This document shows, piece after piece, positions 1-64,000 of a DNA stretch of 64,000 bases. Source of the stretch: Hyphomicrobium sp. LHD-15 (GTDB taxonomy: Bacteria; Pseudomonadota; Alphaproteobacteria; Rhizobiales; Hyphomicrobiaceae); assembly GCF_031157355.1 (NCBI RefSeq), contig NZ_JAVIFT010000001.1, positions 248,001 to 312,000 on the forward strand. The letters are read 5' to 3'. Each line of letters opens with the position of its first letter. The stretch's first letter is position 1. A program made the position numbers and the translations under genes. The notes beneath the pieces are model-generated. The model was not told where the DNA came from. It saw only the letters and a list, made by a program, of their open reading frames with translations, and ran no database searches.

Positions 1-1
1 C

Positions 2-2911
2 TACAGAACCCACGACCATGTCCGTCTCGGCGAGCATGGCGAGTTGTACTTCGTCGGCCGGCTGGACGATCTCGTCAAAATCCGCGGCTTCCGCGTGGAG
101 CTCTCCGAGATCGAAGCCGTGCTGATGATGCATCCTTCGATCAAGGCTGCAGCAGCGCGCGTGGTCGATACCGACACGCTCAAGGAACTCGCGGCCTACG
201 TGGTCTGCGACGGCGGAGGCGCCGCGCTCGATCGCGATAGCCTCAACGCTCTTTTAAGGGAGCGGCTGCCGCCCTACATGGTGCCGCAATACCTCGACGT
301 GCTCGACGTTCTGCCGATGATGGCGAGCGGAAAGATCGATCGCAAAAGCCTGCCGCTTCCGCAAAAGCCGCTGGTCTCGGCCCATACCATCGTGGCGCCC
401 GCCGACGACATCGAGCGCAACATCGCGGACGCTTGGCAGGAGACCTTCCGCCTGTCCGAGATTTCCGTGGTATCCGACTTCTTCGTCGACCTCGGCGGCC
501 ATTCCATGCTCGCGGCCCAGGCGCTGACGCTGATGCGCCGGAGCACGGGCCTCACCCATCTTTCGGTACGCGACGTCTACGCGCATCGCACGATCCGCGC
601 GCTTGCCTCCCACATCCGCGAGACGGAGCAGCCCCGTTCCGACCGCGACGACGTCACGGAGGTCGAACCGCAGGATTGCGAGACCGCGTCCGATCAGGCG
701 GCGCCGGGTGAAGCTGCCTTCAACAGCGTGCATCCCCTGGTGCGGTGGACGACGGCGACGCTTCAGGCGCTGGTCGCAACCGCACTCTACGGCCTGCTTG
801 CAGCGCCGCTCACATATACCGTGCTCATCATGACGAGCGTGATCGACGGGCACGTCGACTGGTTCGTCGCGGCCGCGATCACGACCGTGGTCGGATTTAC
901 GGTCTGGCCGTTTTTCCTGCTGTTGAGCATCGCCGTGAAGTGGATCGTGGTGGGCCGTTACAAGCCCGGTCGCTACCCGGTCTGGAGCTTTTACTATCTG
1001 CGCTGGTGGATCGCGAACCGGTTCCAGGTTATCGCCTGGGCCGAGATGTTTAAAGGCACGCCGCTGATGAGCCTCTATTGGCGGGCCATGGGCGCCAATA
1101 TCGGCCGCAACGTTACGCTATCGACGCACCTGTGCACCGCATTCGACATGGTGACGATCGGCGACGACACGAGCGTCGGCATCGAGACGCAGATCCTCGG
1201 CTATCGCGTCGAGGGTGGTTATCTCGTGATCGCTCCGGTCACGATCGGCAAGGAATGCTTCATCGGCATGCAGTGCTCGATCGGGCTCGGCGCGCGCATG
1301 GGCGACGGAGCACGCCTCGACGACATGTCTCTCCTGGCCGACGGCATCGAGATGGCGGCCGGCGAAGCGCGTCGCGGCATTCCGGCGCTGCCCGCCGAAG
1401 TTCCGGTTCCGACGAGCAGCCGAGAAACGCCTCCTTCCACGTGGCTGCGGCGAGCTGGCCTTGCCATGACGCGCGCGTTCTACGGCACGCTGCATCTCGG
1501 CCTCATCTACGTCATGGGCTACTTCCTGATCCTGACGACCCTTCCGGCCGTCGCGCTCGTGCTAGGCAGCCTGTACCTTGGCGGTCCATGGTGGGGCATC
1601 GCGGCTGCATTCGCAGGCATCCCCGTCTGGCTCTTCTCCTACGTACAGGGCGCTATTCTCCTGAAGCGGCTGATCGGACCGCTCGGAGCCGGCACCAAGT
1701 CGATCTATAGCGTCACTTACCTGCGCCATTGGTTCTCCGCCTATCTGCTCGAGAACACCAAGACGATCCTGATGCCGGTGTATGCCACGGTCTATTTCCC
1801 GCGGCTTCTGCGGGCGTTCGGCGCAAAGATCGGCAATGGCGTGGAGATCTCGACCGTCTCGCACATTTGCCCCGACGTGCTCGAAGTGGGCGACGGAAGC
1901 TTTCTTGCCGATGCCTGCGTCGTGGGCGGCGAGCGCATCCATAACGGCACGCTCGAAATCGCTCCGGTCCGGATCGGCTCGCGCACCTTCATCGGCAACA
2001 GCGCCGTCGTGACCGGCGGCCACACCATTGGCGACGATGTTCTGATCGGCGTCTCCTCGACGCCGCCGGCGGACACGCCAATCGTTCCGAACGGCACGCG
2101 CTGGCTCGGCGCGCCGGGCTTCACGCTGCCCAACACGCAGAAGGTCAACACGTTCGCGGACGCCCAGATCTTCGCGCCGAGCTTGCTCATGCGCATCGAG
2201 CGGGCGCTGACGGATGCCGCGCGCATTCTGCTGCCCGGCGTGGTGACTGTCGCCTGCGGCGTTGCCTTCGTCGCGTTTCTGGTGGCGTCGTTCCGGACGA
2301 TCCCAACCTGGTACGTCATCGGCGCGATGCCGATCGTCGCCACCCTGCTCGCGTTCGTTTCGGTTGTATTGACGGCGCTTATCAAGAAGCTCGTCACCGG
2401 CGCGCACACGCCGGTCGTCAAGCCGCTGTGGTCGCGTTTCGTCTGGCACAACGAGCTCGTGAATGGCGTGTACGAGATGGTGGCGGCGGGCGCGATGCAG
2501 CCGCTGATGGGCAGCCCGTTGATTGCCCCGTGCCTGCGCATGATGGGCTGCAAGGTCGGCAAGTGGTGCTTCATCGAGACCACGCTCTTTTCGGAGTTCG
2601 ATCTCGTCGAGATCGGAGACAGGGCGTCGCTCAACGTCGGCTGCACTGTACAGACCCATCTGTTCGAGGATCGCATCTTCAAGTCCGACCGCCTCTCCAT
2701 CGGAAACGACTGCTCGGTCGGAAACATGGCCACCGTTCTCTACGGCACGCAGATGCTCGACGGCTCGGTGCTCGGAGCGTTGTCCGTGCTCATGAAGGGC
2801 GAGCAGCTTCCGGCGCTCACGCGCTGGCATGGCATCCCCTGCGAACGGGTCGTCGAGCCGAATACGGCAGTCGATGCAAACCGCAGCCGTTTGCTTCGCG
2901 CCGCTGCCTAA
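2..2911 (+). CDS. Pls/PosA-type NRPS-like protein, 5' end missing
   Basis: The frame is open from the window edge, so the N-terminal part of the adenylation domain is missing. The first visible residues read YRTHDHVR, matching adenylation core motif A7 (usually YRTGDLVR; the ATP-ribose Asp is kept). GELYFVGRLDD and VKIRGFRVELSEIE follow (A8), then A10 (GKIDRKSLP) with its catalytic Lys. A carrier domain follows with DLGGHS; the phosphopantetheine Ser codon is at 503-505. The remaining ~700 residues alternate hydrophobic membrane segments with three hexapeptide (left-handed beta-helix) blocks, the architecture of the Pls/PosA C-terminus first seen in epsilon-poly-lysine synthetase. In that family the adenylation domain loads one amino acid and the membrane part makes iterative amide bonds. 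The product here is unknown; a homopolymer or amino-acyl conjugate is an inference. Confidence 0.85.
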   Translation, partial: YRTHDHVRLGEHGELYFVGRLDDLVKIRGFRVELSEIEAVLMMHPSIKAAAARVVDTDTLKELAAYVVCDGGGAALDRDSLNALLRERLPPYMVPQYLDVLDVLPMMASGKIDRKSLPLPQKPLVSAHTIVAPADDIERNIADAWQETFRLSEISVVSDFFVDLGGHSMLAAQALTLMRRSTGLTHLSVRDVYAHRTIRALASHIRETEQPRSDRDDVTEVEPQDCETASDQAAPGEAAFNSVHPLVRWTTATLQALVATALYGLLAAPLTYTVLIMTSVIDGHVDWFVAAAITTVVGFTVWPFFLLLSIAVKWIVVGRYKPGRYPVWSFYYLRWWIANRFQVIAWAEMFKGTPLMSLYWRAMGANIGRNVTLSTHLCTAFDMVTIGDDTSVGIETQILGYRVEGGYLVIAPVTIGKECFIGMQCSIGLGARMGDGARLDDMSLLADGIEMAAGEARRGIPALPAEVPVPTSSRETPPSTWLRRAGLAMTRAFYGTLHLGLIYVMGYFLILTTLPAVALVLGSLYLGGPWWGIAAAFAGIPVWLFSYVQGAILLKRLIGPLGAGTKSIYSVTYLRHWFSAYLLENTKTILMPVYATVYFPRLLRAFGAKIGNGVEISTVSHICPDVLEVGDGSFLADACVVGGERIHNGTLEIAPVRIGSRTFIGNSAVVTGGHTIGDDVLIGVSSTPPADTPIVPNGTRWLGAPGFTLPNTQKVNTFADAQIFAPSLLMRIERALTDAARILLPGVVTVACGVAFVAFLVASFRTIPTWYVIGAMPIVATLLAFVSVVLTALIKKLVTGAHTPVVKPLWSRFVWHNELVNGVYEMVAAGAMQPLMGSPLIAPCLRMMGCKVGKWCFIETTLFSEFDLVEIGDRASLNVGCTVQTHLFEDRIFKSDRLSIGNDCSVGNMATVLYGTQMLDGSVLGALSVLMKGEQLPALTRWHGIPCERVVEPNTAVDANRSRLLRAAA

Positions 2912-2992
2912 GATCTGCTCACAGAGATGGAAATGGCGGCACCCAAGCGTGATGCCGTTTCCAAAAAACCCAATAAAACAGGCTTATCCCGC

Positions 2993-3009
2993 TTGGCATG
3001 CCCTGTGCA
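2993..3009 (+). promoter_or_regulatory. sigma-54 (-24/-12) promoter of the guanidine operon
   Basis: The 17 bases TTGGCATGCCCTGTGCA match the RpoN consensus TTGGCACG-N4-TTGCA. The invariant GG (2995-2996) and GC (3007-3008) are exactly 12 bases apart, the required phasing. Transcription would start near 3020, just upstream of the riboswitch aptamer at about 3028. No sigma-70 pair with acceptable spacing is evident. Sigma-54 control fits nitrogen (NtrC) regulation of a nitrogen-scavenging operon, but I did not identify an NtrC site upstream. Confidence 0.7.
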
Positions 3010-3027
3010 ATTAAGCTTTGCATAATG

Positions 3028-3137
3028 CCTCTAGGGTTCCGGTTGCCGCGCAATTCGGCGACGCTGGTCCGAGAGAGGCGCTCTCGTTCGCGCCCAAGCC
3101 CGAGCGAAGCCACGGCGGGATAAAAGCCCGGGAGACC
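3028..3137 (+). promoter_or_regulatory. Guanidine-I riboswitch (ykkC class) aptamer
   Basis: The leader carries the conserved blocks of the ykkC/guanidine-I aptamer in the right order: CTAGGGTTCCG (3031-3041), GGTCCGAGAG (3066-3075), and the 3' block GGCGGGATAAAAGCCCGGGA with GACC after it (3114-3137). Variable stems lie between them. The class binds free guanidinium and turns gene expression on. It sits immediately downstream of the predicted start site and upstream of a transporter, DUF1989, carboxylase and allophanate hydrolase operon, which is a typical guanidine-I context. This element is the main reason to read the operon as guanidine rather than urea assimilation. Confidence 0.95.
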
Positions 3138-3143
3138 TATACC

Positions 3144-3250
3144 GCAGGGAGTTTCGGCTCTCGAACGGAAGGCCTCCTCGTGTGCGTCTTGCGCCATCCG
3201 TTCGTCCCGATGCCCCTGCCATCGACTGTTTGGTGTCGTCAGCACAGGGG
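3144..3250 (+). promoter_or_regulatory. Riboswitch expression platform with Shine-Dalgarno-sequestering hairpin
   Basis: CCCCTG (3213-3218) is perfectly complementary to CAGGGG (3245-3250), the Shine-Dalgarno of the first gene. An inner CGAC/GTCG stem supports the hairpin. GCAGGG (3144-3149), directly after the aptamer, is complementary to CCCTGC (3214-3219), so it could compete for the same strand and free the ribosome-binding site. A further 8-bp stem (CGAACGGA 3162-3169 with TCCGTTCG 3197-3204) lies between. No U-tract follows any stem, which favours translational control over intrinsic termination. Pairings are read directly; the switching model is inference. Confidence 0.55.
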
Positions 3251-3256
3251 TTCTTC

Positions 3257-4321
3257 ATGAACAGGTCTATCTCCAAGCTTCTCCAAAGCGCTGTTGCCGT
3301 GGCGGCGAGCCTGGCGCTCGTCATGCCGTCGGCTGAGGCCGCCCCGAAGAAAGACTTCAAGGTTGCGTGGTCGATCTACGTCGGCTGGATGCCGTGGGGC
3401 TATGCCGCCGACACCGGCATCGTCAAGAAGTGGGCCGACAAATACGGCATCACCATCGAGGTGAAACAGTTCAACGACTACGTGGAATCCATCAACCAGT
3501 ACACGGCCGGCGCCTTCGACGCGGTCACGCTCACCAACATGGACGCACTCTCGATCCCCGCTGCCGGCGGCGTCGACACGACAGCCGTCATCGTCGGCGA
3601 CTACTCGAACGGCAACGACGCGATCATTCTAAAGGGCAAGGACAAGCTCGCCGACATCAAGGGGCAGACCGTCAATCTCGTCGAGTTCTCGGTCTCCCAC
3701 TATCTGCTCGCGCGTGCGCTCGAAAGCGTGAAGCTCGCCGAGAAGGACGTGAAGGTTCTCAACACGTCCGATGCCGACATGGCATCCGCCTACAAGACGG
3801 CCGACGTTACGGCCGTGGTGACCTGGAAGCCGATCGTCTCGACGATCCTCGAATCTCCGGACGCAAAGGCCGTTTACGACAGCTCGCAGATCCCCGGCGA
3901 GATCATCGACCTCCTGGTTGCCAACACAGAAGTCGTCAAAGACAATCCGGATTTCGGCAAGGCCCTCGCCGGCATCTGGTACGAGACGATGACCGAGCTT
4001 GCCTCCAAGAAGGAAGCCAAGGAGCACATGGCCAAGGCCTCCGGCACGGATGTCGCCGGCTTCGACGAGCAGCTCAAGACCACCAAGCTTTTCTCCACGC
4101 CGGCCGACGCCCTCGCCTTCACCTCCGGGGCCGACATCAAGGGCAAGAACGAACTCGTCGCAAAGTTCCTGTTCGACAAAGCTCTTCTCGGCAAGGACGC
4201 GAAATCCGCAGAGGCGATTGGCATCGAGTTCCCGGACAAGAGCGTGTTCGGCGACAAGGCCAACGTGAAGCTGCGCTATGACGCAACGTTCATGCAGGCC
4301 GCCGCCGACGGAAAGCTCTGA
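3257..4321 (+). CDS. ABC transporter substrate-binding protein of the guanidine/urea carboxylase locus
   Basis: This 354-residue periplasmic protein has an N-terminal signal peptide (a basic start, then a hydrophobic AVAVAASLALVMPSAEAA stretch) and an NMT1/SsuA-type fold: the mature part begins KVAWSIYVGWMPWGYAADTG. It resembles the binding proteins found with urea-carboxylase-type clusters, often annotated as putative urea ABC transporter. The riboswitch upstream makes guanidine the more likely ligand. The ATG at 3257 is preferred over earlier in-frame starts because it follows AGGGG by six bases and begins the signal peptide. It is first in a seven-gene operon; permease and ATPase follow directly. 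Direct ligand binding is unproven from sequence. Confidence 0.88.
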   Translation: MNRSISKLLQSAVAVAASLALVMPSAEAAPKKDFKVAWSIYVGWMPWGYAADTGIVKKWADKYGITIEVKQFNDYVESINQYTAGAFDAVTLTNMDALSIPAAGGVDTTAVIVGDYSNGNDAIILKGKDKLADIKGQTVNLVEFSVSHYLLARALESVKLAEKDVKVLNTSDADMASAYKTADVTAVVTWKPIVSTILESPDAKAVYDSSQIPGEIIDLLVANTEVVKDNPDFGKALAGIWYETMTELASKKEAKEHMAKASGTDVAGFDEQLKTTKLFSTPADALAFTSGADIKGKNELVAKFLFDKALLGKDAKSAEAIGIEFPDKSVFGDKANVKLRYDATFMQAAADGKL

Positions 4322-4368
4322 GCCACCTTTCCTCTCCCTGTCACAATAGTGGAGGCCGCGGGACTTCG

Positions 4369-5187
4369 ATGCGTCTGTTGAACATCAAACCAGATCGAGC
4401 GTGGACCGTCGCGCTCGCGGCCTTGCCTTTCTTCGCCCTGATCGTCGCCTACATGGTCGGTTCGGGGATTCGTCTCGCCGAGAACCCCAACGACAAGCTG
4501 TTGCCCAGCTTCACCGCCATGGCGGAGGCCGTGAAGCATTATGCTCTAGAGGCCGATCCTCGGAGCGGCCTCTACCTGATGTGGAACGACACGCTTTCGA
4601 GCCTGTCGCTGCTGCTCACGGCGCTTGCGATCTCGACGTTCATCGCGCTCGTTGTCGGCATCCTGATCGGGCTCCTGCCGATTGCAGGCGCCACGTTCGG
4701 GCCGGTGGTGGCCGTCGCTTCCATGGTGCCGCCACTCGCACTGCTGCCGATCCTGTTCATCATCATGGGGCTTGGAGATGGCGCCAAGATTTCGCTGATC
4801 GTCATCGGCACGACGCTGAAGCTCGTTCGTGACATGGCGCTTCGCGTCAAAGACATACCGGCTGAGCTGCTGATCAAGGCGCAAACGCTCGGTGCTTCCA
4901 CGTGGCAGATCGCGCTCAGGGTGGTGCTGCCGCAAATGCTGCCGCGGCTGATCGACAGCGTGCGGCTCGAAATCGGACCGGCCTGGCTGTTCCTGATCGC
5001 GGCCGAAGCGATCGCGGCAGACTCGGGACTCGGCTATCGCATTTTCCTCGTTCGCCGCTATCTCGCGATGGACGTCATCATTCCCTACGTCATCTGGATC
5101 ACGGTGCTGGCGTTCCTGATGGATCTCGCGTTGCGGCTTCTACAGCGCAAGGCCTTCCCCTGGTTTGCAGGAGCGCGCACCGCATGA
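4369..5187 (+). CDS. ABC transporter permease, guanidine/urea uptake
   Basis: This 272-residue inner-membrane protein has about six hydrophobic segments and a BPD_transp_1 permease core. The cytoplasmic EAA-type loop is visible as LLIKAQTLGASTWQIALRVV followed by LPQMLPRLID. It belongs to the SsuC/TauC-like permeases that work with NMT1-type binding proteins. Its stop overlaps the ATPase start by four bases (ATGA), so the two are translationally coupled. It would form the membrane channel for the ligand captured by the protein encoded at 3257. Confidence 0.9.
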   Translation: MRLLNIKPDRAWTVALAALPFFALIVAYMVGSGIRLAENPNDKLLPSFTAMAEAVKHYALEADPRSGLYLMWNDTLSSLSLLLTALAISTFIALVVGILIGLLPIAGATFGPVVAVASMVPPLALLPILFIIMGLGDGAKISLIVIGTTLKLVRDMALRVKDIPAELLIKAQTLGASTWQIALRVVLPQMLPRLIDSVRLEIGPAWLFLIAAEAIAADSGLGYRIFLVRRYLAMDVIIPYVIWITVLAFLMDLALRLLQRKAFPWFAGARTA

Positions 5188-6035
5188 CAGCCATCGTCTT
5201 CGACAAGGTGTGGAAAGAGTATGGCGATCACGTCGTGCTCGAGCGCATCAATCTCGAGATCGCGCCACGCTCGTTCGTGGCGCTCGTGGGGCCGTCGGGC
5301 TGCGGGAAAACTACGTTCCTGCGCATGCTGCTCGGAGAGGAAGCCGCTACGCGCGGAACAATCCTGGTTGACGGCAAACCGCTCAAAGTGGAGCCCGATG
5401 CCGACCGGGGCGTCGTGTTCCAACGCTACTCCGTGTTCCCGCATCTGACCGTGCTCCAAAACGTGATGATCGGGCGCGAGTTCGAGACATCCCGCTTCCT
5501 CGGCAAGCTGTTCGGCGCCAAGCGCAAGCAAGCCGAGGACGAAGCACGGACCCTGCTCGACGCGGTGGGGCTCAACGACCATGAGAACAAATATCCGGCC
5601 GCGCTTTCGGGCGGCATGCAGCAGCGTCTCGCGCTCGCCCAGGCGCTCAATCGAAAACCCAAGATCCTGCTGCTCGACGAACCGTTTGGTGCGCTCGATC
5701 CCGGCATCCGCGCCGACATCCACGTGCTGATCCGCAAGATCTGGAACGAGAACGATCTCACGGTGGTGATGGTCACGCACGATCTTTCGGAAGCCTTCCG
5801 GCTCGGAACACGCGTCATCGCCTTCGAGCGGCCCCGCAACCGGCCCGAAGAACTCGAACGCTACGGCGCGACGCTCGGCAGCGAGGCCCCGGGAGAGATC
5901 GCGCGTCCGTCCGGTCCGCAGCCGGGTGCTTCAATCACGCGCGATTTCGAGGTGTGGCCGAAGAAGATCGCCGCCCCCGTCGGCGGCGCGGCATCGGTTC
6001 CGGACACGCCCAGCGTGGCCAAAGCGGCGGAGTAA
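5184..6035 (+). CDS. ABC transporter ATP-binding protein, guanidine/urea uptake
   Basis: This 283-residue ATPase has Walker A GPSGCGKTT, a Q-loop (VVFQRYSVFPHLT), signature LSGGMQQRLALAQAL, Walker B ILLLDEPFGALD and the H-loop VTHD. An extension of about 60 residues after the ABC fold, rich in Pro and Ala, is not part of the core. The ATG at 5184 is chosen because it overlaps the permease stop by four bases and starts the canonical N-terminal beta strand; a much earlier in-frame start would lie inside the permease gene. It energises the transporter encoded by the two preceding genes. Confidence 0.9.
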   Translation: MTAIVFDKVWKEYGDHVVLERINLEIAPRSFVALVGPSGCGKTTFLRMLLGEEAATRGTILVDGKPLKVEPDADRGVVFQRYSVFPHLTVLQNVMIGREFETSRFLGKLFGAKRKQAEDEARTLLDAVGLNDHENKYPAALSGGMQQRLALAQALNRKPKILLLDEPFGALDPGIRADIHVLIRKIWNENDLTVVMVTHDLSEAFRLGTRVIAFERPRNRPEELERYGATLGSEAPGEIARPSGPQPGASITRDFEVWPKKIAAPVGGAASVPDTPSVAKAAE

Positions 6036-6141
6036 GGCCAATCGATTTCCGCCGGGGACGACCCCGCGCGGCTTCCTTCTCATCCCGGGACGGCCCGGAC
6101 CAACTTCGTGGGCGGTAACGCCCGCAGAGAGGAGCAGCGGC

Positions 6142-6867
6142 GTGAGTGACTTGATCTACAGCGATGTGCTTCCGGGCGGCAAGCACTGGTCGATGACGAT
6201 GCGGCGTAATCATCGCCTGCGCCTGACGGACGTCGACGGCGGGGCCAATGTCGGCATGCTGTTTTACAATCCGATAAACCTGCTCGAGCGCTACAACGCC
6301 CCCGATACGCTCAAATGCCAGCACACCTTCAAGCTCACGCAGGGCCATTGCCTCTACTCGGACATGGGCCGCATCTTCTGCTCGATCGTGGCCGATACGC
6401 ACGGCTGGCACGACACCGTATGCGGCAACAGCACGAAAGAGATCGTCGCGTCCCGCTGGGGCAACGTCTCCTATCAGACCCACCGCAACGATTGGCAGCA
6501 GAGCGGGCGCGACAGCTTTCTCGTCGAGGCCGCCAAGTACGGCTTAGGGCGACGGGATCTCGCGGCCAACGTCAACTGGTTCAGCAAGGTGACGACGGAC
6601 GAAAGCGGCAAGATCGCGTTTGACGCGAGCGCGGCCAAGACCGGCGCGACCGTGGAATTGCGCTTCGAGATGGATACGCTCGTGCTGTTCCACACCTGTC
6701 CGCATCCGCTCGATGCCAGCCCCACCTATCCGCGCAAGGCCGTACGCTTCGACATCCGAGAAGGCGCGCCCGCCTCAACCGACGATGCCTGCCGGCTGTC
6801 CGCACCCGAGAACGGACGCGGCTTCGAAAACAACCGGCTGTTTCATGCCGGCTGCGGTTGCGGCTGA
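6142..6867 (+). CDS. DUF1989 protein, probable carboxyguanidine deiminase subunit (first)
   Basis: This 241-residue protein is of the DUF1989 family, historically named urea carboxylase-associated protein. Paired DUF1989 proteins have been shown to form the carboxyguanidine deiminase CgdAB, which converts carboxyguanidine to allophanate with ammonia release. Typical features are the N-terminal [20 protein letters not shown] strand, the [10 protein letters not shown] segment, and conserved Cys/His residues ([17 protein letters not shown]). The C-terminus ends in GCGCG. The start is a GTG at 6142 preceded by GAGGAG. I cannot tell from sequence alone which of the two is CgdA and which CgdB. Confidence 0.82.
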
Positions 6868-6878
6868 GGGAGGGCAAC

Positions 6879-7526
6879 ATGATCAAGGAAAGCAAGCTCT
6901 CCGCTGACGCCGCTGTCTATCGCGAGACGGTTCCAGCCGGCGGTTATTGGATGCATGTGGTGCGCCGCGGCGAGACGCTGCGCATTCTCGACCTCGAAGG
7001 AAACCAAGCAGCCGACACGCTGTTCTTCAACGCCGACGATCCGCACGAGCGCTATTCGGCCTCGGATACGATCCGCGAGCATGGCAACGTCTATCTCGGC
7101 CCCGGCTCGGTGCTGCGGTCGGATCTCTGCCGTCCGCTAATGACGATTACGGCCGATACCGTGGGGCGGCACGACACGCTTGGCGGCGCGTGCGCGACGG
7201 AAAGCAACACGGTGCGCTACGCGCTCGAAAAGAAGAGCATGCATGCGTGCCGGGACAGCTATCTGCTGGCGGTGGTCGAGAACGAGCAGTACGGCCTCAC
7301 CAAGCGCGACATCGCCCACAACATCAATTTCTTCATGAACGTGCCGGTGACGCCGGACGGCGGGCTCACGTTCGCCGACGGCGTGTCGGGGCCGGGCAAG
7401 TACGTCGAGATGCGGGCCGAGATGAACGTCATCGTCCTTATCTCCAACTGCCCGCAGCTCAACAACCCCTGCAATGCCTACAACCCCACGCCCATCGAGG
7501 TGCTGATCTGGCCGGAGGGCGCATAA
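6879..7526 (+). CDS. DUF1989 protein, probable carboxyguanidine deiminase subunit (second)
   Basis: This 215-residue DUF1989 protein is paralogous to the one encoded at 6142. It shares the order of motifs: [48 protein letters not shown] and a late [19 protein letters not shown]. The start ATG at 6879 follows GGGAGGG. Eleven bases separate it from the preceding gene and three from the carboxylase, so the genes are clearly co-transcribed. With its partner it is expected to form a heteromeric carboxyguanidine deiminase acting between the carboxylase and allophanate hydrolase. Confidence 0.82.
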
Positions 7527-7529
7527 GCC

Positions 7530-10500
7530 ATGTTCAAGAAAGTTCTGATCGCCAATCGCGGCGCCATCGCCTGCCGCATCATCCGCACGCTCGACCGCCT
7601 GGGCGTTGCGAGCGTTGCCGTCTACTCGGAAGCCGACCGGCATTCGATGCATGTGGCGCAAGCCCGCGAAGCCGTCGCCATCGGCCCCTCGGCCGCAGCG
7701 CAAAGCTACCTCAAGGTTGACGCGATCCTGGCGGCGGCCAAGGCCACCGGCGCTGAAGCCATCCATCCCGGCTACGGCTTCCTCTCCGAGAACCCCGACT
7801 TTGCGGATGCGTGCGCGGCGGCGGGTATCGCTTTTATCGGACCGAAGCCCGATCAGATGCGCGCATTCGGCTTGAAGCATCGGGCGCGCGAGCTGGCGCT
7901 CGCCGCCGGTGTTCCGCTGGCACCGGGGTCGGGGCTGATCGACAACCTCGATGCCGCGAAGGCCGAAGCCCAGCGCATCGGCTATCCGGTGATGCTGAAG
8001 AGCACGGCGGGCGGCGGCGGCATCGGGTTGCAGCTCGTCTCGTCGGAAACGGAGCTCGAACCGCTCTACGAGCGCGTCGAACGGCTCGCGCGCAACAACT
8101 TCAAGGACCCGGGTCTCTTCCTCGAAAAGTACGTCTCTCGGGGTCGGCACATCGAGGTGCAGATCTTCGGCGACGGAAAGGGCCGCGTGGTGGCGCTCGG
8201 CGAGCGCGATTGCTCGGCGCAGCGGCGCAACCAGAAAGTCATCGAGGAGACGCCGGCGCCTGGGCTTTCGGACAAGGCGCGCGCGGCACTCTGGAAGACC
8301 GCCTGCGATCTCGGCAAGTCCGTCTCGTATGAAAGCGCGGGGACCGTCGAATTCCTCTACGATAGCGATACCGACGCCTTCTACTTCCTGGAGGTCAACA
8401 CGCGGCTGCAGGTCGAGCACGGCGTCACCGAGGAGGTGACCGGGTTCGATCTCGTCGAATGGATGGTGCGCCAAGCGGCCGGCGAAACGCTGCCGCTCGA
8501 GCAGGAGCGAATCCAGCCCAAGGGCGCCTCGATACAGGTGCGCCTTTACGCCGAAGATCCGGGCCGCGATTTCCGCCCCAGCTCCGGGCAGCTCTCGCAC
8601 GTGGCGTGGCCTGCGGACGCACGCGTCGAAACCTGGGTCGAAAGCGGCGCGGACGTCTCACCGTTTTACGATCCGATGCTGGCGAAGATCATCGTCAAAG
8701 CCGAGACGCGGCCACAGGCGCTGGCCAAGCTTCAGGATGCTCTGGCCGCGACCGAGATCGGCGGCCTCGAAACCAATCTCGACTATCTGCGCCAGCTCGC
8801 GGCCTCGGACATTCTCGCCGAAGGCCAGATGCTGACGCGCACGCTCGCGACATTTCCCTACAAGGCCGCCACCGTCGAAGTGCTGGCGTCCGGCACGCAG
8901 ACGACCATCCAGGACTGGCCAGGCCGCACTGGCTATTGGGCGGTGGGTGTGCCGCCGTCCGGTCCGATGGATCATCTGTCGTTCCGTCTCGCCAACCGCC
9001 TCCTCGGCAACGCCGAAGGCGCCCCCGCATTGGAGCTGACGCTGTCGGGCCCGACGCTGCAATTCAACCGCGATAGCGTCATCTGCCTTGCTGGCGCCGA
9101 GATGAGCGCGCGCGTCGGCGATCGTGCCGTTCCGTTCTGGCAGCCGTTCCAGGTTGCGGCCGGGGAGGTGCTGAAGATCGGAAGCGTGACGGGTGCGGGT
9201 GCTCGCGCCTATCTCGCCATTCAGGGCGGCTTCGACGTGCCGCTCTATCTCGGCAGCCACGCCACGTTCACGCTCGGCAAGTTCGGCGGCCATGGCGGGC
9301 GGGCACTGCTGACCGGCGACGTGTTGCATATCTCGCGCGCCGCTCCTTCTGAAAGCGCAGCTCCCGCGTCGCTTCCGGATGCGCTCAGGCCTGTTCTGTC
9401 GCGCGCCTGGGAGATCGGCGTGCTCTACGGTCCGCACGGCTCGCCGGACTTCTTCACCGACGATGATATCGCCACCTTCTTCGCCGCCAACTGGGAGGTC
9501 CACTACAATTCTAATCGCACGGGCGTTCGCCTGATCGGTCCCAAGCCGACCTGGGCCCGTACCGACGGCGGCGAAGCGGGCCTGCATCCGAGCAACATTC
9601 ACGACAATGCCTACGCCATCGGCGCGGTGGATTTCACAGGCGACATGCCGGTGATCCTGGGACCGGACGGGCCTTCGCTCGGCGGGTTCGTGTGTCCGGT
9701 CACGATCGTGCAGGCGGAACTATGGAAGCTCGGGCAGCTTCGTCCGGGCGACAAGGTGCAATTCAAGCGCCTCTCGCCGGTCAACGCACGCGCGCTCGAG
9801 ATCAAGCAGGACAGCGAAATCGCGTCGCTTGCGCCGATGGGCTCGCCTCCGTTGGTGGACGTCAATAGCGTCGGCGCGGACGATTGCATCGTCGGCGATC
9901 ATCCCGAGGACGGCGTGCTGCCGCGTGTGGTCTACCGCCGCCAAGGCGACAAGTATCTTCTCGTCGAATACGGGCCCATCGTGCTCGATTTCGAGCTCAG
10001 GTTCCGCGCGCACGTGCTGATGACGAAGCTCGAAACGCTGGCCATTCCCGGCATCATCGATCTCACGCCCGGCATCCGCTCGCTGCAGATCCACTACGAC
10101 AGCCGCGTTCTGCCGCTGCAGGCCCTGGTCGACAAGCTCGCCGAGATCGAAGACGCGATGGGTGACATCGGCGACATCGAGGTGCCGAGCCGCATCGTTC
10201 ACATGCCGCTGTCCTGGGACGACGCCGCGACGCAGCTCGCGATCTCGAAATACATGCAGTCGGTGCGCGCCGATGCGCCGTGGTGCCCCTCGAACATCGA
10301 GTTCATCCGGCGCATCAATGGCCTCGATAGCATCGAGGACGTGAAGGAAATCGCCTACGGCGCGAGCTATCTTGTGCTCGGGCTCGGGGATGTCTATCTC
10401 GGCGCGCCGGTGGCGACACCGCTCGATCCCCGGCATCGGCTGGTCACCACGAAGTACAACCCCGCACGCACCTGGACGCCCGAGAACGCCGTCGGCATCG

Positions 10501-11156
10501 GCGGGGCCTACATGTGCGTCTACGGCATGGAAGGTCCCGGCGGCTATCAGTTCATCGGGCGCACGGCGCAGGTGTGGAATACCCATCGTATCACGCCCGA
10601 GTTCGATGCCGACAAGCCGTGGCTGTTGCGCTTCTTCGATCAGATCCGCTTCTACCCGATGGATGCGGAAGAGCTGCTCGCATTTCGCGACGGCTTCCTG
10701 CAAGGAAAAGTCGGGCTCAAAATCGAACCCACGACGTTCAAGCTGTCGGATTACCGCCAATTCCTCACCGACAATGCGGCCGATATCGCGGCGTTCAAGA
10801 AAAAGCAACAGGCGGCCTTCGAAGACGAGCGCTCGCGCTGGCAGGCGAGCGACCAGTCGGGTGCGGCAACAAGCGAAGCAAGCGCCGATGACGGCGCCGA
10901 GGACGCGTTGGCGGACAACGCCGTCCCCGTCGCGAGTCCGGTTCCCGGCGCAGTGTGGAAGGTGGAAGTCAGCAAGGGTGCTCGCGTCAAGGAGGGCGAT
11001 CTCTTGGTCGTGGTCGAATCCATGAAGATGGAAATGTCGGTGCATGCCCCTTCGAGCGGGGTCGTCACCGAGGTGCGATGCGCCGAGGGGCGGCCTGTCG
11101 CGTTGGGGCAAACCCTGATCGTTCTGACCGAAGACGTACCGGAGACCGCAGCATGA
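7530..11156 (+). CDS. Biotin-dependent guanidine (urea-type) carboxylase
   Basis: This 1208-residue enzyme has the full single-chain layout of the urea carboxylase family. Biotin carboxylase occupies about residues 1-450 (N-terminal [22 protein letters not shown]-grasp Gly loop [28 protein letters not shown]). Next come the two carboxyltransferase halves, KipA-like then KipI-like, about 455-1050 ([35 protein letters not shown]). The C-terminal biotinyl domain carries [12 protein letters not shown], with the biotin Lys at about residue 1166. It carboxylates the substrate with ATP and bicarbonate. The family contains both true urea carboxylases and guanidine carboxylases. The riboswitch and DUF1989 pair argue for guanidine, but I did not assess substrate-discriminating residues. 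Confidence 0.92.
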
Positions 11157-12952
11157 GCGCGCCGATCTCATCGCTCTCTTTCGACGTCGAAACGCTGACG
11201 GAAGCCTATGCCTCGGGAACGTTGACGCCTTCCGATGTTATCGCGGAAGTCTACCGGCGCATCGGCGAGCGCGGCGAAAAGCCGGTGTGGATCTCACTCA
11301 TGCCGCTGGAGCAGGCGTTAGCGAAGGCGGCTTCCGCGCCAAAAGGCCCGCTTCACGGCATCCCGTTCGCGGTCAAGGACAACATCGACGTCGCGGGTTT
11401 GCCAACGACATGTGCGTGTCCCGACTATGCCTATGCTCCGGAGCGTTCGGCGACGGCTGTCGAAAAACTCGAAGCCGCAGGCGCCATCGTCATCGGCAAG
11501 ACCAATCTCGATCAATTCGCGACCGGTCTCGTCGGTACACGCTCGCCCTATGGCATTCCATCGAGCGTGTTCGACGCGGACTATATCTCGGGCGGGTCGA
11601 GCTCGGGCTCGGCCGTGGCGGTCGCGGGCGGCCTGGTCTCGTTCGCGCTCGGCACCGACACTGCGGGGTCGGGTCGTGTGCCGGCCGGCTTCAACAACAT
11701 CGTGGGCCTGAAGCCGACCAAAGGCTTCATTTCCGCGCGCGGCCTGGTTCCGGCCTGCCGGACGCAGGATACGATCTCGATTTTCGCGCTCACCGTTGGC
11801 GATGCCGCGAAGGTGATGTCCCTCGCCGCGAGCTTCGACGCGGGGGATGCCTATTCGCGCCGGTCACCGCGGCCGTTTTCCGTCGAAGCGGCGGCACCGG
11901 GACTGCGCATCGGCGTACCGAAAGCGGGGCTCGAATTTTTCGGCGACGTCGACGCAGAACGGCTTTATCGCGCAAGCGTCGAGAGGATGGCAGAAGCCGG
12001 TGCGTCGATCGTCGAGATCGATTTCACACCGTTTCAAAAGGCGGCCAGCCTGCTCTATGCGGGACCGTGGGTCGCCGAGCGTTTGGCTGCGATCCGCGCC
12101 TTCGCCGAGACGCATCCGGATTCGCTCAATGATGTCGTCGGCGGGATCATTCGCGGCAGCGCGAAGCTATCGGCCGTCGATACCTTCGATGGCTTCTATC
12201 GCCTCGCCGAGCTCGTGCGCGAAGCGGACGCCCAATGGAAAGCGATGGACGTGCTGCTGCTGCCGACCAGCGGCACGACTTACAAGATCAGCGAAGTTCT
12301 CGCCGATCCGGTTCGGCTCAATTCCAACCTCGGCCTCTACACGAACTTCGTCAATCTCATGGATCTCTCGGCGCTCGCGGTGCCGGCGGGATTCCGTCCG
12401 AACGGTTTGCCGTTTGGCGTGACGCTGATTGGGCAGGCGTTCGAAGACGGCAAGCTCGCAACGCTCGGCGACCGCCTGCATCGGTCGCTCGATGGCCTCA
12501 AGCTCGGCGCAACGGCCAAGCCGCTCGCCGAAACGGCGCCGGTTGTTTCCTCGCCCGCCGGGGGACGCGTTGCGGTCGCCGTCGTCGGCGCGCACCTCTC
12601 GGGTCAGCCCCTTAACAGCCAGCTTCGGGAGCGCAACGCGCGGCTGATCAAGACCACGCGCACTGGACCGGGGTACCGGTTCTATGCACTCGCCGGAACG
12701 GTGCCCGCGAAGCCCGGCCTGGTGTTCGACGGCACGAGCGCGGGCAACATCGAGGTCGAGATCTGGGAGCTGGACGAAGCCGGTTTCGGCTCGTTCGTGG
12801 CGCTCATTCCGCAGCCGCTCGGCATCGGCACGCTGACGCTGGCCGACGGCAGCCTCGTCAAAGGCTTCCTCTGCGAGGCGTATGCAGTCGCGGGCGCGAC
12901 CGACATTACTGATTTCGGCGGATGGCGGGCGTGGCTGGGCCGGCCCAAGTAG
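11153..12952 (+). CDS. atzF: Allophanate hydrolase
   Basis: This 599-residue amidase-signature enzyme hydrolyses allophanate to ammonia and carbon dioxide, the last step of the pathway. The catalytic Lys is Lys75 (FAVKDNID). The Gly/Ser-rich signature GGSSSGSA spans residues 147-154 and the likely nucleophile is Ser173 ([11 protein letters not shown]). The C-terminal third (from about residue 460, [19 protein letters not shown]) is the second domain found in full-length AtzF/DUR1-type hydrolases. The start overlaps the carboxylase stop by four bases. It is the last gene of the guanidine operon. Confidence 0.93.
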
Positions 12953-12964
12953 TGCGGTGGAGGA

Positions 12965-13270
12965 TTAGTGCGTCCAGGCGCCGATGCGGCCGAACTTGAA
13001 ATTGTCCGCGTAGGACTTGCGCACGATCCCGCGCGGCTTCGGCTCGTCCAGGCGGAACGGAATGCCGTTGCGTTCGGCGTAGGCGATGGCCTCTTCCTTG
13101 GTGTCGAACTCGAGGCGCACCTGGGTCCGCGTATCGGACGAGCTGGTCCAGCCCATCAGCGGGTCGATCTGGCGCGGGGTGGCGGACTCGTGCTCCAGCA
13201 CCCACTCCTTCGTGCGCGCAATACCCGACTGCATGGCGGTCTTGGCCGGCTTGAAGATGCGTGCGGTCAC
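12965..13270 (-). CDS. NDUFS4-like complex I accessory protein (ETC_C1_NDUFA4 family)
   Basis: This 101-residue protein matches the bacterial homologues of NADH:ubiquinone oxidoreductase subunit NDUFS4, an accessory subunit at the peripheral arm of complex I typical of alphaproteobacteria. Visible landmarks are ARIFKPAKTAMQSGIART near the start, DPLMGWTSSSDTRTQV in the middle and the C-terminal SYADNFKFGRIGAWTH. The GTG start at 13270 is chosen because GAGG lies five bases upstream and the product length fits the family. An ATG at 13306 would add 12 residues. It is transcribed convergently to atzF. Confidence 0.85.
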   Translation of the reverse strand: MTARIFKPAKTAMQSGIARTKEWVLEHESATPRQIDPLMGWTSSSDTRTQVRLEFDTKEEAIAYAERNGIPFRLDEPKPRGIVRKSYADNFKFGRIGAWTH

Positions 13271-13359
13271 GGGAACCTCGTCGATTCTATCGATCCGACA
13301 GTCCATACCCCTGTCGCGTGCAGGCTGCAAGCAGGCCAGCCTCCCGGCCTTGTTTGAAA

Positions 13360-14022
13360 TCAACGGCGCAGCAGGAATTCGGTGGAAGCCGCGCGTTCCT
13401 GCCATCCGGCGCGTTCGAGCTCCGGATCCAGATGCTCTTCCACGGGCCAACCGATGCAGAGATAGGCAACCAATGTCCAGCTCTCCGGAACATCCAGAGC
13501 GCGCGCCACCACATCCGGCTCCAGGATCGAAACCCAGCCGATGCCAACGCCCTCAGCCCGTGCCGCGAGCCACAGCGTGTGGACAGCGCCGACGGCGGAG
13601 TATCGCAGCGTCTCGGGCATGGTCAGCCGGCCGAGCCCCGCGCCGCGTTCCGTCGCCTCGTCGGCGAAGACCGCAAGTTGAACAGGAGCCGCGTCGAGGC
13701 CTGCCAGTTTGAGGCGCGCATAAAGCGTGCGGATTTCGCCGTCGTATCCGTCGAGCGCGGCGCGGTTGGCGCGCTCGAACGAGGCGCGCACAGCTTGGCG
13801 CCGCTCATCCTTGTCCACCAGAACGAAGCGCCAGGGCTGGCAATTTCCAACCGACGGCGCATGGCAGGCCAGCTCGATCAGATTCTCGATCAAACCCTCG
13901 GGCAGAGGATCGGTGCGGAAGCGGCGGACGTCGCGGCGCCACAGGATCAGATCGCGAAACGCGGCGACGAAATCGGGCGTGAAGGCCGGCGGGTTCGTCG
14001 ACGTCTCAGACGTGCGGCTCAT
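13360..14022 (-). CDS. bluB: 5,6-dimethylbenzimidazole synthase
   Basis: This 220-residue flavin enzyme of the nitroreductase fold destroys FMNH2 with oxygen to form 5,6-dimethylbenzimidazole, the lower ligand of B12. Diagnostic segments are LILWRRDVRRFRTDPLP, ACHAPSVGNCQPWRFVLV, and the late GIGWVSILEPDVVARALDVP and YLCIGWPVEE. The start ATG at 14022 overlaps the cobA stop by four bases, so bluB is translated together with cobA. Its product feeds CobT encoded at 19493-20566. Presence of bluB indicates aerobic B12 synthesis. Confidence 0.92.
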   Translation of the reverse strand: MSRTSETSTNPPAFTPDFVAAFRDLILWRRDVRRFRTDPLPEGLIENLIELACHAPSVGNCQPWRFVLVDKDERRQAVRASFERANRAALDGYDGEIRTLYARLKLAGLDAAPVQLAVFADEATERGAGLGRLTMPETLRYSAVGAVHTLWLAARAEGVGIGWVSILEPDVVARALDVPESWTLVAYLCIGWPVEEHLDPELERAGWQERAASTEFLLRR

Positions 14023-14810
14023 GGCTTGGCCATCCCTGGACCGAGCACCGCGCGCAGGCTGGCGTTGACGCCGATGACGATCACGGCAGGCGCTTCGATC
14101 GCGTGTTTCTTCGCGTCCGCCGCCAGATCCGCGAGGCGCGTTTCGAGCACGATCTCGTTCTCGCTCGTGGCATGGGAGATGACCGCGGCGGGGGTGTCGG
14201 GGCTCAAGCCGCCGCGCAGAAACGCCGCAGTAATCTCGGTGAGCTGTGCCAGCGCCATATAGAGGATGATCGGCTGACCGGTGGCGGCGAGCGCTTCCCA
14301 CGCTCCACCTGCGCGATCGTCGTCAGCCCGGTGGCCGGCCGCAAGGATGACGGCGTGGTTGGTCTCACGCGTGGTGGCAGGAATGCCGACCAGGGCGGGA
14401 GCCGCCAACCCGGAGGTGAGGCCTGGCACGACGCGGAACGGAATACCCTCGCGGACGAGCGCGCTGGCCTCCTCTCCGCCGCGGCCGAACACGAAAGGAT
14501 CGCCACCCTTGAGACGAAGCACGCGGCGCTGCTTTTTCGCCTCGGCGATGATCAGCTCGTTGATGTCGCGCTGTTGCGGAGACGGCCTGCCGCCGCGCTT
14601 GCCGGCGAAGTGGATCTCCGCGCCGTCGCGGGCGAGCTTGAGGATGCGCGGATCGACGAGCGCGTCGTGGATGATCGTATCGGCAGAGCGGAGCGCATGA
14701 ATGGCCATGACGGTCAACAGTCGCGGATCGCCGGGGCCAGCCCCTACGAGCCAGACTTCGCCCGGGCGCATGTCCGGGAAGGGCGGAAAGATGTCTGGCG
14801 GGAAGTTCAT
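14019..14810 (-). CDS. cobA: Uroporphyrinogen-III C-methyltransferase
   Basis: This 263-residue SAM-dependent enzyme methylates uroporphyrinogen III at C2 and C7 to precorrin-2, the entry to B12 and siroheme. It has the tetrapyrrole methylase motifs VWLVGAGPGDPRLLTV (SAM loop), ALVDPRIL, RLKGGDPFVFGRGGEEA and VVPGLTSGLAAP. There is no CysG-type dehydrogenase/ferrochelatase domain, so it is the stand-alone CobA/SUMT form. bluB overlaps its 3' end. It is divergent from cobU. Confidence 0.92.
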   Translation of the reverse strand: MNFPPDIFPPFPDMRPGEVWLVGAGPGDPRLLTVMAIHALRSADTIIHDALVDPRILKLARDGAEIHFAGKRGGRPSPQQRDINELIIAEAKKQRRVLRLKGGDPFVFGRGGEEASALVREGIPFRVVPGLTSGLAAPALVGIPATTRETNHAVILAAGHRADDDRAGGAWEALAATGQPIILYMALAQLTEITAAFLRGGLSPDTPAAVISHATSENEIVLETRLADLAADAKKHAIEAPAVIVIGVNASLRAVLGPGMAKP

Positions 14811-14840
14811 GCGTCGATCGGATTCGCGCTTTCAAACCAG

Positions 14841-14981
14841 TTAGTTACGGTCTCTTCCTGCCAGGCGTTCCGGTTGCAGAAACAGCTTCGCCTCGCGGAT
14901 GGTGCCAGGCTTGGGGCCTGCGGCCGATTGGAGGTAGCCATTGGCGTCGGGGCCTGTCAAACAGTGCCTCGTCTCACCCAT
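14841..14981 (-). CDS. Possible small ORF upstream of cobA
   Basis: A 46-codon open frame runs toward cobA, from ATG at 14981 to TAA at 14841. It begins MGETRHCLTGP and includes GPKPGTIREAKLFLQPERL. An AGGG sits about seven bases before the start. It fills most of the cobA-cobU divergent gap (14811-14997), where I found no recognisable cobalamin riboswitch. I do not recognise the product, and the frame could be a chance reading of a leader region. Confidence 0.25.
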   Translation of the reverse strand: MGETRHCLTGPDANGYLQSAAGPKPGTIREAKLFLQPERLAGRDRN

Positions 14982-14997
14982 CCTGGAACCCTGCGGC

Positions 14998-17113
<2,116 letters not shown>

Positions 17114-17125
17114 GGCGGCTCTAGT

Positions 17126-18106
17126 CTAAAGAAAGAAGAACGCGGTGACCGCAGCGAGAAGGCCGACGGTCGCCGCCTGCAACACGTAGGCGATGCGAAA
17201 CAGGCGAAGCGCGCGATTGATGTCGGCATAAGTCGCCTCGCGACGGCCGGCGCCCATCCAGGCATCGTCGATCGTCTTGCCGCCATAGCTGCGGGGGCCC
17301 GCGAGCGCGAGGCCCAGCGCACCCGCCATGGCAGCCTCCGGCCAGCCGGCGTTCGGAGATCGGTGGCGCGGGGCATCGTTCAATGTGCTCAGCGCCGCCG
17401 CGCGCCAGTCCGCTCCCGGCATCAAGCGCGCCGCCGCGACGATCCAAATGGCGGCGAGGCGCGAAGCCGGCAGGTTCACGAGATCGTCCAACCTCGCGGC
17501 CGCCCAGCCGAATGCCAGATAGCGCTCGGACTTGTGTCCGATCATGCTGTCGGCGGTGTTGATGGCCTTGTAGACTGCACAACCCGGTAGCCCTCCGACC
17601 ACCAGCCAGAACAGCGGCGCCACCACGCCATCGGAGAAATTCTCAGCGAGGCTTTCGATGGCCGCTCGCGAGACGCCGGCCTCGTCCAGCGCTTCGGGAT
17701 CGCGCCCCACGATGCGCGAAACGGCCTGGCGTCCGCCGCGCAGGCCGCGATGCTCAAGCGCCTCGGCCACGTCCGACACGTGCTCATCGAGGCTGCGACC
17801 TGCCAGAAGCGTGCTCGCAAACGCGGCCTTCACGACAAGCGCGGCCAGCACCGGCAACAGCAGATCCAGGCCTTGGTCGACGAATAGCACCACCGAAAGC
17901 GTTACGAGCAGCACCGTGGCCAAAGCGAGAATGCCGCGCAGGCGCCGCCTCGGGAACGACAAGCTCGCCTCGTTCCACACGGCCTCGGCGCGCGAGATCA
18001 AGGCGCCGATCCAGGTCACTGGATGACCGATCCGATCAACCAGCTTCTGCGAATACCCGGCGAGGGCCTCGATGAAGAGGGCAAGAAACGCCAGCGCGAA
18101 CGTCAT
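17126..18106 (-). CDS. cobD: Adenosylcobinamide-phosphate synthase (CobD/CbiB)
   Basis: This 326-residue inner-membrane protein attaches the aminopropanol arm to adenosylcobyric acid. The early GHPVTWIGALISRAE, RGLRGGRQAVSRIVGRDP and AIESLAENFSDGVVAPLFW segments are characteristic of CbiB/CobD. Several hydrophobic helices run through the chain. It ends 13 bases from gdhA, which is transcribed toward it, with no clear terminator between. It precedes cobU and cobS in the pathway. Confidence 0.92.
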   Translation of the reverse strand: MTFALAFLALFIEALAGYSQKLVDRIGHPVTWIGALISRAEAVWNEASLSFPRRRLRGILALATVLLVTLSVVLFVDQGLDLLLPVLAALVVKAAFASTLLAGRSLDEHVSDVAEALEHRGLRGGRQAVSRIVGRDPEALDEAGVSRAAIESLAENFSDGVVAPLFWLVVGGLPGCAVYKAINTADSMIGHKSERYLAFGWAAARLDDLVNLPASRLAAIWIVAAARLMPGADWRAAALSTLNDAPRHRSPNAGWPEAAMAGALGLALAGPRSYGGKTIDDAWMGAGRREATYADINRALRLFRIAYVLQAATVGLLAAVTAFFFL

Positions 18107-18171
18107 CGGGATCCCTGTCGGTCATGAGAGCACGGCGCTATCATATGTAACACTTCGGCGGAATCGGCCCG

Positions 18172-18897
18172 TCAGCCGAACAGAAGAACAAAAAGCAGCG
18201 CCGTCTCCATAATCTCGATGCTGGCGCCGTGGCAATCTCCGGTTATGCCGCCGAGACGCACGCGCCAATAGAGCGCGAGCCCCGCCGTCAGCGGCAGGGC
18301 GATCAGCAGAACCGGCGCGAGATAGGCTGTCAGGGCCGACAATACGACGCCCTCGAGCACAACGACGCGCAATTCGATGCCGGCCGCGAGCCGGCTCGCC
18401 ATTCCCTCCGCCAGCGGCTTCACAGCGCAGCCGAGCACCAGCGTGCCCCAGCGCGCCCAGGCAGCTATGAGCACTAGCGCGGGGATGAGCCCATTCAATC
18501 CCAGGCGCTCCGTGACGGCGGCGAGCAGCACAAGCTTGGCGAGGAGCTGAAGCACGATGGCAATCGCGCCAAAGCTGCCGAGGTGCGGATCGCGTGCGAC
18601 CGCGATGAAGCGCTCCGGGTTTCCGTGGGCGGCGCCGAGGCCGTCGGCCACATCACCCAACCCGTCGAGATGAAGCGCGCCCGTCACCAGCACCCAGACC
18701 AGCAATCCAACCAGAGCGCCGACCCAGATGCCGGTGCCCGCAGTGAGAACAACAGCCGCCGCGACAAGCACGCCGACAATCGCGCCGACGACCGGCAGCC
18801 ACGGCGCCGCGAGCGCAATGTTGCCCGCCTTCTCGGAATTGACGGTGGGCACCGGGAGGCGCGTCAGGAAGGAGATCGCGATCAACAATCCTGTCAT
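18172..18897 (-). CDS. cobS: Adenosylcobinamide-GDP ribazoletransferase
   Basis: This 241-residue polytopic membrane enzyme joins adenosylcobinamide-GDP with alpha-ribazole (phosphate), the last assembly step of B12. The signature GALHLDGLGDVADGLGAAHG (about residue 95) and RDPHLGSFGAIAIVLQLLAK are diagnostic. The late GGITGDCHGASIEIMETA is also family-typical. The start ATG at 18897 overlaps the stop of the phosphatase gene upstream by four bases. Confidence 0.93.
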   Translation of the reverse strand: MTGLLIAISFLTRLPVPTVNSEKAGNIALAAPWLPVVGAIVGVLVAAAVVLTAGTGIWVGALVGLLVWVLVTGALHLDGLGDVADGLGAAHGNPERFIAVARDPHLGSFGAIAIVLQLLAKLVLLAAVTERLGLNGLIPALVLIAAWARWGTLVLGCAVKPLAEGMASRLAAGIELRVVVLEGVVLSALTAYLAPVLLIALPLTAGLALYWRVRLGGITGDCHGASIEIMETALLFVLLFG

Positions 18898-19496
18898 GGC
18901 GCCCTCTCCTCGTTCGGCTGCACGATCTCCACGATCTCTCCCCAAAGACCATGCTCCGGATGAACGCCTATCTCGACGCCGACGCGCGTCGCGCACCCGA
19001 TCCGAATGGCCCACAGGCGATCGAGTGGGAGGCCGAGCAGGATCGCGAGCGCCATGCGGATGGTGCCGCCGTGGGCGATGACAAGCACCGGGGTCTCGTC
19101 GCGCGCGGCAACCCGTTCGAGGGCACTTTTCACGCGGGCGCGCACGGCGTCCGCCGTTTCGCCGTTCGGCGGTGGGCTAGTTTCCGGATCGCGGTAGAAA
19201 GCTGCAAAGCGCGGATCGGCGGCCAGCTCCTGCTTCAGGTGGCCATCCCAGCCGCCGAAGTCCATCTCGCGCCAGTCCGGATCAACTTCGAACGTCTTCG
19301 CGCTCCGCTCGGTGGCGATCTCCGCCGTTTCCCTGGCGCGGGTCAACGGCGATGAGACGATCACCGGCCAGCGTGTACCGGCGAGTTGCCCTGCGACCGC
19401 CTTGCGTCCCGCAGCGGAGAGCGGCGCATCGGTGCGTCCGAGCAGACGATCCCCGGCTTCCGTTTCCCCGTGGCGCAGGAAATCGACGCGCGTCAT
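18894..19496 (-). CDS. cobC: Histidine phosphatase family protein, probable alpha-ribazole phosphatase
   Basis: This 200-residue phosphoglycerate-mutase-fold phosphatase begins [15 protein letters not shown], containing the catalytic RHG motif. The partner residues occur in [13 protein letters not shown] and the late His in [12 protein letters not shown]. Placed with four-base overlaps between cobT and cobS, it most likely removes the 5'-phosphate from alpha-ribazole phosphate or adenosylcobalamin phosphate. The family is broad, so the substrate rests on context. The ATG at 19496 is used because it overlaps the cobT stop and begins directly at the motif. Confidence 0.85.
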
Positions 19497-20566
19497 GGAT
19501 CGGCGCGACCGGAAACGGCCGCCTCCTCGAACGTTGCCATTCCGTTGTGAAGCGCGCAGGCGAGCCGCACCACGGCGAGCGCCGTCGCCGCGCCCGAGCC
19601 TTCGCCGAGCCGAAGATTGAGATCGAGTATGGGCCGGGCGCCGAGCGCATCGAGAACGATCGCGTGCCCCTGCTCGGCCGAGCGATGCGAAAAAATGAGC
19701 CACGGCTTGCATGATGGATTGAGCCGCGTCGCCAAAAGTGCGGCCACGGACACGATGAACCCATCGACGAGCACCGGCGTGCCGCGCTGCGCGGCGGCGA
19801 CGATCGCTCCCGCCAACGCTGCGATCTCAAGCCCACCGACTGTTGCAAGCACGCGTGCCGGATCGGCTTCGCCCGCCAACCCGGCAAGGCCATGCCGGGC
19901 CAGACCGGCTTCGATCACCTGAACCTTGTGCGCTATCCCTGCTTTGTCGAGCCCGGTGCCGGCGCCCGCGATCTCGCCCGGCGGCTTGCCGAGGAGCGCG
20001 GCGGCGATGGCCGCGGCCGCTGTCGTGTTGCCGATCCCCATTTCGCCGAACAGCACGAGATCGGCCGGCCCTGCCGCTTCGACCGCACGCTTACCCGCCG
20101 CAAGCGCCGCGTCGCGCTCCTCGGCTGTCATCGCCGGTTCGACAGTAAAATCGCGCGTGCCACGCCGTGGCTTGTCCGTGACGACGCCCGGCAGGGAAAC
20201 GGACGCGAGCGTTCCGGCATCGACGACCGTGAGGCTCACGCCCAACTCGCGAGTGAGCACCGACACCGCGGCACCGCCGCTCGCGAAGTTCTTCAGCATC
20301 TCGACGGTGACGGCCGCCGGATAGGCGGAGATGTTCTGTGCGGTGACGCCATGGTCGCCGGCAAACAGGATGATCGGAGCCTTGGTTGCGCGCGGACGAT
20401 CGGTTGCCTGGAGGGACGCCAGCGTGATGGCCAGCGTTTCGAGCACGCCAAGAGAGCCCGCCGGCTTGGTCAGAACCGCCTGTCGGGCGCGGGCGGCCGC
20501 TTCATGTTCGGCGGAGGGCGCGGAACAGGGGGCTTCGATCCAGGTGCTTGGCCGGGTGCTCGACAT
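19493..20566 (-). CDS. cobT: Nicotinate-nucleotide--dimethylbenzimidazole phosphoribosyltransferase
   Basis: This 357-residue enzyme makes alpha-ribazole phosphate from nicotinate mononucleotide and dimethylbenzimidazole, the product of BluB. Motifs include [54 protein letters not shown] and the C-terminal [15 protein letters not shown], whose Glu corresponds to the catalytic Glu. It heads the cobT-cobC-cobS run, joined by four-base overlaps. The gap to the divergent gene at 20725 shows no recognisable cobalamin riboswitch. Confidence 0.94.
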
Positions 20567-20724
20567 GTGGCTCGCTGAAGGTTAGGGCGTAGCTGTGCTG
20601 GATGGCACGCCGGATCGTGCAGGGCAACCGGGGATCGCAGCGGCACGAACGCCCTCGATCGAGCCGGTTCCTCCGCGATCTTTGCGCGGCCTACTCCGGC
20701 GGCATTAACCTCGAGGGCGGCCTT

Positions 20725-21735
20725 ATGAAACTCAGGCGCGTATGGGACGGGGCGAGACCCGTCGTTCAGATCGGAACGGCCACGGGCTGGGTGGCCGTGA
20801 CGCGCGCCATCGGGGCGCTTTCGTCCGCGCTTTCCGAGGCGGACAGCGCGCGCTTTGGCATCGATGCCGTCGCACTGCTCGGCGCACCGGACGCGCTGCG
20901 CCGTCAGCTCATGGACGCCGCGGCGACACTTGCGCCGGATCAAGATGCGACTCGTGTGCTCATGCCGTTCGAGCCAAAATCGTTTCGCGACTTCATGTTC
21001 TACGAGCGCCATGCCATCGATGCCGCGCGCGGCTTCGTGCGCCGGTTCATGCCGGCGGCCTGGCCGATCGTTCGTGCCTACGAAGCAACGATCGGTGCAC
21101 CGTTTCCGGCGCTACGTCCGCACAAGCTCTGGGCGCTACAGCCGATCTACTACATGGGCAATCATCTGGCTTTCGCGCCGGACGGCACGGCGCTCGCCGT
21201 TCCCTCTTATACGCGCGCGCTCGATTATGAACTCGAACTCGGCTTCGTTCTCGCGCGCGGGCTCTACAATGCCACGCCCGACGAAGCGGAGGCCGCCATC
21301 GGCGGCTTTGTCGTGATCAACGATTTCAGCGCGCGCGACGTCCAGGAGGCGGAGATGCGGTCTGGCTTCGGGCCGCAGAAATCCAAGCACTTCCGCAACA
21401 GCATTTCGGCGACCGCTGTCAGCGCCGACGAAATCCTGCCGCGGTGGCGCGATCTCACGGGCTTCGTGCGCATCAACGGCGATCTCGTCGGCGAGGTCTC
21501 GACGGCGGGGCCGCGCTGGTCGCTTGGCGAGGCACTCGCCCATGCGTCACGCTCGGAACCGCTTCATGCCGGCGAGCTGTTCGCGACCGGCACGCTCCCC
21601 GGTGGCAGCGGCATCGAAACATTCCATCTCAAGCTAGGCCGGCTTCTTGCCGCCGGAGACACCATCGAAATCGGCATCGAGGGCGTGGGCACGATCACGA
21701 CCCCGATCATCACAGAGGACGCAAGCCCGTCATGA
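20725..21735 (+). CDS. Fumarylacetoacetate hydrolase family protein
   Basis: This 336-residue protein has the FAH fold: a small N-terminal domain and a catalytic domain from about residue 100. The metal-binding block is recognisable in YELELGFVLARG and in VVINDFSARDVQEAEM, and the FGPQKSKHFRNS segment follows. FAH members are hydrolases, decarboxylases or isomerases in aromatic and sugar-acid catabolism; I cannot fix the reaction. The start at 20725 follows GAGGG. Its stop overlaps the next gene by four bases, so it works with a cyclase/formamidase-like protein. Confidence 0.8.
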   Translation: MKLRRVWDGARPVVQIGTATGWVAVTRAIGALSSALSEADSARFGIDAVALLGAPDALRRQLMDAAATLAPDQDATRVLMPFEPKSFRDFMFYERHAIDAARGFVRRFMPAAWPIVRAYEATIGAPFPALRPHKLWALQPIYYMGNHLAFAPDGTALAVPSYTRALDYELELGFVLARGLYNATPDEAEAAIGGFVVINDFSARDVQEAEMRSGFGPQKSKHFRNSISATAVSADEILPRWRDLTGFVRINGDLVGEVSTAGPRWSLGEALAHASRSEPLHAGELFATGTLPGGSGIETFHLKLGRLLAAGDTIEIGIEGVGTITTPIITEDASPS

Positions 21736-22490
21736 AGGTCATCGATCTCTCGAAGCCGGTGCGCTTCAATCGCGACGATCCGTTCTTCATGCGCGTGAAG
21801 GTGAAGCACAAGCCGCACTGGATGGCGAAGCTGCTGGTGCGCTTGCTCGGCTTGCCGTTCCGGCTGTTCCCGCGCGATTTTGCGGGCTGGGCCGACGACA
21901 CCATCAGCATGGGCGTGCACGCGACGACGCACATCGATGCGCCGTGGCACTACGGGCCGGTTTCGGCAGGTGCACCGGCGCAGACCATCGAACAGATCCC
22001 GTTGGATCGCTGCATCGGCCCCGGCGTGGTGCTCGACCTTTCGCACAAGGCCGACGACGACCCGATCACGGTCGCGGACATGGAAGCTGCCCTCGTCGCC
22101 TCCGGGGCAATGCTCACCGAGCACACCATCGTGCTGATCCGCACCGGGCGCGACCGGCTGATGGGAACGAAAGATTTCTGGCAGACCGGCACCGGCATGA
22201 GTGCCGCGGCCACCGAATGGCTGCTCGACCGGGGCGTCACGGTGATGGGGATCGACCAATGGGGCTGGGACCTGCCGTTTCGGGCCCAGATCGCGAAGTC
22301 CCGTGCGACCGGCGACGACACGCTGTTCTGGGAAGCCCATCGCGTCGGCCAGCGGCGGCCGTATTGGCACATGGAGCAGCTGACCAATCTCGGCGCGCTG
22401 CCGGCGCATGGATTCGAGGTGGCCGTGTTCCCGCTAAAAATCGAAGGGGCCTCGGCCGCGCCCGCTAGGGTGGTGGCGCTGCTGCGTTGA
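21732..22490 (+). CDS. Cyclase family protein (kynurenine-formamidase-like metal hydrolase)
   Basis: This 252-residue member of the Cyclase (PF04199) family shows the metal-site motif HATTHIDAPWHYGP, the family's HxGTHxDxPxH, at about residue 60. The later GIDQWGWD segment is also typical. Relatives hydrolyse N-formylkynurenine, isatin or related amides. Coupling to the FAH-family gene suggests a short ring-cleavage or amide-hydrolysis pathway whose substrate I cannot name. A weak hairpin (GCCAC/GTGGC near 22540) follows the stop. Confidence 0.78.
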   Translation: MKVIDLSKPVRFNRDDPFFMRVKVKHKPHWMAKLLVRLLGLPFRLFPRDFAGWADDTISMGVHATTHIDAPWHYGPVSAGAPAQTIEQIPLDRCIGPGVVLDLSHKADDDPITVADMEAALVASGAMLTEHTIVLIRTGRDRLMGTKDFWQTGTGMSAAATEWLLDRGVTVMGIDQWGWDLPFRAQIAKSRATGDDTLFWEAHRVGQRRPYWHMEQLTNLGALPAHGFEVAVFPLKIEGASAAPARVVALLR

Positions 22491-22668
22491 GATTTTCGAT
22501 GGCGCCAGGACGACCAGTTGTTTTTGCTATGATTTTCTGGCCACACCTTCGCGTGGCTCACATTTACCTGCGAATATTTCGGCGTCGAGGCTGTGGATCG
22601 GGAATTTTTCCCTGTATAACGGGATAACATTTCTTCCCCGTCCACACCCGCACGTTCGCAGGCTCCGA

Positions 22669-22848
22669 ATGAAGAAGCCCAAACAAGAACCGGCCGTCAC
22701 TCAGCTCGACCCGAGCCACCCGAACCACGACGCGATCCTGCTCAAGCGCAACCGCCTGGAGGCACACCGACGCAGGCGTCTCGAGAACCAGGGTGAGGTG
22801 CCTGCGCGAACCGGCGGAAAGCCTGCAACAGGCAAACCCGCGAAATAG
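22669..22848 (+). CDS. Small basic hypothetical protein (59 residues)
   Basis: This 59-codon frame begins MKKPKQEPAVTQLDPSHPNH, then an Arg-rich helix-like stretch (LLKRNRLEAHRRRRLENQGE), and ends GKPATGKPAK. Third positions are strongly G/C, as in the surrounding genes, which supports coding. It is preceded by an A/T-rich patch near 22590-22640 that may hold its promoter. I do not recognise the family. The charge suggests nucleic-acid or ribosome association, which is only a guess. Confidence 0.5.
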   Translation: MKKPKQEPAVTQLDPSHPNHDAILLKRNRLEAHRRRRLENQGEVPARTGGKPATGKPAK

Positions 22849-23004
22849 CTCCGACTGCCCCGGCACGGAGTAGAAAGCTGCCCGCCTTTCTAAGGATCCG
22901 GCGGAAAACCTCGCCCTGCCCTTGATCCCTTTCGGTCCGGCCCCACTTCTTCTGCTGTCGGGCGTGCGAAGCCCCATGCGCTGAGCGAAGAGGGACACTT
23001 CGAT

Positions 23005-23907
23005 ATGACCGACGACGACCGCCGCGATCCCGATGCCGCCAATCTCGCGGCCGATCTCAAAAGCCTGATGCCCAAGTTCGAGCCCTCCCGGCGGGATGCG
23101 ATGATCACGACGCTGGCAGCAGGGTTTGCGCTCGCGACCCAGCCGGTTGCCGCGGAAACAACCATTACGACCGACAGCGACGGCCTCGTGGCTGGCGAGG
23201 TGCGTATTCCCGCCACCGATATCGAGATCCCGGCCTATCGCGCGATGCCAGCAGCCGGTGGACCGTTCCCGGTGGTGCTGGTCGTGCAGGAAATCTTCGG
23301 CGTTCACGAGCACATCAAGGATGTCTGCCGACGCCTCGCCAAGGCCGGTTACTTCGCGCTCGCGCCCGAAATGTTCCTACGCCAGGGCGACGTTTCGCAA
23401 CTGAAGAGCATCGACGAGATCCGCCCGGTGGTTGCCAAGGTTCCGGACAGCCAGGTGATGAGCGACCTCGATGCGGCCGTAGCCTTCGCGGCGGCGAGCG
23501 GACATGGCAACGTCGAAAAACTCGCGATCACCGGCTTCTGCTGGGGTGGGCGGATCACATGGCTTTACGCGGCCCACAATCCGAAGCTCAAGGCGGGCGT
23601 CGCATGGTACGGCCGTCTAACCGGCGAGCCGTCGGCGCTGACGCCCAAACATCCGGTCGATGTCGCTGCCGATCTCAAGGCACCCGTGCTTGGCCTCTAC
23701 GGCGGCGCTGATCAGGGCATCCCGCTCGATACGGTCGAGAAAATGCGAGATGCCTGCAAGCAAGCCGGCAAGACCTGCGAGATCATCGTGTTCGACGGCG
23801 CGCCGCACGCCTTCCATGCCGACTATCGTCCGAGCTACCGCGCAGAGCCGGCCAAGGAAGGTTGGGCGCGTTTGCTCGCGTGGCTCAAGCAGCACGGCGT
23901 GAGCTAA
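23005..23907 (+). CDS. Dienelactone hydrolase family protein
   Basis: This 300-residue alpha/beta hydrolase of the DLH family has nucleophile Cys179 in GFCWGG, the elbow typical of dienelactone hydrolases. Likely triad partners are the Asp in [13 protein letters not shown] and the His in [13 protein letters not shown]. Residues 29-50 ([20 protein letters not shown]) look like a twin-arginine export signal or uncleaved anchor, so the protein may be periplasmic. The 30 residues before it are hydrophilic. The gene stands alone. Dienelactone, or another lactone or ester, is the plausible substrate. Confidence 0.85.
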
Positions 23908-23936
23908 AGCGCTACTCTGGTCAATCGGGTTCGCGC

Positions 23937-24131
23937 TCAGTCTTGCTTGGGTTTCCAGCCCAACCAGTCGGCAATGGATTCCCAGAACGCTGCGATCGCG
24001 ACGATCAGCGTCACCAGAAGCACTGAAACGACAAGCTGGATGACGCCGAAGTTCGCTGCATCCTCGGCGACGAACCATCCGGTGATAACAGCGGCAACAA
24101 GCATGATAGGGCGAATGAGCCAGTTCAGCAT
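23937..24131 (-). CDS. Small hypothetical membrane protein (64 residues)
   Basis: This 64-residue protein has two hydrophobic segments, about residues 5-22 (LIRPIMLVAAVITGWFVA) and 28-48, then an amphipathic WESIADWLGWKPKQD tail. GAGGG lies five bases before the ATG. It is transcribed toward the dienelactone hydrolase gene. I do not recognise a family. The same orientation and small gap suggest it could follow the RND pump genes, but nearly 100 bases with a small dyad (AACGAT/ATCGTT, 24198-24213) separate them. Confidence 0.6.
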   Translation of the reverse strand: MLNWLIRPIMLVAAVITGWFVAEDAANFGVIQLVVSVLLVTLIVAIAAFWESIADWLGWKPKQD

Positions 24132-24234
24132 TGGGCCCTCACAACTGAATTCCGACGATCATGCCGCGGCTTCTGCAATCAATCCTTGATACCGCTCAAC
24201 GATTTGTATCGTTAACCGTCGCGGCGGCGAACGA

Positions 24235-27200
24235 TCATTGCGGGTTCACCTCCGCCGGCTTCGTCTCCGGGGTGCGCCGGCCTTCCTGCAGACGCTGGAA
24301 GACCACGTAAAGCATCGGGATCAGGAAGATACCAAAGATCGCCGCGCCGAGCATGCCGGCCAGAACCGGAACGCCGACGGCGATCATGCTGTCCGCACCA
24401 GGACCGTTGGCGATCACGAGCGGCACCAGACCCATGATGAACGCAAAGCTCGTCATCATGACCGGGCGGAAGCGAAGCTTCGCGCCGTCGATCGCAGAGT
24501 CGAGCAGCGAGTCGCCGGCTGCTCGCCGCTCGATCGAGAACGCGACGATCAGAATGGCGTTCTTCGCCGCAAGCGCGATCAGCACGACCAACCCGATCTG
24601 AGCGTAGAGCGTGAAGCTCATGCCCATCAGCCAGAGCGTTGCGATCGCAGCCAGCACCGAGACGGAGACCGACAGCAGCACCGGGACCGGTACCATCCAA
24701 CTCTCGTAGAGCGCGACCAGGAACAGGTAGGCGAACACGAGAGCTAGGGCGAGCACGATGGTCGTCTGGCCGGCGGATTCGATCTGCTCGCGGGCCTGTC
24801 CGGTCCACTCGTACGCGTAACCTTCCGGCAGCGTCGTCGCGGAGACCTGCTCCATGGCTTCGATGGCTTCACCTGGACCTCGCCCGGGCGCCGGGCTGCC
24901 GTTGATCGAGATAGCGCGATAGTTGTTGTAGCGGGTGAGCGTTCTCGGCCCCACGTCGAGCTTCACGTCGGCGATGCTGGCCATCGGCGTCATCTCGCCG
25001 GCGCTGTTCTTGACGTAGATCGCGGAAATGTCCTCGATCGAGCTACGGAACTTGGTTTCGGCCATCATCCGCACGGTCCAGGTGCGGCCGTAGAGGTTGA
25101 AGTCGTTGACGTAGTAGCCGCCGAGCGTTGCCTGGAGCGCCGCGAATACGTCCGACAGCGTGATGTTCAACGCACGCGTCTTGTCGCGATCGATGTCGAG
25201 GCGGATCTGGGGCGTCTCGGCTTCGTACGTCGAGAATACGGCGGCCAACTCAGGCCGCTGGTTCGCGGCGACCGTCAGGCCGCGCATGGCAGCGGCCATG
25301 TCGGCCGGGCTTTGGCCCCGCAGCGCTTCGAGCACATATTCGAAACCACCGACCTGACCGAGGCCTGAGATCGACGGCGGGTTGAGTGCGAACATGTTGC
25401 CGTCGGGAACGCCGAACAGGGCGCCGGTGAGGCGGCGCGCGACGACGGTCGAATGCATGTCAGCAGCCGTGCGCTGCTCGTAAGGCTTCAGACGCACGAA
25501 CATGACGCCGCCGTTGGACGCCGAGCCACCACCCAGGAAGTCGAGCCCCAGAATGGTGGTCAGGGATTCGACGGCCGGATCCTGTCTGACGATCGCGGCG
25601 GCCTTCTCGGCTGCGTCCGACGTGCGATTGAGAGACGCGCCGGCGGGCAGGTTGATGACGGTGATGATGAAGCCCTTGTCCTCGTCAGGCAGGAAGCCTG
25701 ACGGGGTGCGCGCGAACAAGAAATACGCGGCGACGCCGATCAGGATCAGAGCGATGATGCTGGTCGACGCCACGGCGACCAGCCTGCGCACGATGCCGGC
25801 GTAACCATCGGCAATCGAGTCGATGCCCTTGGTCACGTACTTCATCACGCCAACCGGATGGCCCGGCCGCAGCATCAGCGTGCAAAGTGCAGGCGACAGC
25901 GTGAGTGCGTTGATGGCAGAGATCACCATCGCCGCCGAGATGGTGACGGCGAACTGACGGAAGAGCACGCCGGAAGAGCCCGGCAGGAAGGCGACCGGCA
26001 CGAACACCGACAGCAGCACGAGCGTGATCGCGATGACGGGGCCTGCGATTTCCGACATGGCCTTGCGGGTGGCATCGGCCGGCGACAGATGCGGCTCCTC
26101 GTGCATCACGCGCTCGACGTTTTCGACCACGATGATGGCATCGTCGACGACGATGCCGATGGCGAGCACGAGCGCGAGCAGCGAGATCGTGTTCGCCGAA
26201 TATCCCATCGCGTAAAGAACGGCGAGCGCGCCGATGATGGCGACCGGTACGGCGATCAACGGAATGAGCGTGGGGCGCAGACGGCCCAGGAACACGAACA
26301 CCACGATCGCGACGAGCACGAACGCCTCGATCAGCGTGTGGATGACCTTGTCGATCATCGCGGAGACGAATTCGGCGGTGTTGTAGACGTAAGCGAACTC
26401 GACGCCTTCCGGGAAGCGGGGCTTCAGCTCCTCGAGCCGTTTCGAGACTGCGGTCGCGACGTTGACGGCGTTGGCTCCGGGCGAGAGATAGATGCCGATG
26501 GGCGCTGCGGGCTTGCCTTCGTAGCGCGCTTCGCTGTCGAAGGTGGCCCCCTCGATCTCGACACGGGCGACGTCGCGGACGCGGACAAACGAGCCATCGC
26601 TCTCCGCCCGCACGATGATGTCGCCGAATTCCTCGGTGGTCGACAGACGGCCCTTCGTGGTGACCGTGAGCTGCAGCCTCTGGTCGGTCGAAAGCGGTGC
26701 TGCGCCGATGCGGCCCGCGGCCGCCTGCACGTTTTGCGATTGAACTGCGGCAATGACATCCTGCGTCGATAGGCCGAAGTTGGCGAGGCGCTCGGGGTCG
26801 ATCCAGATGCGCATCGAATAGTCTCGCGCGCCGAAGATCGACGCGTCACCGACACCCGGCACGCGCTTGAGCTCGTCGAGAATGTTCAGGGTGACAAAGT
26901 TGGAGAGGAACAAGTCGTCCTTATCGCCCTTGGGCGAATAGAACAGAAACACCTGCAGGAGATCGGTCGAAACCTTCGAGATGGTGAGGCCGGTGCGACG
27001 CACCTCCTCGGGCAACTTGGCGGTTGCGAGATTGGCGCGGTTCTGGACGTTGACGGTGTCGATATCGGGGTCGGTGCCGAGCAGGAACGACACGGTCAGC
27101 GAATAGGAGCCGTCGTTCGCCGACGTCGACTTCATGTAGCGCATGCCGGTCACGCCGTTGATGGCGTTCTCCAGCGGCTGAGCGATGCTCTCCTCGACGG

Positions 27201-27369
27201 TCTTGGCGTCGGCACCCGAGTAGGTTGCACTGACACGCACCGTCGGCGGCGCGATTTCGGGATACTGCGCGACCGGGATCACGCTCATGGCGATGAGGCC
27301 GGCGAGGGTCAGCACGATGGAAATCACCATCGCGAGACGGGGGCGGCGGATGAAGACGTCGAAGATCAT
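24235..27369 (-). CDS. RND multidrug efflux transporter, inner-membrane pump (AcrB/HAE1 type)
   Basis: This 1044-residue pump has the expected length of HAE1 transporters. It begins [20 protein letters not shown] (TM1), and has two large periplasmic loops and about twelve transmembrane helices. The proton-relay Asp pair in TM4 is visible in [23 protein letters not shown]/drug-binding motifs such as [10 protein letters not shown] begin the second half. It uses proton influx to expel drugs or detergents through a tripartite complex. Its start overlaps the stop of the fusion-protein gene by four bases. No outer-membrane channel gene is present in the window. Confidence 0.93.
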
Positions 27370-28556
27370 GGCGCGACCTCGACCGCGGGCGTTTCGAGGT
27401 TGACGTCGGCTTTGAACTCGCTCGGTTCCACCACGATGCCCGGCCGCACTTTCTGGTGGCCGCTGACGATCACGCGATCGCCTTCAGCAAGCCCGCTGCT
27501 CACGATGATGCGCGGTCCGCGCTGGTCGCCAACCTCGACGCGGCGGATCTCAACCTTGTTGTCGGGCGTGACCGCAAGCACGTAGGCGCCTTGCTGGTCG
27601 AGCATGATGGCGGATTGCGACACCATCAGCTTGTGTTCGGGATTCTTCGACATCACCTTGACGCCTACGATCTGCTGATCGACGAGCAGGCGTTGCGGAT
27701 TTGGAATTTCAGCCCGCACAGTGACGGTGTCGGTCCCGGCGTTGGACTCAACCTCCGAGAACTTGATGGCGCCATCCTGATCGTACGTGGTGCCGTCCGG
27801 CAACTTGATGCGGACGAGCACGTTGTCTCTACTCACCCCGGACTTGCGGACCTGAAGCAGAATGCGTTGCGGTACCGGAAACGCCACGTACATCGGATCC
27901 TGACGAACGAGCGTGAGCAACGGGTTGCTGGTCGGGCCGACGTACTCGCCTACCGAATAAGTAGCTCGTCCGGTGCGGCCATCCATGGGAGCGAGGATTT
28001 CGGTGTAGCTGAGGTCGAGCTCGGCTTTCGTCAAAGCCGCTTCCTGGGCCTGAACCGAAGCCCGCGCCTGAGACAGCTTTGAAGTGGCGTCATCGAGGGT
28101 CGACAGCGACGACGTCCCGCGGTCGGCCAGCTCTTTGGTGCGGTTGTAAGTGGCCTGGGCCAGCTCGAGCCCGGCGTGGGCGCTCGTCAGATTTGCCTTT
28201 GCTGCCGCCAGGGCCGCTTCATAGGGCGCGCGCTCGAGAGTGAACAGCTTCTCGCCCTTCTTTACTTCGCCACCCTCGTCGAAGCCGCGATGAGCCAGGA
28301 ACCCATCGACGCGTGCGCGGATTGCCACCTTGTCGATGGCCTGCACACGCCCGATGAACGCCGTTTCCTCTGCCACATCATGCACGCGTGCGGTCTCGAC
28401 CACGACACTCGGCGGCGGCGCCCCGGCGGGGGCTTGCGCCATCGCCGGCCCAGTAAGGGCAGCGGCGATCAAGGCGAGAAAAACGGCTGGACGAACAAGC
28501 GAGCGCGTGAGCGCGTGCCAAGGGCGCGCAGGCACCAGAAAGACGTGTGCGATCAT
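27366..28556 (-). CDS. RND efflux membrane fusion protein (AcrA type)
   Basis: This 396-residue periplasmic adaptor starts with a signal sequence (hydrophobic [16 protein letters not shown]). It is followed by the barrel-sandwich/lipoyl halves ([22 protein letters not shown]) flanking an alpha-hairpin (about residues 110-180), then beta-barrel and membrane-proximal domains. There is no Cys for lipidation at the cleavage site. It links the inner-membrane pump to an outer-membrane channel. It is the first gene of the pump operon and diverges from the TetR-family gene at 28737. Confidence 0.92.
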
Positions 28557-28694
28557 CTCGGCAATGCCCCATCCCTATCGAAATCAAAAAACAATCCCTG
28601 CCGAACAAGACAGGTCGTATGACAGCCTATCCGATGCCTCGCTATGGAGCGACACTCAACGCGCTACGGCGAAGTAACCCGCGATTGCCAAGTG

Positions 28695-28706
28695 CGGACG
28701 CGTCCG
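28695..28706. promoter_or_regulatory. Palindrome CGGACGCGTCCG, candidate TetR operator
   Basis: A perfect 12-bp palindrome lies between the divergent pump operon and the TetR gene, 31 bases before the TetR start. An AACG-GAAA-CGTT dyad lies just downstream, near 28720-28731. TetR regulators commonly bind such dyads in the shared promoter of the pump they control. No regulator-specific consensus was available to compare. Confidence 0.45.
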
Positions 28707-28736
28707 GTACCATTTAAGAAACGGAAACGTTCCAGA

Positions 28737-29429
28737 ATGTCAAGCGTCTCGGCCAGACAACCCAATCCTCATACCGACGCACCCAAGCGGCGTGGGCGCC
28801 CGCCTGCCTATTCGCTCGACGACCGACGGCGGATGATCCTCGAAGCGGCGGAGCGGGTGTTCGTCGCGTCGGGATATGGCGCGGCGAGCATGGAAGAGAT
28901 CGCGCGTGCCGCTGGCATGTCGAAGAAGACGCTTTACGCGCTCTACCCCGACAAACGGCACATCTTCGGTGCGCTGGTCGGCTATGCCGGAGAATTTCCC
29001 AAGAGCAATGCGATCCGCGCACAGGATCCGGCGCAGATCATCGCCGAACTCAGGCGGCGGCTGCTCGAGCTGGCCGCGTTCGCGTTGTCACCACGCCAAG
29101 TTGAAATCACGCGTCTCGTCATATCCGAAGCGCACCATTGGCCGGAGCTGGCCGAGGAGTTTCACGCCCGCGGCGTGACGCGGGGTGTCAGCTTCATCGC
29201 GGAGTGCCTCGAGAAGCTGCGGGACGCACGACCCGATATCGACATTCCCGACGTTCACCAGACGGCCGTGGCGCTTTGCGGGGCGGCGATCGGAGATTTC
29301 CATTTTCGCGTCCTCTTGGAAAATGGGCTGGTCTATCCGCGGGATAAGCTGCTGGCTCAAGTCGATCTCGCGCTCAGGATCGTGTTGCCGTCGGAACGCG
29401 CCCTGGTGACGCGTCGGCGCGAGAAATAG
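28737..29429 (+). CDS. TetR-family transcriptional regulator, probable repressor of the RND pump
   Basis: This 230-residue protein has an N-terminal helix-turn-helix: RRMILEAAERVFVASGYGAA, then MEEIARAAGMSKKTLYALYPDK, the classic TetR recognition helix. The C-terminal ligand-binding part resembles TetR_C proteins of the AefR type (ALSPRQVEITRLVISEAHHWPELAEEF). A basic, Pro-rich leader of about 25 residues precedes the HTH. The ATG at 28737 is used as the first plausible start next to the palindrome; the frame is open farther upstream. Divergent placement argues that it represses the pump genes and itself. Confidence 0.88.
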   Translation: MSSVSARQPNPHTDAPKRRGRPPAYSLDDRRRMILEAAERVFVASGYGAASMEEIARAAGMSKKTLYALYPDKRHIFGALVGYAGEFPKSNAIRAQDPAQIIAELRRRLLELAAFALSPRQVEITRLVISEAHHWPELAEEFHARGVTRGVSFIAECLEKLRDARPDIDIPDVHQTAVALCGAAIGDFHFRVLLENGLVYPRDKLLAQVDLALRIVLPSERALVTRRREK

Positions 29430-29521
29430 CCTGCCCTGGCCCCTTCGCGGCCTTCGTTTCTGGCCCTATGATCGCCGCCGCATTTTTAGGCCCCTGCCCG
29501 GAAGACCTGAAACGAGTGAGA

Positions 29522-32215
29522 ATGCCAAGAAATCCCTCGAACGGTACGGCGCAGCCGCAATCAGGTTCGGACGGAGCCGACGTGCGAAGCTTGGGGACCA
29601 CGCCGGATCAGGCCCCCGAAGACACAGGCGAACGCGGACCTGCCTTTTCCCTATCCCGTTTAGCCGCAAGCACGCGGGTCCGCGCTGTGCTGGTGCTGGC
29701 TCTGTTCGCGGTGGTCTCGTTCGCGCTCTATCACGAAGTCGAAGTGACCTCCTGGCATGACGTGCGGGCCGCGCTCGCCTCGACGCGCCCGGAGCAGATC
29801 GTGCTCGCGATCCTCGGTACCGCCCTCTCCTATCTTGCGCTGACCGGTTATGACTTCCTGGCGCTCCGGCATCTCGGGGCACCCCGCCTTTCACCCGGGA
29901 TAATTGCGCTCACCTCGTTCGTCAGCCAGGCCTTCACGTTCAACTTCGGTTTCGGCATCCTCACGGGTGGGGCGGTGCGCATGCGCCTCTACGGCGCGGC
30001 AGGTCTCAAGCCCGACCAGATCCTGGCGACAAGCGTGTTCGCCACGCTCGCCGTCTGGCTTGGGATCGCAGCTGTTTCAGGCGCGGCTCTCATCGCAGCG
30101 CCCGAAGTTGCCGAACGCATCCTCTCGCTGCCACAGCAGGCGGTACAGGCGTTCGGCGTCGCGCTGCTCGGGCTCGTGCTGTGGGCTTGGTGGTATGCCG
30201 CGACAGCGCGGCCGAGGATCCCCGGTCTCGACATGCGGGCGCCGACGGGCACCGTGACGGGCCTCGCGCTTCTGGTCGGCGCGATCGACATCGTGGCCTC
30301 CGGCTTTGCGCTGTGGGCCCTGCTCCCGTCCGAGGTCACACTGAGCTTGCCGGCGTTTCTCGTGATCTTCGTATCGGCGATCGCGCTTGGGATGATCAGC
30401 CACGTGCCGGGCGGGCTCGGTGTGTTCGAAGGGATCATCCTGCTCGCGATCCCGGGCGTTCCCGCGGGCGCGCTCCTGGCCTCGCTGCTGTTGTTCCGCT
30501 TCTTCTACTACCTGCTGCCGATGGGGCTCGCGGCCGCTGCGCTCGCCATTGTCGAACTCAAGGACCGGCATGAGGTCCTGACCAAGCATGTGGCGCGCGT
30601 AGGCTCGTCGCTCGGGGCCTCGATCCCGCTGGTGTCAGCGATCCTGGTTTTCGTCGGCGGCTTCATCCTGATGGTTTCCGGCGCGCTTCCGGCCGAACAT
30701 GACCGCATGGCGATCCTGCGCTACGCGGTGCCGCTGCCTTTCGTCGAAGCGTCACATTTTGTCGCCAGCATCATCGGTACGCTTCTCGTCATTGTCGCCT
30801 ACGGCCTCGCGCGCCGGCTCGAAAGTGCGTGGCGGACGGCCCTGCTGCTGCTGCTGCTCGGGGCGGCCTTCTCGCTTCTGAAAGGTATCGACTACGAAGA
30901 GGCGGTGGTCTGCTACACGATCGCCGCGCTTCTGTTCGCGGGCCGGCGCTGGTTCTATCGCAAGGGCGGCGTGCTTTCGGGATCGCTGCAATCGAGCGAG
31001 ATCCTGGCCATCGGTCTCGCCGTCATCACCTCCGTGTGGATCGGCTTCGTCGCGTTTCGCAGCGTCGCCTACGAGGGTACGCTGTGGTGGGATTTCGCCT
31101 ATCACGGCGATGCCTCCCGTTTTCTTCGCGCGACCATCGGCGTCGCGGTGACCATGCTGGTGACGATGGTTTACCGGCTCATGCATCGCTCCGCGCCGAT
31201 GACCAACGCGCCTTCGCGCGCCGACCTCGACACCGCTACGGCAATCGTTCGCGGATCGGACTACGCGTATGCAAACTTGGCGCTGATCGGCGACAAGCGC
31301 TTTCTGTTCAACAGCGAGAATACCGGTTTCGTCATGTACGCCACCCAGGGATCGAGCTGGATCGCGATGGGCGATCCGATCGTAACGGGTGAAGCGGATG
31401 CAGCCGGGCTCGTCTGGCAGTTCAAGGAACTCGTCGATCGCCATTCCGGGGTGCCCGCGTTCTATCAGATTTCGAGCGAAAACCTGCCGCTCTACCTCGA
31501 CGCGGGGTTTTCGATGGTGAAGCTCGGCGAGGAGGCGTGGGTCGATCTGTCGGCGTTCACACTCGACGGCCCCGAAAATCGCAAGATCAGGCAGGCGATG
31601 TCGAAAGCCCAGCGCATGGGCTGCAGCTTCGAGGTCGTTCCGGTGGCGGACATTGCCAAGTATCTCGATGAGCTTCGGCGCATTTCGGATGCCTGGCTGC
31701 TCGAGAAGGGCCAAAGGGAAAAAGGCTTCTCTCTCGGCTTCTGGACTGATCGCTACATGCTGGAGAACGACGCGGTTCTGGTTCGCGTCGATGGCCGGAT
31801 CGTCGCTTTCGCCAATCTCTGGCGCAGCGCCGGGCAGAACGAGATCTCGATCGACTTCATGCGGGTGCGCCACGATGCTCCGAACGGCACTATGGATTAC
31901 CTTTTCACGGCACTGATGGAACAGGCCAAAGCCGAGGGATACCGCTGGTTCAACCTCGGCATGGCGCCCCTTTCCGGGTTGCCGCAGCATCGGCTGGCGC
32001 CGCTCTGGAGCCGGGTCGCGACCTGGTTTTCGCGTCATGGCGACCGCTTCTACAAGTTCGAGGGACTGCGCGCGTTCAAAAGCAAGTTTCGACCGGAATG
32101 GCGTCCGAAGTATCTCGCCTATCCGAGCGGTGTTCTGCTGCCGCAGATCCTGATCGACGTCACGGCATTGATTGCAAACGCGCCGGCACGTGCGCGGATC
32201 GAGGAGCCCACCTGA
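29522..32215 (+). CDS. mprF: Bifunctional lysylphosphatidylglycerol synthase/flippase
   Basis: This protein (897 residues from the ATG at 29522; 915 from 29468) has the two-part MprF/LpiA layout. About 14 hydrophobic helices from residue ~40 to ~560 form the flippase and upper membrane region. The cytoplasmic DUF2156 (GNAT-like) aminoacyl-transferase domain fills the C-terminal ~330 residues (DYAYANLALIGDKRFLFN; GVPAFYQISSENLPLYLDAG; WFNLGMAPLSGLP). It transfers lysine from Lys-tRNA to phosphatidylglycerol, lowering surface negative charge and giving acid and cationic-peptide tolerance. Neither candidate start has a strong Shine-Dalgarno. It overlaps acvB by one base. Confidence 0.93.
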   Translation: MPRNPSNGTAQPQSGSDGADVRSLGTTPDQAPEDTGERGPAFSLSRLAASTRVRAVLVLALFAVVSFALYHEVEVTSWHDVRAALASTRPEQIVLAILGTALSYLALTGYDFLALRHLGAPRLSPGIIALTSFVSQAFTFNFGFGILTGGAVRMRLYGAAGLKPDQILATSVFATLAVWLGIAAVSGAALIAAPEVAERILSLPQQAVQAFGVALLGLVLWAWWYAATARPRIPGLDMRAPTGTVTGLALLVGAIDIVASGFALWALLPSEVTLSLPAFLVIFVSAIALGMISHVPGGLGVFEGIILLAIPGVPAGALLASLLLFRFFYYLLPMGLAAAALAIVELKDRHEVLTKHVARVGSSLGASIPLVSAILVFVGGFILMVSGALPAEHDRMAILRYAVPLPFVEASHFVASIIGTLLVIVAYGLARRLESAWRTALLLLLLGAAFSLLKGIDYEEAVVCYTIAALLFAGRRWFYRKGGVLSGSLQSSEILAIGLAVITSVWIGFVAFRSVAYEGTLWWDFAYHGDASRFLRATIGVAVTMLVTMVYRLMHRSAPMTNAPSRADLDTATAIVRGSDYAYANLALIGDKRFLFNSENTGFVMYATQGSSWIAMGDPIVTGEADAAGLVWQFKELVDRHSGVPAFYQISSENLPLYLDAGFSMVKLGEEAWVDLSAFTLDGPENRKIRQAMSKAQRMGCSFEVVPVADIAKYLDELRRISDAWLLEKGQREKGFSLGFWTDRYMLENDAVLVRVDGRIVAFANLWRSAGQNEISIDFMRVRHDAPNGTMDYLFTALMEQAKAEGYRWFNLGMAPLSGLPQHRLAPLWSRVATWFSRHGDRFYKFEGLRAFKSKFRPEWRPKYLAYPSGVLLPQILIDVTALIANAPARARIEEPT

Positions 32216-33585
32216 TGCGATATCGTTCGCTTGCCTTCGCTCTGGCGCTTGCTTGTGGATTTACGCTTCCCGCAGGCGCCGAAACCCGAAGCGTTGTCGT
32301 GACGCAGGAGGTTCTCGGGCCGATCAAAGTCGTGGCGCCCACCACCGAGCCCACCCGGTTCGTCATTTTCATTTCGGATCAGGACGGGCTGACGGCGCCG
32401 CGTCTCGCCGAAGCGGAAAAGCTCGCGGATCGCGGGGCCGCCGTCGCTCTCATCGACCTTCCGGCGCTGGAGGCAACCTTCGCCAAACGGAGCGACGATA
32501 CCTGCTACTATGTCTTCGGCGAGTTCGAGGATCTTTCGCGCATCGCCCAGCGCCAACTCGGCATGTCGGATTGGCAATGGCCGATCCTGTTCGGCTCCGG
32601 AGACGGCGGCACCCTCGCCTATCTCGCGCTCGCGCAAGCGCCCTCCAACACCGCGGGCGGCGCGGTCAGCCTCGGGTTCACACCGAGTTTCCGGTCTCAG
32701 CGTCCGCTTTGTCCAGGAGCGCCGAAAGCCTCGGAGGCCAAAGGCCTTATCACCTACGAACCGATGGATAACCTGCCGGGACCGTGGTCTCTCTTCCTAG
32801 CCGGGCCGCCGTCCGACGCGATCAAGGCGTTCGCGAATGCGCCGGAGCTTACGGAGATCCAGATCGTCGCCGGAAAAGACACTGCGCGCTTCGAAGCTGC
32901 CGCCACCGCGTTGTTCACGATGAAGCCACCGACGGCAGGGGCCCTGTCGGACCTGCCGCTCAGCGAGCTGCCCGCCAACGGCCCGGCGACAACACTCCTC
33001 ATCCTGCTCTCGGGCGATGGCGGCTGGCGCGACATCGACAAGCAGATCGGCGAGTACCTGTCTGATCACGGAGTTGCAGTGGTCGGGCTCGATTCCTTGC
33101 GCTATTTCTGGAGCCGCAAGGACGCGAAGCAAATCGCGTCCGACGTGCAGCGCATCGCCGACCACTACATGGAAAAGTGGAAGCTCTCATCGTTAGCGCT
33201 GGCCGGTTACTCGTTCGGGGCCGACGTGCTGCCGATGACGTGGCCGGAACTCGAGCCGAAGACCCAATCGCAAACGCTGCTGATCGCGCTGCTTGGGTTC
33301 GAACCGACCTTCGATCTCGAGGTGTCGGTTTCCGGATGGCTCGGCATGGCGTCCTCTCGCAACATCGAAGTGAAGCCCTTTCTCGCGGCGCTGCCAAAAT
33401 CCAAGGTGCTCTGCTTCTACGGCATCGAGGAAAAACAGGACGAGGAGACCGCGTGCGTGCTGCCCGAACTCGATGGGGCGACGCGCATCGAGAGGCCAGG
33501 TGGACATCACTTCGACGGAAACTACGAGGTGATCGCCGACGAGATCCTGAAACGCCTCAAGACGGCGACTGCGGCAACTCCCTAG
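32215..33585 (+). CDS. acvB: AcvB/VirJ-family lysyl-phosphatidylglycerol hydrolase
   Basis: This 456-residue exported protein has a signal peptide (YRSLAFALALACGFTLPAGA) and two alpha/beta-hydrolase-like halves. The second half has a GYSFGAD nucleophile elbow (LALAGYSFGADVLP) and the late GGHHFDGNY His. It matches the AcvB/AtvA/VirJ family; Agrobacterium AcvB hydrolyses lysyl-phosphatidylglycerol in the periplasm. The adjoining mprF makes that lipid, and the lpiA-atvA/acvB pairing is conserved in Rhizobiales. The TGATG overlap with mprF shows translational coupling, so synthesis and removal of the lipid are co-produced. Confidence 0.92.
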   Translation: MRYRSLAFALALACGFTLPAGAETRSVVVTQEVLGPIKVVAPTTEPTRFVIFISDQDGLTAPRLAEAEKLADRGAAVALIDLPALEATFAKRSDDTCYYVFGEFEDLSRIAQRQLGMSDWQWPILFGSGDGGTLAYLALAQAPSNTAGGAVSLGFTPSFRSQRPLCPGAPKASEAKGLITYEPMDNLPGPWSLFLAGPPSDAIKAFANAPELTEIQIVAGKDTARFEAAATALFTMKPPTAGALSDLPLSELPANGPATTLLILLSGDGGWRDIDKQIGEYLSDHGVAVVGLDSLRYFWSRKDAKQIASDVQRIADHYMEKWKLSSLALAGYSFGADVLPMTWPELEPKTQSQTLLIALLGFEPTFDLEVSVSGWLGMASSRNIEVKPFLAALPKSKVLCFYGIEEKQDEETACVLPELDGATRIERPGGHHFDGNYEVIADEILKRLKTATAATP

Positions 33586-33642
33586 TCTTTCAGGCCTGTC
33601 GTCGCTCTGGGCTCCCACCTGCGGCCGTTCCTCCTGCCCACC

Positions 33643-33667
33643 AGCCGGGGCCCATTGGGCCGGGGCT
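33643..33667. terminator. GC-rich hairpin after acvB
   Basis: AGCC-GG-GGCCC and GGGCC-GG-GGCT pair across an ATT loop, with only the two GG/GG steps mismatched. TTATC follows on the plus strand, with no T-tract. It sits between the convergent acvB and the small minus-strand gene ending at 33667, so it may serve as a two-way transcription stop. Confidence 0.4.
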
Positions 33668-33843
33668 TATCGGGGAGATTGCGGATCTTCTGCGACGCGC
33701 GTTACGCGATTGGCTTCCGCTTGTTTCAAACGCTCCAAGCAGTCCGCAACTTGCGGCGGCAATGCGGCATCCTCGACATGATAGACTCGTTTCAACCTTG
33801 CTCCGAAGGTCGTCACGATTTCTGTTTCGTAATCTCTTTCCAC
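33667..33843 (-). CDS. Small protein (58 residues) behind an EcfG-type promoter
   Basis: This 58-codon frame has a GTG start at 33843 preceded by GGAGAGGG with a six-base gap, an excellent ribosome-binding site. It begins MERDYETEIVTTFGARLKRV; the middle reads YHVEDAALPPQVADCLERLK, and it ends in a charged tail. A GGAAC-N16-GGTT promoter lies 57-81 bases upstream. The pattern LKRVY followed by LPPQVADCLERL loosely recalls NepR anti-sigma factors (LR-LY followed by VPDRFLDLL), but I cannot confirm homology. Without that link it is a stress-promoter-linked hypothetical protein. Confidence 0.6.
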   Translation of the reverse strand: MERDYETEIVTTFGARLKRVYHVEDAALPPQVADCLERLKQAEANRVTRVAEDPQSPR

Positions 33844-33899
33844 GTGTGCCCTCTCCTCTTTGGCGTCACTCCTTCTCTACGTGCCTCCCACAGGTTTCC

Positions 33900-33924
33900 A
33901 ACCGCCGAGCGGGGCAGCAGTTCC
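33900..33924 (-). promoter_or_regulatory. EcfG-type (general stress) promoter GGAAC-N16-GGTT
   Basis: On the minus strand GGAAC (33924-33920) is followed after 16 bases by GGTT (33903-33900). This fits the alphaproteobacterial EcfG/RpoE2 pattern GGAAC-N18/19-TT. Transcription would begin near 33893, giving a leader of about 50 bases for the small gene at 33843. Confidence 0.65.
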
Positions 33925-34027
33925 GCTGTATCTCAAAACGAATCTTCGCTTTTTCAGCGTTGCGACCGGGCGTCACATTTGCGCTCCATCGTCGCTGAAT
34001 TCGTGCGGCATCGGTCCTTAAACGAAA

Positions 34028-34082
34028 GACGGACCGTAGGCTCACACCTTCGGTCCGTCCCCTGACCGCCTCAGCGGCGGTC
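34028..34082 (-). terminator. Hairpins downstream of the small exported-protein gene
   Basis: GACCGCC (34064-34070) pairs with GGCGGTC (34076-34082), and GACGGACCG (34028-34036) pairs with CGGTCCGTC (34051-34059), both perfectly. On the minus strand the second stem is followed by TTTCGTTT. Together they likely end the transcript of the gene at 34104-34451. Confidence 0.6.
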
Positions 34083-34103
34083 ACACCACATCTTAGTCAC
34101 GTA

Positions 34104-34451
34104 CTACTGCGCGCCGGACGGCTGCTTGACGGCTGGGCCGCTCTTGTTACCCGGAAGCCCTTCGACGCCACTCGAATCCTGGCTCGGCTGGGTGGCGGTT
34201 TGCTCTGAACCGCTTGCGCCGCTCGAAGATCCCTCCGTTGCCGGTTCACCTCCGCCCGGCGTCCGGGTGGCGGGGCCAGTGCGCGTATCGGGGAAGCCCT
34301 GAACGCCCGGGCCCGAATTCGGCTTCCCCTCCTGATTGACCGAGTTCTGGTTGTCGACGGCATCGGCCGCATAGAGAGCGCCCGATCCAGCGGCCATCGC
34401 CAATGCCGACGTCGCCAGCACGAGAGTCGCGACCTGCTTTCTGACTGTCAT
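34104..34451 (-). CDS. Small exported Gly/Ser/Pro-rich hypothetical protein
   Basis: This 115-residue protein has a signal peptide (residues 1-29, VATLVLATSALAMAAGSGAL then YAADA) and a low-complexity mature part. Two related motifs, GVQGFPDTRTGPATRTPGG and GVEGLPGNKSGPAVKQPSG, flank a Ser/Gly/Thr/Gln-rich linker. The repeated G-x-G-(F/L)-P-x-x-x-(T/S)-GPA unit is the only internal structure. No enzymatic domain is visible. It lies behind its own GGAAC-N16-GGTT promoter, so a periplasmic or surface stress role is plausible but unproven. Confidence 0.75.
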   Translation of the reverse strand: MTVRKQVATLVLATSALAMAAGSGALYAADAVDNQNSVNQEGKPNSGPGVQGFPDTRTGPATRTPGGGEPATEGSSSGASGSEQTATQPSQDSSGVEGLPGNKSGPAVKQPSGAQ

Positions 34452-34499
34452 CTTGTTCTCCTTGTTAGGTCTCGAACGGGTTGTGTCTCCCGCTGCGTA

Positions 34500-34524
34500 A
34501 ACCCTCCGCGCTCACGCTCGTTCC
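34500..34524 (-). promoter_or_regulatory. EcfG-type promoter GGAAC-N16-GGTT upstream of the small exported protein
   Basis: Minus-strand GGAAC (34524-34520) is followed after 16 bases by GGTT (34503-34500). Its form is identical to the elements at 33900 and 34654. It lies about 49 bases before the start codon at 34451, a suitable leader distance. Confidence 0.7.
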
Positions 34525-34653
34525 TCTTTCGGTTGGCGACAAAAAGGTGATCCGCTCGTGAGAATTCTCGCGGCGCGCCCGCACAGGCCTGCTTGGCCGT
34601 CGCCCCCTCTTCCGTGAGCGGAATTACCTAGGGCAGTTTTTTTGTAGCGGAGC

Positions 34654-34678
34654 GGAACTTTTGGGCCGGTCAAGGGTT
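34654..34678 (+). promoter_or_regulatory. EcfG-type promoter GGAAC-N16-GGTT of the HAMP-kinase operon
   Basis: Plus-strand GGAAC (34654-34658) is followed after 16 bases by GGTT (34675-34678). It faces the wHTH-DUF5985-kinase operon, whose first start codon is at 34814. The divergent promoter at 34500 is 130 bases away. The rest of the 34452-34813 gap shows a T-run near 34638 and no gene. Confidence 0.7.
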
Positions 34679-34813
34679 TGAGCGGGTTGGGCGGCGTCGG
34701 GAGCGTTCCAGCGCAGGAAGGGACTGCGTTGGCCGGAGAGGGTGAACCTTCCTCACGCTTCTGGCGATGCCGCTTGTCGAAAGCACTGACCAGGAAGGGC
34801 TTGGCCCAGAGTA

Positions 34814-35194
34814 ATGTCGGAGAGCCCTATACCGCTGGATCTTCAGAATTTCATTCTGAGACACATCGATTCCATCGGGCAGATCGAGGCACTCCTTCTT
34901 CTCCGCCGCCACGTCAATGAGGATTGGACCGTGAACTCCGTGGCCCAGCGGCTCTACATATCGGACCCGGAAACGGAAGAAACGCTGGCCAATCTGTGTG
35001 CCGATGGCCTCATCACCTGCGCGGATGGGATCTTTCGCTACACCGGTGCTTCTTCCGAACTCGACTCCATGGTTGCTCGCCTGTCGGACGCTTATCGGGC
35101 CAATCTCGTGGGCGTGACGAATATCGTGCACGCAAAGCCACGCCGGATCCGCGCGTTCGCCAACGCCTTCAAGATGAGAAGGGACCGCGGATGA
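34814..35194 (+). CDS. Hypothetical protein with winged-helix-like fold, first gene of kinase operon
   Basis: This 126-residue protein's residues 8-85 look like a winged helix: FILRHIDSIGQIEALLLLRR, then WTVNSVAQRLYISDPETEETL and a wing-like DGLITCADGIFRYTG. The C-terminal 40 residues are basic. I do not recognise a named family. It overlaps the next gene by four bases and heads an operon of two DUF5985 membrane proteins and a giant HAMP kinase, so it may be its regulator or a signalling partner. The first in-frame ATG after the promoter is used. Confidence 0.7.
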   Translation: MSESPIPLDLQNFILRHIDSIGQIEALLLLRRHVNEDWTVNSVAQRLYISDPETEETLANLCADGLITCADGIFRYTGASSELDSMVARLSDAYRANLVGVTNIVHAKPRRIRAFANAFKMRRDRG

Positions 35195-35451
35195 TCGTCG
35201 CAACCATCTATATGCTCTGTGCGATGACAGCAGCTCTCTGCACGTATCTGCTGCTGCAGGCCTATCGCAGAGGCGGCTATCGGTTGCTCCTGTGGAGCGG
35301 CCTCTGCTTTGCCGGGCTGACCCTCAACAACCTGCTTCTCGTCGTCGACAAAGTGGTGATCCCCGACGGCGATCTCACGTTCTGGCGCACGGCGACGGCG
35401 CTCGGCGCGATGATGATCCTGCTCTACGGACTAGTATGGGATGCGGAATGA
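35191..35451 (+). CDS. DUF5985 family small membrane protein (first)
   Basis: This 86-residue protein has three hydrophobic segments (residues 2-20, 32-52 and 64-83). The pattern LLLWSGLCFAGLTLNNLLLV fits DUF5985. Four-base overlaps join it to the genes on both sides. DUF5985 proteins occur in pairs upstream of HAMP-rich hybrid kinases in Rhizobiales. A membrane tether or sensor for the otherwise soluble kinase is my inference. Confidence 0.78.
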   Translation: MIVATIYMLCAMTAALCTYLLLQAYRRGGYRLLLWSGLCFAGLTLNNLLLVVDKVVIPDGDLTFWRTATALGAMMILLYGLVWDAE

Positions 35452-35723
35452 GCGATCCGGTCAATTCAGTTCTGCTCGGCGCCGTCGCCATGGCTTCGCT
35501 CCTGGCCTCGCTCTTCTTTCTGCGCTTCTGGCGCCAAACCCACGACATCTTCTTTGCGCTTTTTGCGTTGGCGTTCGGCGTCGATGCCGTTGGCCGCTTC
35601 AGTCTCGGCCTCAACCCGGCGTGGGAAGAGCATGCGCCGATCTTCTACCTTTTGCGCTTGCTGACGTTCAGCCTCATCATTTTTGCGATCGTCATCAAAA
35701 ACAGACCACAAAGTTGGAAGTGA
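35448..35723 (+). CDS. DUF5985 family small membrane protein (second)
   Basis: This 91-residue protein has three hydrophobic segments (about 6-24, 33-53 and 66-85). FFLRFWRQTHDIFFALFALAF is family-like, with a charged RQTHD loop. It is homologous to the preceding gene product and translationally coupled to it. Thirty-three bases separate it from the kinase gene. The pair may form a small membrane complex associated with the kinase. Confidence 0.78.
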   Translation: MSDPVNSVLLGAVAMASLLASLFFLRFWRQTHDIFFALFALAFGVDAVGRFSLGLNPAWEEHAPIFYLLRLLTFSLIIFAIVIKNRPQSWK

Positions 35724-35756
35724 GTGCGGTATCCGCGTCTCGTCCGGAGAAGATAA

Positions 35757-42053
<6,297 letters not shown>

Positions 42054-42064
42054 GAGCGAATTTC

Positions 42065-43498
42065 GTGCTCTCGGAAGCCGTCAACATTCTGCTGGTCGAT
42101 GATCAGCCCTCGAAGCTCATGAGCTACGAGGTCATCCTGCGCGACCTTAACGAGAACTTGATCTCGGCCACCTCGGCGAACGAGGCGTTGGCCGTCCTGC
42201 TCAAGACCGATGTGGCGGTCGTGCTGGTCGACGTCTGCATGCCGGATCTCGACGGCTTCGAGCTGGTGCAGCTCATTCGCGAGCATCCGCGCTACCAGAA
42301 CATCGCCGTCATCTTCATATCGGCGGTGCTGCTGTCGGATCTCGACCGCATCCGCGGCTACGAGTTCGGCGCGGTCGATTACATGCCCGTTCCCGTGGTC
42401 CCTCAGATCCTGAAAGCGAAGGTCAAGGTCTTCGTCGAACTCTACAGGAAGGCGCGTGAGCTCGAGCAGATCGCGGCCACTCTCGAGCAGAGCGTGGCGG
42501 AACGCACGTCGGAGCTCGAAGCCTCAACCGCCCAGCTTCGCAAAAGCGAGGAGCAGTTCCGCCAAGCGCTGGCGGCGGCCAACATGGGGACGTGGCGCCA
42601 CGATCTCATCAAGCAGATGAGCCAACGGGACAAACACCTCAATACGATCCTCGGGCTGAAGCCGATCGACACCGCCTATCCGACCAGCGAATGGCTGGAA
42701 CGGATCCACGAGGACGACGTGCAGGCGGTTACGGATGCCTGGCAGCAGGCGATCTCGACGCGCGGGGCCTACGAAGCGGAGCTGCGCATCAAACGCAGCG
42801 ACGGCACGCTCAGATGGTTGCGTGAGCAGGGCCACTACGTGCCCGGTGCAGACGGCCTGCCCGGCTCCCTAACCGGGCTTGCACTCGACATCACCGAGCG
42901 CAAACACGCGGAAGAGGCGCGCTCTCTGCTGATCGAAGAGCTCAACCACCGCGTCAAGAATATGCTGACGACCGTCCAGTCCATCGCGCTGCAAAGCATG
43001 GCGGGGGCGCAAGGCGAACAGAAGGATCGCTTCCTGTCCCGCATTCATGCGCTGGCGACGGGGCACAACCTTTTGACGCAAAGCCAATGGAACGGCGCGC
43101 GCCTCGCCGACATCCTGGACGCCCTGTTCGCACCCTACAAGGACGAGCAGCGGCCACGGCTGAAACTTGCCGGCGACGATGTGGTGCTGTCCTCACGCGA
43201 TGCGATCTCCGTCACGCTGGCGATCCACGAGCTTCTGACCAACGCCGTCAAGTATGGCGCCTACTCGGTTCCAGAAGGGAATGTCTCTGTTTCCTGGAAC
43301 ATCGATCGATCCTCTCCCAAGCACCGCTTGCACTTCCGCTGGGTGGAGAACGGAGGTCCGCCGGCGACAGAGCCAACACATGCCGGCTTCGGAACGCGCT
43401 TGCTCCGCTCTCTCGCGGCGCAATCGAACGGCGAGTACGCCTGCGCCTTTCTCGATACCGGCATCTCCTGCGAACTGTTCTTGCCAACGGAAAGGTAG
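42065..43498 (+). CDS. Receiver-PAS-HWE histidine kinase
   Basis: This 477-residue protein has an N-terminal receiver ([12 protein letters not shown]; Asp56 in [11 protein letters not shown]), a coiled-coil linker (~125-165) and a PAS/PAC domain (~170-280, ending [15 protein letters not shown]). The HWE kinase core has His295 in [30 protein letters not shown] and [14 protein letters not shown] kinases are the class that controls PhyR in the alphaproteobacterial general stress response. GTG at 42065 follows GGAG eight bases upstream. The 11-base gap to the HAMP kinase shows co-transcription. Confidence 0.9.
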
Positions 43499-43503
43499 AC
43501 AGA

Positions 43504-43863
43504 ATGGGCTCGCTCAAGGGCAAGCGTGTCCTCGTCGTCGAAGACGAACCGCTGATCGCCATCGTGCTGGCAGACATCCTCGAAGACGCGGGGTGCGTCG
43601 TCGTTGGGCCTGCCTACGACACCGACCAAGCCCTCGCGCGTATTTCGAGCGACGCCATCGACGCGGCCGTGCTGGACGTGAACCTGGGCTCCGGGCTCAC
43701 CTCCGCCCCGGTTGCCGACGTTCTCGCAGCGCGTTCGATTCCGTTCATCTTCGCTACGGGCTACGGCGAAAACGCCTTGCGTGCCCAGGACCGAAAGAGG
43801 TTCCGCGTCGACAAGCCCTATGACGCCGACAAGATCCGCGAAACCCTGAAGAAATGCTGGTGA
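43504..43863 (+). CDS. Single-domain response regulator
   Basis: This 119-residue receiver-only protein has acidic pair EDE (VLVVEDEPLIAIVLADILED), phospho-Asp58 (AAVLDVNLGSG), Thr in FATGYGE and Lys in RVDKPYD. No output domain is present, so it probably passes phosphate or acts by binding. It starts six bases after the HWE kinase stop and is likely its partner. The loop lacking a Pro after the Asp (DVNLGSG) is typical of receivers paired with HWE kinases. Confidence 0.9.
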   Translation: MGSLKGKRVLVVEDEPLIAIVLADILEDAGCVVVGPAYDTDQALARISSDAIDAAVLDVNLGSGLTSAPVADVLAARSIPFIFATGYGENALRAQDRKRFRVDKPYDADKIRETLKKCW

Positions 43864-43899
43864 GAGTGGGCAATTTTTGTCCGCGATCAGTTGCGCCCC

Positions 43900-43925
43900 G
43901 GAACGGCCGACCCAATTTACGCGTT
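43900..43925 (+). promoter_or_regulatory. EcfG-type promoter GGAAC-N17-CGTT
   Basis: Plus-strand GGAAC (43900-43904) is followed by CGTT (43922-43925) after 17 bases, the textbook EcfG form. It lies 43 bases before the start of the 56-residue gene at 43968. Confidence 0.7.
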
Positions 43926-43967
43926 GTCAGAGCGGATTGCTCGCCCTTCGGGCGCATGGAGGTTCTG

Positions 43968-44138
43968 ATGACCAAGACACGCTACACGGACAACACGAAC
44001 GCTGCAGACCCGCCCGGCGGCAAGACGCATAACGTCAAGATCGATAGCGCCGACACGCTGCCGCCCGAGCAGGGCCGCGGCAAGAATACCGATCGGCCAG
44101 CGCCGAACGCCAAGAAATCAGCTCGGCCCGCTCGTTGA
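43968..44138 (+). CDS. Small hydrophilic hypothetical protein (56 residues)
   Basis: This 56-codon frame begins MTKTRYTDNTNAADPPGGKT and ends KKSARPAR, with no hydrophobic stretch. The composition (Asn, Asp, Pro, Gly, Lys) suggests a disordered polypeptide. GGAGG lies five bases before the ATG, and an EcfG-type promoter lies 43 bases upstream. An intrinsic terminator follows. Promoter, ribosome site and terminator together make it a convincing monocistronic stress-induced gene although the product is unrecognised. Confidence 0.65.
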   Translation: MTKTRYTDNTNAADPPGGKTHNVKIDSADTLPPEQGRGKNTDRPAPNAKKSARPAR

Positions 44139-44149
44139 CGGCTTGGACA

Positions 44150-44176
44150 GCTCGGCGTCCCGAGCGTCTGCTTTTT
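44150..44176 (+). terminator. Intrinsic terminator after the 56-residue gene
   Basis: GCTCGG (44150-44155) and CCGAGC (44160-44165) form a perfect stem with a CGTC loop. GTCTGC then TTTTT (44172-44176) follows. It lies in the gap between convergent genes. Confidence 0.6.
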
Positions 44177-44190
44177 ACCCCGGCGACGCT

Positions 44191-45051
44191 CTATCCCGGC
44201 GACTGGGACGGCGTTCTCTGCGCCTTGTCCCCCGGGACGTCGCCGTTGCCAGCACGGACGTCTCCGCATTTTTCGAGGGCCGCCGACGTCGAAGACCAGC
44301 GGTCCTTGGTGACGGTGACGATGTATCTGCGGCAACCCGAAGGCGCGCCCTGAACGAAGCGGATTTCGAAGAGAGCCTGCTCGCGCGACGGCTTCGGTGG
44401 CCAGGAGAAGGAGGCGTCGTCCGCAGTTTTGGCGAGTGCGGTCTTTATCGCATATCCCGCGTTTTTGAGATCGCCCTGGCTCAACCTCGTCAGGAGAACG
44501 TTCGGCAGGTCGGGGCCAAGGCCGGCTGCAATTGCACGCTTCCGTTTGGGGCTCTGATCCTTGATCTCCTCTGCCGGCTCAGCTTTTTCGGCGTAGGCTG
44601 TTCCCATTGCTTCTGTCGAAGGGGCCTCTTCCGCGGCAGGGCCTGTTGCCGGGTTTTGCGTTATCGTGAGTTCGGGAAGAGCTGCTTCGGCCGGCTGTCC
44701 GTTTGGAAGAGCCGGCGCGCTCGCACCCGCAAGATTATTTGGCGTCGAATCCGTGGTCGGCAGTCCCTCCGGCTTTACGCGCGCGATCATGTCCTGCGCG
44801 TTCGACACGGCGATCTCGTAGAAAGATTTCCCGGTCTCGATGACGCCCTCAACTCCGAGGTTCGCCACAGCCACCCAAGTTCCCGCAACCAGAACGATGC
44901 CGGCGAGCATTCGTCTCAATCGGGCCTTGCGCCGGTTCGGCAAGGGCGCGCCAGCTCTTTCGCTTGGCTCGACGTTCAACGAGAGGCTGTCAAAGTCCCT
45001 GTAATCGTCGTCGTAGGGACTTTCATTCCAAGTTTGATGACGAAGGGTCAT
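44191..45051 (-). CDS. Membrane-anchored hypothetical protein, partner of bactofilin
   Basis: This 286-residue protein has a charged cytoplasmic N-terminus (~47 residues, Asp/Arg-rich), one transmembrane helix (about 48-66, MLAGIVLVAGTWVAVANLGV), a Pro/Ala/Glu-rich linker (~95-165) and a C-terminal domain. That domain holds QGDLKNAGYAIKTALAKTAD and two Cys (GCRRYIVTVTKDRW and EKCGD) that could form a disulfide. I do not recognise a family. It lies 12 bases after the bactofilin gene, so both are co-transcribed, suggesting that the cytoskeletal protein and this bitopic protein work together at the envelope. Confidence 0.75.
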   Translation of the reverse strand: MTLRHQTWNESPYDDDYRDFDSLSLNVEPSERAGAPLPNRRKARLRRMLAGIVLVAGTWVAVANLGVEGVIETGKSFYEIAVSNAQDMIARVKPEGLPTTDSTPNNLAGASAPALPNGQPAEAALPELTITQNPATGPAAEEAPSTEAMGTAYAEKAEPAEEIKDQSPKRKRAIAAGLGPDLPNVLLTRLSQGDLKNAGYAIKTALAKTADDASFSWPPKPSREQALFEIRFVQGAPSGCRRYIVTVTKDRWSSTSAALEKCGDVRAGNGDVPGDKAQRTPSQSPG

Positions 45052-45062
45052 GCTGACCTCCT

Positions 45063-45461
45063 CTAACGGACGAGCCCATTAGATGCGGTGTGCTCTTCGG
45101 CGTCGCGGTCGGCCAGATGCAAGGGATTGGCGACCCGTCTCGATTTACCCTCGAAATAGCACCCGTTCTCCAAAGAGAGGACTTTGTGAAAGATCTCGGC
45201 GGTTACCGAGCAGGCGGTCTTCAGCGTGACGTGATTGGCGTAGATCGAGCCTGATGCCTCGCCCATGATCGTCGCCGCGTCCGCACAGATCGCGCCGTCC
45301 ACGGTCCCGCGCTCGGTAATCAGGAGGCTCGAGCACCAGACATCGCCGAGGATCGTGCCTTCCAAGACGACGTTGCCAGCGTATCGGATGCTGCCTTCGA
45401 GAATTGCTTGGCGGGGAATTGTAAGTGCTGGCAGCGTCGAGACCTTTTCACTCACTGTCAT
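45063..45461 (-). CDS. Bactofilin family cytoskeletal protein
   Basis: This 132-residue bactofilin (DUF583, polymer-forming cytoskeletal) protein has a central ~90-residue right-handed beta-helix made of short repeats (ILEGSIRYAGNVVLEGTILG; GTVDGAICADAATIMGEASG; SIYANHVTLKTACSV). Short flexible N- and C-terminal tails are typical. Bactofilins polymerise without nucleotide and often scaffold cell-wall enzymes. Two L,D-transpeptidase genes lie just to the right, which fits. It is first in a two-gene minus-strand operon. Confidence 0.88.
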   Translation of the reverse strand: MTVSEKVSTLPALTIPRQAILEGSIRYAGNVVLEGTILGDVWCSSLLITERGTVDGAICADAATIMGEASGSIYANHVTLKTACSVTAEIFHKVLSLENGCYFEGKSRRVANPLHLADRDAEEHTASNGLVR

Positions 45462-45812
45462 CTCCGTTCGGATCGAAGGACGTCGGCGAGGAGGTCGATC
45501 GCAATGTCAGTCTCCCTCATTCGAGACGTGACTTGCGGGACAGCCCCCAAATATCGCTCCGAGACAGCTTGAAAGCCGCAGCGGAAAGCGGCACTGCTGC
45601 CGATCTCGTGTGGGTTGTACTTGCGACGGGCAGATTACTTCGGCGAATGTGTCGAAAGATCGGCTCGCAACTGGATGGGATCGAACGATTTTATTCCGCA
45701 TAGACTCGACATTTCAGGCGTCGAGCACGAGATTCCGAGCATTCGGCCATCAGTTCCGCCCGTTTTCGGAACGATAACCACGCTGTGACAGACTTTCAGG
45801 ACAGCTTCGGGA
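45462..45812. other. Intergenic region between bactofilin and L,D-transpeptidase genes
   Basis: About 350 bases with no gene I can support. Short open frames exist but lack ribosome sites and coding-like third positions. It must hold the bactofilin promoter on the minus strand; I found no clear EcfG-type element there. Confidence 0.5.
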
Positions 45813-45838
45813 GGAACACCTCCACGCCGGCCGGCATT
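45813..45838 (+). promoter_or_regulatory. Possible weak EcfG-type promoter GGAAC-N17-CATT
   Basis: GGAAC (45813-45817) is followed after 17 bases by CATT (45835-45838), fitting GGAAC-N19-TT with a weaker -10. It would start transcription near 45845 and supports a translation start at 45875 or 45887 rather than at the GTG at 45785. Confidence 0.4.
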
Positions 45839-45874
45839 AACGCTAAAGCCGGGCTCCCGGGGATTTCTAGCTCA

Positions 45875-47512
45875 ATGGGTCACCACATGTTCCGCGGGAC
45901 ATTCGTCAAAGCCCTTCACGCCGCCTTGCTTGCGGCCGCTTTCGCCGCAGCGGCTACGTCCGCCGTCGCCGAGCCGCGCACCAAGACGGAGCGCAAATCC
46001 GCCGCGCCGGAAGCGACGCTTACCGGACCTGCTGTGCTCGCCGTCGTCTCGATCCGCGACCAGCTCATCTCGGTTTACGACGCCGCGGGGAATGCCGTGA
46101 GGGCGCGCGTGTCGAGCGGCCAAACCGAGTATGAGACGCCGGTCGGCATCTACAGCATCCTGCAGAAAAACAAGGATCACTATTCGAACCTCTACGACGA
46201 CGCGCAGATGCCGTTCATGCAGCGTCTGACGTGGTCGGGGATCGCGCTGCACGCCGGCGCCCTTCCCGGTTACCCCGCTTCGCACGGCTGCGTCCGCCTC
46301 CCCCACAGCTATGCCGAGCAGATTTTCGGCCTGGCTAAAATAGGAACTCGCGTTGTCGTCGCCCGCGAGAATATCGCGCCTTCGGAGATCGAGCACCCTC
46401 TGCTGTTCAAGCCAAAAGCGACCGGCGTGCAGGCTGCGGCGACCCCGATCGTCTACGATCCTGACGCGCAATCCGAGCTGACGCCGTTCATGCCCGACTT
46501 GCGCAACTGGCCGGAGCGGCAGGCGCTACTCGACCAGCTGAGAGCCGTGTCCGCTGCAAAGGCCGCGGAAGCCGACGCGGCTGCCCCGGAACTCGACGAG
46601 CTAAAGAAGGCGCTCAAGGAGCGCGAAGCCGTCCGGAGCAAAACGGCAAAAGTCTTGAAGCGCGCCGAAAAGGCACAGAGCCGCGCTGACGGCTGGGTGG
46701 AAAGCACCGCCAAGCGTCTTGCCGGAGCTAAGACTGACCGCGTGCGGAAAGCGGCGGAAGCAGAAACCGCAAAAGCAGCAACCGCCGCCGAAAAGGCCAA
46801 GCAGGCGTTCGACGATGCGAAAGCCAAGGACGATGCGGCAGCCGCGGACTTGGCACGCGCGACGGATGCGTTCAACGTTTCGGACGCCGTGAAGAAGAAA
46901 GCCACGGACGCTGCGAAAGAAGCCCGGCGCAAGACGCTGCCGGTCTCCGTGTTCGTCAGCCTCAAGACGCAGCGTGTCTATGTGCGGCAAGGCCATGAGG
47001 CCGTGATCGACATGCCGGTCAGCATTGCAGAACCGGAGACGCCGATCGGAACGCACACCTTTACCGCCGTGGACTACAAGGGAACCGTCGACAACGTGCG
47101 CTGGAACGTCGTCACGATCGTGCCCCGCAGGGCCGATGATTTCGATGACAACTACGGCGCGAGCAAGCGTCGCCGCGTGGCCGCTAACGAAGCGCCGCCC
47201 GCGACCGACGTCGTGGCCGCCAAGGCCGCGCTCGACCGCATCACGCTGCCGCCGGAGGTTGTTTCGAAGGTTTCGGAGTATGTCTGGCCGGGTTCGTCGC
47301 TCATCGTGTCCGACGAAGATCTGAGCAAAGAAACCGGCGCGGCGACCGACTTTGTCGTGCTGATCAGCGGCGAGCCGCAGGGCGGCATCAAGAAGCGGCC
47401 GCGCCAGCCGCCCAATTATTACCCTTACGACCCGTATTATGACGACTATTACTACTACGGCGACCGGCGCCGCAGACCGCAGCGCTATACGCCGTTCTTC
47501 AGCTTCTGGTAG
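45875..47512 (+). CDS. L,D-transpeptidase (YkuD domain) with second degenerate domain
   Basis: This 545-residue exported protein has a signal peptide at residues ~5-32 (FVKALHAALLAAAFAAAATS). The YkuD domain spans ~50-180, with the catalytic motif SHGCVRLPHSYAEQ and Cys139. A long Ala/Lys/Glu-rich coiled coil spans ~225-350. The second part (SVFVSLKTQRVYVRQGHEAV; ETPIGTHTFTAVDYKGTVD) resembles a YkuD beta-fold but lacks the HxxxSHGC motif. The C-terminus is Tyr/Pro/Arg-rich (PPNYYPYDPYYDDYYYYGD). It would cross-link peptidoglycan 3-3 or attach proteins. The start is set by the signal peptide; 45785 and 45887 are alternatives. Confidence 0.85.
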   Translation: MGHHMFRGTFVKALHAALLAAAFAAAATSAVAEPRTKTERKSAAPEATLTGPAVLAVVSIRDQLISVYDAAGNAVRARVSSGQTEYETPVGIYSILQKNKDHYSNLYDDAQMPFMQRLTWSGIALHAGALPGYPASHGCVRLPHSYAEQIFGLAKIGTRVVVARENIAPSEIEHPLLFKPKATGVQAAATPIVYDPDAQSELTPFMPDLRNWPERQALLDQLRAVSAAKAAEADAAAPELDELKKALKEREAVRSKTAKVLKRAEKAQSRADGWVESTAKRLAGAKTDRVRKAAEAETAKAATAAEKAKQAFDDAKAKDDAAAADLARATDAFNVSDAVKKKATDAAKEARRKTLPVSVFVSLKTQRVYVRQGHEAVIDMPVSIAEPETPIGTHTFTAVDYKGTVDNVRWNVVTIVPRRADDFDDNYGASKRRRVAANEAPPATDVVAAKAALDRITLPPEVVSKVSEYVWPGSSLIVSDEDLSKETGAATDFVVLISGEPQGGIKKRPRQPPNYYPYDPYYDDYYYYGDRRRRPQRYTPFFSFW

Positions 47513-47533
47513 CGGCTTGAAGAGGGGACATCA

Positions 47534-48559
47534 TTGGCAGGCGCAGGGGCCAGAAAGCTGGCCGCTGCCGCTTGGGCGATTGCGGCCTCAGTGTGCGCGA
47601 CCGGCCTCGCGACGGCGGAATCGATAAATGCGGATCGCTCCCAGACCGAACGGCTGGAGCGCTGGCAGGCTGCGCGCAGCGGGCAACTCAAGCTGCCTTT
47701 GCCAGGAACCCCGGACACTGCAAAGCTGATGACGCGCCTCACAGAGGCCGGACTGGCGCTCGGTGCGCCAACGTTGATCCGCATCTTCAAAGCGGAATCC
47801 GAGCTCGAAGTGTGGATCAAGAAGGATCGCAGCTTCACGCTCTTTGCCACCTATCCGGTCTGCTATTGGTCGGGCTCGCTCGGCCCCAAGCTCCGCGAGG
47901 GAGATCGGCAAACCCCGGAAGGCTTCTATACCGTCACCGAAGATCTGCTGCATCACGGCGATCGTTGGCGCCGCTCGCTCGATATCGGCTATCCAAACAT
48001 TTTCGATCGCGTCAACGGCCGCAGCGGCTCGCTCATTCTTGTCCATGGCGGATGCGATTCATCGGGCTGCTTCGCAATGACGAACGCAGTCAATTCCGAG
48101 ATCTACGACCTCGTGGCCGGCGCACTCCGCGGCGCCTCTCACGTTCCAATCCAAGTGTTCCCGTTCCGCATGACGGACGCCAATATGCTGGCGAGCGCCG
48201 CATCCCCCTGGACCCAGTTCTGGCGGGATCTCAAGGACGGCTATGATTCCTTCGAGCGCACGCGTCTGCCGCCACAGGTTTCAGTGTGCTCCAAACGCTA
48301 TCGCGTGCGCGATGCGTCTCCGTTCGAGCGGGAACTGGCAGGCGTCGAGCTGTGCGAGCAGGATCGCGACAGCATTCCGGATCACCTCGAACAGGCCAAT
48401 CGCGTGCCTACGAAACACGCCAAGGCCGAACGCCAAGCCCCCAAATGCAGCCTTGCACGTGCGAGCTGCCGCAAATGGGCCGCGCTGCGCGATCGCAAGC
48501 TGGCGAGCCGGACGGTCGCGGGCCGCGTGACGGCCAGCAAACGCTCTGCAGTCCGCTAA
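47534..48559 (+). CDS. YafK-type L,D-transpeptidase family protein
   Basis: This 341-residue exported protein uses a TTG start at 47534 preceded by GAGGGGAC. A signal peptide covers residues 1-28. The catalytic region reads LILVHGGCDSSGCFAMTNAV, the YafK/DpaA-type His-Gly-x-Cys...Ser-x-Gly-Cys motif. RIFKAESELEVWIKKD is the conserved leading strand. The C-terminal ~100 residues are Arg/Lys-rich with several Cys. E. coli YafK (DpaA) removes Braun lipoprotein from peptidoglycan, so this protein could cut or make L,D-links. It follows the previous L,D-transpeptidase gene by 21 bases, probably in one transcript. Confidence 0.82.
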   Translation: MAGAGARKLAAAAWAIAASVCATGLATAESINADRSQTERLERWQAARSGQLKLPLPGTPDTAKLMTRLTEAGLALGAPTLIRIFKAESELEVWIKKDRSFTLFATYPVCYWSGSLGPKLREGDRQTPEGFYTVTEDLLHHGDRWRRSLDIGYPNIFDRVNGRSGSLILVHGGCDSSGCFAMTNAVNSEIYDLVAGALRGASHVPIQVFPFRMTDANMLASAASPWTQFWRDLKDGYDSFERTRLPPQVSVCSKRYRVRDASPFERELAGVELCEQDRDSIPDHLEQANRVPTKHAKAERQAPKCSLARASCRKWAALRDRKLASRTVAGRVTASKRSAVR

Positions 48560-48577
48560 AGCAAATGCCGATCCGAT

Positions 48578-48829
48578 TCACGCTGCGCGAGGATGCGGGC
48601 GTGGGGCGTGAAGGTGCACGGAGGCGTAGCGCCACTCCATGTAGCGCCGGACCTCCGTCAACTGGCCATCGGACAGACGTGCCAAAGGCCAGCGTCCGCC
48701 ATCAATGCTCTTGATCTCGGCGGAGATCCATTTGTCGCGAAGCTCGTTGCCGTTCTCGAGCGAGGCGACGGCCGTGCGGTAGCGGATTTCAATGCGATCG
48801 CCCGGCGTCAGATCCGTTACGTTTGCCAT
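48578..48829 (-). CDS. Small hypothetical protein (83 residues)
   Basis: This 83-residue protein, MANVTDLTPGDRIEIRYRTA..., continues ENGNELRDKWISAEIKSIDG and RRYMEWRYASVHLHAPRPHP. The short beta-rich segments suggest an SH3- or Tudor-like barrel, which is a guess. GAGGAGA lies eight bases before the ATG at 48829. It is transcribed convergently to the YafK-type gene, and no partner is evident. Confidence 0.65.
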   Translation of the reverse strand: MANVTDLTPGDRIEIRYRTAVASLENGNELRDKWISAEIKSIDGGRWPLARLSDGQLTEVRRYMEWRYASVHLHAPRPHPRAA

Positions 48830-48966
48830 TGTCCAGTCTCCTCGTGGCTGACTGCGATACGGCCTAAGTTGTTGATCCGATATAGGCGCGGAACGGCGAC
48901 AGCCAAACCAAGAAGATCCGAATTCAATAGTTGGAATATGCTTTCCCGAGCACAACGGCGCACGGG

Positions 48967-49596
48967 TCAGGTTCGTCCGTAAGCGCGTGCGATCGGTTCA
49001 TACAGGCTCAAACGCTCGAACCAGGCAGCAAGCGATCCGAGCTTAGCGCTCTCCACCAGATCGAGCCGCATGTTGATGACCGGATAGAGCGCGAGATCGG
49101 CAATCGAAAGCTCACCTGCGATGAACTCGTTGCCACCGATCTGGCGATCGAACGCCGCGAACAGCGTGCGCAGACGCTCCAGAAAATATGCGTCGTTCGC
49201 TTCCGATTTGTCGGGCGCGTTAAGCTTGATGTAGCGCGTCAGGGTGTTTCCGACGGCGGCATCGGAGATCGCCGCCATGAACCATTGCAGCACGCGCAGC
49301 CGAGCTTGTGGATCGGCGGGGATGAAGCGGCCGCTTCTTTCCGCGGCGTGCAGCAAGATTGCACCGGATTGGCTCAGGACCAGAGGCTGGCCCCCGTGAC
49401 CGTTGCGATCGACGATCACCGGGATCGCCCCCAACGGATTGAGGGCCAGAAACTCCGGCGTCCTGTGCTGCCCGCCTTCGATGTTCACGACGATGCGCCG
49501 ATGCGGAATCTGGCAGGCTTCGAGCGCGATCGCAGCGCGATATCCGTTTCCGGTCGGTGCGAAATAGAGATCAATTTCCGATGGGGGCTGGCTCAT
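48967..49596 (-). CDS. Glutathione S-transferase family protein
   Basis: This 209-residue protein has a thioredoxin-like N-terminal domain (IDLYFAPTGNGYRAAIALEA; AIPVIVD; SQSGAILLHAAE with the Ser-based glutathione motif) and an all-helical C-terminal domain (FIAGELSIADLALYP). It resembles YghU/YfcG-like GSTs. It overlaps the ABC ATPase gene by 26 bases and is the last gene of that operon, so it may process the imported compound, perhaps by glutathione-dependent chemistry. Substrate unknown. Confidence 0.82.
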   Translation of the reverse strand: MSQPPSEIDLYFAPTGNGYRAAIALEACQIPHRRIVVNIEGGQHRTPEFLALNPLGAIPVIVDRNGHGGQPLVLSQSGAILLHAAERSGRFIPADPQARLRVLQWFMAAISDAAVGNTLTRYIKLNAPDKSEANDAYFLERLRTLFAAFDRQIGGNEFIAGELSIADLALYPVINMRLDLVESAKLGSLAAWFERLSLYEPIARAYGRT

Positions 49597-50416
49597 TGTC
49601 GGTTCCTTGCGGCGCGCCGGATGGTGCTGCCGAATTGAAATGCTGTGCGAGGCGCCCCTTCAACGCGGCGTAGGGCTCGGAGGCAACGGGTTTCGGCCTC
49701 GAGCGCGGGCGCGCAATCGGAACCTCCACGATGTCCTTGATCGTCGCCGGGGATCCACCCAATACGACGACGCGGTCGGCAAGATGGATCGCCTCGTCAA
49801 GATCGTGGGTGACGAGAACAACGGTTGCGCCGGCTGTTCGCCAAATGCCAGAGATCTCGTCCTGGAGCGTTCGGCGGGTGGCAATGTCGAGCGCGGAGAA
49901 CGGCTCGTCCATGAGGAGAAGTTCCGGCTCGAGCGCCAGGGCGCGCGCGATGCTGACGCGTTGCTGTTGTCCGCCCGACAGTTGATGCGGCCAGCGATTT
50001 TCGAGAGCTTCGAGACCGACGAGGCGAAGGGCGTTGCGGGCGCGATCCCTGCGCACGCTCCGGCTTGGAACAATACCCTCCAGTCCGAACTCGACATTGC
50101 CGCGCACGCGGCGCCAGGGCAGCAAACGCGCATCTTGAAATACGAGAGCGGCGAACTTCCCGGAGGCTCGCGGCCGGCCGACAGCCGAGATCGTCCCGCG
50201 GCTCGGGGCAACCAAGCCGGAGATCGCTCTCAAAAGCGTGGATTTGCCGATACCCGACGGACCGACTATGGCGAGGAACTCCCCGGTGCGAATATCGAGA
50301 GAGACATTCTCTAGAATCGGCCGGTCAACTTGGCCCGGTGCGCTCAAGGCGACATCCGAAATGCGCACGAGCACGTCGGGTCTTTCGACGTCTGCGCGTG
50401 AAACTAGTGCGTCCAC
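49571..50416 (-). CDS. ABC transporter ATP-binding protein (SsuB/TauB-like)
   Basis: This ~281-residue ATPase has Walker A GPSGIGKSTLL, Q-loop LVFQDARLLPWRRVRGNVEF, signature LSGGQQQRVSIARAL, Walker B LLLMDEPFSALD and H-loop LVTHDLDEA. The C-terminal ~50 residues include a Pro/Arg-rich PIARPRSRPKPV stretch. A GTG at 50416 with GGAG upstream is chosen; an ATG at 50440 would overlap the permease by 37 bases. It serves the permease and binding protein encoded upstream. Confidence 0.88.
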   Translation of the reverse strand: MDALVSRADVERPDVLVRISDVALSAPGQVDRPILENVSLDIRTGEFLAIVGPSGIGKSTLLRAISGLVAPSRGTISAVGRPRASGKFAALVFQDARLLPWRRVRGNVEFGLEGIVPSRSVRRDRARNALRLVGLEALENRWPHQLSGGQQQRVSIARALALEPELLLMDEPFSALDIATRRTLQDEISGIWRTAGATVVLVTHDLDEAIHLADRVVVLGGSPATIKDIVEVPIARPRSRPKPVASEPYAALKGRLAQHFNSAAPSGAPQGTDNEPAPIGN

Positions 50417-51171
50417 GGCAACAATCTCCGGGTCAGCCATTCGAGCGCGGTGTCGGTGACGCAATAGAGCGCTGCGATCGTCGCCATGTAGAGGACGACC
50501 AGATCGGTGGCGAGCACGCCCGAGGCTTCGAGCAAGCGCTGGCCCACGCCTGCGACACCCAGCATCTCGGCAGCCAGAACCGCGATCCAGCCCATGGACA
50601 CACCGGCCCTGACGCCGGAGAGGATTCCAGGTGCCGCGCCCGGCAGCACGATCTTGCGGATCCGGGTGAAGAAGGCCCCCTGCCCGAACGCGTGCGCCAG
50701 TTCGATCTTGTCGGTATCGACCGCACGCGCGGCGGATTGCGTCGCGATGTAGTTCAGCCAGAATACGCCGGTCGCAATGATGAAGGCGGCCGCCGCCTCG
50801 CCGATCCCGAACCAGATGATGGCGAAGGGCAGCCACGCGATGGGAGAGATCGGCCGCAGCAGCCGTGCGATGCCCTCCGTCAGGGCATTGAAAAGCGGCC
50901 ATTGAGCCGTTGCCAAACCAAACCCGATGCCGAGCAGCGTACCGATGGCGACGCCGACGGCGTAGTGGGAGAGGCTCGCGAGGACATTCGCGAGCCAGCG
51001 GCCGGACTGGAACTCGCTTTCAAAAGCCAGCGCAACGCTGCTCGGCGCCGGAAGCAAGGTGGCCGGCATCAGATGAAACCTGGCAACGATCTCCAACAGC
51101 AGAAGAAAGCCAACCGCGCTCGCGACCGAAACGGCACCCAGCCGGACCGGCGAGGAAGCCGCAACGCTCAT
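50404..51171 (-). CDS. ABC transporter permease (SsuC/TauC-like)
   Basis: This 255-residue membrane protein has about six hydrophobic helices. The EAA-like coupling loop is seen in ELAHAFGQGAFFTRIRKIVL followed by PGAAPGILSG. It is homologous in layout to the guanidine permease encoded at 4369, but clearly a different transporter. Its start overlaps the binding-protein stop by four bases. Substrates of this type are sulfonates, nitrate, taurine, thiamine precursors and aromatic acids; I cannot choose. Confidence 0.88.
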   Translation of the reverse strand: MSVAASSPVRLGAVSVASAVGFLLLLEIVARFHLMPATLLPAPSSVALAFESEFQSGRWLANVLASLSHYAVGVAIGTLLGIGFGLATAQWPLFNALTEGIARLLRPISPIAWLPFAIIWFGIGEAAAAFIIATGVFWLNYIATQSAARAVDTDKIELAHAFGQGAFFTRIRKIVLPGAAPGILSGVRAGVSMGWIAVLAAEMLGVAGVGQRLLEASGVLATDLVVLYMATIAALYCVTDTALEWLTRRLLPWTH

Positions 51172-52187
51172 CGTGTAGCCTGCAGTTCGTTGTAGCTCGT
51201 CCAGTCGAACAGTTCATTTTCCGGAACGATCTTCGGCTGGACGCCGATTTCGACCTGAAACTCCTGTAGGGATTTCGTGCCTTCGGCGAGCCGGCGCAGG
51301 TCATCGGTGATGGGATTGTTGGGGGACGTCAAGGCCGCCTCGATCACCTCCAGCGGGATCAGCCCCTTCCCGAGATGGGCTTCCGTCGAGATGGCCGCCC
51401 GTTTCGGATCGCTTTTGATCAACGCGATGGCCTTGCTGTTGAGCGCCACCAGCGATTTCACTTTGTCCGGATGTTCCTTGAGGATCTTCTCTCTTACCGA
51501 CAGCACAAAGCCCGGATGACCAGGCATCAGATCATGGCCGGTCGCGAGCAGCTTGGAGGACGGATCCTTGCTTTTCACGATTGTGATGATCGGCTCCGGC
51601 ATGGTCGCAGCGTCGACCGCCTTGGCAAGCAGAGACTGGCGCACCTGCTCCTCGCCCTGGCTCAGGATCGAGACGTCCGCCTCGTTGATCTTTTGCGTCT
51701 TGATGTAATGGCGCAAGGCCGTATCGGGGATGGTGCCTTTCGGGAGAGTCGCGATCGATACGGGCCGGCCGTGTTGCTGGCGGAATGCTTCGAACGCCTT
51801 CGCCGGGCTGGCCGCGCCATCGTAGGCTTTGGCAAGGTCGGCAAGTCCGATGAGCGAGACGATCTCAACGCCGTTTGCGGCCACGATCTTGAGATCGATC
51901 CCCCGCGCGCGGGCGACTACAACCGGCGATACCGCCATGTAGACCGCGTCGAATTCACCGGAGGCCAGGGCCTGGATCAGCGTCGTGCCGGACGAGAAGC
52001 GCGTGAGCTCCAGATCGACGCCCGCCTCCTTTGCCCATCCCTCATTGGTCAGAATGAACAGCGGCGCCATGTTCACCATTGGAACGTAGGCAACGCGCAA
52101 TTTGAGATTTTCCGCATGAGAAAGCTGGGGCGAGAAAATCGCGACCAGCGTGGCACAAGCCGCGAAAAGCCGGCGCAAGAACGACAT
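51168..52187 (-). CDS. ABC transporter substrate-binding protein (NMT1/SsuA-like)
   Basis: This 339-residue protein has a signal peptide (FLRRLFAACATLVAIFSPQL then SHA) and an NMT1-like binding fold (LRVAYVPMVNMAPLFILTNE; SGEFDAVYMAVSPVVVARAR). GGGG lies seven bases before the ATG. First gene of the transporter-GST operon. The 436-base gap to the divergent CoA-transferase gene holds its promoter. A role in importing a sulfonate or aromatic carboxylate is only suggested by family and the co-transcribed GST. Confidence 0.88.
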   Translation of the reverse strand: MSFLRRLFAACATLVAIFSPQLSHAENLKLRVAYVPMVNMAPLFILTNEGWAKEAGVDLELTRFSSGTTLIQALASGEFDAVYMAVSPVVVARARGIDLKIVAANGVEIVSLIGLADLAKAYDGAASPAKAFEAFRQQHGRPVSIATLPKGTIPDTALRHYIKTQKINEADVSILSQGEEQVRQSLLAKAVDAATMPEPIITIVKSKDPSSKLLATGHDLMPGHPGFVLSVREKILKEHPDKVKSLVALNSKAIALIKSDPKRAAISTEAHLGKGLIPLEVIEAALTSPNNPITDDLRRLAEGTKSLQEFQVEIGVQPKIVPENELFDWTSYNELQATR

Positions 52188-52623
52188 CTTATCCCCCTGT
52201 CGGTTATTTCCGCCCGCTGCAACGAGAACGACGCGACGTTGCGTCGTTGTCCAATGGGCGCGCTCCTTTGCGCCTCAACAGCGGGACGTTTCATGTATGG
52301 CGGGCGGAGCTTAGTCGTGTGCGCGCGGCTTTCTACGAATTATAATTCATATCCATATTTGCACTGATCGGATCTGTACTGACAGATGCTGCCGGGGGAA
52401 TATCGATATCAGCAATCCTTCGTTGGCCTGGCCCCGCACTTGGCCGAGGACTGCTCTCGACCTTAGGATCGAACGTCGCGCCTCTCGCAATGCGCGTCCG
52501 TCGTGGGGCGCCTCATGACATTGCGGCGCGCTGCGTTACGGGCGCTCGCGGATTGCAGCTGGCTTCCTTCACTTATCCGAGCTGCGCTGCAAACCATGTG
52601 GCGCAGAGAGCAAAGAGGCCACG
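52188..52623. other. Divergent promoter region with three palindromes
   Basis: No gene seen. An A/T-rich core holds GAATTATAATTC (52337-52348, perfect, containing TATAAT on both strands), ATCTGT-ACTG-ACAGAT (52372-52387) and ATATCGATAT just after 52400. These are candidate operators or promoter elements shared by the ABC operon and the CoA-transferase gene. Confidence 0.45.
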
Positions 52624-54579
52624 ATGGCAACGCGTCCAAGCCCTTCATTTCTGTCCGGACTTGACCAGGGAAAGATCATTTCGGCTTCCGAAGCCGTCCG
52701 GCTCATTGCCAGCGGCAACACGCTCGCAACTGGCGGTTTCGTCGGCACCGGCTTTGCCGAGGAGTTGGCCATTGCTCTCGAAGACAGCTTTGTCACCACC
52801 GGATATCCGCGCGATCTCACGCTCATTTTTGGGTCGTCCCAGGGAGATTCCAAGTCCCGTGGATTGAACCGGCTGGCCCATCCCGGCTTGGTGGCGCGCG
52901 TCATCGGTGGCCATTGGGGGTCCATCCCGAAGCTGCAGCAGCTGGCCAAGGCCAACGAGATCGAGGCTTACAATCCTCCGCAAGGTGTCGTCTCGCATCT
53001 GTTCCGCGACATCGCCGCAAATCGCCCTGGGCATCTGACGAAGATCGGGCTCGGCACCTACGCCGACCCGCGGCATGGCGGCGGCCGATTGAATGCGCGA
53101 ACCACGAAGGATCTCGTCGAGGTCGTGACAGTCGGCGGGGAAGAGTGTCTGTTCTTCAAGACCATCCCGATCGATGCCTGCCTCATTCGCGCTACCACCG
53201 CCGACCCCGATGGAAATCTCACCATGGAGAAAGAGGCGCTGACCACGGAGGTCCTGGCGATCGCCATGGCGACCCGCAATTCCGGCGGCGTCGTCATCGC
53301 CCAGGTCGAGCGCATTGCGGAACGCGGAAGCCTCAATCCTAAGCACGTCAAGGTGCCGGGCACGCTGGTCGATTGCGTCGTGGTGGCGGCGCCCGAGAAC
53401 CATTGGCAAACGTTCGGAACGCCCTACAATCCGGCCTTCAGTGGCGAGATCCGGGTGCGCCTCGCCTCGCTCACACCGATGGACATGACCGAGCGCAAGA
53501 TCATCGCGCGCCGTGCCGCCCTGGAATTACGCCCCAACAGCGTGATCAACCTCGGTATCGGGATGCCGGAAGGCATCGCACGCATTGCAGCCGAAGAAGG
53601 CATCACGGACTTGCTCACGCTCACCGCGGAGCCGGGTGTGATCGGTGGCGTTCCCGCCGGCGGCCTCAACTTCGGCGCCGCATCCAATACCTCCGCCGTG
53701 ATCGATCAGCCCTATCAATTCGACTACTACGACGGGGGCGGGCTCGACGCCGCCTTTCTCGGTCTCGCCGAGGTCGATCGCCTTGGCAATGTCAATGTCA
53801 GCAAGTTCGGTCCCAGGCTTCCGGGCGCCGGAGGTTTCGTCAACATTTCCCAGAACACCAACACGATCGTCTATCTTGGGACCTTCACTGCCGGCCGGCC
53901 AAGAGTTGCGGCCGCGACCAACGGCCCCGGAATCGTCTGCAACGGCCCGGTTCGCAAGTTCGTCGAGAAGCTCGAGCAACAGACGTTCAATGCCGAGCGC
54001 GCGCTGGCGCACGGCGCTAGGGTGCTCTACGTCACCGAGCGATGCGTCTTCGAACTGGGAGCAGATGGCATCGAGCTGGTCGAGGTCGCGCCGGGCATCG
54101 ATATCGAACGCGATATTCTATCGCTCATGAATTTCAAGCCGGTGATCCGGAAGGACCCGACGACCATGGACGCTCGCATTTTCGCGACCGGCCCCATGCA
54201 TCTGCGTAACGATCTCCTGCGAGTCTCGCTCGCGCAGCGCTTCGTGCATGAGGAGGCGCGAAACATCTTTTCCGCCGATTTTGGGTTGCTGACGATCTCA
54301 AGCCCCGAGGAGCTCGACGCCATCGAGCGCGCCCTCACCGATCGGCTTTCGGCACTCGATCATCGCGTTCATGCCATCGAGAATTACGACGGCGTAACGA
54401 TCGCGCCCGCGCTTGTTGCAGCCGTTTCCGACACGCTGGGTAGAATTGCCGAGGCGTATTACGCCGATGTCATTCGCTACACGGCTTCCACTCAGTTCAA
54501 ACATGCGAAAGCGCGCCATCGGGTTGGTGGCAATCCCGCGGCGGTGAGCGAAATCACAAAGCGCGCGGCACACATCTGA
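52624..54579 (+). CDS. Fused acyl-CoA:acetate/3-ketoacid CoA-transferase
   Basis: This 651-residue protein joins both CoA-transferase halves in one chain: alpha-type about 20-270 (SAVRLIASGNTLATGG-like start, GTYADPRHGGG) and beta-type about 290-520. The catalytic Glu is in LLTLTAEPGVIGGVPAGGLN. An extra ~130-residue C-terminal region, with FATGPMHLRNDLLRVSLAQR, is found in YdiF-like enzymes. It moves CoA between acyl-CoA and acetate or a 3-keto acid. GAGG precedes the ATG by five bases. It faces the ABC-GST operon, but the genes need not act together. Confidence 0.9.
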   Translation: MATRPSPSFLSGLDQGKIISASEAVRLIASGNTLATGGFVGTGFAEELAIALEDSFVTTGYPRDLTLIFGSSQGDSKSRGLNRLAHPGLVARVIGGHWGSIPKLQQLAKANEIEAYNPPQGVVSHLFRDIAANRPGHLTKIGLGTYADPRHGGGRLNARTTKDLVEVVTVGGEECLFFKTIPIDACLIRATTADPDGNLTMEKEALTTEVLAIAMATRNSGGVVIAQVERIAERGSLNPKHVKVPGTLVDCVVVAAPENHWQTFGTPYNPAFSGEIRVRLASLTPMDMTERKIIARRAALELRPNSVINLGIGMPEGIARIAAEEGITDLLTLTAEPGVIGGVPAGGLNFGAASNTSAVIDQPYQFDYYDGGGLDAAFLGLAEVDRLGNVNVSKFGPRLPGAGGFVNISQNTNTIVYLGTFTAGRPRVAAATNGPGIVCNGPVRKFVEKLEQQTFNAERALAHGARVLYVTERCVFELGADGIELVEVAPGIDIERDILSLMNFKPVIRKDPTTMDARIFATGPMHLRNDLLRVSLAQRFVHEEARNIFSADFGLLTISSPEELDAIERALTDRLSALDHRVHAIENYDGVTIAPALVAAVSDTLGRIAEAYYADVIRYTASTQFKHAKARHRVGGNPAAVSEITKRAAHI

Positions 54580-54615
54580 TCGTCAAAGAGTTGTAGCGCT
54601 CGCCGCGCTTCCGCA

Positions 54616-54641
54616 AGACGGCAGACACCCGGCTGCCGTCT
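54616..54641 (+). terminator. Terminator hairpin after CoA-transferase
   Basis: AGACGGCAG (54616-54624) and CTGCCGTCT (54633-54641) form a perfect 9-bp stem with an 8-base loop. The T-run TTTTTTT comes about 24 bases later, so termination may be imperfect. It lies between convergent genes. Confidence 0.6.
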
Positions 54642-54670
54642 CGCCTCTTGGATCGCGGCCGTGTTTTTTT

Positions 54671-55972
54671 CTACCGCGTGCCGGCTGCGGCGAGGGCCTG
54701 TTCGAGATCGGCGATAATATCGTCGATGTGCTCGATGCCGACGGACAGGCGCACATAGCCTTCCGTTACACCCGCTGCCGCCTGCTCCGACGCGGCGAGC
54801 TGGGAATGCGTCGTCGTCGCCGGATGGATCGCGAGACTTCTGGCGTCGCCGATATTGGCGACGTGGTAGTGGAGCTTGAGACCGTCGATGAAACGGCGGC
54901 CGGCCTCACGACCGGCGGCTAGCTCGAAACCGACGAGTCCGCTGTAGCCGCCCTTCAGGTATTTGTCGGCGCGCTGTTTCGCTAACCCCTTCTGCTGCGA
55001 CGGATGAATCACGCGCGTCACCTCGGGTCTCTTGGCCAAAAATGCAGCGACGGCATTTGCGTTCTCCGAGTGCCGCGCGATCCGGAGCGGTAGGGTCTCG
55101 ATGCCCTGCAAGGTGAGAAATGCATTGAACGGGGACAGCGCCGCGCCGAGGTCGCGCAGCAGCGTCACGCGCGCCTTGATAATGTAGGCGATGGGGCCGA
55201 GCGGCTTGACGGCTTCCGTCCAGACGGCGCCGTGATAGCTCGGATCGGGCGTGTTGAGCGTGGGCTGGCGCTCCTTGTGCGCGGCCCAGTCGAAGTTTCC
55301 GCCGTCAACAACAAGCCCGCCGATCGAGGTGCCGTGGCCGCCGAGGTATTTCGTCGACGAGTAGACCACGACTGCCGCACCGTGATCGAACGGCCGCGTG
55401 AGGATCGGCGCCGCGGTGTTGTCGACGATTAGCGGGATGCCGAGCGGGCGGCCGATCGCAGCCACCTCCGCGATCGGGAACGCGATCAGCTTGGGATTGG
55501 GGAGCGTCTCCGCGTAATAGGCGCGGGTCCGCTCGTCGGTGGCGCGGCGGAAGTTTTCGGGATCGGCGGGATCGACGAAACGAACCTCGATGCCCTGATC
55601 CCTGAATGTGTTGGCGAAGAGATTCCAGGTTCCGCCGTAGATATCGGTCGAGCTCACGATGTTGTCGCCCGCCCGCGCGAGGTTCTGGACCGATAGGGCG
55701 GACGCAGCCTGGCCGGACGCCAACGCCAGCGCCGCTACGCCGCCCTCGAGCGCCGCGACGCGCTTCTCGAGCACGTCGTTGGTGGGGTTCATGATGCGCG
55801 TGTAGATGTTGCCGAACTCTTTGAGCGCAAAAAGGTTCTCGGCATGCTCCGTGTCGCGGAATTGGTACGACGTCGTCTGGTAGATCGGCACCGCCACCGA
55901 GCCCGTCACCGGATCTGCGCGCCAGCCGCCATGGAGTGCAATCGTTTCGGGTTTGAAAGTCGGATCGGTCAT
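54671..55972 (-). CDS. metY: O-acetylhomoserine sulfhydrylase-type PLP enzyme (MetY)
   Basis: This 433-residue Cys/Met-metabolism PLP enzyme begins KPETIALHGGWRADP. Motifs: NIYTRIMNPTNDVLEKRVAA, the cofactor loop SSTDIYGGTWNLF, VDNTAAPI and the PLP Lys in VVYSSTKYLGGHGTSIGG. The ~430-residue length and the C-terminal GYVRLSVGIEHIDDIIADLE favour the O-acetylhomoserine (thiol)-lyase branch over cystathionine gamma-synthase. It makes homocysteine from O-acetylhomoserine and sulfide. It is a single gene with a long upstream region. Confidence 0.88.
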   Translation of the reverse strand: MTDPTFKPETIALHGGWRADPVTGSVAVPIYQTTSYQFRDTEHAENLFALKEFGNIYTRIMNPTNDVLEKRVAALEGGVAALALASGQAASALSVQNLARAGDNIVSSTDIYGGTWNLFANTFRDQGIEVRFVDPADPENFRRATDERTRAYYAETLPNPKLIAFPIAEVAAIGRPLGIPLIVDNTAAPILTRPFDHGAAVVVYSSTKYLGGHGTSIGGLVVDGGNFDWAAHKERQPTLNTPDPSYHGAVWTEAVKPLGPIAYIIKARVTLLRDLGAALSPFNAFLTLQGIETLPLRIARHSENANAVAAFLAKRPEVTRVIHPSQQKGLAKQRADKYLKGGYSGLVGFELAAGREAGRRFIDGLKLHYHVANIGDARSLAIHPATTTHSQLAASEQAAAGVTEGYVRLSVGIEHIDDIIADLEQALAAAGTR

Positions 55973-56556
55973 GGTCCAAGCTCACTCACGCTGGCGACCC
56001 GGCGCAGGCCAAGTCGGATTGAAGAGAAGTTCACTTCGGCGTCTCGGGCGGAGCCACTCTATATATGCATAGTCAGAAACGTCCGACTTGAGCCGGCAAG
56101 TCAAATATCGAAATCTGCTTTCTTATACGCCCGCGCGAAACGCCTGGCATTCAAGTTCCGACCATTGGACTGATCCCGGGCACCGTCCGGAAAAGCGTGA
56201 GAGCGACCCACCCCATCATCGCCACGCCCACTTAGGCAGATCGCACACAGAAATATCGGGCGAGAGCTGCCGCACCAGCCTTACCCTCTGTATTTGCAGT
56301 CATATTCTGCAGTTTCAGCATAGGACACAACCTGTTCCGGGGTTTTATCCGAGTGAAAGCCCCCGAGCAGATGCTTCGGATGTCCTCTCCCCTGCCCGAC
56401 GGCAACACACCACGCATCTATTGTGGAGCGCACGGACAGATTAAATGTTGACTTTTGTAGTTAGGAAATAATATGGACGTTGAGTTGCACGCCCGCCTTG
56501 CTTCCGTAGGTGCATGACAGAGACGGGGGCGTTCGCTGTGGTCTGTCGAGTTCCGT
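55973..56556. other. Intergenic region between metY and the ECF sigma gene
   Basis: No gene is supported in these ~580 bases. On the metY (minus) side CAAGTCGGA (56090-56082) and TCCGACTTG (56018-56010) are perfectly complementary over a 63-base interval holding a small GAAGT/ACTTC hairpin and TATATATGCATA. It could be a structured leader or a long-range operator. I compared it with SAM-II and did not find that class's conserved blocks. The region also holds the promoter feature listed at 56448. Confidence 0.45.
56448..56474 (+). promoter_or_regulatory. Possible sigma-70 promoter of the ECF sigma gene
   Basis: TTGACT (56448-56453) and TAATAT (56469-56474) resemble -35 and -10 elements, but the 15-base spacer is short. 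It lies about 80 bases before the sigma-factor start codon in a locally A/T-rich patch. Confidence 0.4.
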
Positions 56557-57054
56557 ATGACCAAACCGTTGGATCTTGCCGCACTTTATGTATCCGAGGG
56601 CGCCCGCCTGCGGCTCAGCGTGACGCGCCTGATCGGCGATCCCGCCGCCGCGGCCGATCTCGTCCACGACGTTTTTTTGCGTCTTTGGAGGCGGCATAAG
56701 ACGCTGGAGGGATGCGACGCCGCCTATCTCGCGCGAAGTGCCCGCAACGCCGCCATCGATCATATCCGGGCCCAGCGCGCACGGGCTGCTTACATCGCCG
56801 GCACAGTACCCGAGCAGCATGCGGGAGTCTTTCCGTCCCCACATGAGATCGTGGAAGCCCGCGACGGTCTTCGGCAAGTCGACGATGTGATCCGTGGCCT
56901 GCCGGAGCGAACACGGCACATTTTCCTGCTTAACCGTGTACACGGGCGCACGTATTGCGAGATCGCGGAAGCGCTCGGCATTACCGCCAGCGGCGTCGAG
57001 AAGCACATGGCGCGCGCCCTCAAGGCTCTTCGTAGCGCGATTGAGGAAAGCTGA
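56557..57054 (+). CDS. FecI-like ECF RNA polymerase sigma factor
   Basis: This 165-residue sigma factor has region 2 (VTRLIGDPAAAADLVHDVFL; RLWRRHKTLEG; AYLARSARNAAIDHIRAQRA) and region 4 (LPERTRHIFLLNRVHGRTYC; EIAEALGITASGVEKHMARA). No regulatory extension is present. The FecR-like and TonB-receptor genes follow in the same direction, the standard FecI-FecR-receptor surface signalling module, usually for iron-chelate or haem uptake. The Shine-Dalgarno is weak. Confidence 0.92.
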   Translation: MTKPLDLAALYVSEGARLRLSVTRLIGDPAAAADLVHDVFLRLWRRHKTLEGCDAAYLARSARNAAIDHIRAQRARAAYIAGTVPEQHAGVFPSPHEIVEARDGLRQVDDVIRGLPERTRHIFLLNRVHGRTYCEIAEALGITASGVEKHMARALKALRSAIEES

Positions 57055-57156
57055 AACGCTGCGGGCTGAGGGAAAGCCCCCGCTCATCCGTGAATTATGA
57101 TAAGTGCCGTTGCCCCGCAAATGGCGCGTGTCTGGCCTGAGACATCGTTTCCGACA

Positions 57157-58128
57157 ATGAACCAAGACCCTTTCCCACAAACCGATCCCGACGAGGCTGC
57201 CCTTGCCTGGCTAAGCCGGCTGCGCGGAAATCCCGCTCCCGGCGATCAAGCCGTGTTCGAGCAGTGGCTTGCGGCGAGCCCTGCGCACCGGGTGGCCTGG
57301 CGGCGCGCAGAAAGCCTTTGGTCGACCATGGGGGAGCCCGGCGCACGCGTAGCCGAGGAGGAAGCCTCGATACTTGCGGGCTATCTCGAAAACATGGACC
57401 GAGCCCGGCGCCGAAAAGCCGTGCGCCGCACTGGAACGGCGCTTGGTCTGGCGCTGGCGGTTCTAAGCGGCGCGATCTGGCTCGAGCAGCCTCACCTCCT
57501 GCAAAACCTCGCAGCCGACTATGTGTCGGCGCGGGGCGAGCGCCGTCTTGTCACTCTGTCCGACGCCTCCACGGTGCTCCTCGACGCAGATACGGCCATG
57601 GATGTCGCGTTCTCTCCGGGCGAACGGCGCGTACGCCTCTTGCGAGGCACGGCCTACTTCTCCGTCACAAAATCAGGTGACCCTTTTATCGTAGAGGCGG
57701 CCGACGGCCAGGTGCGAGTGCTCGGGACCGAATTCGACGTCCGTCTCGCCGATCAGAGGGCCGTGGTCACGTTGGCGCGTGGCCGCGTCGAGGTTGGCAA
57801 CGGAACGCGCACAGCGACGATCGCTCCCGGACAGCAGGTGAGCTACGCAGCCGACACGCTCGGCACCGTCGTCGAAGCCGATCTCGACGCGGCACTGGCC
57901 TGGCGCGACGGGCGGTTTGTGTTCTACGAAGCTCGTCTTGCCGATGTTGTGGCCGAGATTGCACGCTACCGCTCCGGCCGTATCGTCATCACCAGCAGCG
58001 AGCTTGCAAACTGGACTGTCTCCGGAAGTCTGCCGCTCGACGATCCGGACGCGGCTCTGCGCTCGCTTCAGTCATCCGTCGGCTTCTCGATGCGCTCCAT
58101 CGCAGGGCGGCTCGTGATCCTACATTAG
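57157..58128 (+). CDS. FecR-family anti-sigma / surface-signalling protein
   Basis: This 323-residue protein has an N-terminal DUF4880 (AALAWLSRLRGNPAPGDQAV; LAASPAHRVAWRRAESLW), one membrane helix (~105-120, LGLALAVLSGAIWLEQ) and a periplasmic FecR domain (GERRLVTLSDASTVLLDADT; GTAYFSVTKSGDPFIVEAADG). The C-terminal DUF4974-like STN-contact part includes ADVVAEIARYRSGRIVI. It transmits receptor occupancy to the sigma factor. The ATG at 57157 is preferred; an ATG at 57097 would add 20 residues. Confidence 0.9.
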   Translation: MNQDPFPQTDPDEAALAWLSRLRGNPAPGDQAVFEQWLAASPAHRVAWRRAESLWSTMGEPGARVAEEEASILAGYLENMDRARRRKAVRRTGTALGLALAVLSGAIWLEQPHLLQNLAADYVSARGERRLVTLSDASTVLLDADTAMDVAFSPGERRVRLLRGTAYFSVTKSGDPFIVEAADGQVRVLGTEFDVRLADQRAVVTLARGRVEVGNGTRTATIAPGQQVSYAADTLGTVVEADLDAALAWRDGRFVFYEARLADVVAEIARYRSGRIVITSSELANWTVSGSLPLDDPDAALRSLQSSVGFSMRSIAGRLVILH

Positions 58129-58366
58129 AGCACTTCCATCTTTCGCAAGGCAGCGCTTACGCCAAGAGCGCGCGGGGTGCAGAGATATCGCCCTGCCGAG
58201 CCTGCGGCACTTCACTCAGTCAAAAAATCAGCAATCACTCAGCAACCTCGCGAAGAAAGTATCGCAGCGAGGTGAGGTGTCCCTCAAGTCATCCGTGAAT
58301 CCCTAATAGACGCCCGCGATGCACATCGCGCGGACGGGGATGCGACTTGCGAACGAGGGGATCACT

Positions 58367-61096
58367 ATGCGTAGAGTACGGAGTACACACGGCATTGCGG
58401 CGCTGATCACCGGCGCCATGTTGCCGATGGTGGCAGGCATTTCACATGCTGTAGCTCAAGCTCAAGGCGAAGCGGTCGCCGCGCAACGCTTCACCTTCAA
58501 TGTCGCGGCACAGCCTGTCCCACAAGGGTTGAATGCCATAGGGCGCGTCGCCGGCTTCTCGGTCGTGGTCAACGGCGCGCTTCCGTCGTCGATCCGCGGA
58601 AAAGCGGTATCTGGCTCGCTCACGGCTCAGCAGGCGTTCGCCGCTTTCCTCGCCGGTACCGGACTGACCTACAGTTTCACCAATGCCAACACGGTCACCG
58701 TGTCCACCTCTGGTGTCGGCGGCAACGATGCCGCCGCGACGTTGCCGGGCGCTATCGCGCTCGACACGATCGATGTGGGCGGTACCGCAGAGGGCGGTTC
58801 CGACTATTCGCCTTACGAAACGCCCGCGCCCACCGCCCACATCTCGGCGGAAAATATCGAGCGCTTCCGCGGCAGCAGTCCGGCCGACATCTTCCGCGGC
58901 ACGCCGGGGGTGATGTCGGGCGAGGCCCGCAACGGCGCCGGCTCGATCGATGTCAACATCCGCGGCATGCAAGGCATGGGACGCGTGGCCACGACCATCG
59001 ACGGCGCGGAGAACTCCCTGCAGATCTACCAAGGCTATCAGGGGCTCTCGAGCAGAACCTTCGTCGATCCAGACCTCATCGCCGGCGTCGATATCACCAA
59101 GGGCTCGGACGCCTCTTCCCGCGGCATTGCCGGCACCGTCGCCATGCGCACAGTGGATGCCGGCGACATCGTGAAGCCCGGCCAGAAGTGGGGCGTGCGT
59201 ATCAAGGGCGAGGCCGGAACGAACACGTCCACGCCGGAGGCGGGAAATCGCGCGGGCTATCAGATCAGCAATCCCATTGGCTCCACCAACGATCCAAGTT
59301 CTGGCTATGGAACAGCTGTGCCTTCAGAGCATGGAATGGACCGACCGGGATTGCTGACGCCAACACAGGGCTCGGCCAGCGTCGTCACCGCCTTCAAGGA
59401 TGACAATATCGACCTCCTTGCCGCCTATGCATATCGCGAACGCGGCAACTATCACGCCGGAAAACATGGCCCCTCCGCCAATCCCGTCAGCACCGGTCCA
59501 CGGCCGTTCTGCTACTCGAGCGGCTATTGTCCGTCCTATCTGCTGCACAGGGACTATGTGGAGAACCAGGGGCTGTCGAATTACCGGGCGGGCGAGGAGG
59601 TCCTGAACACGGAGCTTCAGACGGAATCCTGGCTGACCAAGGCGACCTTGCGCTTCGGCGACGGACACAGCCTGAAGTTCGGCTATACCGGCTTCCGCAG
59701 CGAGGCGGGTGACCGTCTTGCATCGGCGTTGACCAGCGACGCCAGCCAACCGGTGCAGCAAACTCAGACCGCCGGCACCGTGCTCGACACCGGTACGCTG
59801 CGTTATCTTTGGAAGCCCGCGGGCAACGATCTCATCGATCTCAAGGCCAATTTCTGGGTAACAGACCTCGAACTGCGCAACCCGCCACGCAATGCCTACG
59901 GCACGAAGCCGGAAAGTCTCGGTCTTTCGAAATACTTCCGGACCGGCTCCGATACGGTGATGTGGGGCGGCGACACGACGAATACGTCCCGCGTGTCATT
60001 CGAGCAGTATGGCGCGCTGGAGTTCACGTACGGGCTCTCATACGTCAACGAGGACACCCGTCCGAGCGCCTATACCGACGTGATCGAAGGCTGGCTAAAT
60101 CTGCGCGACGCCGCGCGAGAGGAGGCCGGCGCCTTCACCAAGGTGGCGTACAAGCCCACGGACTGGCTGACGCTCAACGGCGGACTGCGCTACTCGCATT
60201 TCTGGTCCAACGACCGCAGCACGTCCGACAATTCGGCATACGTCAATCCTGATCCGAAGCGCGACGAAGGCGGGTTCAGCCCGTCGGCCGGGATCACGCT
60301 GGAGCCGACCAAGGGGACGCAGTTCTATGTGAACTACTCGAACGCGTTGCGCTATCCGAGCCTCTTCGAATCCGCGTCGGCGTTCACCATCATCCCCAAT
60401 CCGGATCTCAGCCCCGAGCGCGCCAGCAATTGGGAGATCGGCGCCAACTTCCAGAGGGACGGCATTCTTGTGGCCGACGACAAGGCGATGATCAAGCTTG
60501 GATATTTCAACTGGGACGTCAGCGACTACATCGCGCGTGAGTTCCGTCCGTTCGAAGGGCCTGGGTATACGTGGTGGGGTATGCAGGTCTACAACATCGA
60601 TCGGGCGAAGTTCTCGGGCCTGGAATTCTCCGGCCGCTACGAGCAAGGCGGCTTCACGGCCGACCTGGCGGCCAATTATTACCTCAGCATCGAATATTGC
60701 CGGACATCGGATACCTGCGCCGAGAGCTCGCTCTATGGCGATTACGCCACCAATCACGTGCCGCCCAAGTACACCGTCGATCTAACTCTCTCTCAGAAGC
60801 TGTTCGACGATGCCCTGACCGTCGGCGGACGCGTCTCCTATGTCGGGCCGCGCGCCATCGAGCATGGCTTGGTCACGGCCCAGGGGCTCAGCTCGTTCAT
60901 CTCCCAGATCAACTGGGAGTCCTATACCCTTGTTGACCTGTTCTTGGACTACAAGATCAACGACACCTGGACACTGGGCGCTCGCGTCGAGAATGTTACG
61001 GACCAGTTCTATGTCGATCCGCTCGGCCTCGTGAATCAACCTGGGCCGGGACGCACGTTCTACGCGAGCATCACGACGACCCTGGGTGGCGAGTAG
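58367..61096 (+). CDS. TonB-dependent outer-membrane receptor with STN signalling domain
   Basis: This 909-residue receptor has a signal peptide (residues 1-31), STN/secretin domain (~40-110, FTFNVAAQPVPQGLNAIGRV; LTAQQAFAAFLAGTGLTY), a plug from ~140 (HISAENIERFRGSSPADIF; VNIRGMQGMGRV) and a beta-barrel ending GPGRTFYASITTTLGGE. The segment NPDLSPERASNWEIG resembles the NPDL box of haem/haemoglobin-type receptors. The STN domain and the upstream FecI/FecR pair show that it signals its own expression. GAGGGG lies six bases before the ATG. Haem or ferric siderophore is the likely ligand. Confidence 0.92.
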   Translation: MRRVRSTHGIAALITGAMLPMVAGISHAVAQAQGEAVAAQRFTFNVAAQPVPQGLNAIGRVAGFSVVVNGALPSSIRGKAVSGSLTAQQAFAAFLAGTGLTYSFTNANTVTVSTSGVGGNDAAATLPGAIALDTIDVGGTAEGGSDYSPYETPAPTAHISAENIERFRGSSPADIFRGTPGVMSGEARNGAGSIDVNIRGMQGMGRVATTIDGAENSLQIYQGYQGLSSRTFVDPDLIAGVDITKGSDASSRGIAGTVAMRTVDAGDIVKPGQKWGVRIKGEAGTNTSTPEAGNRAGYQISNPIGSTNDPSSGYGTAVPSEHGMDRPGLLTPTQGSASVVTAFKDDNIDLLAAYAYRERGNYHAGKHGPSANPVSTGPRPFCYSSGYCPSYLLHRDYVENQGLSNYRAGEEVLNTELQTESWLTKATLRFGDGHSLKFGYTGFRSEAGDRLASALTSDASQPVQQTQTAGTVLDTGTLRYLWKPAGNDLIDLKANFWVTDLELRNPPRNAYGTKPESLGLSKYFRTGSDTVMWGGDTTNTSRVSFEQYGALEFTYGLSYVNEDTRPSAYTDVIEGWLNLRDAAREEAGAFTKVAYKPTDWLTLNGGLRYSHFWSNDRSTSDNSAYVNPDPKRDEGGFSPSAGITLEPTKGTQFYVNYSNALRYPSLFESASAFTIIPNPDLSPERASNWEIGANFQRDGILVADDKAMIKLGYFNWDVSDYIAREFRPFEGPGYTWWGMQVYNIDRAKFSGLEFSGRYEQGGFTADLAANYYLSIEYCRTSDTCAESSLYGDYATNHVPPKYTVDLTLSQKLFDDALTVGGRVSYVGPRAIEHGLVTAQGLSSFISQINWESYTLVDLFLDYKINDTWTLGARVENVTDQFYVDPLGLVNQPGPGRTFYASITTTLGGE

Positions 61097-61152
61097 TCTC
61101 TCCGGCGAGGCTTTCATCGTGCCGCGTGTCCGATGAATGCGTCAGAACCACT

Positions 61153-61178
61153 GGAAACGGGTCTCTGCGCCCGTTTCC
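61153..61178 (+). terminator. Hairpin terminator after the TonB receptor
   Basis: GGAAACGGG (61153-61161) and CCCGTTTCC (61170-61178) form a perfect 9-bp stem with an 8-base loop, 57 bases after the receptor stop. No T-run follows, so it may end RNA by processing or Rho. Confidence 0.5.
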
Positions 61179-61283
61179 ACGCCCGGATGGAGGTCGGCAT
61201 TCCGACGTTCAGCGACACTTAGCATTCAATCGGCCAGAAGATTTTTGCGAATGCTCTGAAAGCGGAGCCTTCTGATTGAATGA

Positions 61284-61763
61284 TCAGGACCGCACATGCA
61301 CAAGCATTTCAATCTCAACCGGCGCGTCGAACGCGAGCCCGGCCACGCTGACTACGGCGCGCGCATGGGATCCGTTCTCTTTGCCGAACACCTCTACCAG
61401 TAGATCCGAGGCGCCGTTCACGACCCACGGTCCCTGGTTGTAGCCGTAAACCGCATTTACATAGCCATTCACCTTGACGATGCGCGCAACGCGATCGAGG
61501 CTACCCAGCACAAGTTTGATCCACGCGAGCTGGTTGATCGCGCATTGGCGCGCCGATTGATAACCCTGTTCCAGACTGATCTGCTCGCCGAGTTTTCCAG
61601 GCGTCGGTATGACGTCGCCGTCCTCGGCGTCGACGATGGTGCCGAGCGTGCCGGACATCCAGAGCAGATCGTTGACGACAACGCCGGGAACGAAGTTTGC
61701 CGGCACGCGGCGTGGACGCGGGAGAACGATACCAAGCTCGCGCAACCGATCCTCAACAGACAT
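61284..61763 (-). CDS. RidA family protein (YjgF/YER057c)
   Basis: This 159-residue protein is slightly longer than classical RidA. It has DLLWMSGTLGTI, the ARQCAINQLAWIKLVLGSLD helix, VKVNGYVNAV and the late SHARAVVSVAGLAFDAPVEIE with the conserved Arg. RidA proteins hydrolyse reactive enamines/imines made by PLP enzymes. TTGGAG lies seven bases before ATG 61763. It lies 36 bases from the gamma-glutamyltransferase gene in the same operon, so it may detoxify an intermediate of that pathway. Confidence 0.88.
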   Translation of the reverse strand: MSVEDRLRELGIVLPRPRRVPANFVPGVVVNDLLWMSGTLGTIVDAEDGDVIPTPGKLGEQISLEQGYQSARQCAINQLAWIKLVLGSLDRVARIVKVNGYVNAVYGYNQGPWVVNGASDLLVEVFGKENGSHARAVVSVAGLAFDAPVEIEMLVHVRS

Positions 61764-61799
61764 TTCACGCTCCAAAGGTTGGTAAGTTTTCGAGCAAAC

Positions 61800-63338
61800 C
61801 TAAATGCCGGCCACGGCGCCATCTCTCCGCCGATCGGCGACGCCACAAAGCGTTCCGTCTGGCGCGATCCGGATCGCCTTTACCGATCCGAAGAACGGCG
61901 TAGGCCGTGTCGGCCGATAAATGGAAACGCCGCCCGCAGCGATCGCAGCGACGACGTCGTCGGCAACTCCAGCTTCCACGATCACGCGCTGATCGAGGTC
62001 GTAGGACCAGCGCGGCCGCGCGATCGCGGTTTCGAGATCGAGCCCGGCACCGATGTGGCCGTCGATAACCTGAACCAGCGTCGGCGTCTGTCCGAGACCG
62101 CCTGGAGTCGCGAGCACGAGACGAAGCCGCCCGTCTCTGAGAACCATCATCGGGCTCAGCGTGTGCGCCGGCCGCTTTCCGGCCGCGACCACATTGGGAT
62201 GCGAAGGATCGAGGCTGAAACCGCGCATCCGGTTATTGAGGAGAATGCCGGTTTCGGCGTCGAGCACCCCACTGCCAAACAGCGTAAAAATGCTTTGTAC
62301 GATCAGGGCCGCGTTTCCGTCCCGGTCGACGGCCATCGCAACCGCGGTTCCGCCGGGACCGGAGCCGATCCGCCCCGCAGAGGTGTTGGGCACTGGGTTA
62401 GCCAGCAACGAACGAAGATCCGCAGCCGTTATTCCCGTCGCCTCCGGATCTGCCAGATAGCCGGCACCAGTTACGAATGTCCGCTCGGCTGCGGCCACCT
62501 GCGCGGCCAATCGCGTCTCGAGATATTCTCCGGAGACGGCCTGCCGCTCGAGCTCCGTGAGTTGCAGCAACCCGAGCAGCCCAAAAGAATTCGGCGGAAC
62601 CGTCGCAACCGTGTTGCCGCGATAGTCGGCCGAGATTGGGATTACCCACTCGGCCGCGCAGCGCGCGAAGTCGTCTGCGCTCAGGAGGCCGTCGTCTCGC
62701 GCGATGCGCTGCGCAAGAGAAAGCGCGATCGCTCCACCATAGAACGCGTCCGCGCCGCCCTGCGCGACGGCGCGAAAGCTCTCCGCCAACTGCGGCTGAC
62801 GAAGAAGGTCGCCTTCGATCAGCGGCCGGCCGCTCGGGATCAGCAACGCCGCCAGTCCCGCGTCGCGCGCGACGAGTTCCGCATGCTCCGCGATCGCCGA
62901 CGCCAATATCCTCGACACGGGAACGCCGTTCTCAGCCGCCGCTATCGCCGCCGCGAATAAGTCAGACCAGGCCAGCTTTCCGAAGCGCCGATGCGCGGCA
63001 TCCCAACCGCGCACCAACGCCGGCACCGTCGGAGAACGCGCGCCGAATTCGAGATCGGATCGCTGCAGTCGATCGGGCACAACTGACCGAGAGGCGCGTC
63101 CACTGGCGTTCAGTCCGTGAACCGTCGCATCAGCGGATTCGTAGAACAACCCGAACGCGTCTCCTCCGAGCGTGACCGCCTGGGGCAGCACCACGCACAG
63201 CACCGCGGCCGATGCGATCAACGCGTCCGTCGCGCTCCCGCCCGCGGCAAGTGCCTCGCGGCCGGCCTCCGCTGCAAGCGGATGTCCAGCAACCACCACT
63301 CCAACCTTGCTGTGGACGGGACCCTGAGCGCCGCTCAT
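61800..63338 (-). CDS. Gamma-glutamyltransferase family protein
   Basis: This 512-residue member of the GGT (Ntn-hydrolase) family begins with a typical GHPLAAEAGREALAAGGSAT. The processing/nucleophile region reads GGTAVAMAVDRDGNAAL; the Thr aligns with the catalytic Thr of TTHxSVVD, but the second Thr and His are replaced. FGSGVLDAETGILLNNRMRGF and GKRPAHTLSPMMV, of the small subunit, follow. No signal peptide is evident, unlike periplasmic GGT. It may be a cytosolic amidase or transferase of a glutamyl compound. Its start overlaps the next upstream gene by four bases. Confidence 0.85.
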   Translation of the reverse strand: MSGAQGPVHSKVGVVVAGHPLAAEAGREALAAGGSATDALIASAAVLCVVLPQAVTLGGDAFGLFYESADATVHGLNASGRASRSVVPDRLQRSDLEFGARSPTVPALVRGWDAAHRRFGKLAWSDLFAAAIAAAENGVPVSRILASAIAEHAELVARDAGLAALLIPSGRPLIEGDLLRQPQLAESFRAVAQGGADAFYGGAIALSLAQRIARDDGLLSADDFARCAAEWVIPISADYRGNTVATVPPNSFGLLGLLQLTELERQAVSGEYLETRLAAQVAAAERTFVTGAGYLADPEATGITAADLRSLLANPVPNTSAGRIGSGPGGTAVAMAVDRDGNAALIVQSIFTLFGSGVLDAETGILLNNRMRGFSLDPSHPNVVAAGKRPAHTLSPMMVLRDGRLRLVLATPGGLGQTPTLVQVIDGHIGAGLDLETAIARPRWSYDLDQRVIVEAGVADDVVAAIAAGGVSIYRPTRPTPFFGSVKAIRIAPDGTLCGVADRRRDGAVAGI

Positions 63339-63763
63339 GGTTCGACCACGTCGCGGTCGAGGATCAGCACGTCCCCCGTGGACGGTGAAACCCGAACGCG
63401 ATCCCCTGACTTCAGCACCGCGGTGATATCCGCCTCGAACCGGTCGATCAGCGGAAGGCCTGCGAACGCCGCTCCCTGCGCCATGATCGGGTTGGCAAAA
63501 TTCAGGAGCAGCGCGGACGGCCCGAGCCCTCTCGCCTGCATCTCGCGCAGCATCCAGGCGGTCGCGACGCCGCCCTTCGCGGCATTGAGAACCAGGATCC
63601 GGCCGACGTAGGACTGCCCGTAAAGCGCATGAGAGGGGCGTGAGAAGACGCCGTTGATGCGATCTAGATCGTAGCGTGCCGAGAAATTGTCGGCTGCGGC
63701 GAGCACAACGCCCTCCACGTCGTCGCCTATTCCAGGGTGTCCCTTGACGAGGCGCAAGCTCAC
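63335..63763 (-). CDS. Aconitase X-like swivel subunit (DUF126)
   Basis: This 142-residue protein has DUF126 swivel-domain features (early VKGHPGIGDDVEGVVLAA; RINGVFSRPSHALYGQSYVG; ILVLNAAKGGVATAWMLREM). It is the small part of AcnX-type dehydratases (relatives act on cis-3-hydroxyproline or mevalonate-5-phosphate). A GTG start at 63763 overlaps the large-subunit stop by four bases (GTGA). Codons upstream of 63763 belong to the large subunit in another frame. Confidence 0.82.
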   Translation of the reverse strand: MSLRLVKGHPGIGDDVEGVVLAAADNFSARYDLDRINGVFSRPSHALYGQSYVGRILVLNAAKGGVATAWMLREMQARGLGPSALLLNFANPIMAQGAAFAGLPLIDRFEADITAVLKSGDRVRVSPSTGDVLILDRDVVEP

Positions 63764-64000
63764 GCGACGATCCTCCCGGCCACGGCGCTTTCGACACATG
63801 CCTCCATCGACCCCAGCACGGTCTCGTAGTTGTAGCCACCGAGAATATTGACCAGCTTGGCGCTGTTCGACATCAGCCGCCGCCAGCCGTTGGCTTCCCC
63901 GATCTCACGCGCGTGCATCTGATAGAAGCAGACGCCCTGCAGCAGGATGCCGCCGGCGCCGTCGATTTTCCGCGTGATGTCGAGCCGATCGGCGGCGGAT
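63760..64000 (-). CDS. Aconitase X-like catalytic subunit (DUF521), C-terminal part only
   Basis: Only the last ~79 residues lie in the window; the 5' end is off the right edge. They read RLDITRKIDGAGGILLQGVC, then FYQMHAREIGEANGWRRLMS and NSAKLVNILGGYNYETVLGS. The G-x-C and NSAK segments match the end of AcnX large subunits. With the DUF126 subunit it should form a hydro-lyase. The overlap confirms that both are made together. Confidence 0.65.
   Translation of the reverse strand, partial: SAADRLDITRKIDGAGGILLQGVCFYQMHAREIGEANGWRRLMSNSAKLVNILGGYNYETVLGSMEACVESAVAGRIVA

Follow-up and report, generated by a model that had tools for sequence, protein, structure and literature searches.

Guanidine riboswitches are usually explained through guanidine alone. 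The operon at positions 2993–12952 of the window (a stretch of 64,000 nucleotides from the soil-type bacterium Hyphomicrobium sp. LHD-15) raises the question of whether nitrogen limitation is required as a second signal. The original prediction placed a sigma-54 (RpoN) promoter about 20 bases before a guanidine-I aptamer and proposed that the two form an AND-gate. The arrangement is borne out by the analysis and stands on firmer ground than was claimed.

The operon and its two guanidine riboswitches

Genes were named with NCBIfam models. On the forward strand, an ABC importer is encoded by genes for a substrate-binding protein (3257–4321; TIGR03427, 543.8 bits), a permease (4369–5187; nitrate/taurine/sulfonate-type permease families, none over the cut-off) and an ATPase (5181–6035; ABC ATPase families, none shown over the cut-off). 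On the same strand follow cgdA (UAAP1, GTG start; 6142–6867; TIGR03425 over the cut-off), cgdB (UAAP2; 6879–7526; TIGR03424 over the cut-off), a urea carboxylase family gene (7530–11156; TIGR02712, 1883 bits) and an allophanate hydrolase gene (11153–12952; TIGR02713 over the cut-off). The CgdAB pair is of the DUF1989 type, a family that we take to be COG3665. This content agrees with the transporter, DUF1989 pair, carboxylase and allophanate hydrolase named in the original prediction, which also had the hydrolase end at 12952 right. The urea/guanidine carboxylase, the CgdAB pair and the hydrolase together mark this as a predicted guanidine carboxylase pathway operon; the product of 7530–11156 is probably a guanidine carboxylase, judging from the riboswitches and CgdAB.

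The Guanidine-I aptamer (3020–3136, forward strand) matches Rfam RF00442 in sequence and structure with 76.9 bits (E 6.2e-12), above the curated cut-off of 63. It is the sole RF00442 match reported in the 4.29 Mb genome. A Guanidine-II riboswitch, overlooked by the original prediction, lies between the importer and the enzyme genes (6050–6098, forward strand; RF01068, 40.6 bits, cut-off 32). Its two ACGR-loop hairpins are seen in the alignment, and it is likewise the sole RF01068 match reported in the genome. In the host's order, a Guanidine-II riboswitch occupies the same importer/enzyme junction in 24 of 27 comparable operons. Members of this class gate translation. In the minimum-energy fold, the linker CTTCCTTCTC (6072–6081) can pair with the cgdA Shine-Dalgarno sequence AGAGAGGAG (6126–6134), and over 24 loci this pairing averaged -9.0 kcal/mol, versus -7.6 kcal/mol for shuffled linkers, a statistically weak difference. 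We infer a further guanidine checkpoint inside the operon.

A candidate sigma-54 promoter and a predicted enhancer site

The predicted sigma-54 -24/-12 box TTGGCATGCCCTGTGCA (2993–3009, forward strand) matches 10 of the 12 positions of TGGCACG-N4-TTGCW. Its GG and GC are exactly ten apart in a TGGCAC-N5-TTGC context, in line with the "perfectly phased" promoter of the original prediction as far as spacing goes; the bases, with two mismatches, fall short of perfect. From the end of the box it is 11 nt to the Guanidine-I model and ~17 nt to the first paired base, roughly the 20 bases that had been estimated. Its placement is compatible with a start near 3020, 12 nt past the -12 C (3008), which would be base 1 of the aptamer.

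Upstream of the box, an NtrC-type dyad TGCCTAAGATCTGCTCA (2905–2921, no strand assigned) matches TGCCTA-N5-TAGGCA at 9 of 12 positions and is a predicted NtrC enhancer site; from its centre to the TGGC of the -24 element is 81 nt. The best dyad is at -80 or -81 in six family members, one of which scores only 8, and at -61 in one further member. The dyad shares bases with the stop codon of the preceding gene, and an imperfect inverted repeat lies near 2925–2962, between the dyad and the box.

The genome encodes RpoN as well as an NtrC that has the GAFTGA loop, consistent with an NtrC regulon. Its own glnK-amtB locus has a perfect dyad 85 nt before a sigma-54-like box, a distance close to the 81 nt at the guanidine operon. 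The available text of PMC3616915 lists glnK among the RpoN promoters earlier characterised or predicted in Sinorhizobium meliloti. A box score of at least 10 was found in only 3 of 30 amt loci, the other 27 being without one, which leaves few cases to connect the dyad with NtrC at sigma-54 promoters. One genomic match to a strict sigma-54 pattern, accompanied by a 10/12 dyad, was set aside, being without a clear target gene.

Coupling across relatives and alternative readings

Among the Guanidine-I loci sampled from the host's order and over the cut-off, 79 of 92 have a box scoring at least 9 whose distance from the aptamer hardly varies, compared with 229 of 54768 control windows of 14 nt (0.4%). 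At a stricter score of at least 10 the counts are 74 of 92 and 26 of 54768 (0.05%). The comparison of alphaproteobacterial leaders for the same phasing, suggested as a check in the original prediction, came out in its favour. In the 80 loci with a box, the predicted start never falls within the first stem of the aptamer. Outside the order, a box lies within 300 nt upstream of 37 of the 45 Guanidine-I loci from the rest of the phylum (controls 1.5%); a shorter scan range missed more distant boxes. The box is absent from 13 of the 92 loci of the order and from 8 of the 45 outside it. It was found at one of five below-cut-off Guanidine-I places, with 25 others left out; another scan left out one such place. 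Weak below-cut-off places with EamA or DctP genes may, we assume, be other ykkC subtypes. No box was found within 300 nt upstream at any of the 40 stand-alone Guanidine-II loci examined in the host's order, which mostly belong to exporters (five more places were left out of this control). This cross-locus comparison makes it very unlikely that the predicted box and Guanidine-I are coupled by chance.

The dyad is also enriched. It reaches at least 9/12 upstream in 47 of 81 loci of the host's order (control 6.9%) and, among the matches listed, in 45 of 81 loci of a second set (control 7.5%). The second set contains the box by construction and served only the dyad test and the naming of carriers, among them contigs of Hyphomicrobium facile DSM 1565 and a Bradyrhizobium diazoefficiens strain; 15 of its 120 listed matches were dropped as duplicates, loci with less than 220 nt upstream were also dropped, and "alpha" was defined as every contig not titled Acinetobacter or Solimonas. 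Within the order, the E. coli-type site GCAC-N7-GTGC shows no enrichment (12 of 81 loci with at most one mismatch, control 10.1%), and for this reason an unbiased dyad search was made, which recovered the same dyad form. Outside the order, where the control rates for NtrC sites were 19.2% and 1.4%, beta/gamma-type loci have GCAC-N7-GTGC in place of the alpha-type dyad. Acinetobacter loci with a box give little sign of either type (dyad of at least 9/12 in 5 of 19 versus 5.2%; GCAC-N7-GTGC in 3 of 19 versus 4.7%).

Could the box be a chance look-alike, with an unrecognised sigma-70-type promoter in its place and guanidine alone controlling the operon? The motif is unexceptional in the window (17 matches with at most two mismatches, ~25 expected), the strict pattern matches the genome 8 times versus 6 in a reversed control, and some loci of the order are without a box. 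The weight of the box lies in its place and conservation rather than in its rarity in the window. Its fixed place across loci and its absence from all 40 stand-alone Guanidine-II loci argue against a look-alike, as do the -24 and -12 bases, conserved amid the otherwise variable 5' region of eight aligned family members. A simple consensus scan of 2850–3300 also found no sigma-70-type site. We therefore give this reading very little credence. The box may instead be real and driven by another enhancer-binding protein, such as NtrX or an orphan, and the second signal would then not be general nitrogen limitation. Five matches to the NtrC model in the genome score at least 258 bits, only one of them over the cut-off, and a second one also bears the GAFTGA loop; the imperfect dyad of the window and the Acinetobacter loci, where neither dyad is clear, point the same way. 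However, the dyad fits the TGC-N11-GCA motif given for rhizobial NtrC in the available text of PMC10746234. Its recovery by the unbiased search, its perfect copy at the host's glnK-amtB and its replacement by GCAC-N7-GTGC at beta/gamma-type loci also favour NtrC, and we consider a different activator quite unlikely.

How Guanidine-I acts on the importer gene is a related question. The sequence CCCCTG (3213–3218) could mask AGGGG (3246–3250, both on the forward strand), a Shine-Dalgarno-like element of the importer gene that is invariant in seven aligned family members; the pair is absent from the minimum-energy fold, and masking as the expression platform is a guess. Intrinsic termination, instead of translation or Rho, would be the usual mechanism of the class, which is described as mostly a transcriptional ON switch in the text seen of a review (PMC12186494), and a weak terminator-like stem at 3208–3224 would fit it. 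Against this, an intrinsic terminator was found in only 1 of 83 leaders of the host's order by a finder that reached no further than 260 nt beyond the aptamer, which is little sign of such a mechanism, and the AGGGG before the start is invariant and could be masked. Intrinsic termination here appears somewhat unlikely to us.

Probable series control and known guanidine operons

We consider it likely that this guanidine-assimilation operon is controlled in series by two signals, nitrogen need AND guanidine, the latter sensed at two points. In nitrogen shortage, NtrC-phosphate would bind the dyad near 2913 and activate sigma-54 RNA polymerase at 2993–3009. Transcription from ~3020 would produce a transcript that begins with the Guanidine-I aptamer, and the importer genes would be fully expressed only when this aptamer has bound guanidine. 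Since no intrinsic terminator is evident, the aptamer most likely frees the importer's ribosome site or counters Rho. The internal Guanidine-II riboswitch would then gate translation of cgdA onward through the predicted pairing. The AND-gate of RpoN and guanidine put forward in the original prediction is well supported at the sequence level, where conservation, the dyad, glnK-amtB and the presence of RpoN and NtrC mostly agree. The 9/12 dyad and the two mismatches in the box count against series control, as do the Guanidine-I loci without a box, the scarcity of boxes at amt loci, the Acinetobacter loci with little sign of a dyad and the weak statistics of the Guanidine-II pairing.

A wider rule is probable. 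Guanidine-I assimilation operons of Pseudomonadota would as a rule be under sigma-54/NtrC control, with the transcript starting from the aptamer in alphaproteobacteria and tens of bases before it in other classes, and Guanidine-II export operons would be without sigma-54. If this is true, bacteria distinguish guanidine that is food from guanidine that is poison by the promoter they use, and the systematic pairing of a riboswitch class with an enhancer-driven promoter forms a two-key lock. If nitrogen is a compulsory second key, comparisons of guanidine with ammonium shift two controls together, and reporters in nitrogen-rich media miss much of the range. In annotation, the promoter would distinguish guanidine riboswitches for use from those for detoxification. 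The rule also makes it testable when bacteria truly use guanidine.

The individual parts are all known, and double riboswitch control is already published for other bacteria. The text available for the guanidine carboxylase operon of Vreelandella boliviensis (PMC12508155) describes such control. As here, that operon has an ABC importer, cgdA/B, carboxylase and allophanate hydrolase, with class I first and class II internal. Its Guanidine-II is at the cgdB/carboxylase junction, whereas ours is at the importer ATPase/cgdA junction, and it has extra mgdH/mgdL genes. Most of its proteins were undetected on ammonium; the text explains the upregulation by the two riboswitches and has the word "promoter" once. 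The enterobacterial operons of Raoultella terrigena, Erwinia rhapontici and Klebsiella michiganensis, as covered in the portion seen of PMC12186494, likewise have Guanidine-I on the importer and deaminase genes and Guanidine-II on later enzyme genes. Their Guanidine-II, however, precedes carboxylase and hydrolase. The words rpon, ntrc and sigma are absent from the text of that review.

Conserved coupling of sigma-54/NtrC to a guanidine riboswitch was unreported among the matches listed in open-licence PubMed Central. A sigma-54 regulon prediction that spans several phyla includes 102 COG3665 genes from alpha-, beta- and gammaproteobacteria, 59% of them called "urea carboxylase"; its available text lacks the words guanidine and allophanate and has riboswitch once, in a reference (PMC12316311). 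An operon of the same kind as ours is treated as one for urea use in Burkholderia cenocepacia H111, with no guanidine or riboswitch link seen in the accessible part of the report. There, this urea carboxylase operon (I35_7283-7286) was down in an ntrC mutant, with a log2 change of -6.0 for I35_7286 (PMC5491218).

The sigma-54 box and the Guanidine-I aptamer

A sigma-54 -24/-12 box (TTGGCATGCCCTGTGCA) is located at 2993-3009 on the forward strand of the window. Its GG-N10-GC spacing is exact, and it agrees with the consensus TGGCACG-N4-TTGCW at 10 of 12 positions. The predicted transcription start, 12 nt after the -12 C at 3008, is position 3020. The Guanidine-I aptamer (RF00442, 76.9 bits in Rfam) occupies 3020-3136 on the same strand, in agreement with the original prediction of an RpoN promoter ahead of such an aptamer. 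No second match to this family is reported for the 4.29 Mb genome, and the Guanidine-II match described below is likewise the only one of its kind there. By motif count the box is not beyond chance on the 64,000-nt window sequence alone, and the strict pattern TGGCAY-N5-TTGCW has 8 matches in the genome compared with 6 for a reversed control. Two of these eight (contig 1, 245391 on the minus and 246627 on the plus strand) are no more than 1.3 kb apart, just before the window.

The comparison of alphaproteobacterial leaders proposed with the original prediction was carried out on 397 Rhizobiales genomes. A Guanidine-I match was found in 101, over the cut-off in 77, yielding 92 over-cut-off places; all of these and 5 of 30 below the cut-off were examined. 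A locus was considered positive if a box of at least 9/12 had its -12 C 16 to 29 nt upstream of the conserved CTAGGG. Such a box was present at this near-constant place in 79 of the 92 loci, which are not independent events because some genomes hold two or three and all are related, versus 229 of 54768 equal 14-nt windows elsewhere within the same loci (0.4%). At 10/12 or better the counts were 74/92 and 26/54768 (0.05%). The predicted promoter box at Guanidine-I loci is therefore in excess of chance across relatives. One of the five below-cut-off places had a box. Among the 80 box-bearing loci, the -12 C is most often at -24 relative to CTAGGG (37 loci), and the predicted start falls from -5 to +6 of the first aptamer position, never past the first paired base. 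The over-cut-off loci without a box are L015, L052, L055, L059, L063, L071, L075, L078, L081, L086, L092, L101 and L102; two of these, L059 and L092, depart from the GC by a single base.

Searching 398 genomes across Pseudomonadota added 45 over-cut-off places outside the order. A box of at least 10/12 was found within 300 nt in 37 of them, mostly 46-96 nt upstream of CTAGGG; control windows of 291 nt gave 10/672 in these loci and 24/2359 in the order loci. Many long leaders of the beta/gamma-type loci (L261-L299) share ACAAT ... AATGG/AATAG directly 5' of the aptamer, between it and the box. This stretch may be an extra RNA element or a second promoter.

A putative NtrC site upstream of the box

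When one mismatch is allowed, GCAC-N7-GTGC occurs upstream in 26/38 loci from outside the order, usually between -50 and -100 of the box (control, 19.2% of 281 windows); an exact copy is present in 10/38 (1.4%). Inside the order it is at background (12/81 loci versus 10.1%). TGC-N11-GCA, a motif reported for rhizobial NtrC (PMC10746234), occurs in 27/81 order loci, compared with 6.8 in shuffles (largest, 13). An unbiased dyad search of these loci yielded one form of it, TGCCTA-N5-TAGGCA, which scores at least 9/12 in 47/81 loci versus 6.9% of 1345 control windows, and at least 10/12 in 24/81 versus 0.9%. Because the dyad was derived from the same 81 loci, the test was repeated on the matches listed in a separate scan, with duplicates removed; among these, 45/81 reached 9/12 (control, 7.5%) and 19/81 reached 10/12 (1.2%). 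The signal in Acinetobacter is weak (5/19 among the matches listed, versus a control of 5.2%). The window carries a 9/12 dyad (TGCCTAAGATCTGCTCA, 2905-2921) centred at -81, a putative NtrC site by sequence. Six family members have the dyad at -80 or -81, and L033, a locus of the same genus, at -61.

The genome's own glnK-amtB locus served as a positive control. A perfect dyad (TGCCTAATTGCTAGGCA) is followed 85 nt on by TGGCACGTCTTTTGAC, in which the -24 is present and the -12 has GA rather than GC, and then by a PII-type gene recognised by eye. Across amt loci, a dyad of at least 10/12 lies within 1500 nt upstream in 9/26 versus 2/30 inside genes; a box of at least 10/12 was found in only 3/30, including another amt gene of this genome with two 9/12 dyads (L347). 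The genome encodes RpoN and one NtrC over the model cut-off, whose GAFTGA loop is present, unlike that described for Caulobacter NtrC (PMC12421884).

The operon and a model for its control

The operon encodes an importer (substrate-binding protein, permease and ATPase), the DUF1989-type pair CgdA and CgdB, a carboxylase and an allophanate hydrolase, ending at 12952, as in the original prediction. Unremarked there, a Guanidine-II riboswitch (RF01068, 40.6 bits) lies at 6050-6098 (+), between importer and cgdA genes. Guanidine-II follows Guanidine-I on the same strand, 2.8 to 4.9 kb downstream, in 24/96 main-set loci, where it is placed after the ATPase gene and ahead of the operon gene that comes next; these are 24 of the 27 loci having both ATPase and carboxylase matches. 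Double riboswitch control is already known, and it is the location of Guanidine-II that differs here: it precedes the carboxylase in the Enterobacterales (PMC12186494) and Vreelandella (PMC12508155) operons described. According to a 2022 review of tandem riboswitches, none of the guanidine classes had been seen in tandem (PMC9481103), but the two elements here are kilobases apart. L054, a carboxylase operon locus in genome G203, has a Guanidine-II match on the opposite strand ~300 nt before Guanidine-I, which suggests a divergent guanidine pair.

Building on the predicted box, aptamers, gene order and conservation established from sequence, we propose that under nitrogen limitation NtrC-phosphate on the dyad would activate sigma-54 polymerase. 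The first element of the transcript would be the Guanidine-I aptamer, where guanidine would allow importer expression; guanidine would then act a second time to allow enzyme translation. An intrinsic terminator was found in only 1/83 leaders by a terminator finder (shuffles, 0.5%), so the usual terminator mechanism for Guanidine-I appears less likely here. An AGGGG ahead of the start codon is invariant in 7 family members, and some of them have a CCCCT-like run farther upstream that would be capable of masking it; this pair is absent from the minimum-energy fold. In the corresponding fold of Guanidine-II the linker pairs with the Shine-Dalgarno sequence, with weak support over the 24 loci.

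In a Burkholderia cenocepacia ntrC mutant, I35_7283-7286 are reported to be down, the urea carboxylase by log2 -6.0 (PMC5491218). A published prediction of sigma-54-controlled genes includes 102 from COG3665 and does not use the word guanidine (PMC12316311). Among the open-access papers listed, none was seen to link a guanidine riboswitch to sigma-54, RpoN or NtrC. The parts are known; what is conserved is their combination.

Guanidine use and guanidine export

Downstream of box-bearing Guanidine-I loci are mostly importer genes with CgdAB/carboxylase or with an arginase-family enzyme, and in a few loci other transporters. Six importer operons lacking the carboxylase were tested: PF00491 was found in five (L048, L051, L058, L107 and L114), and the frame tested in L045 had no match. 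Exporters do not predominate at the box-less Guanidine-I loci, among which are cgd/carboxylase genes present as a second copy, some operons for importers, and two genes of the arginase family. As a contrast, 40 stand-alone Guanidine-II places were sampled from a search of the same order. None has a box of at least 10/12 within 300 nt; sites scoring exactly 9 occur in five of them, at varying positions. By tblastn, they precede 28 SMR exporters, 8 PACE-type exporters and 1 cgd/carboxylase operon, with 3 not classed; one member per exporter type was named by Pfam.

The PACE-type proteins (L366, L368, L373, L374, L377, L378, L381 and L387) are ~145 aa long and similar in sequence, and that of L373 matches the chlorhexidine efflux family PF05232. 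PACE-type proteins are thus, as judged from these matches, a second exporter family beside SMR under stand-alone Guanidine-II. Among the loci not classed, L361 has a PACE-type gene farther downstream. The match at L359 is near an ATP synthase a-subunit gene (Pfam), and L369, which likewise was left unclassed, looks similar in its first residues; these two are possibly false positives.

Two neighbours of the operon may be mentioned. The upstream gene (44-2911, +) encodes AMP-binding C-terminal, carrier and hexapeptide-transferase domains and has no guanidine link as far as seen. A glutamate dehydrogenase family gene (15626-17113, +; PF00208 and PF02812) lies 2.7 kb past the operon and could serve ammonium assimilation.
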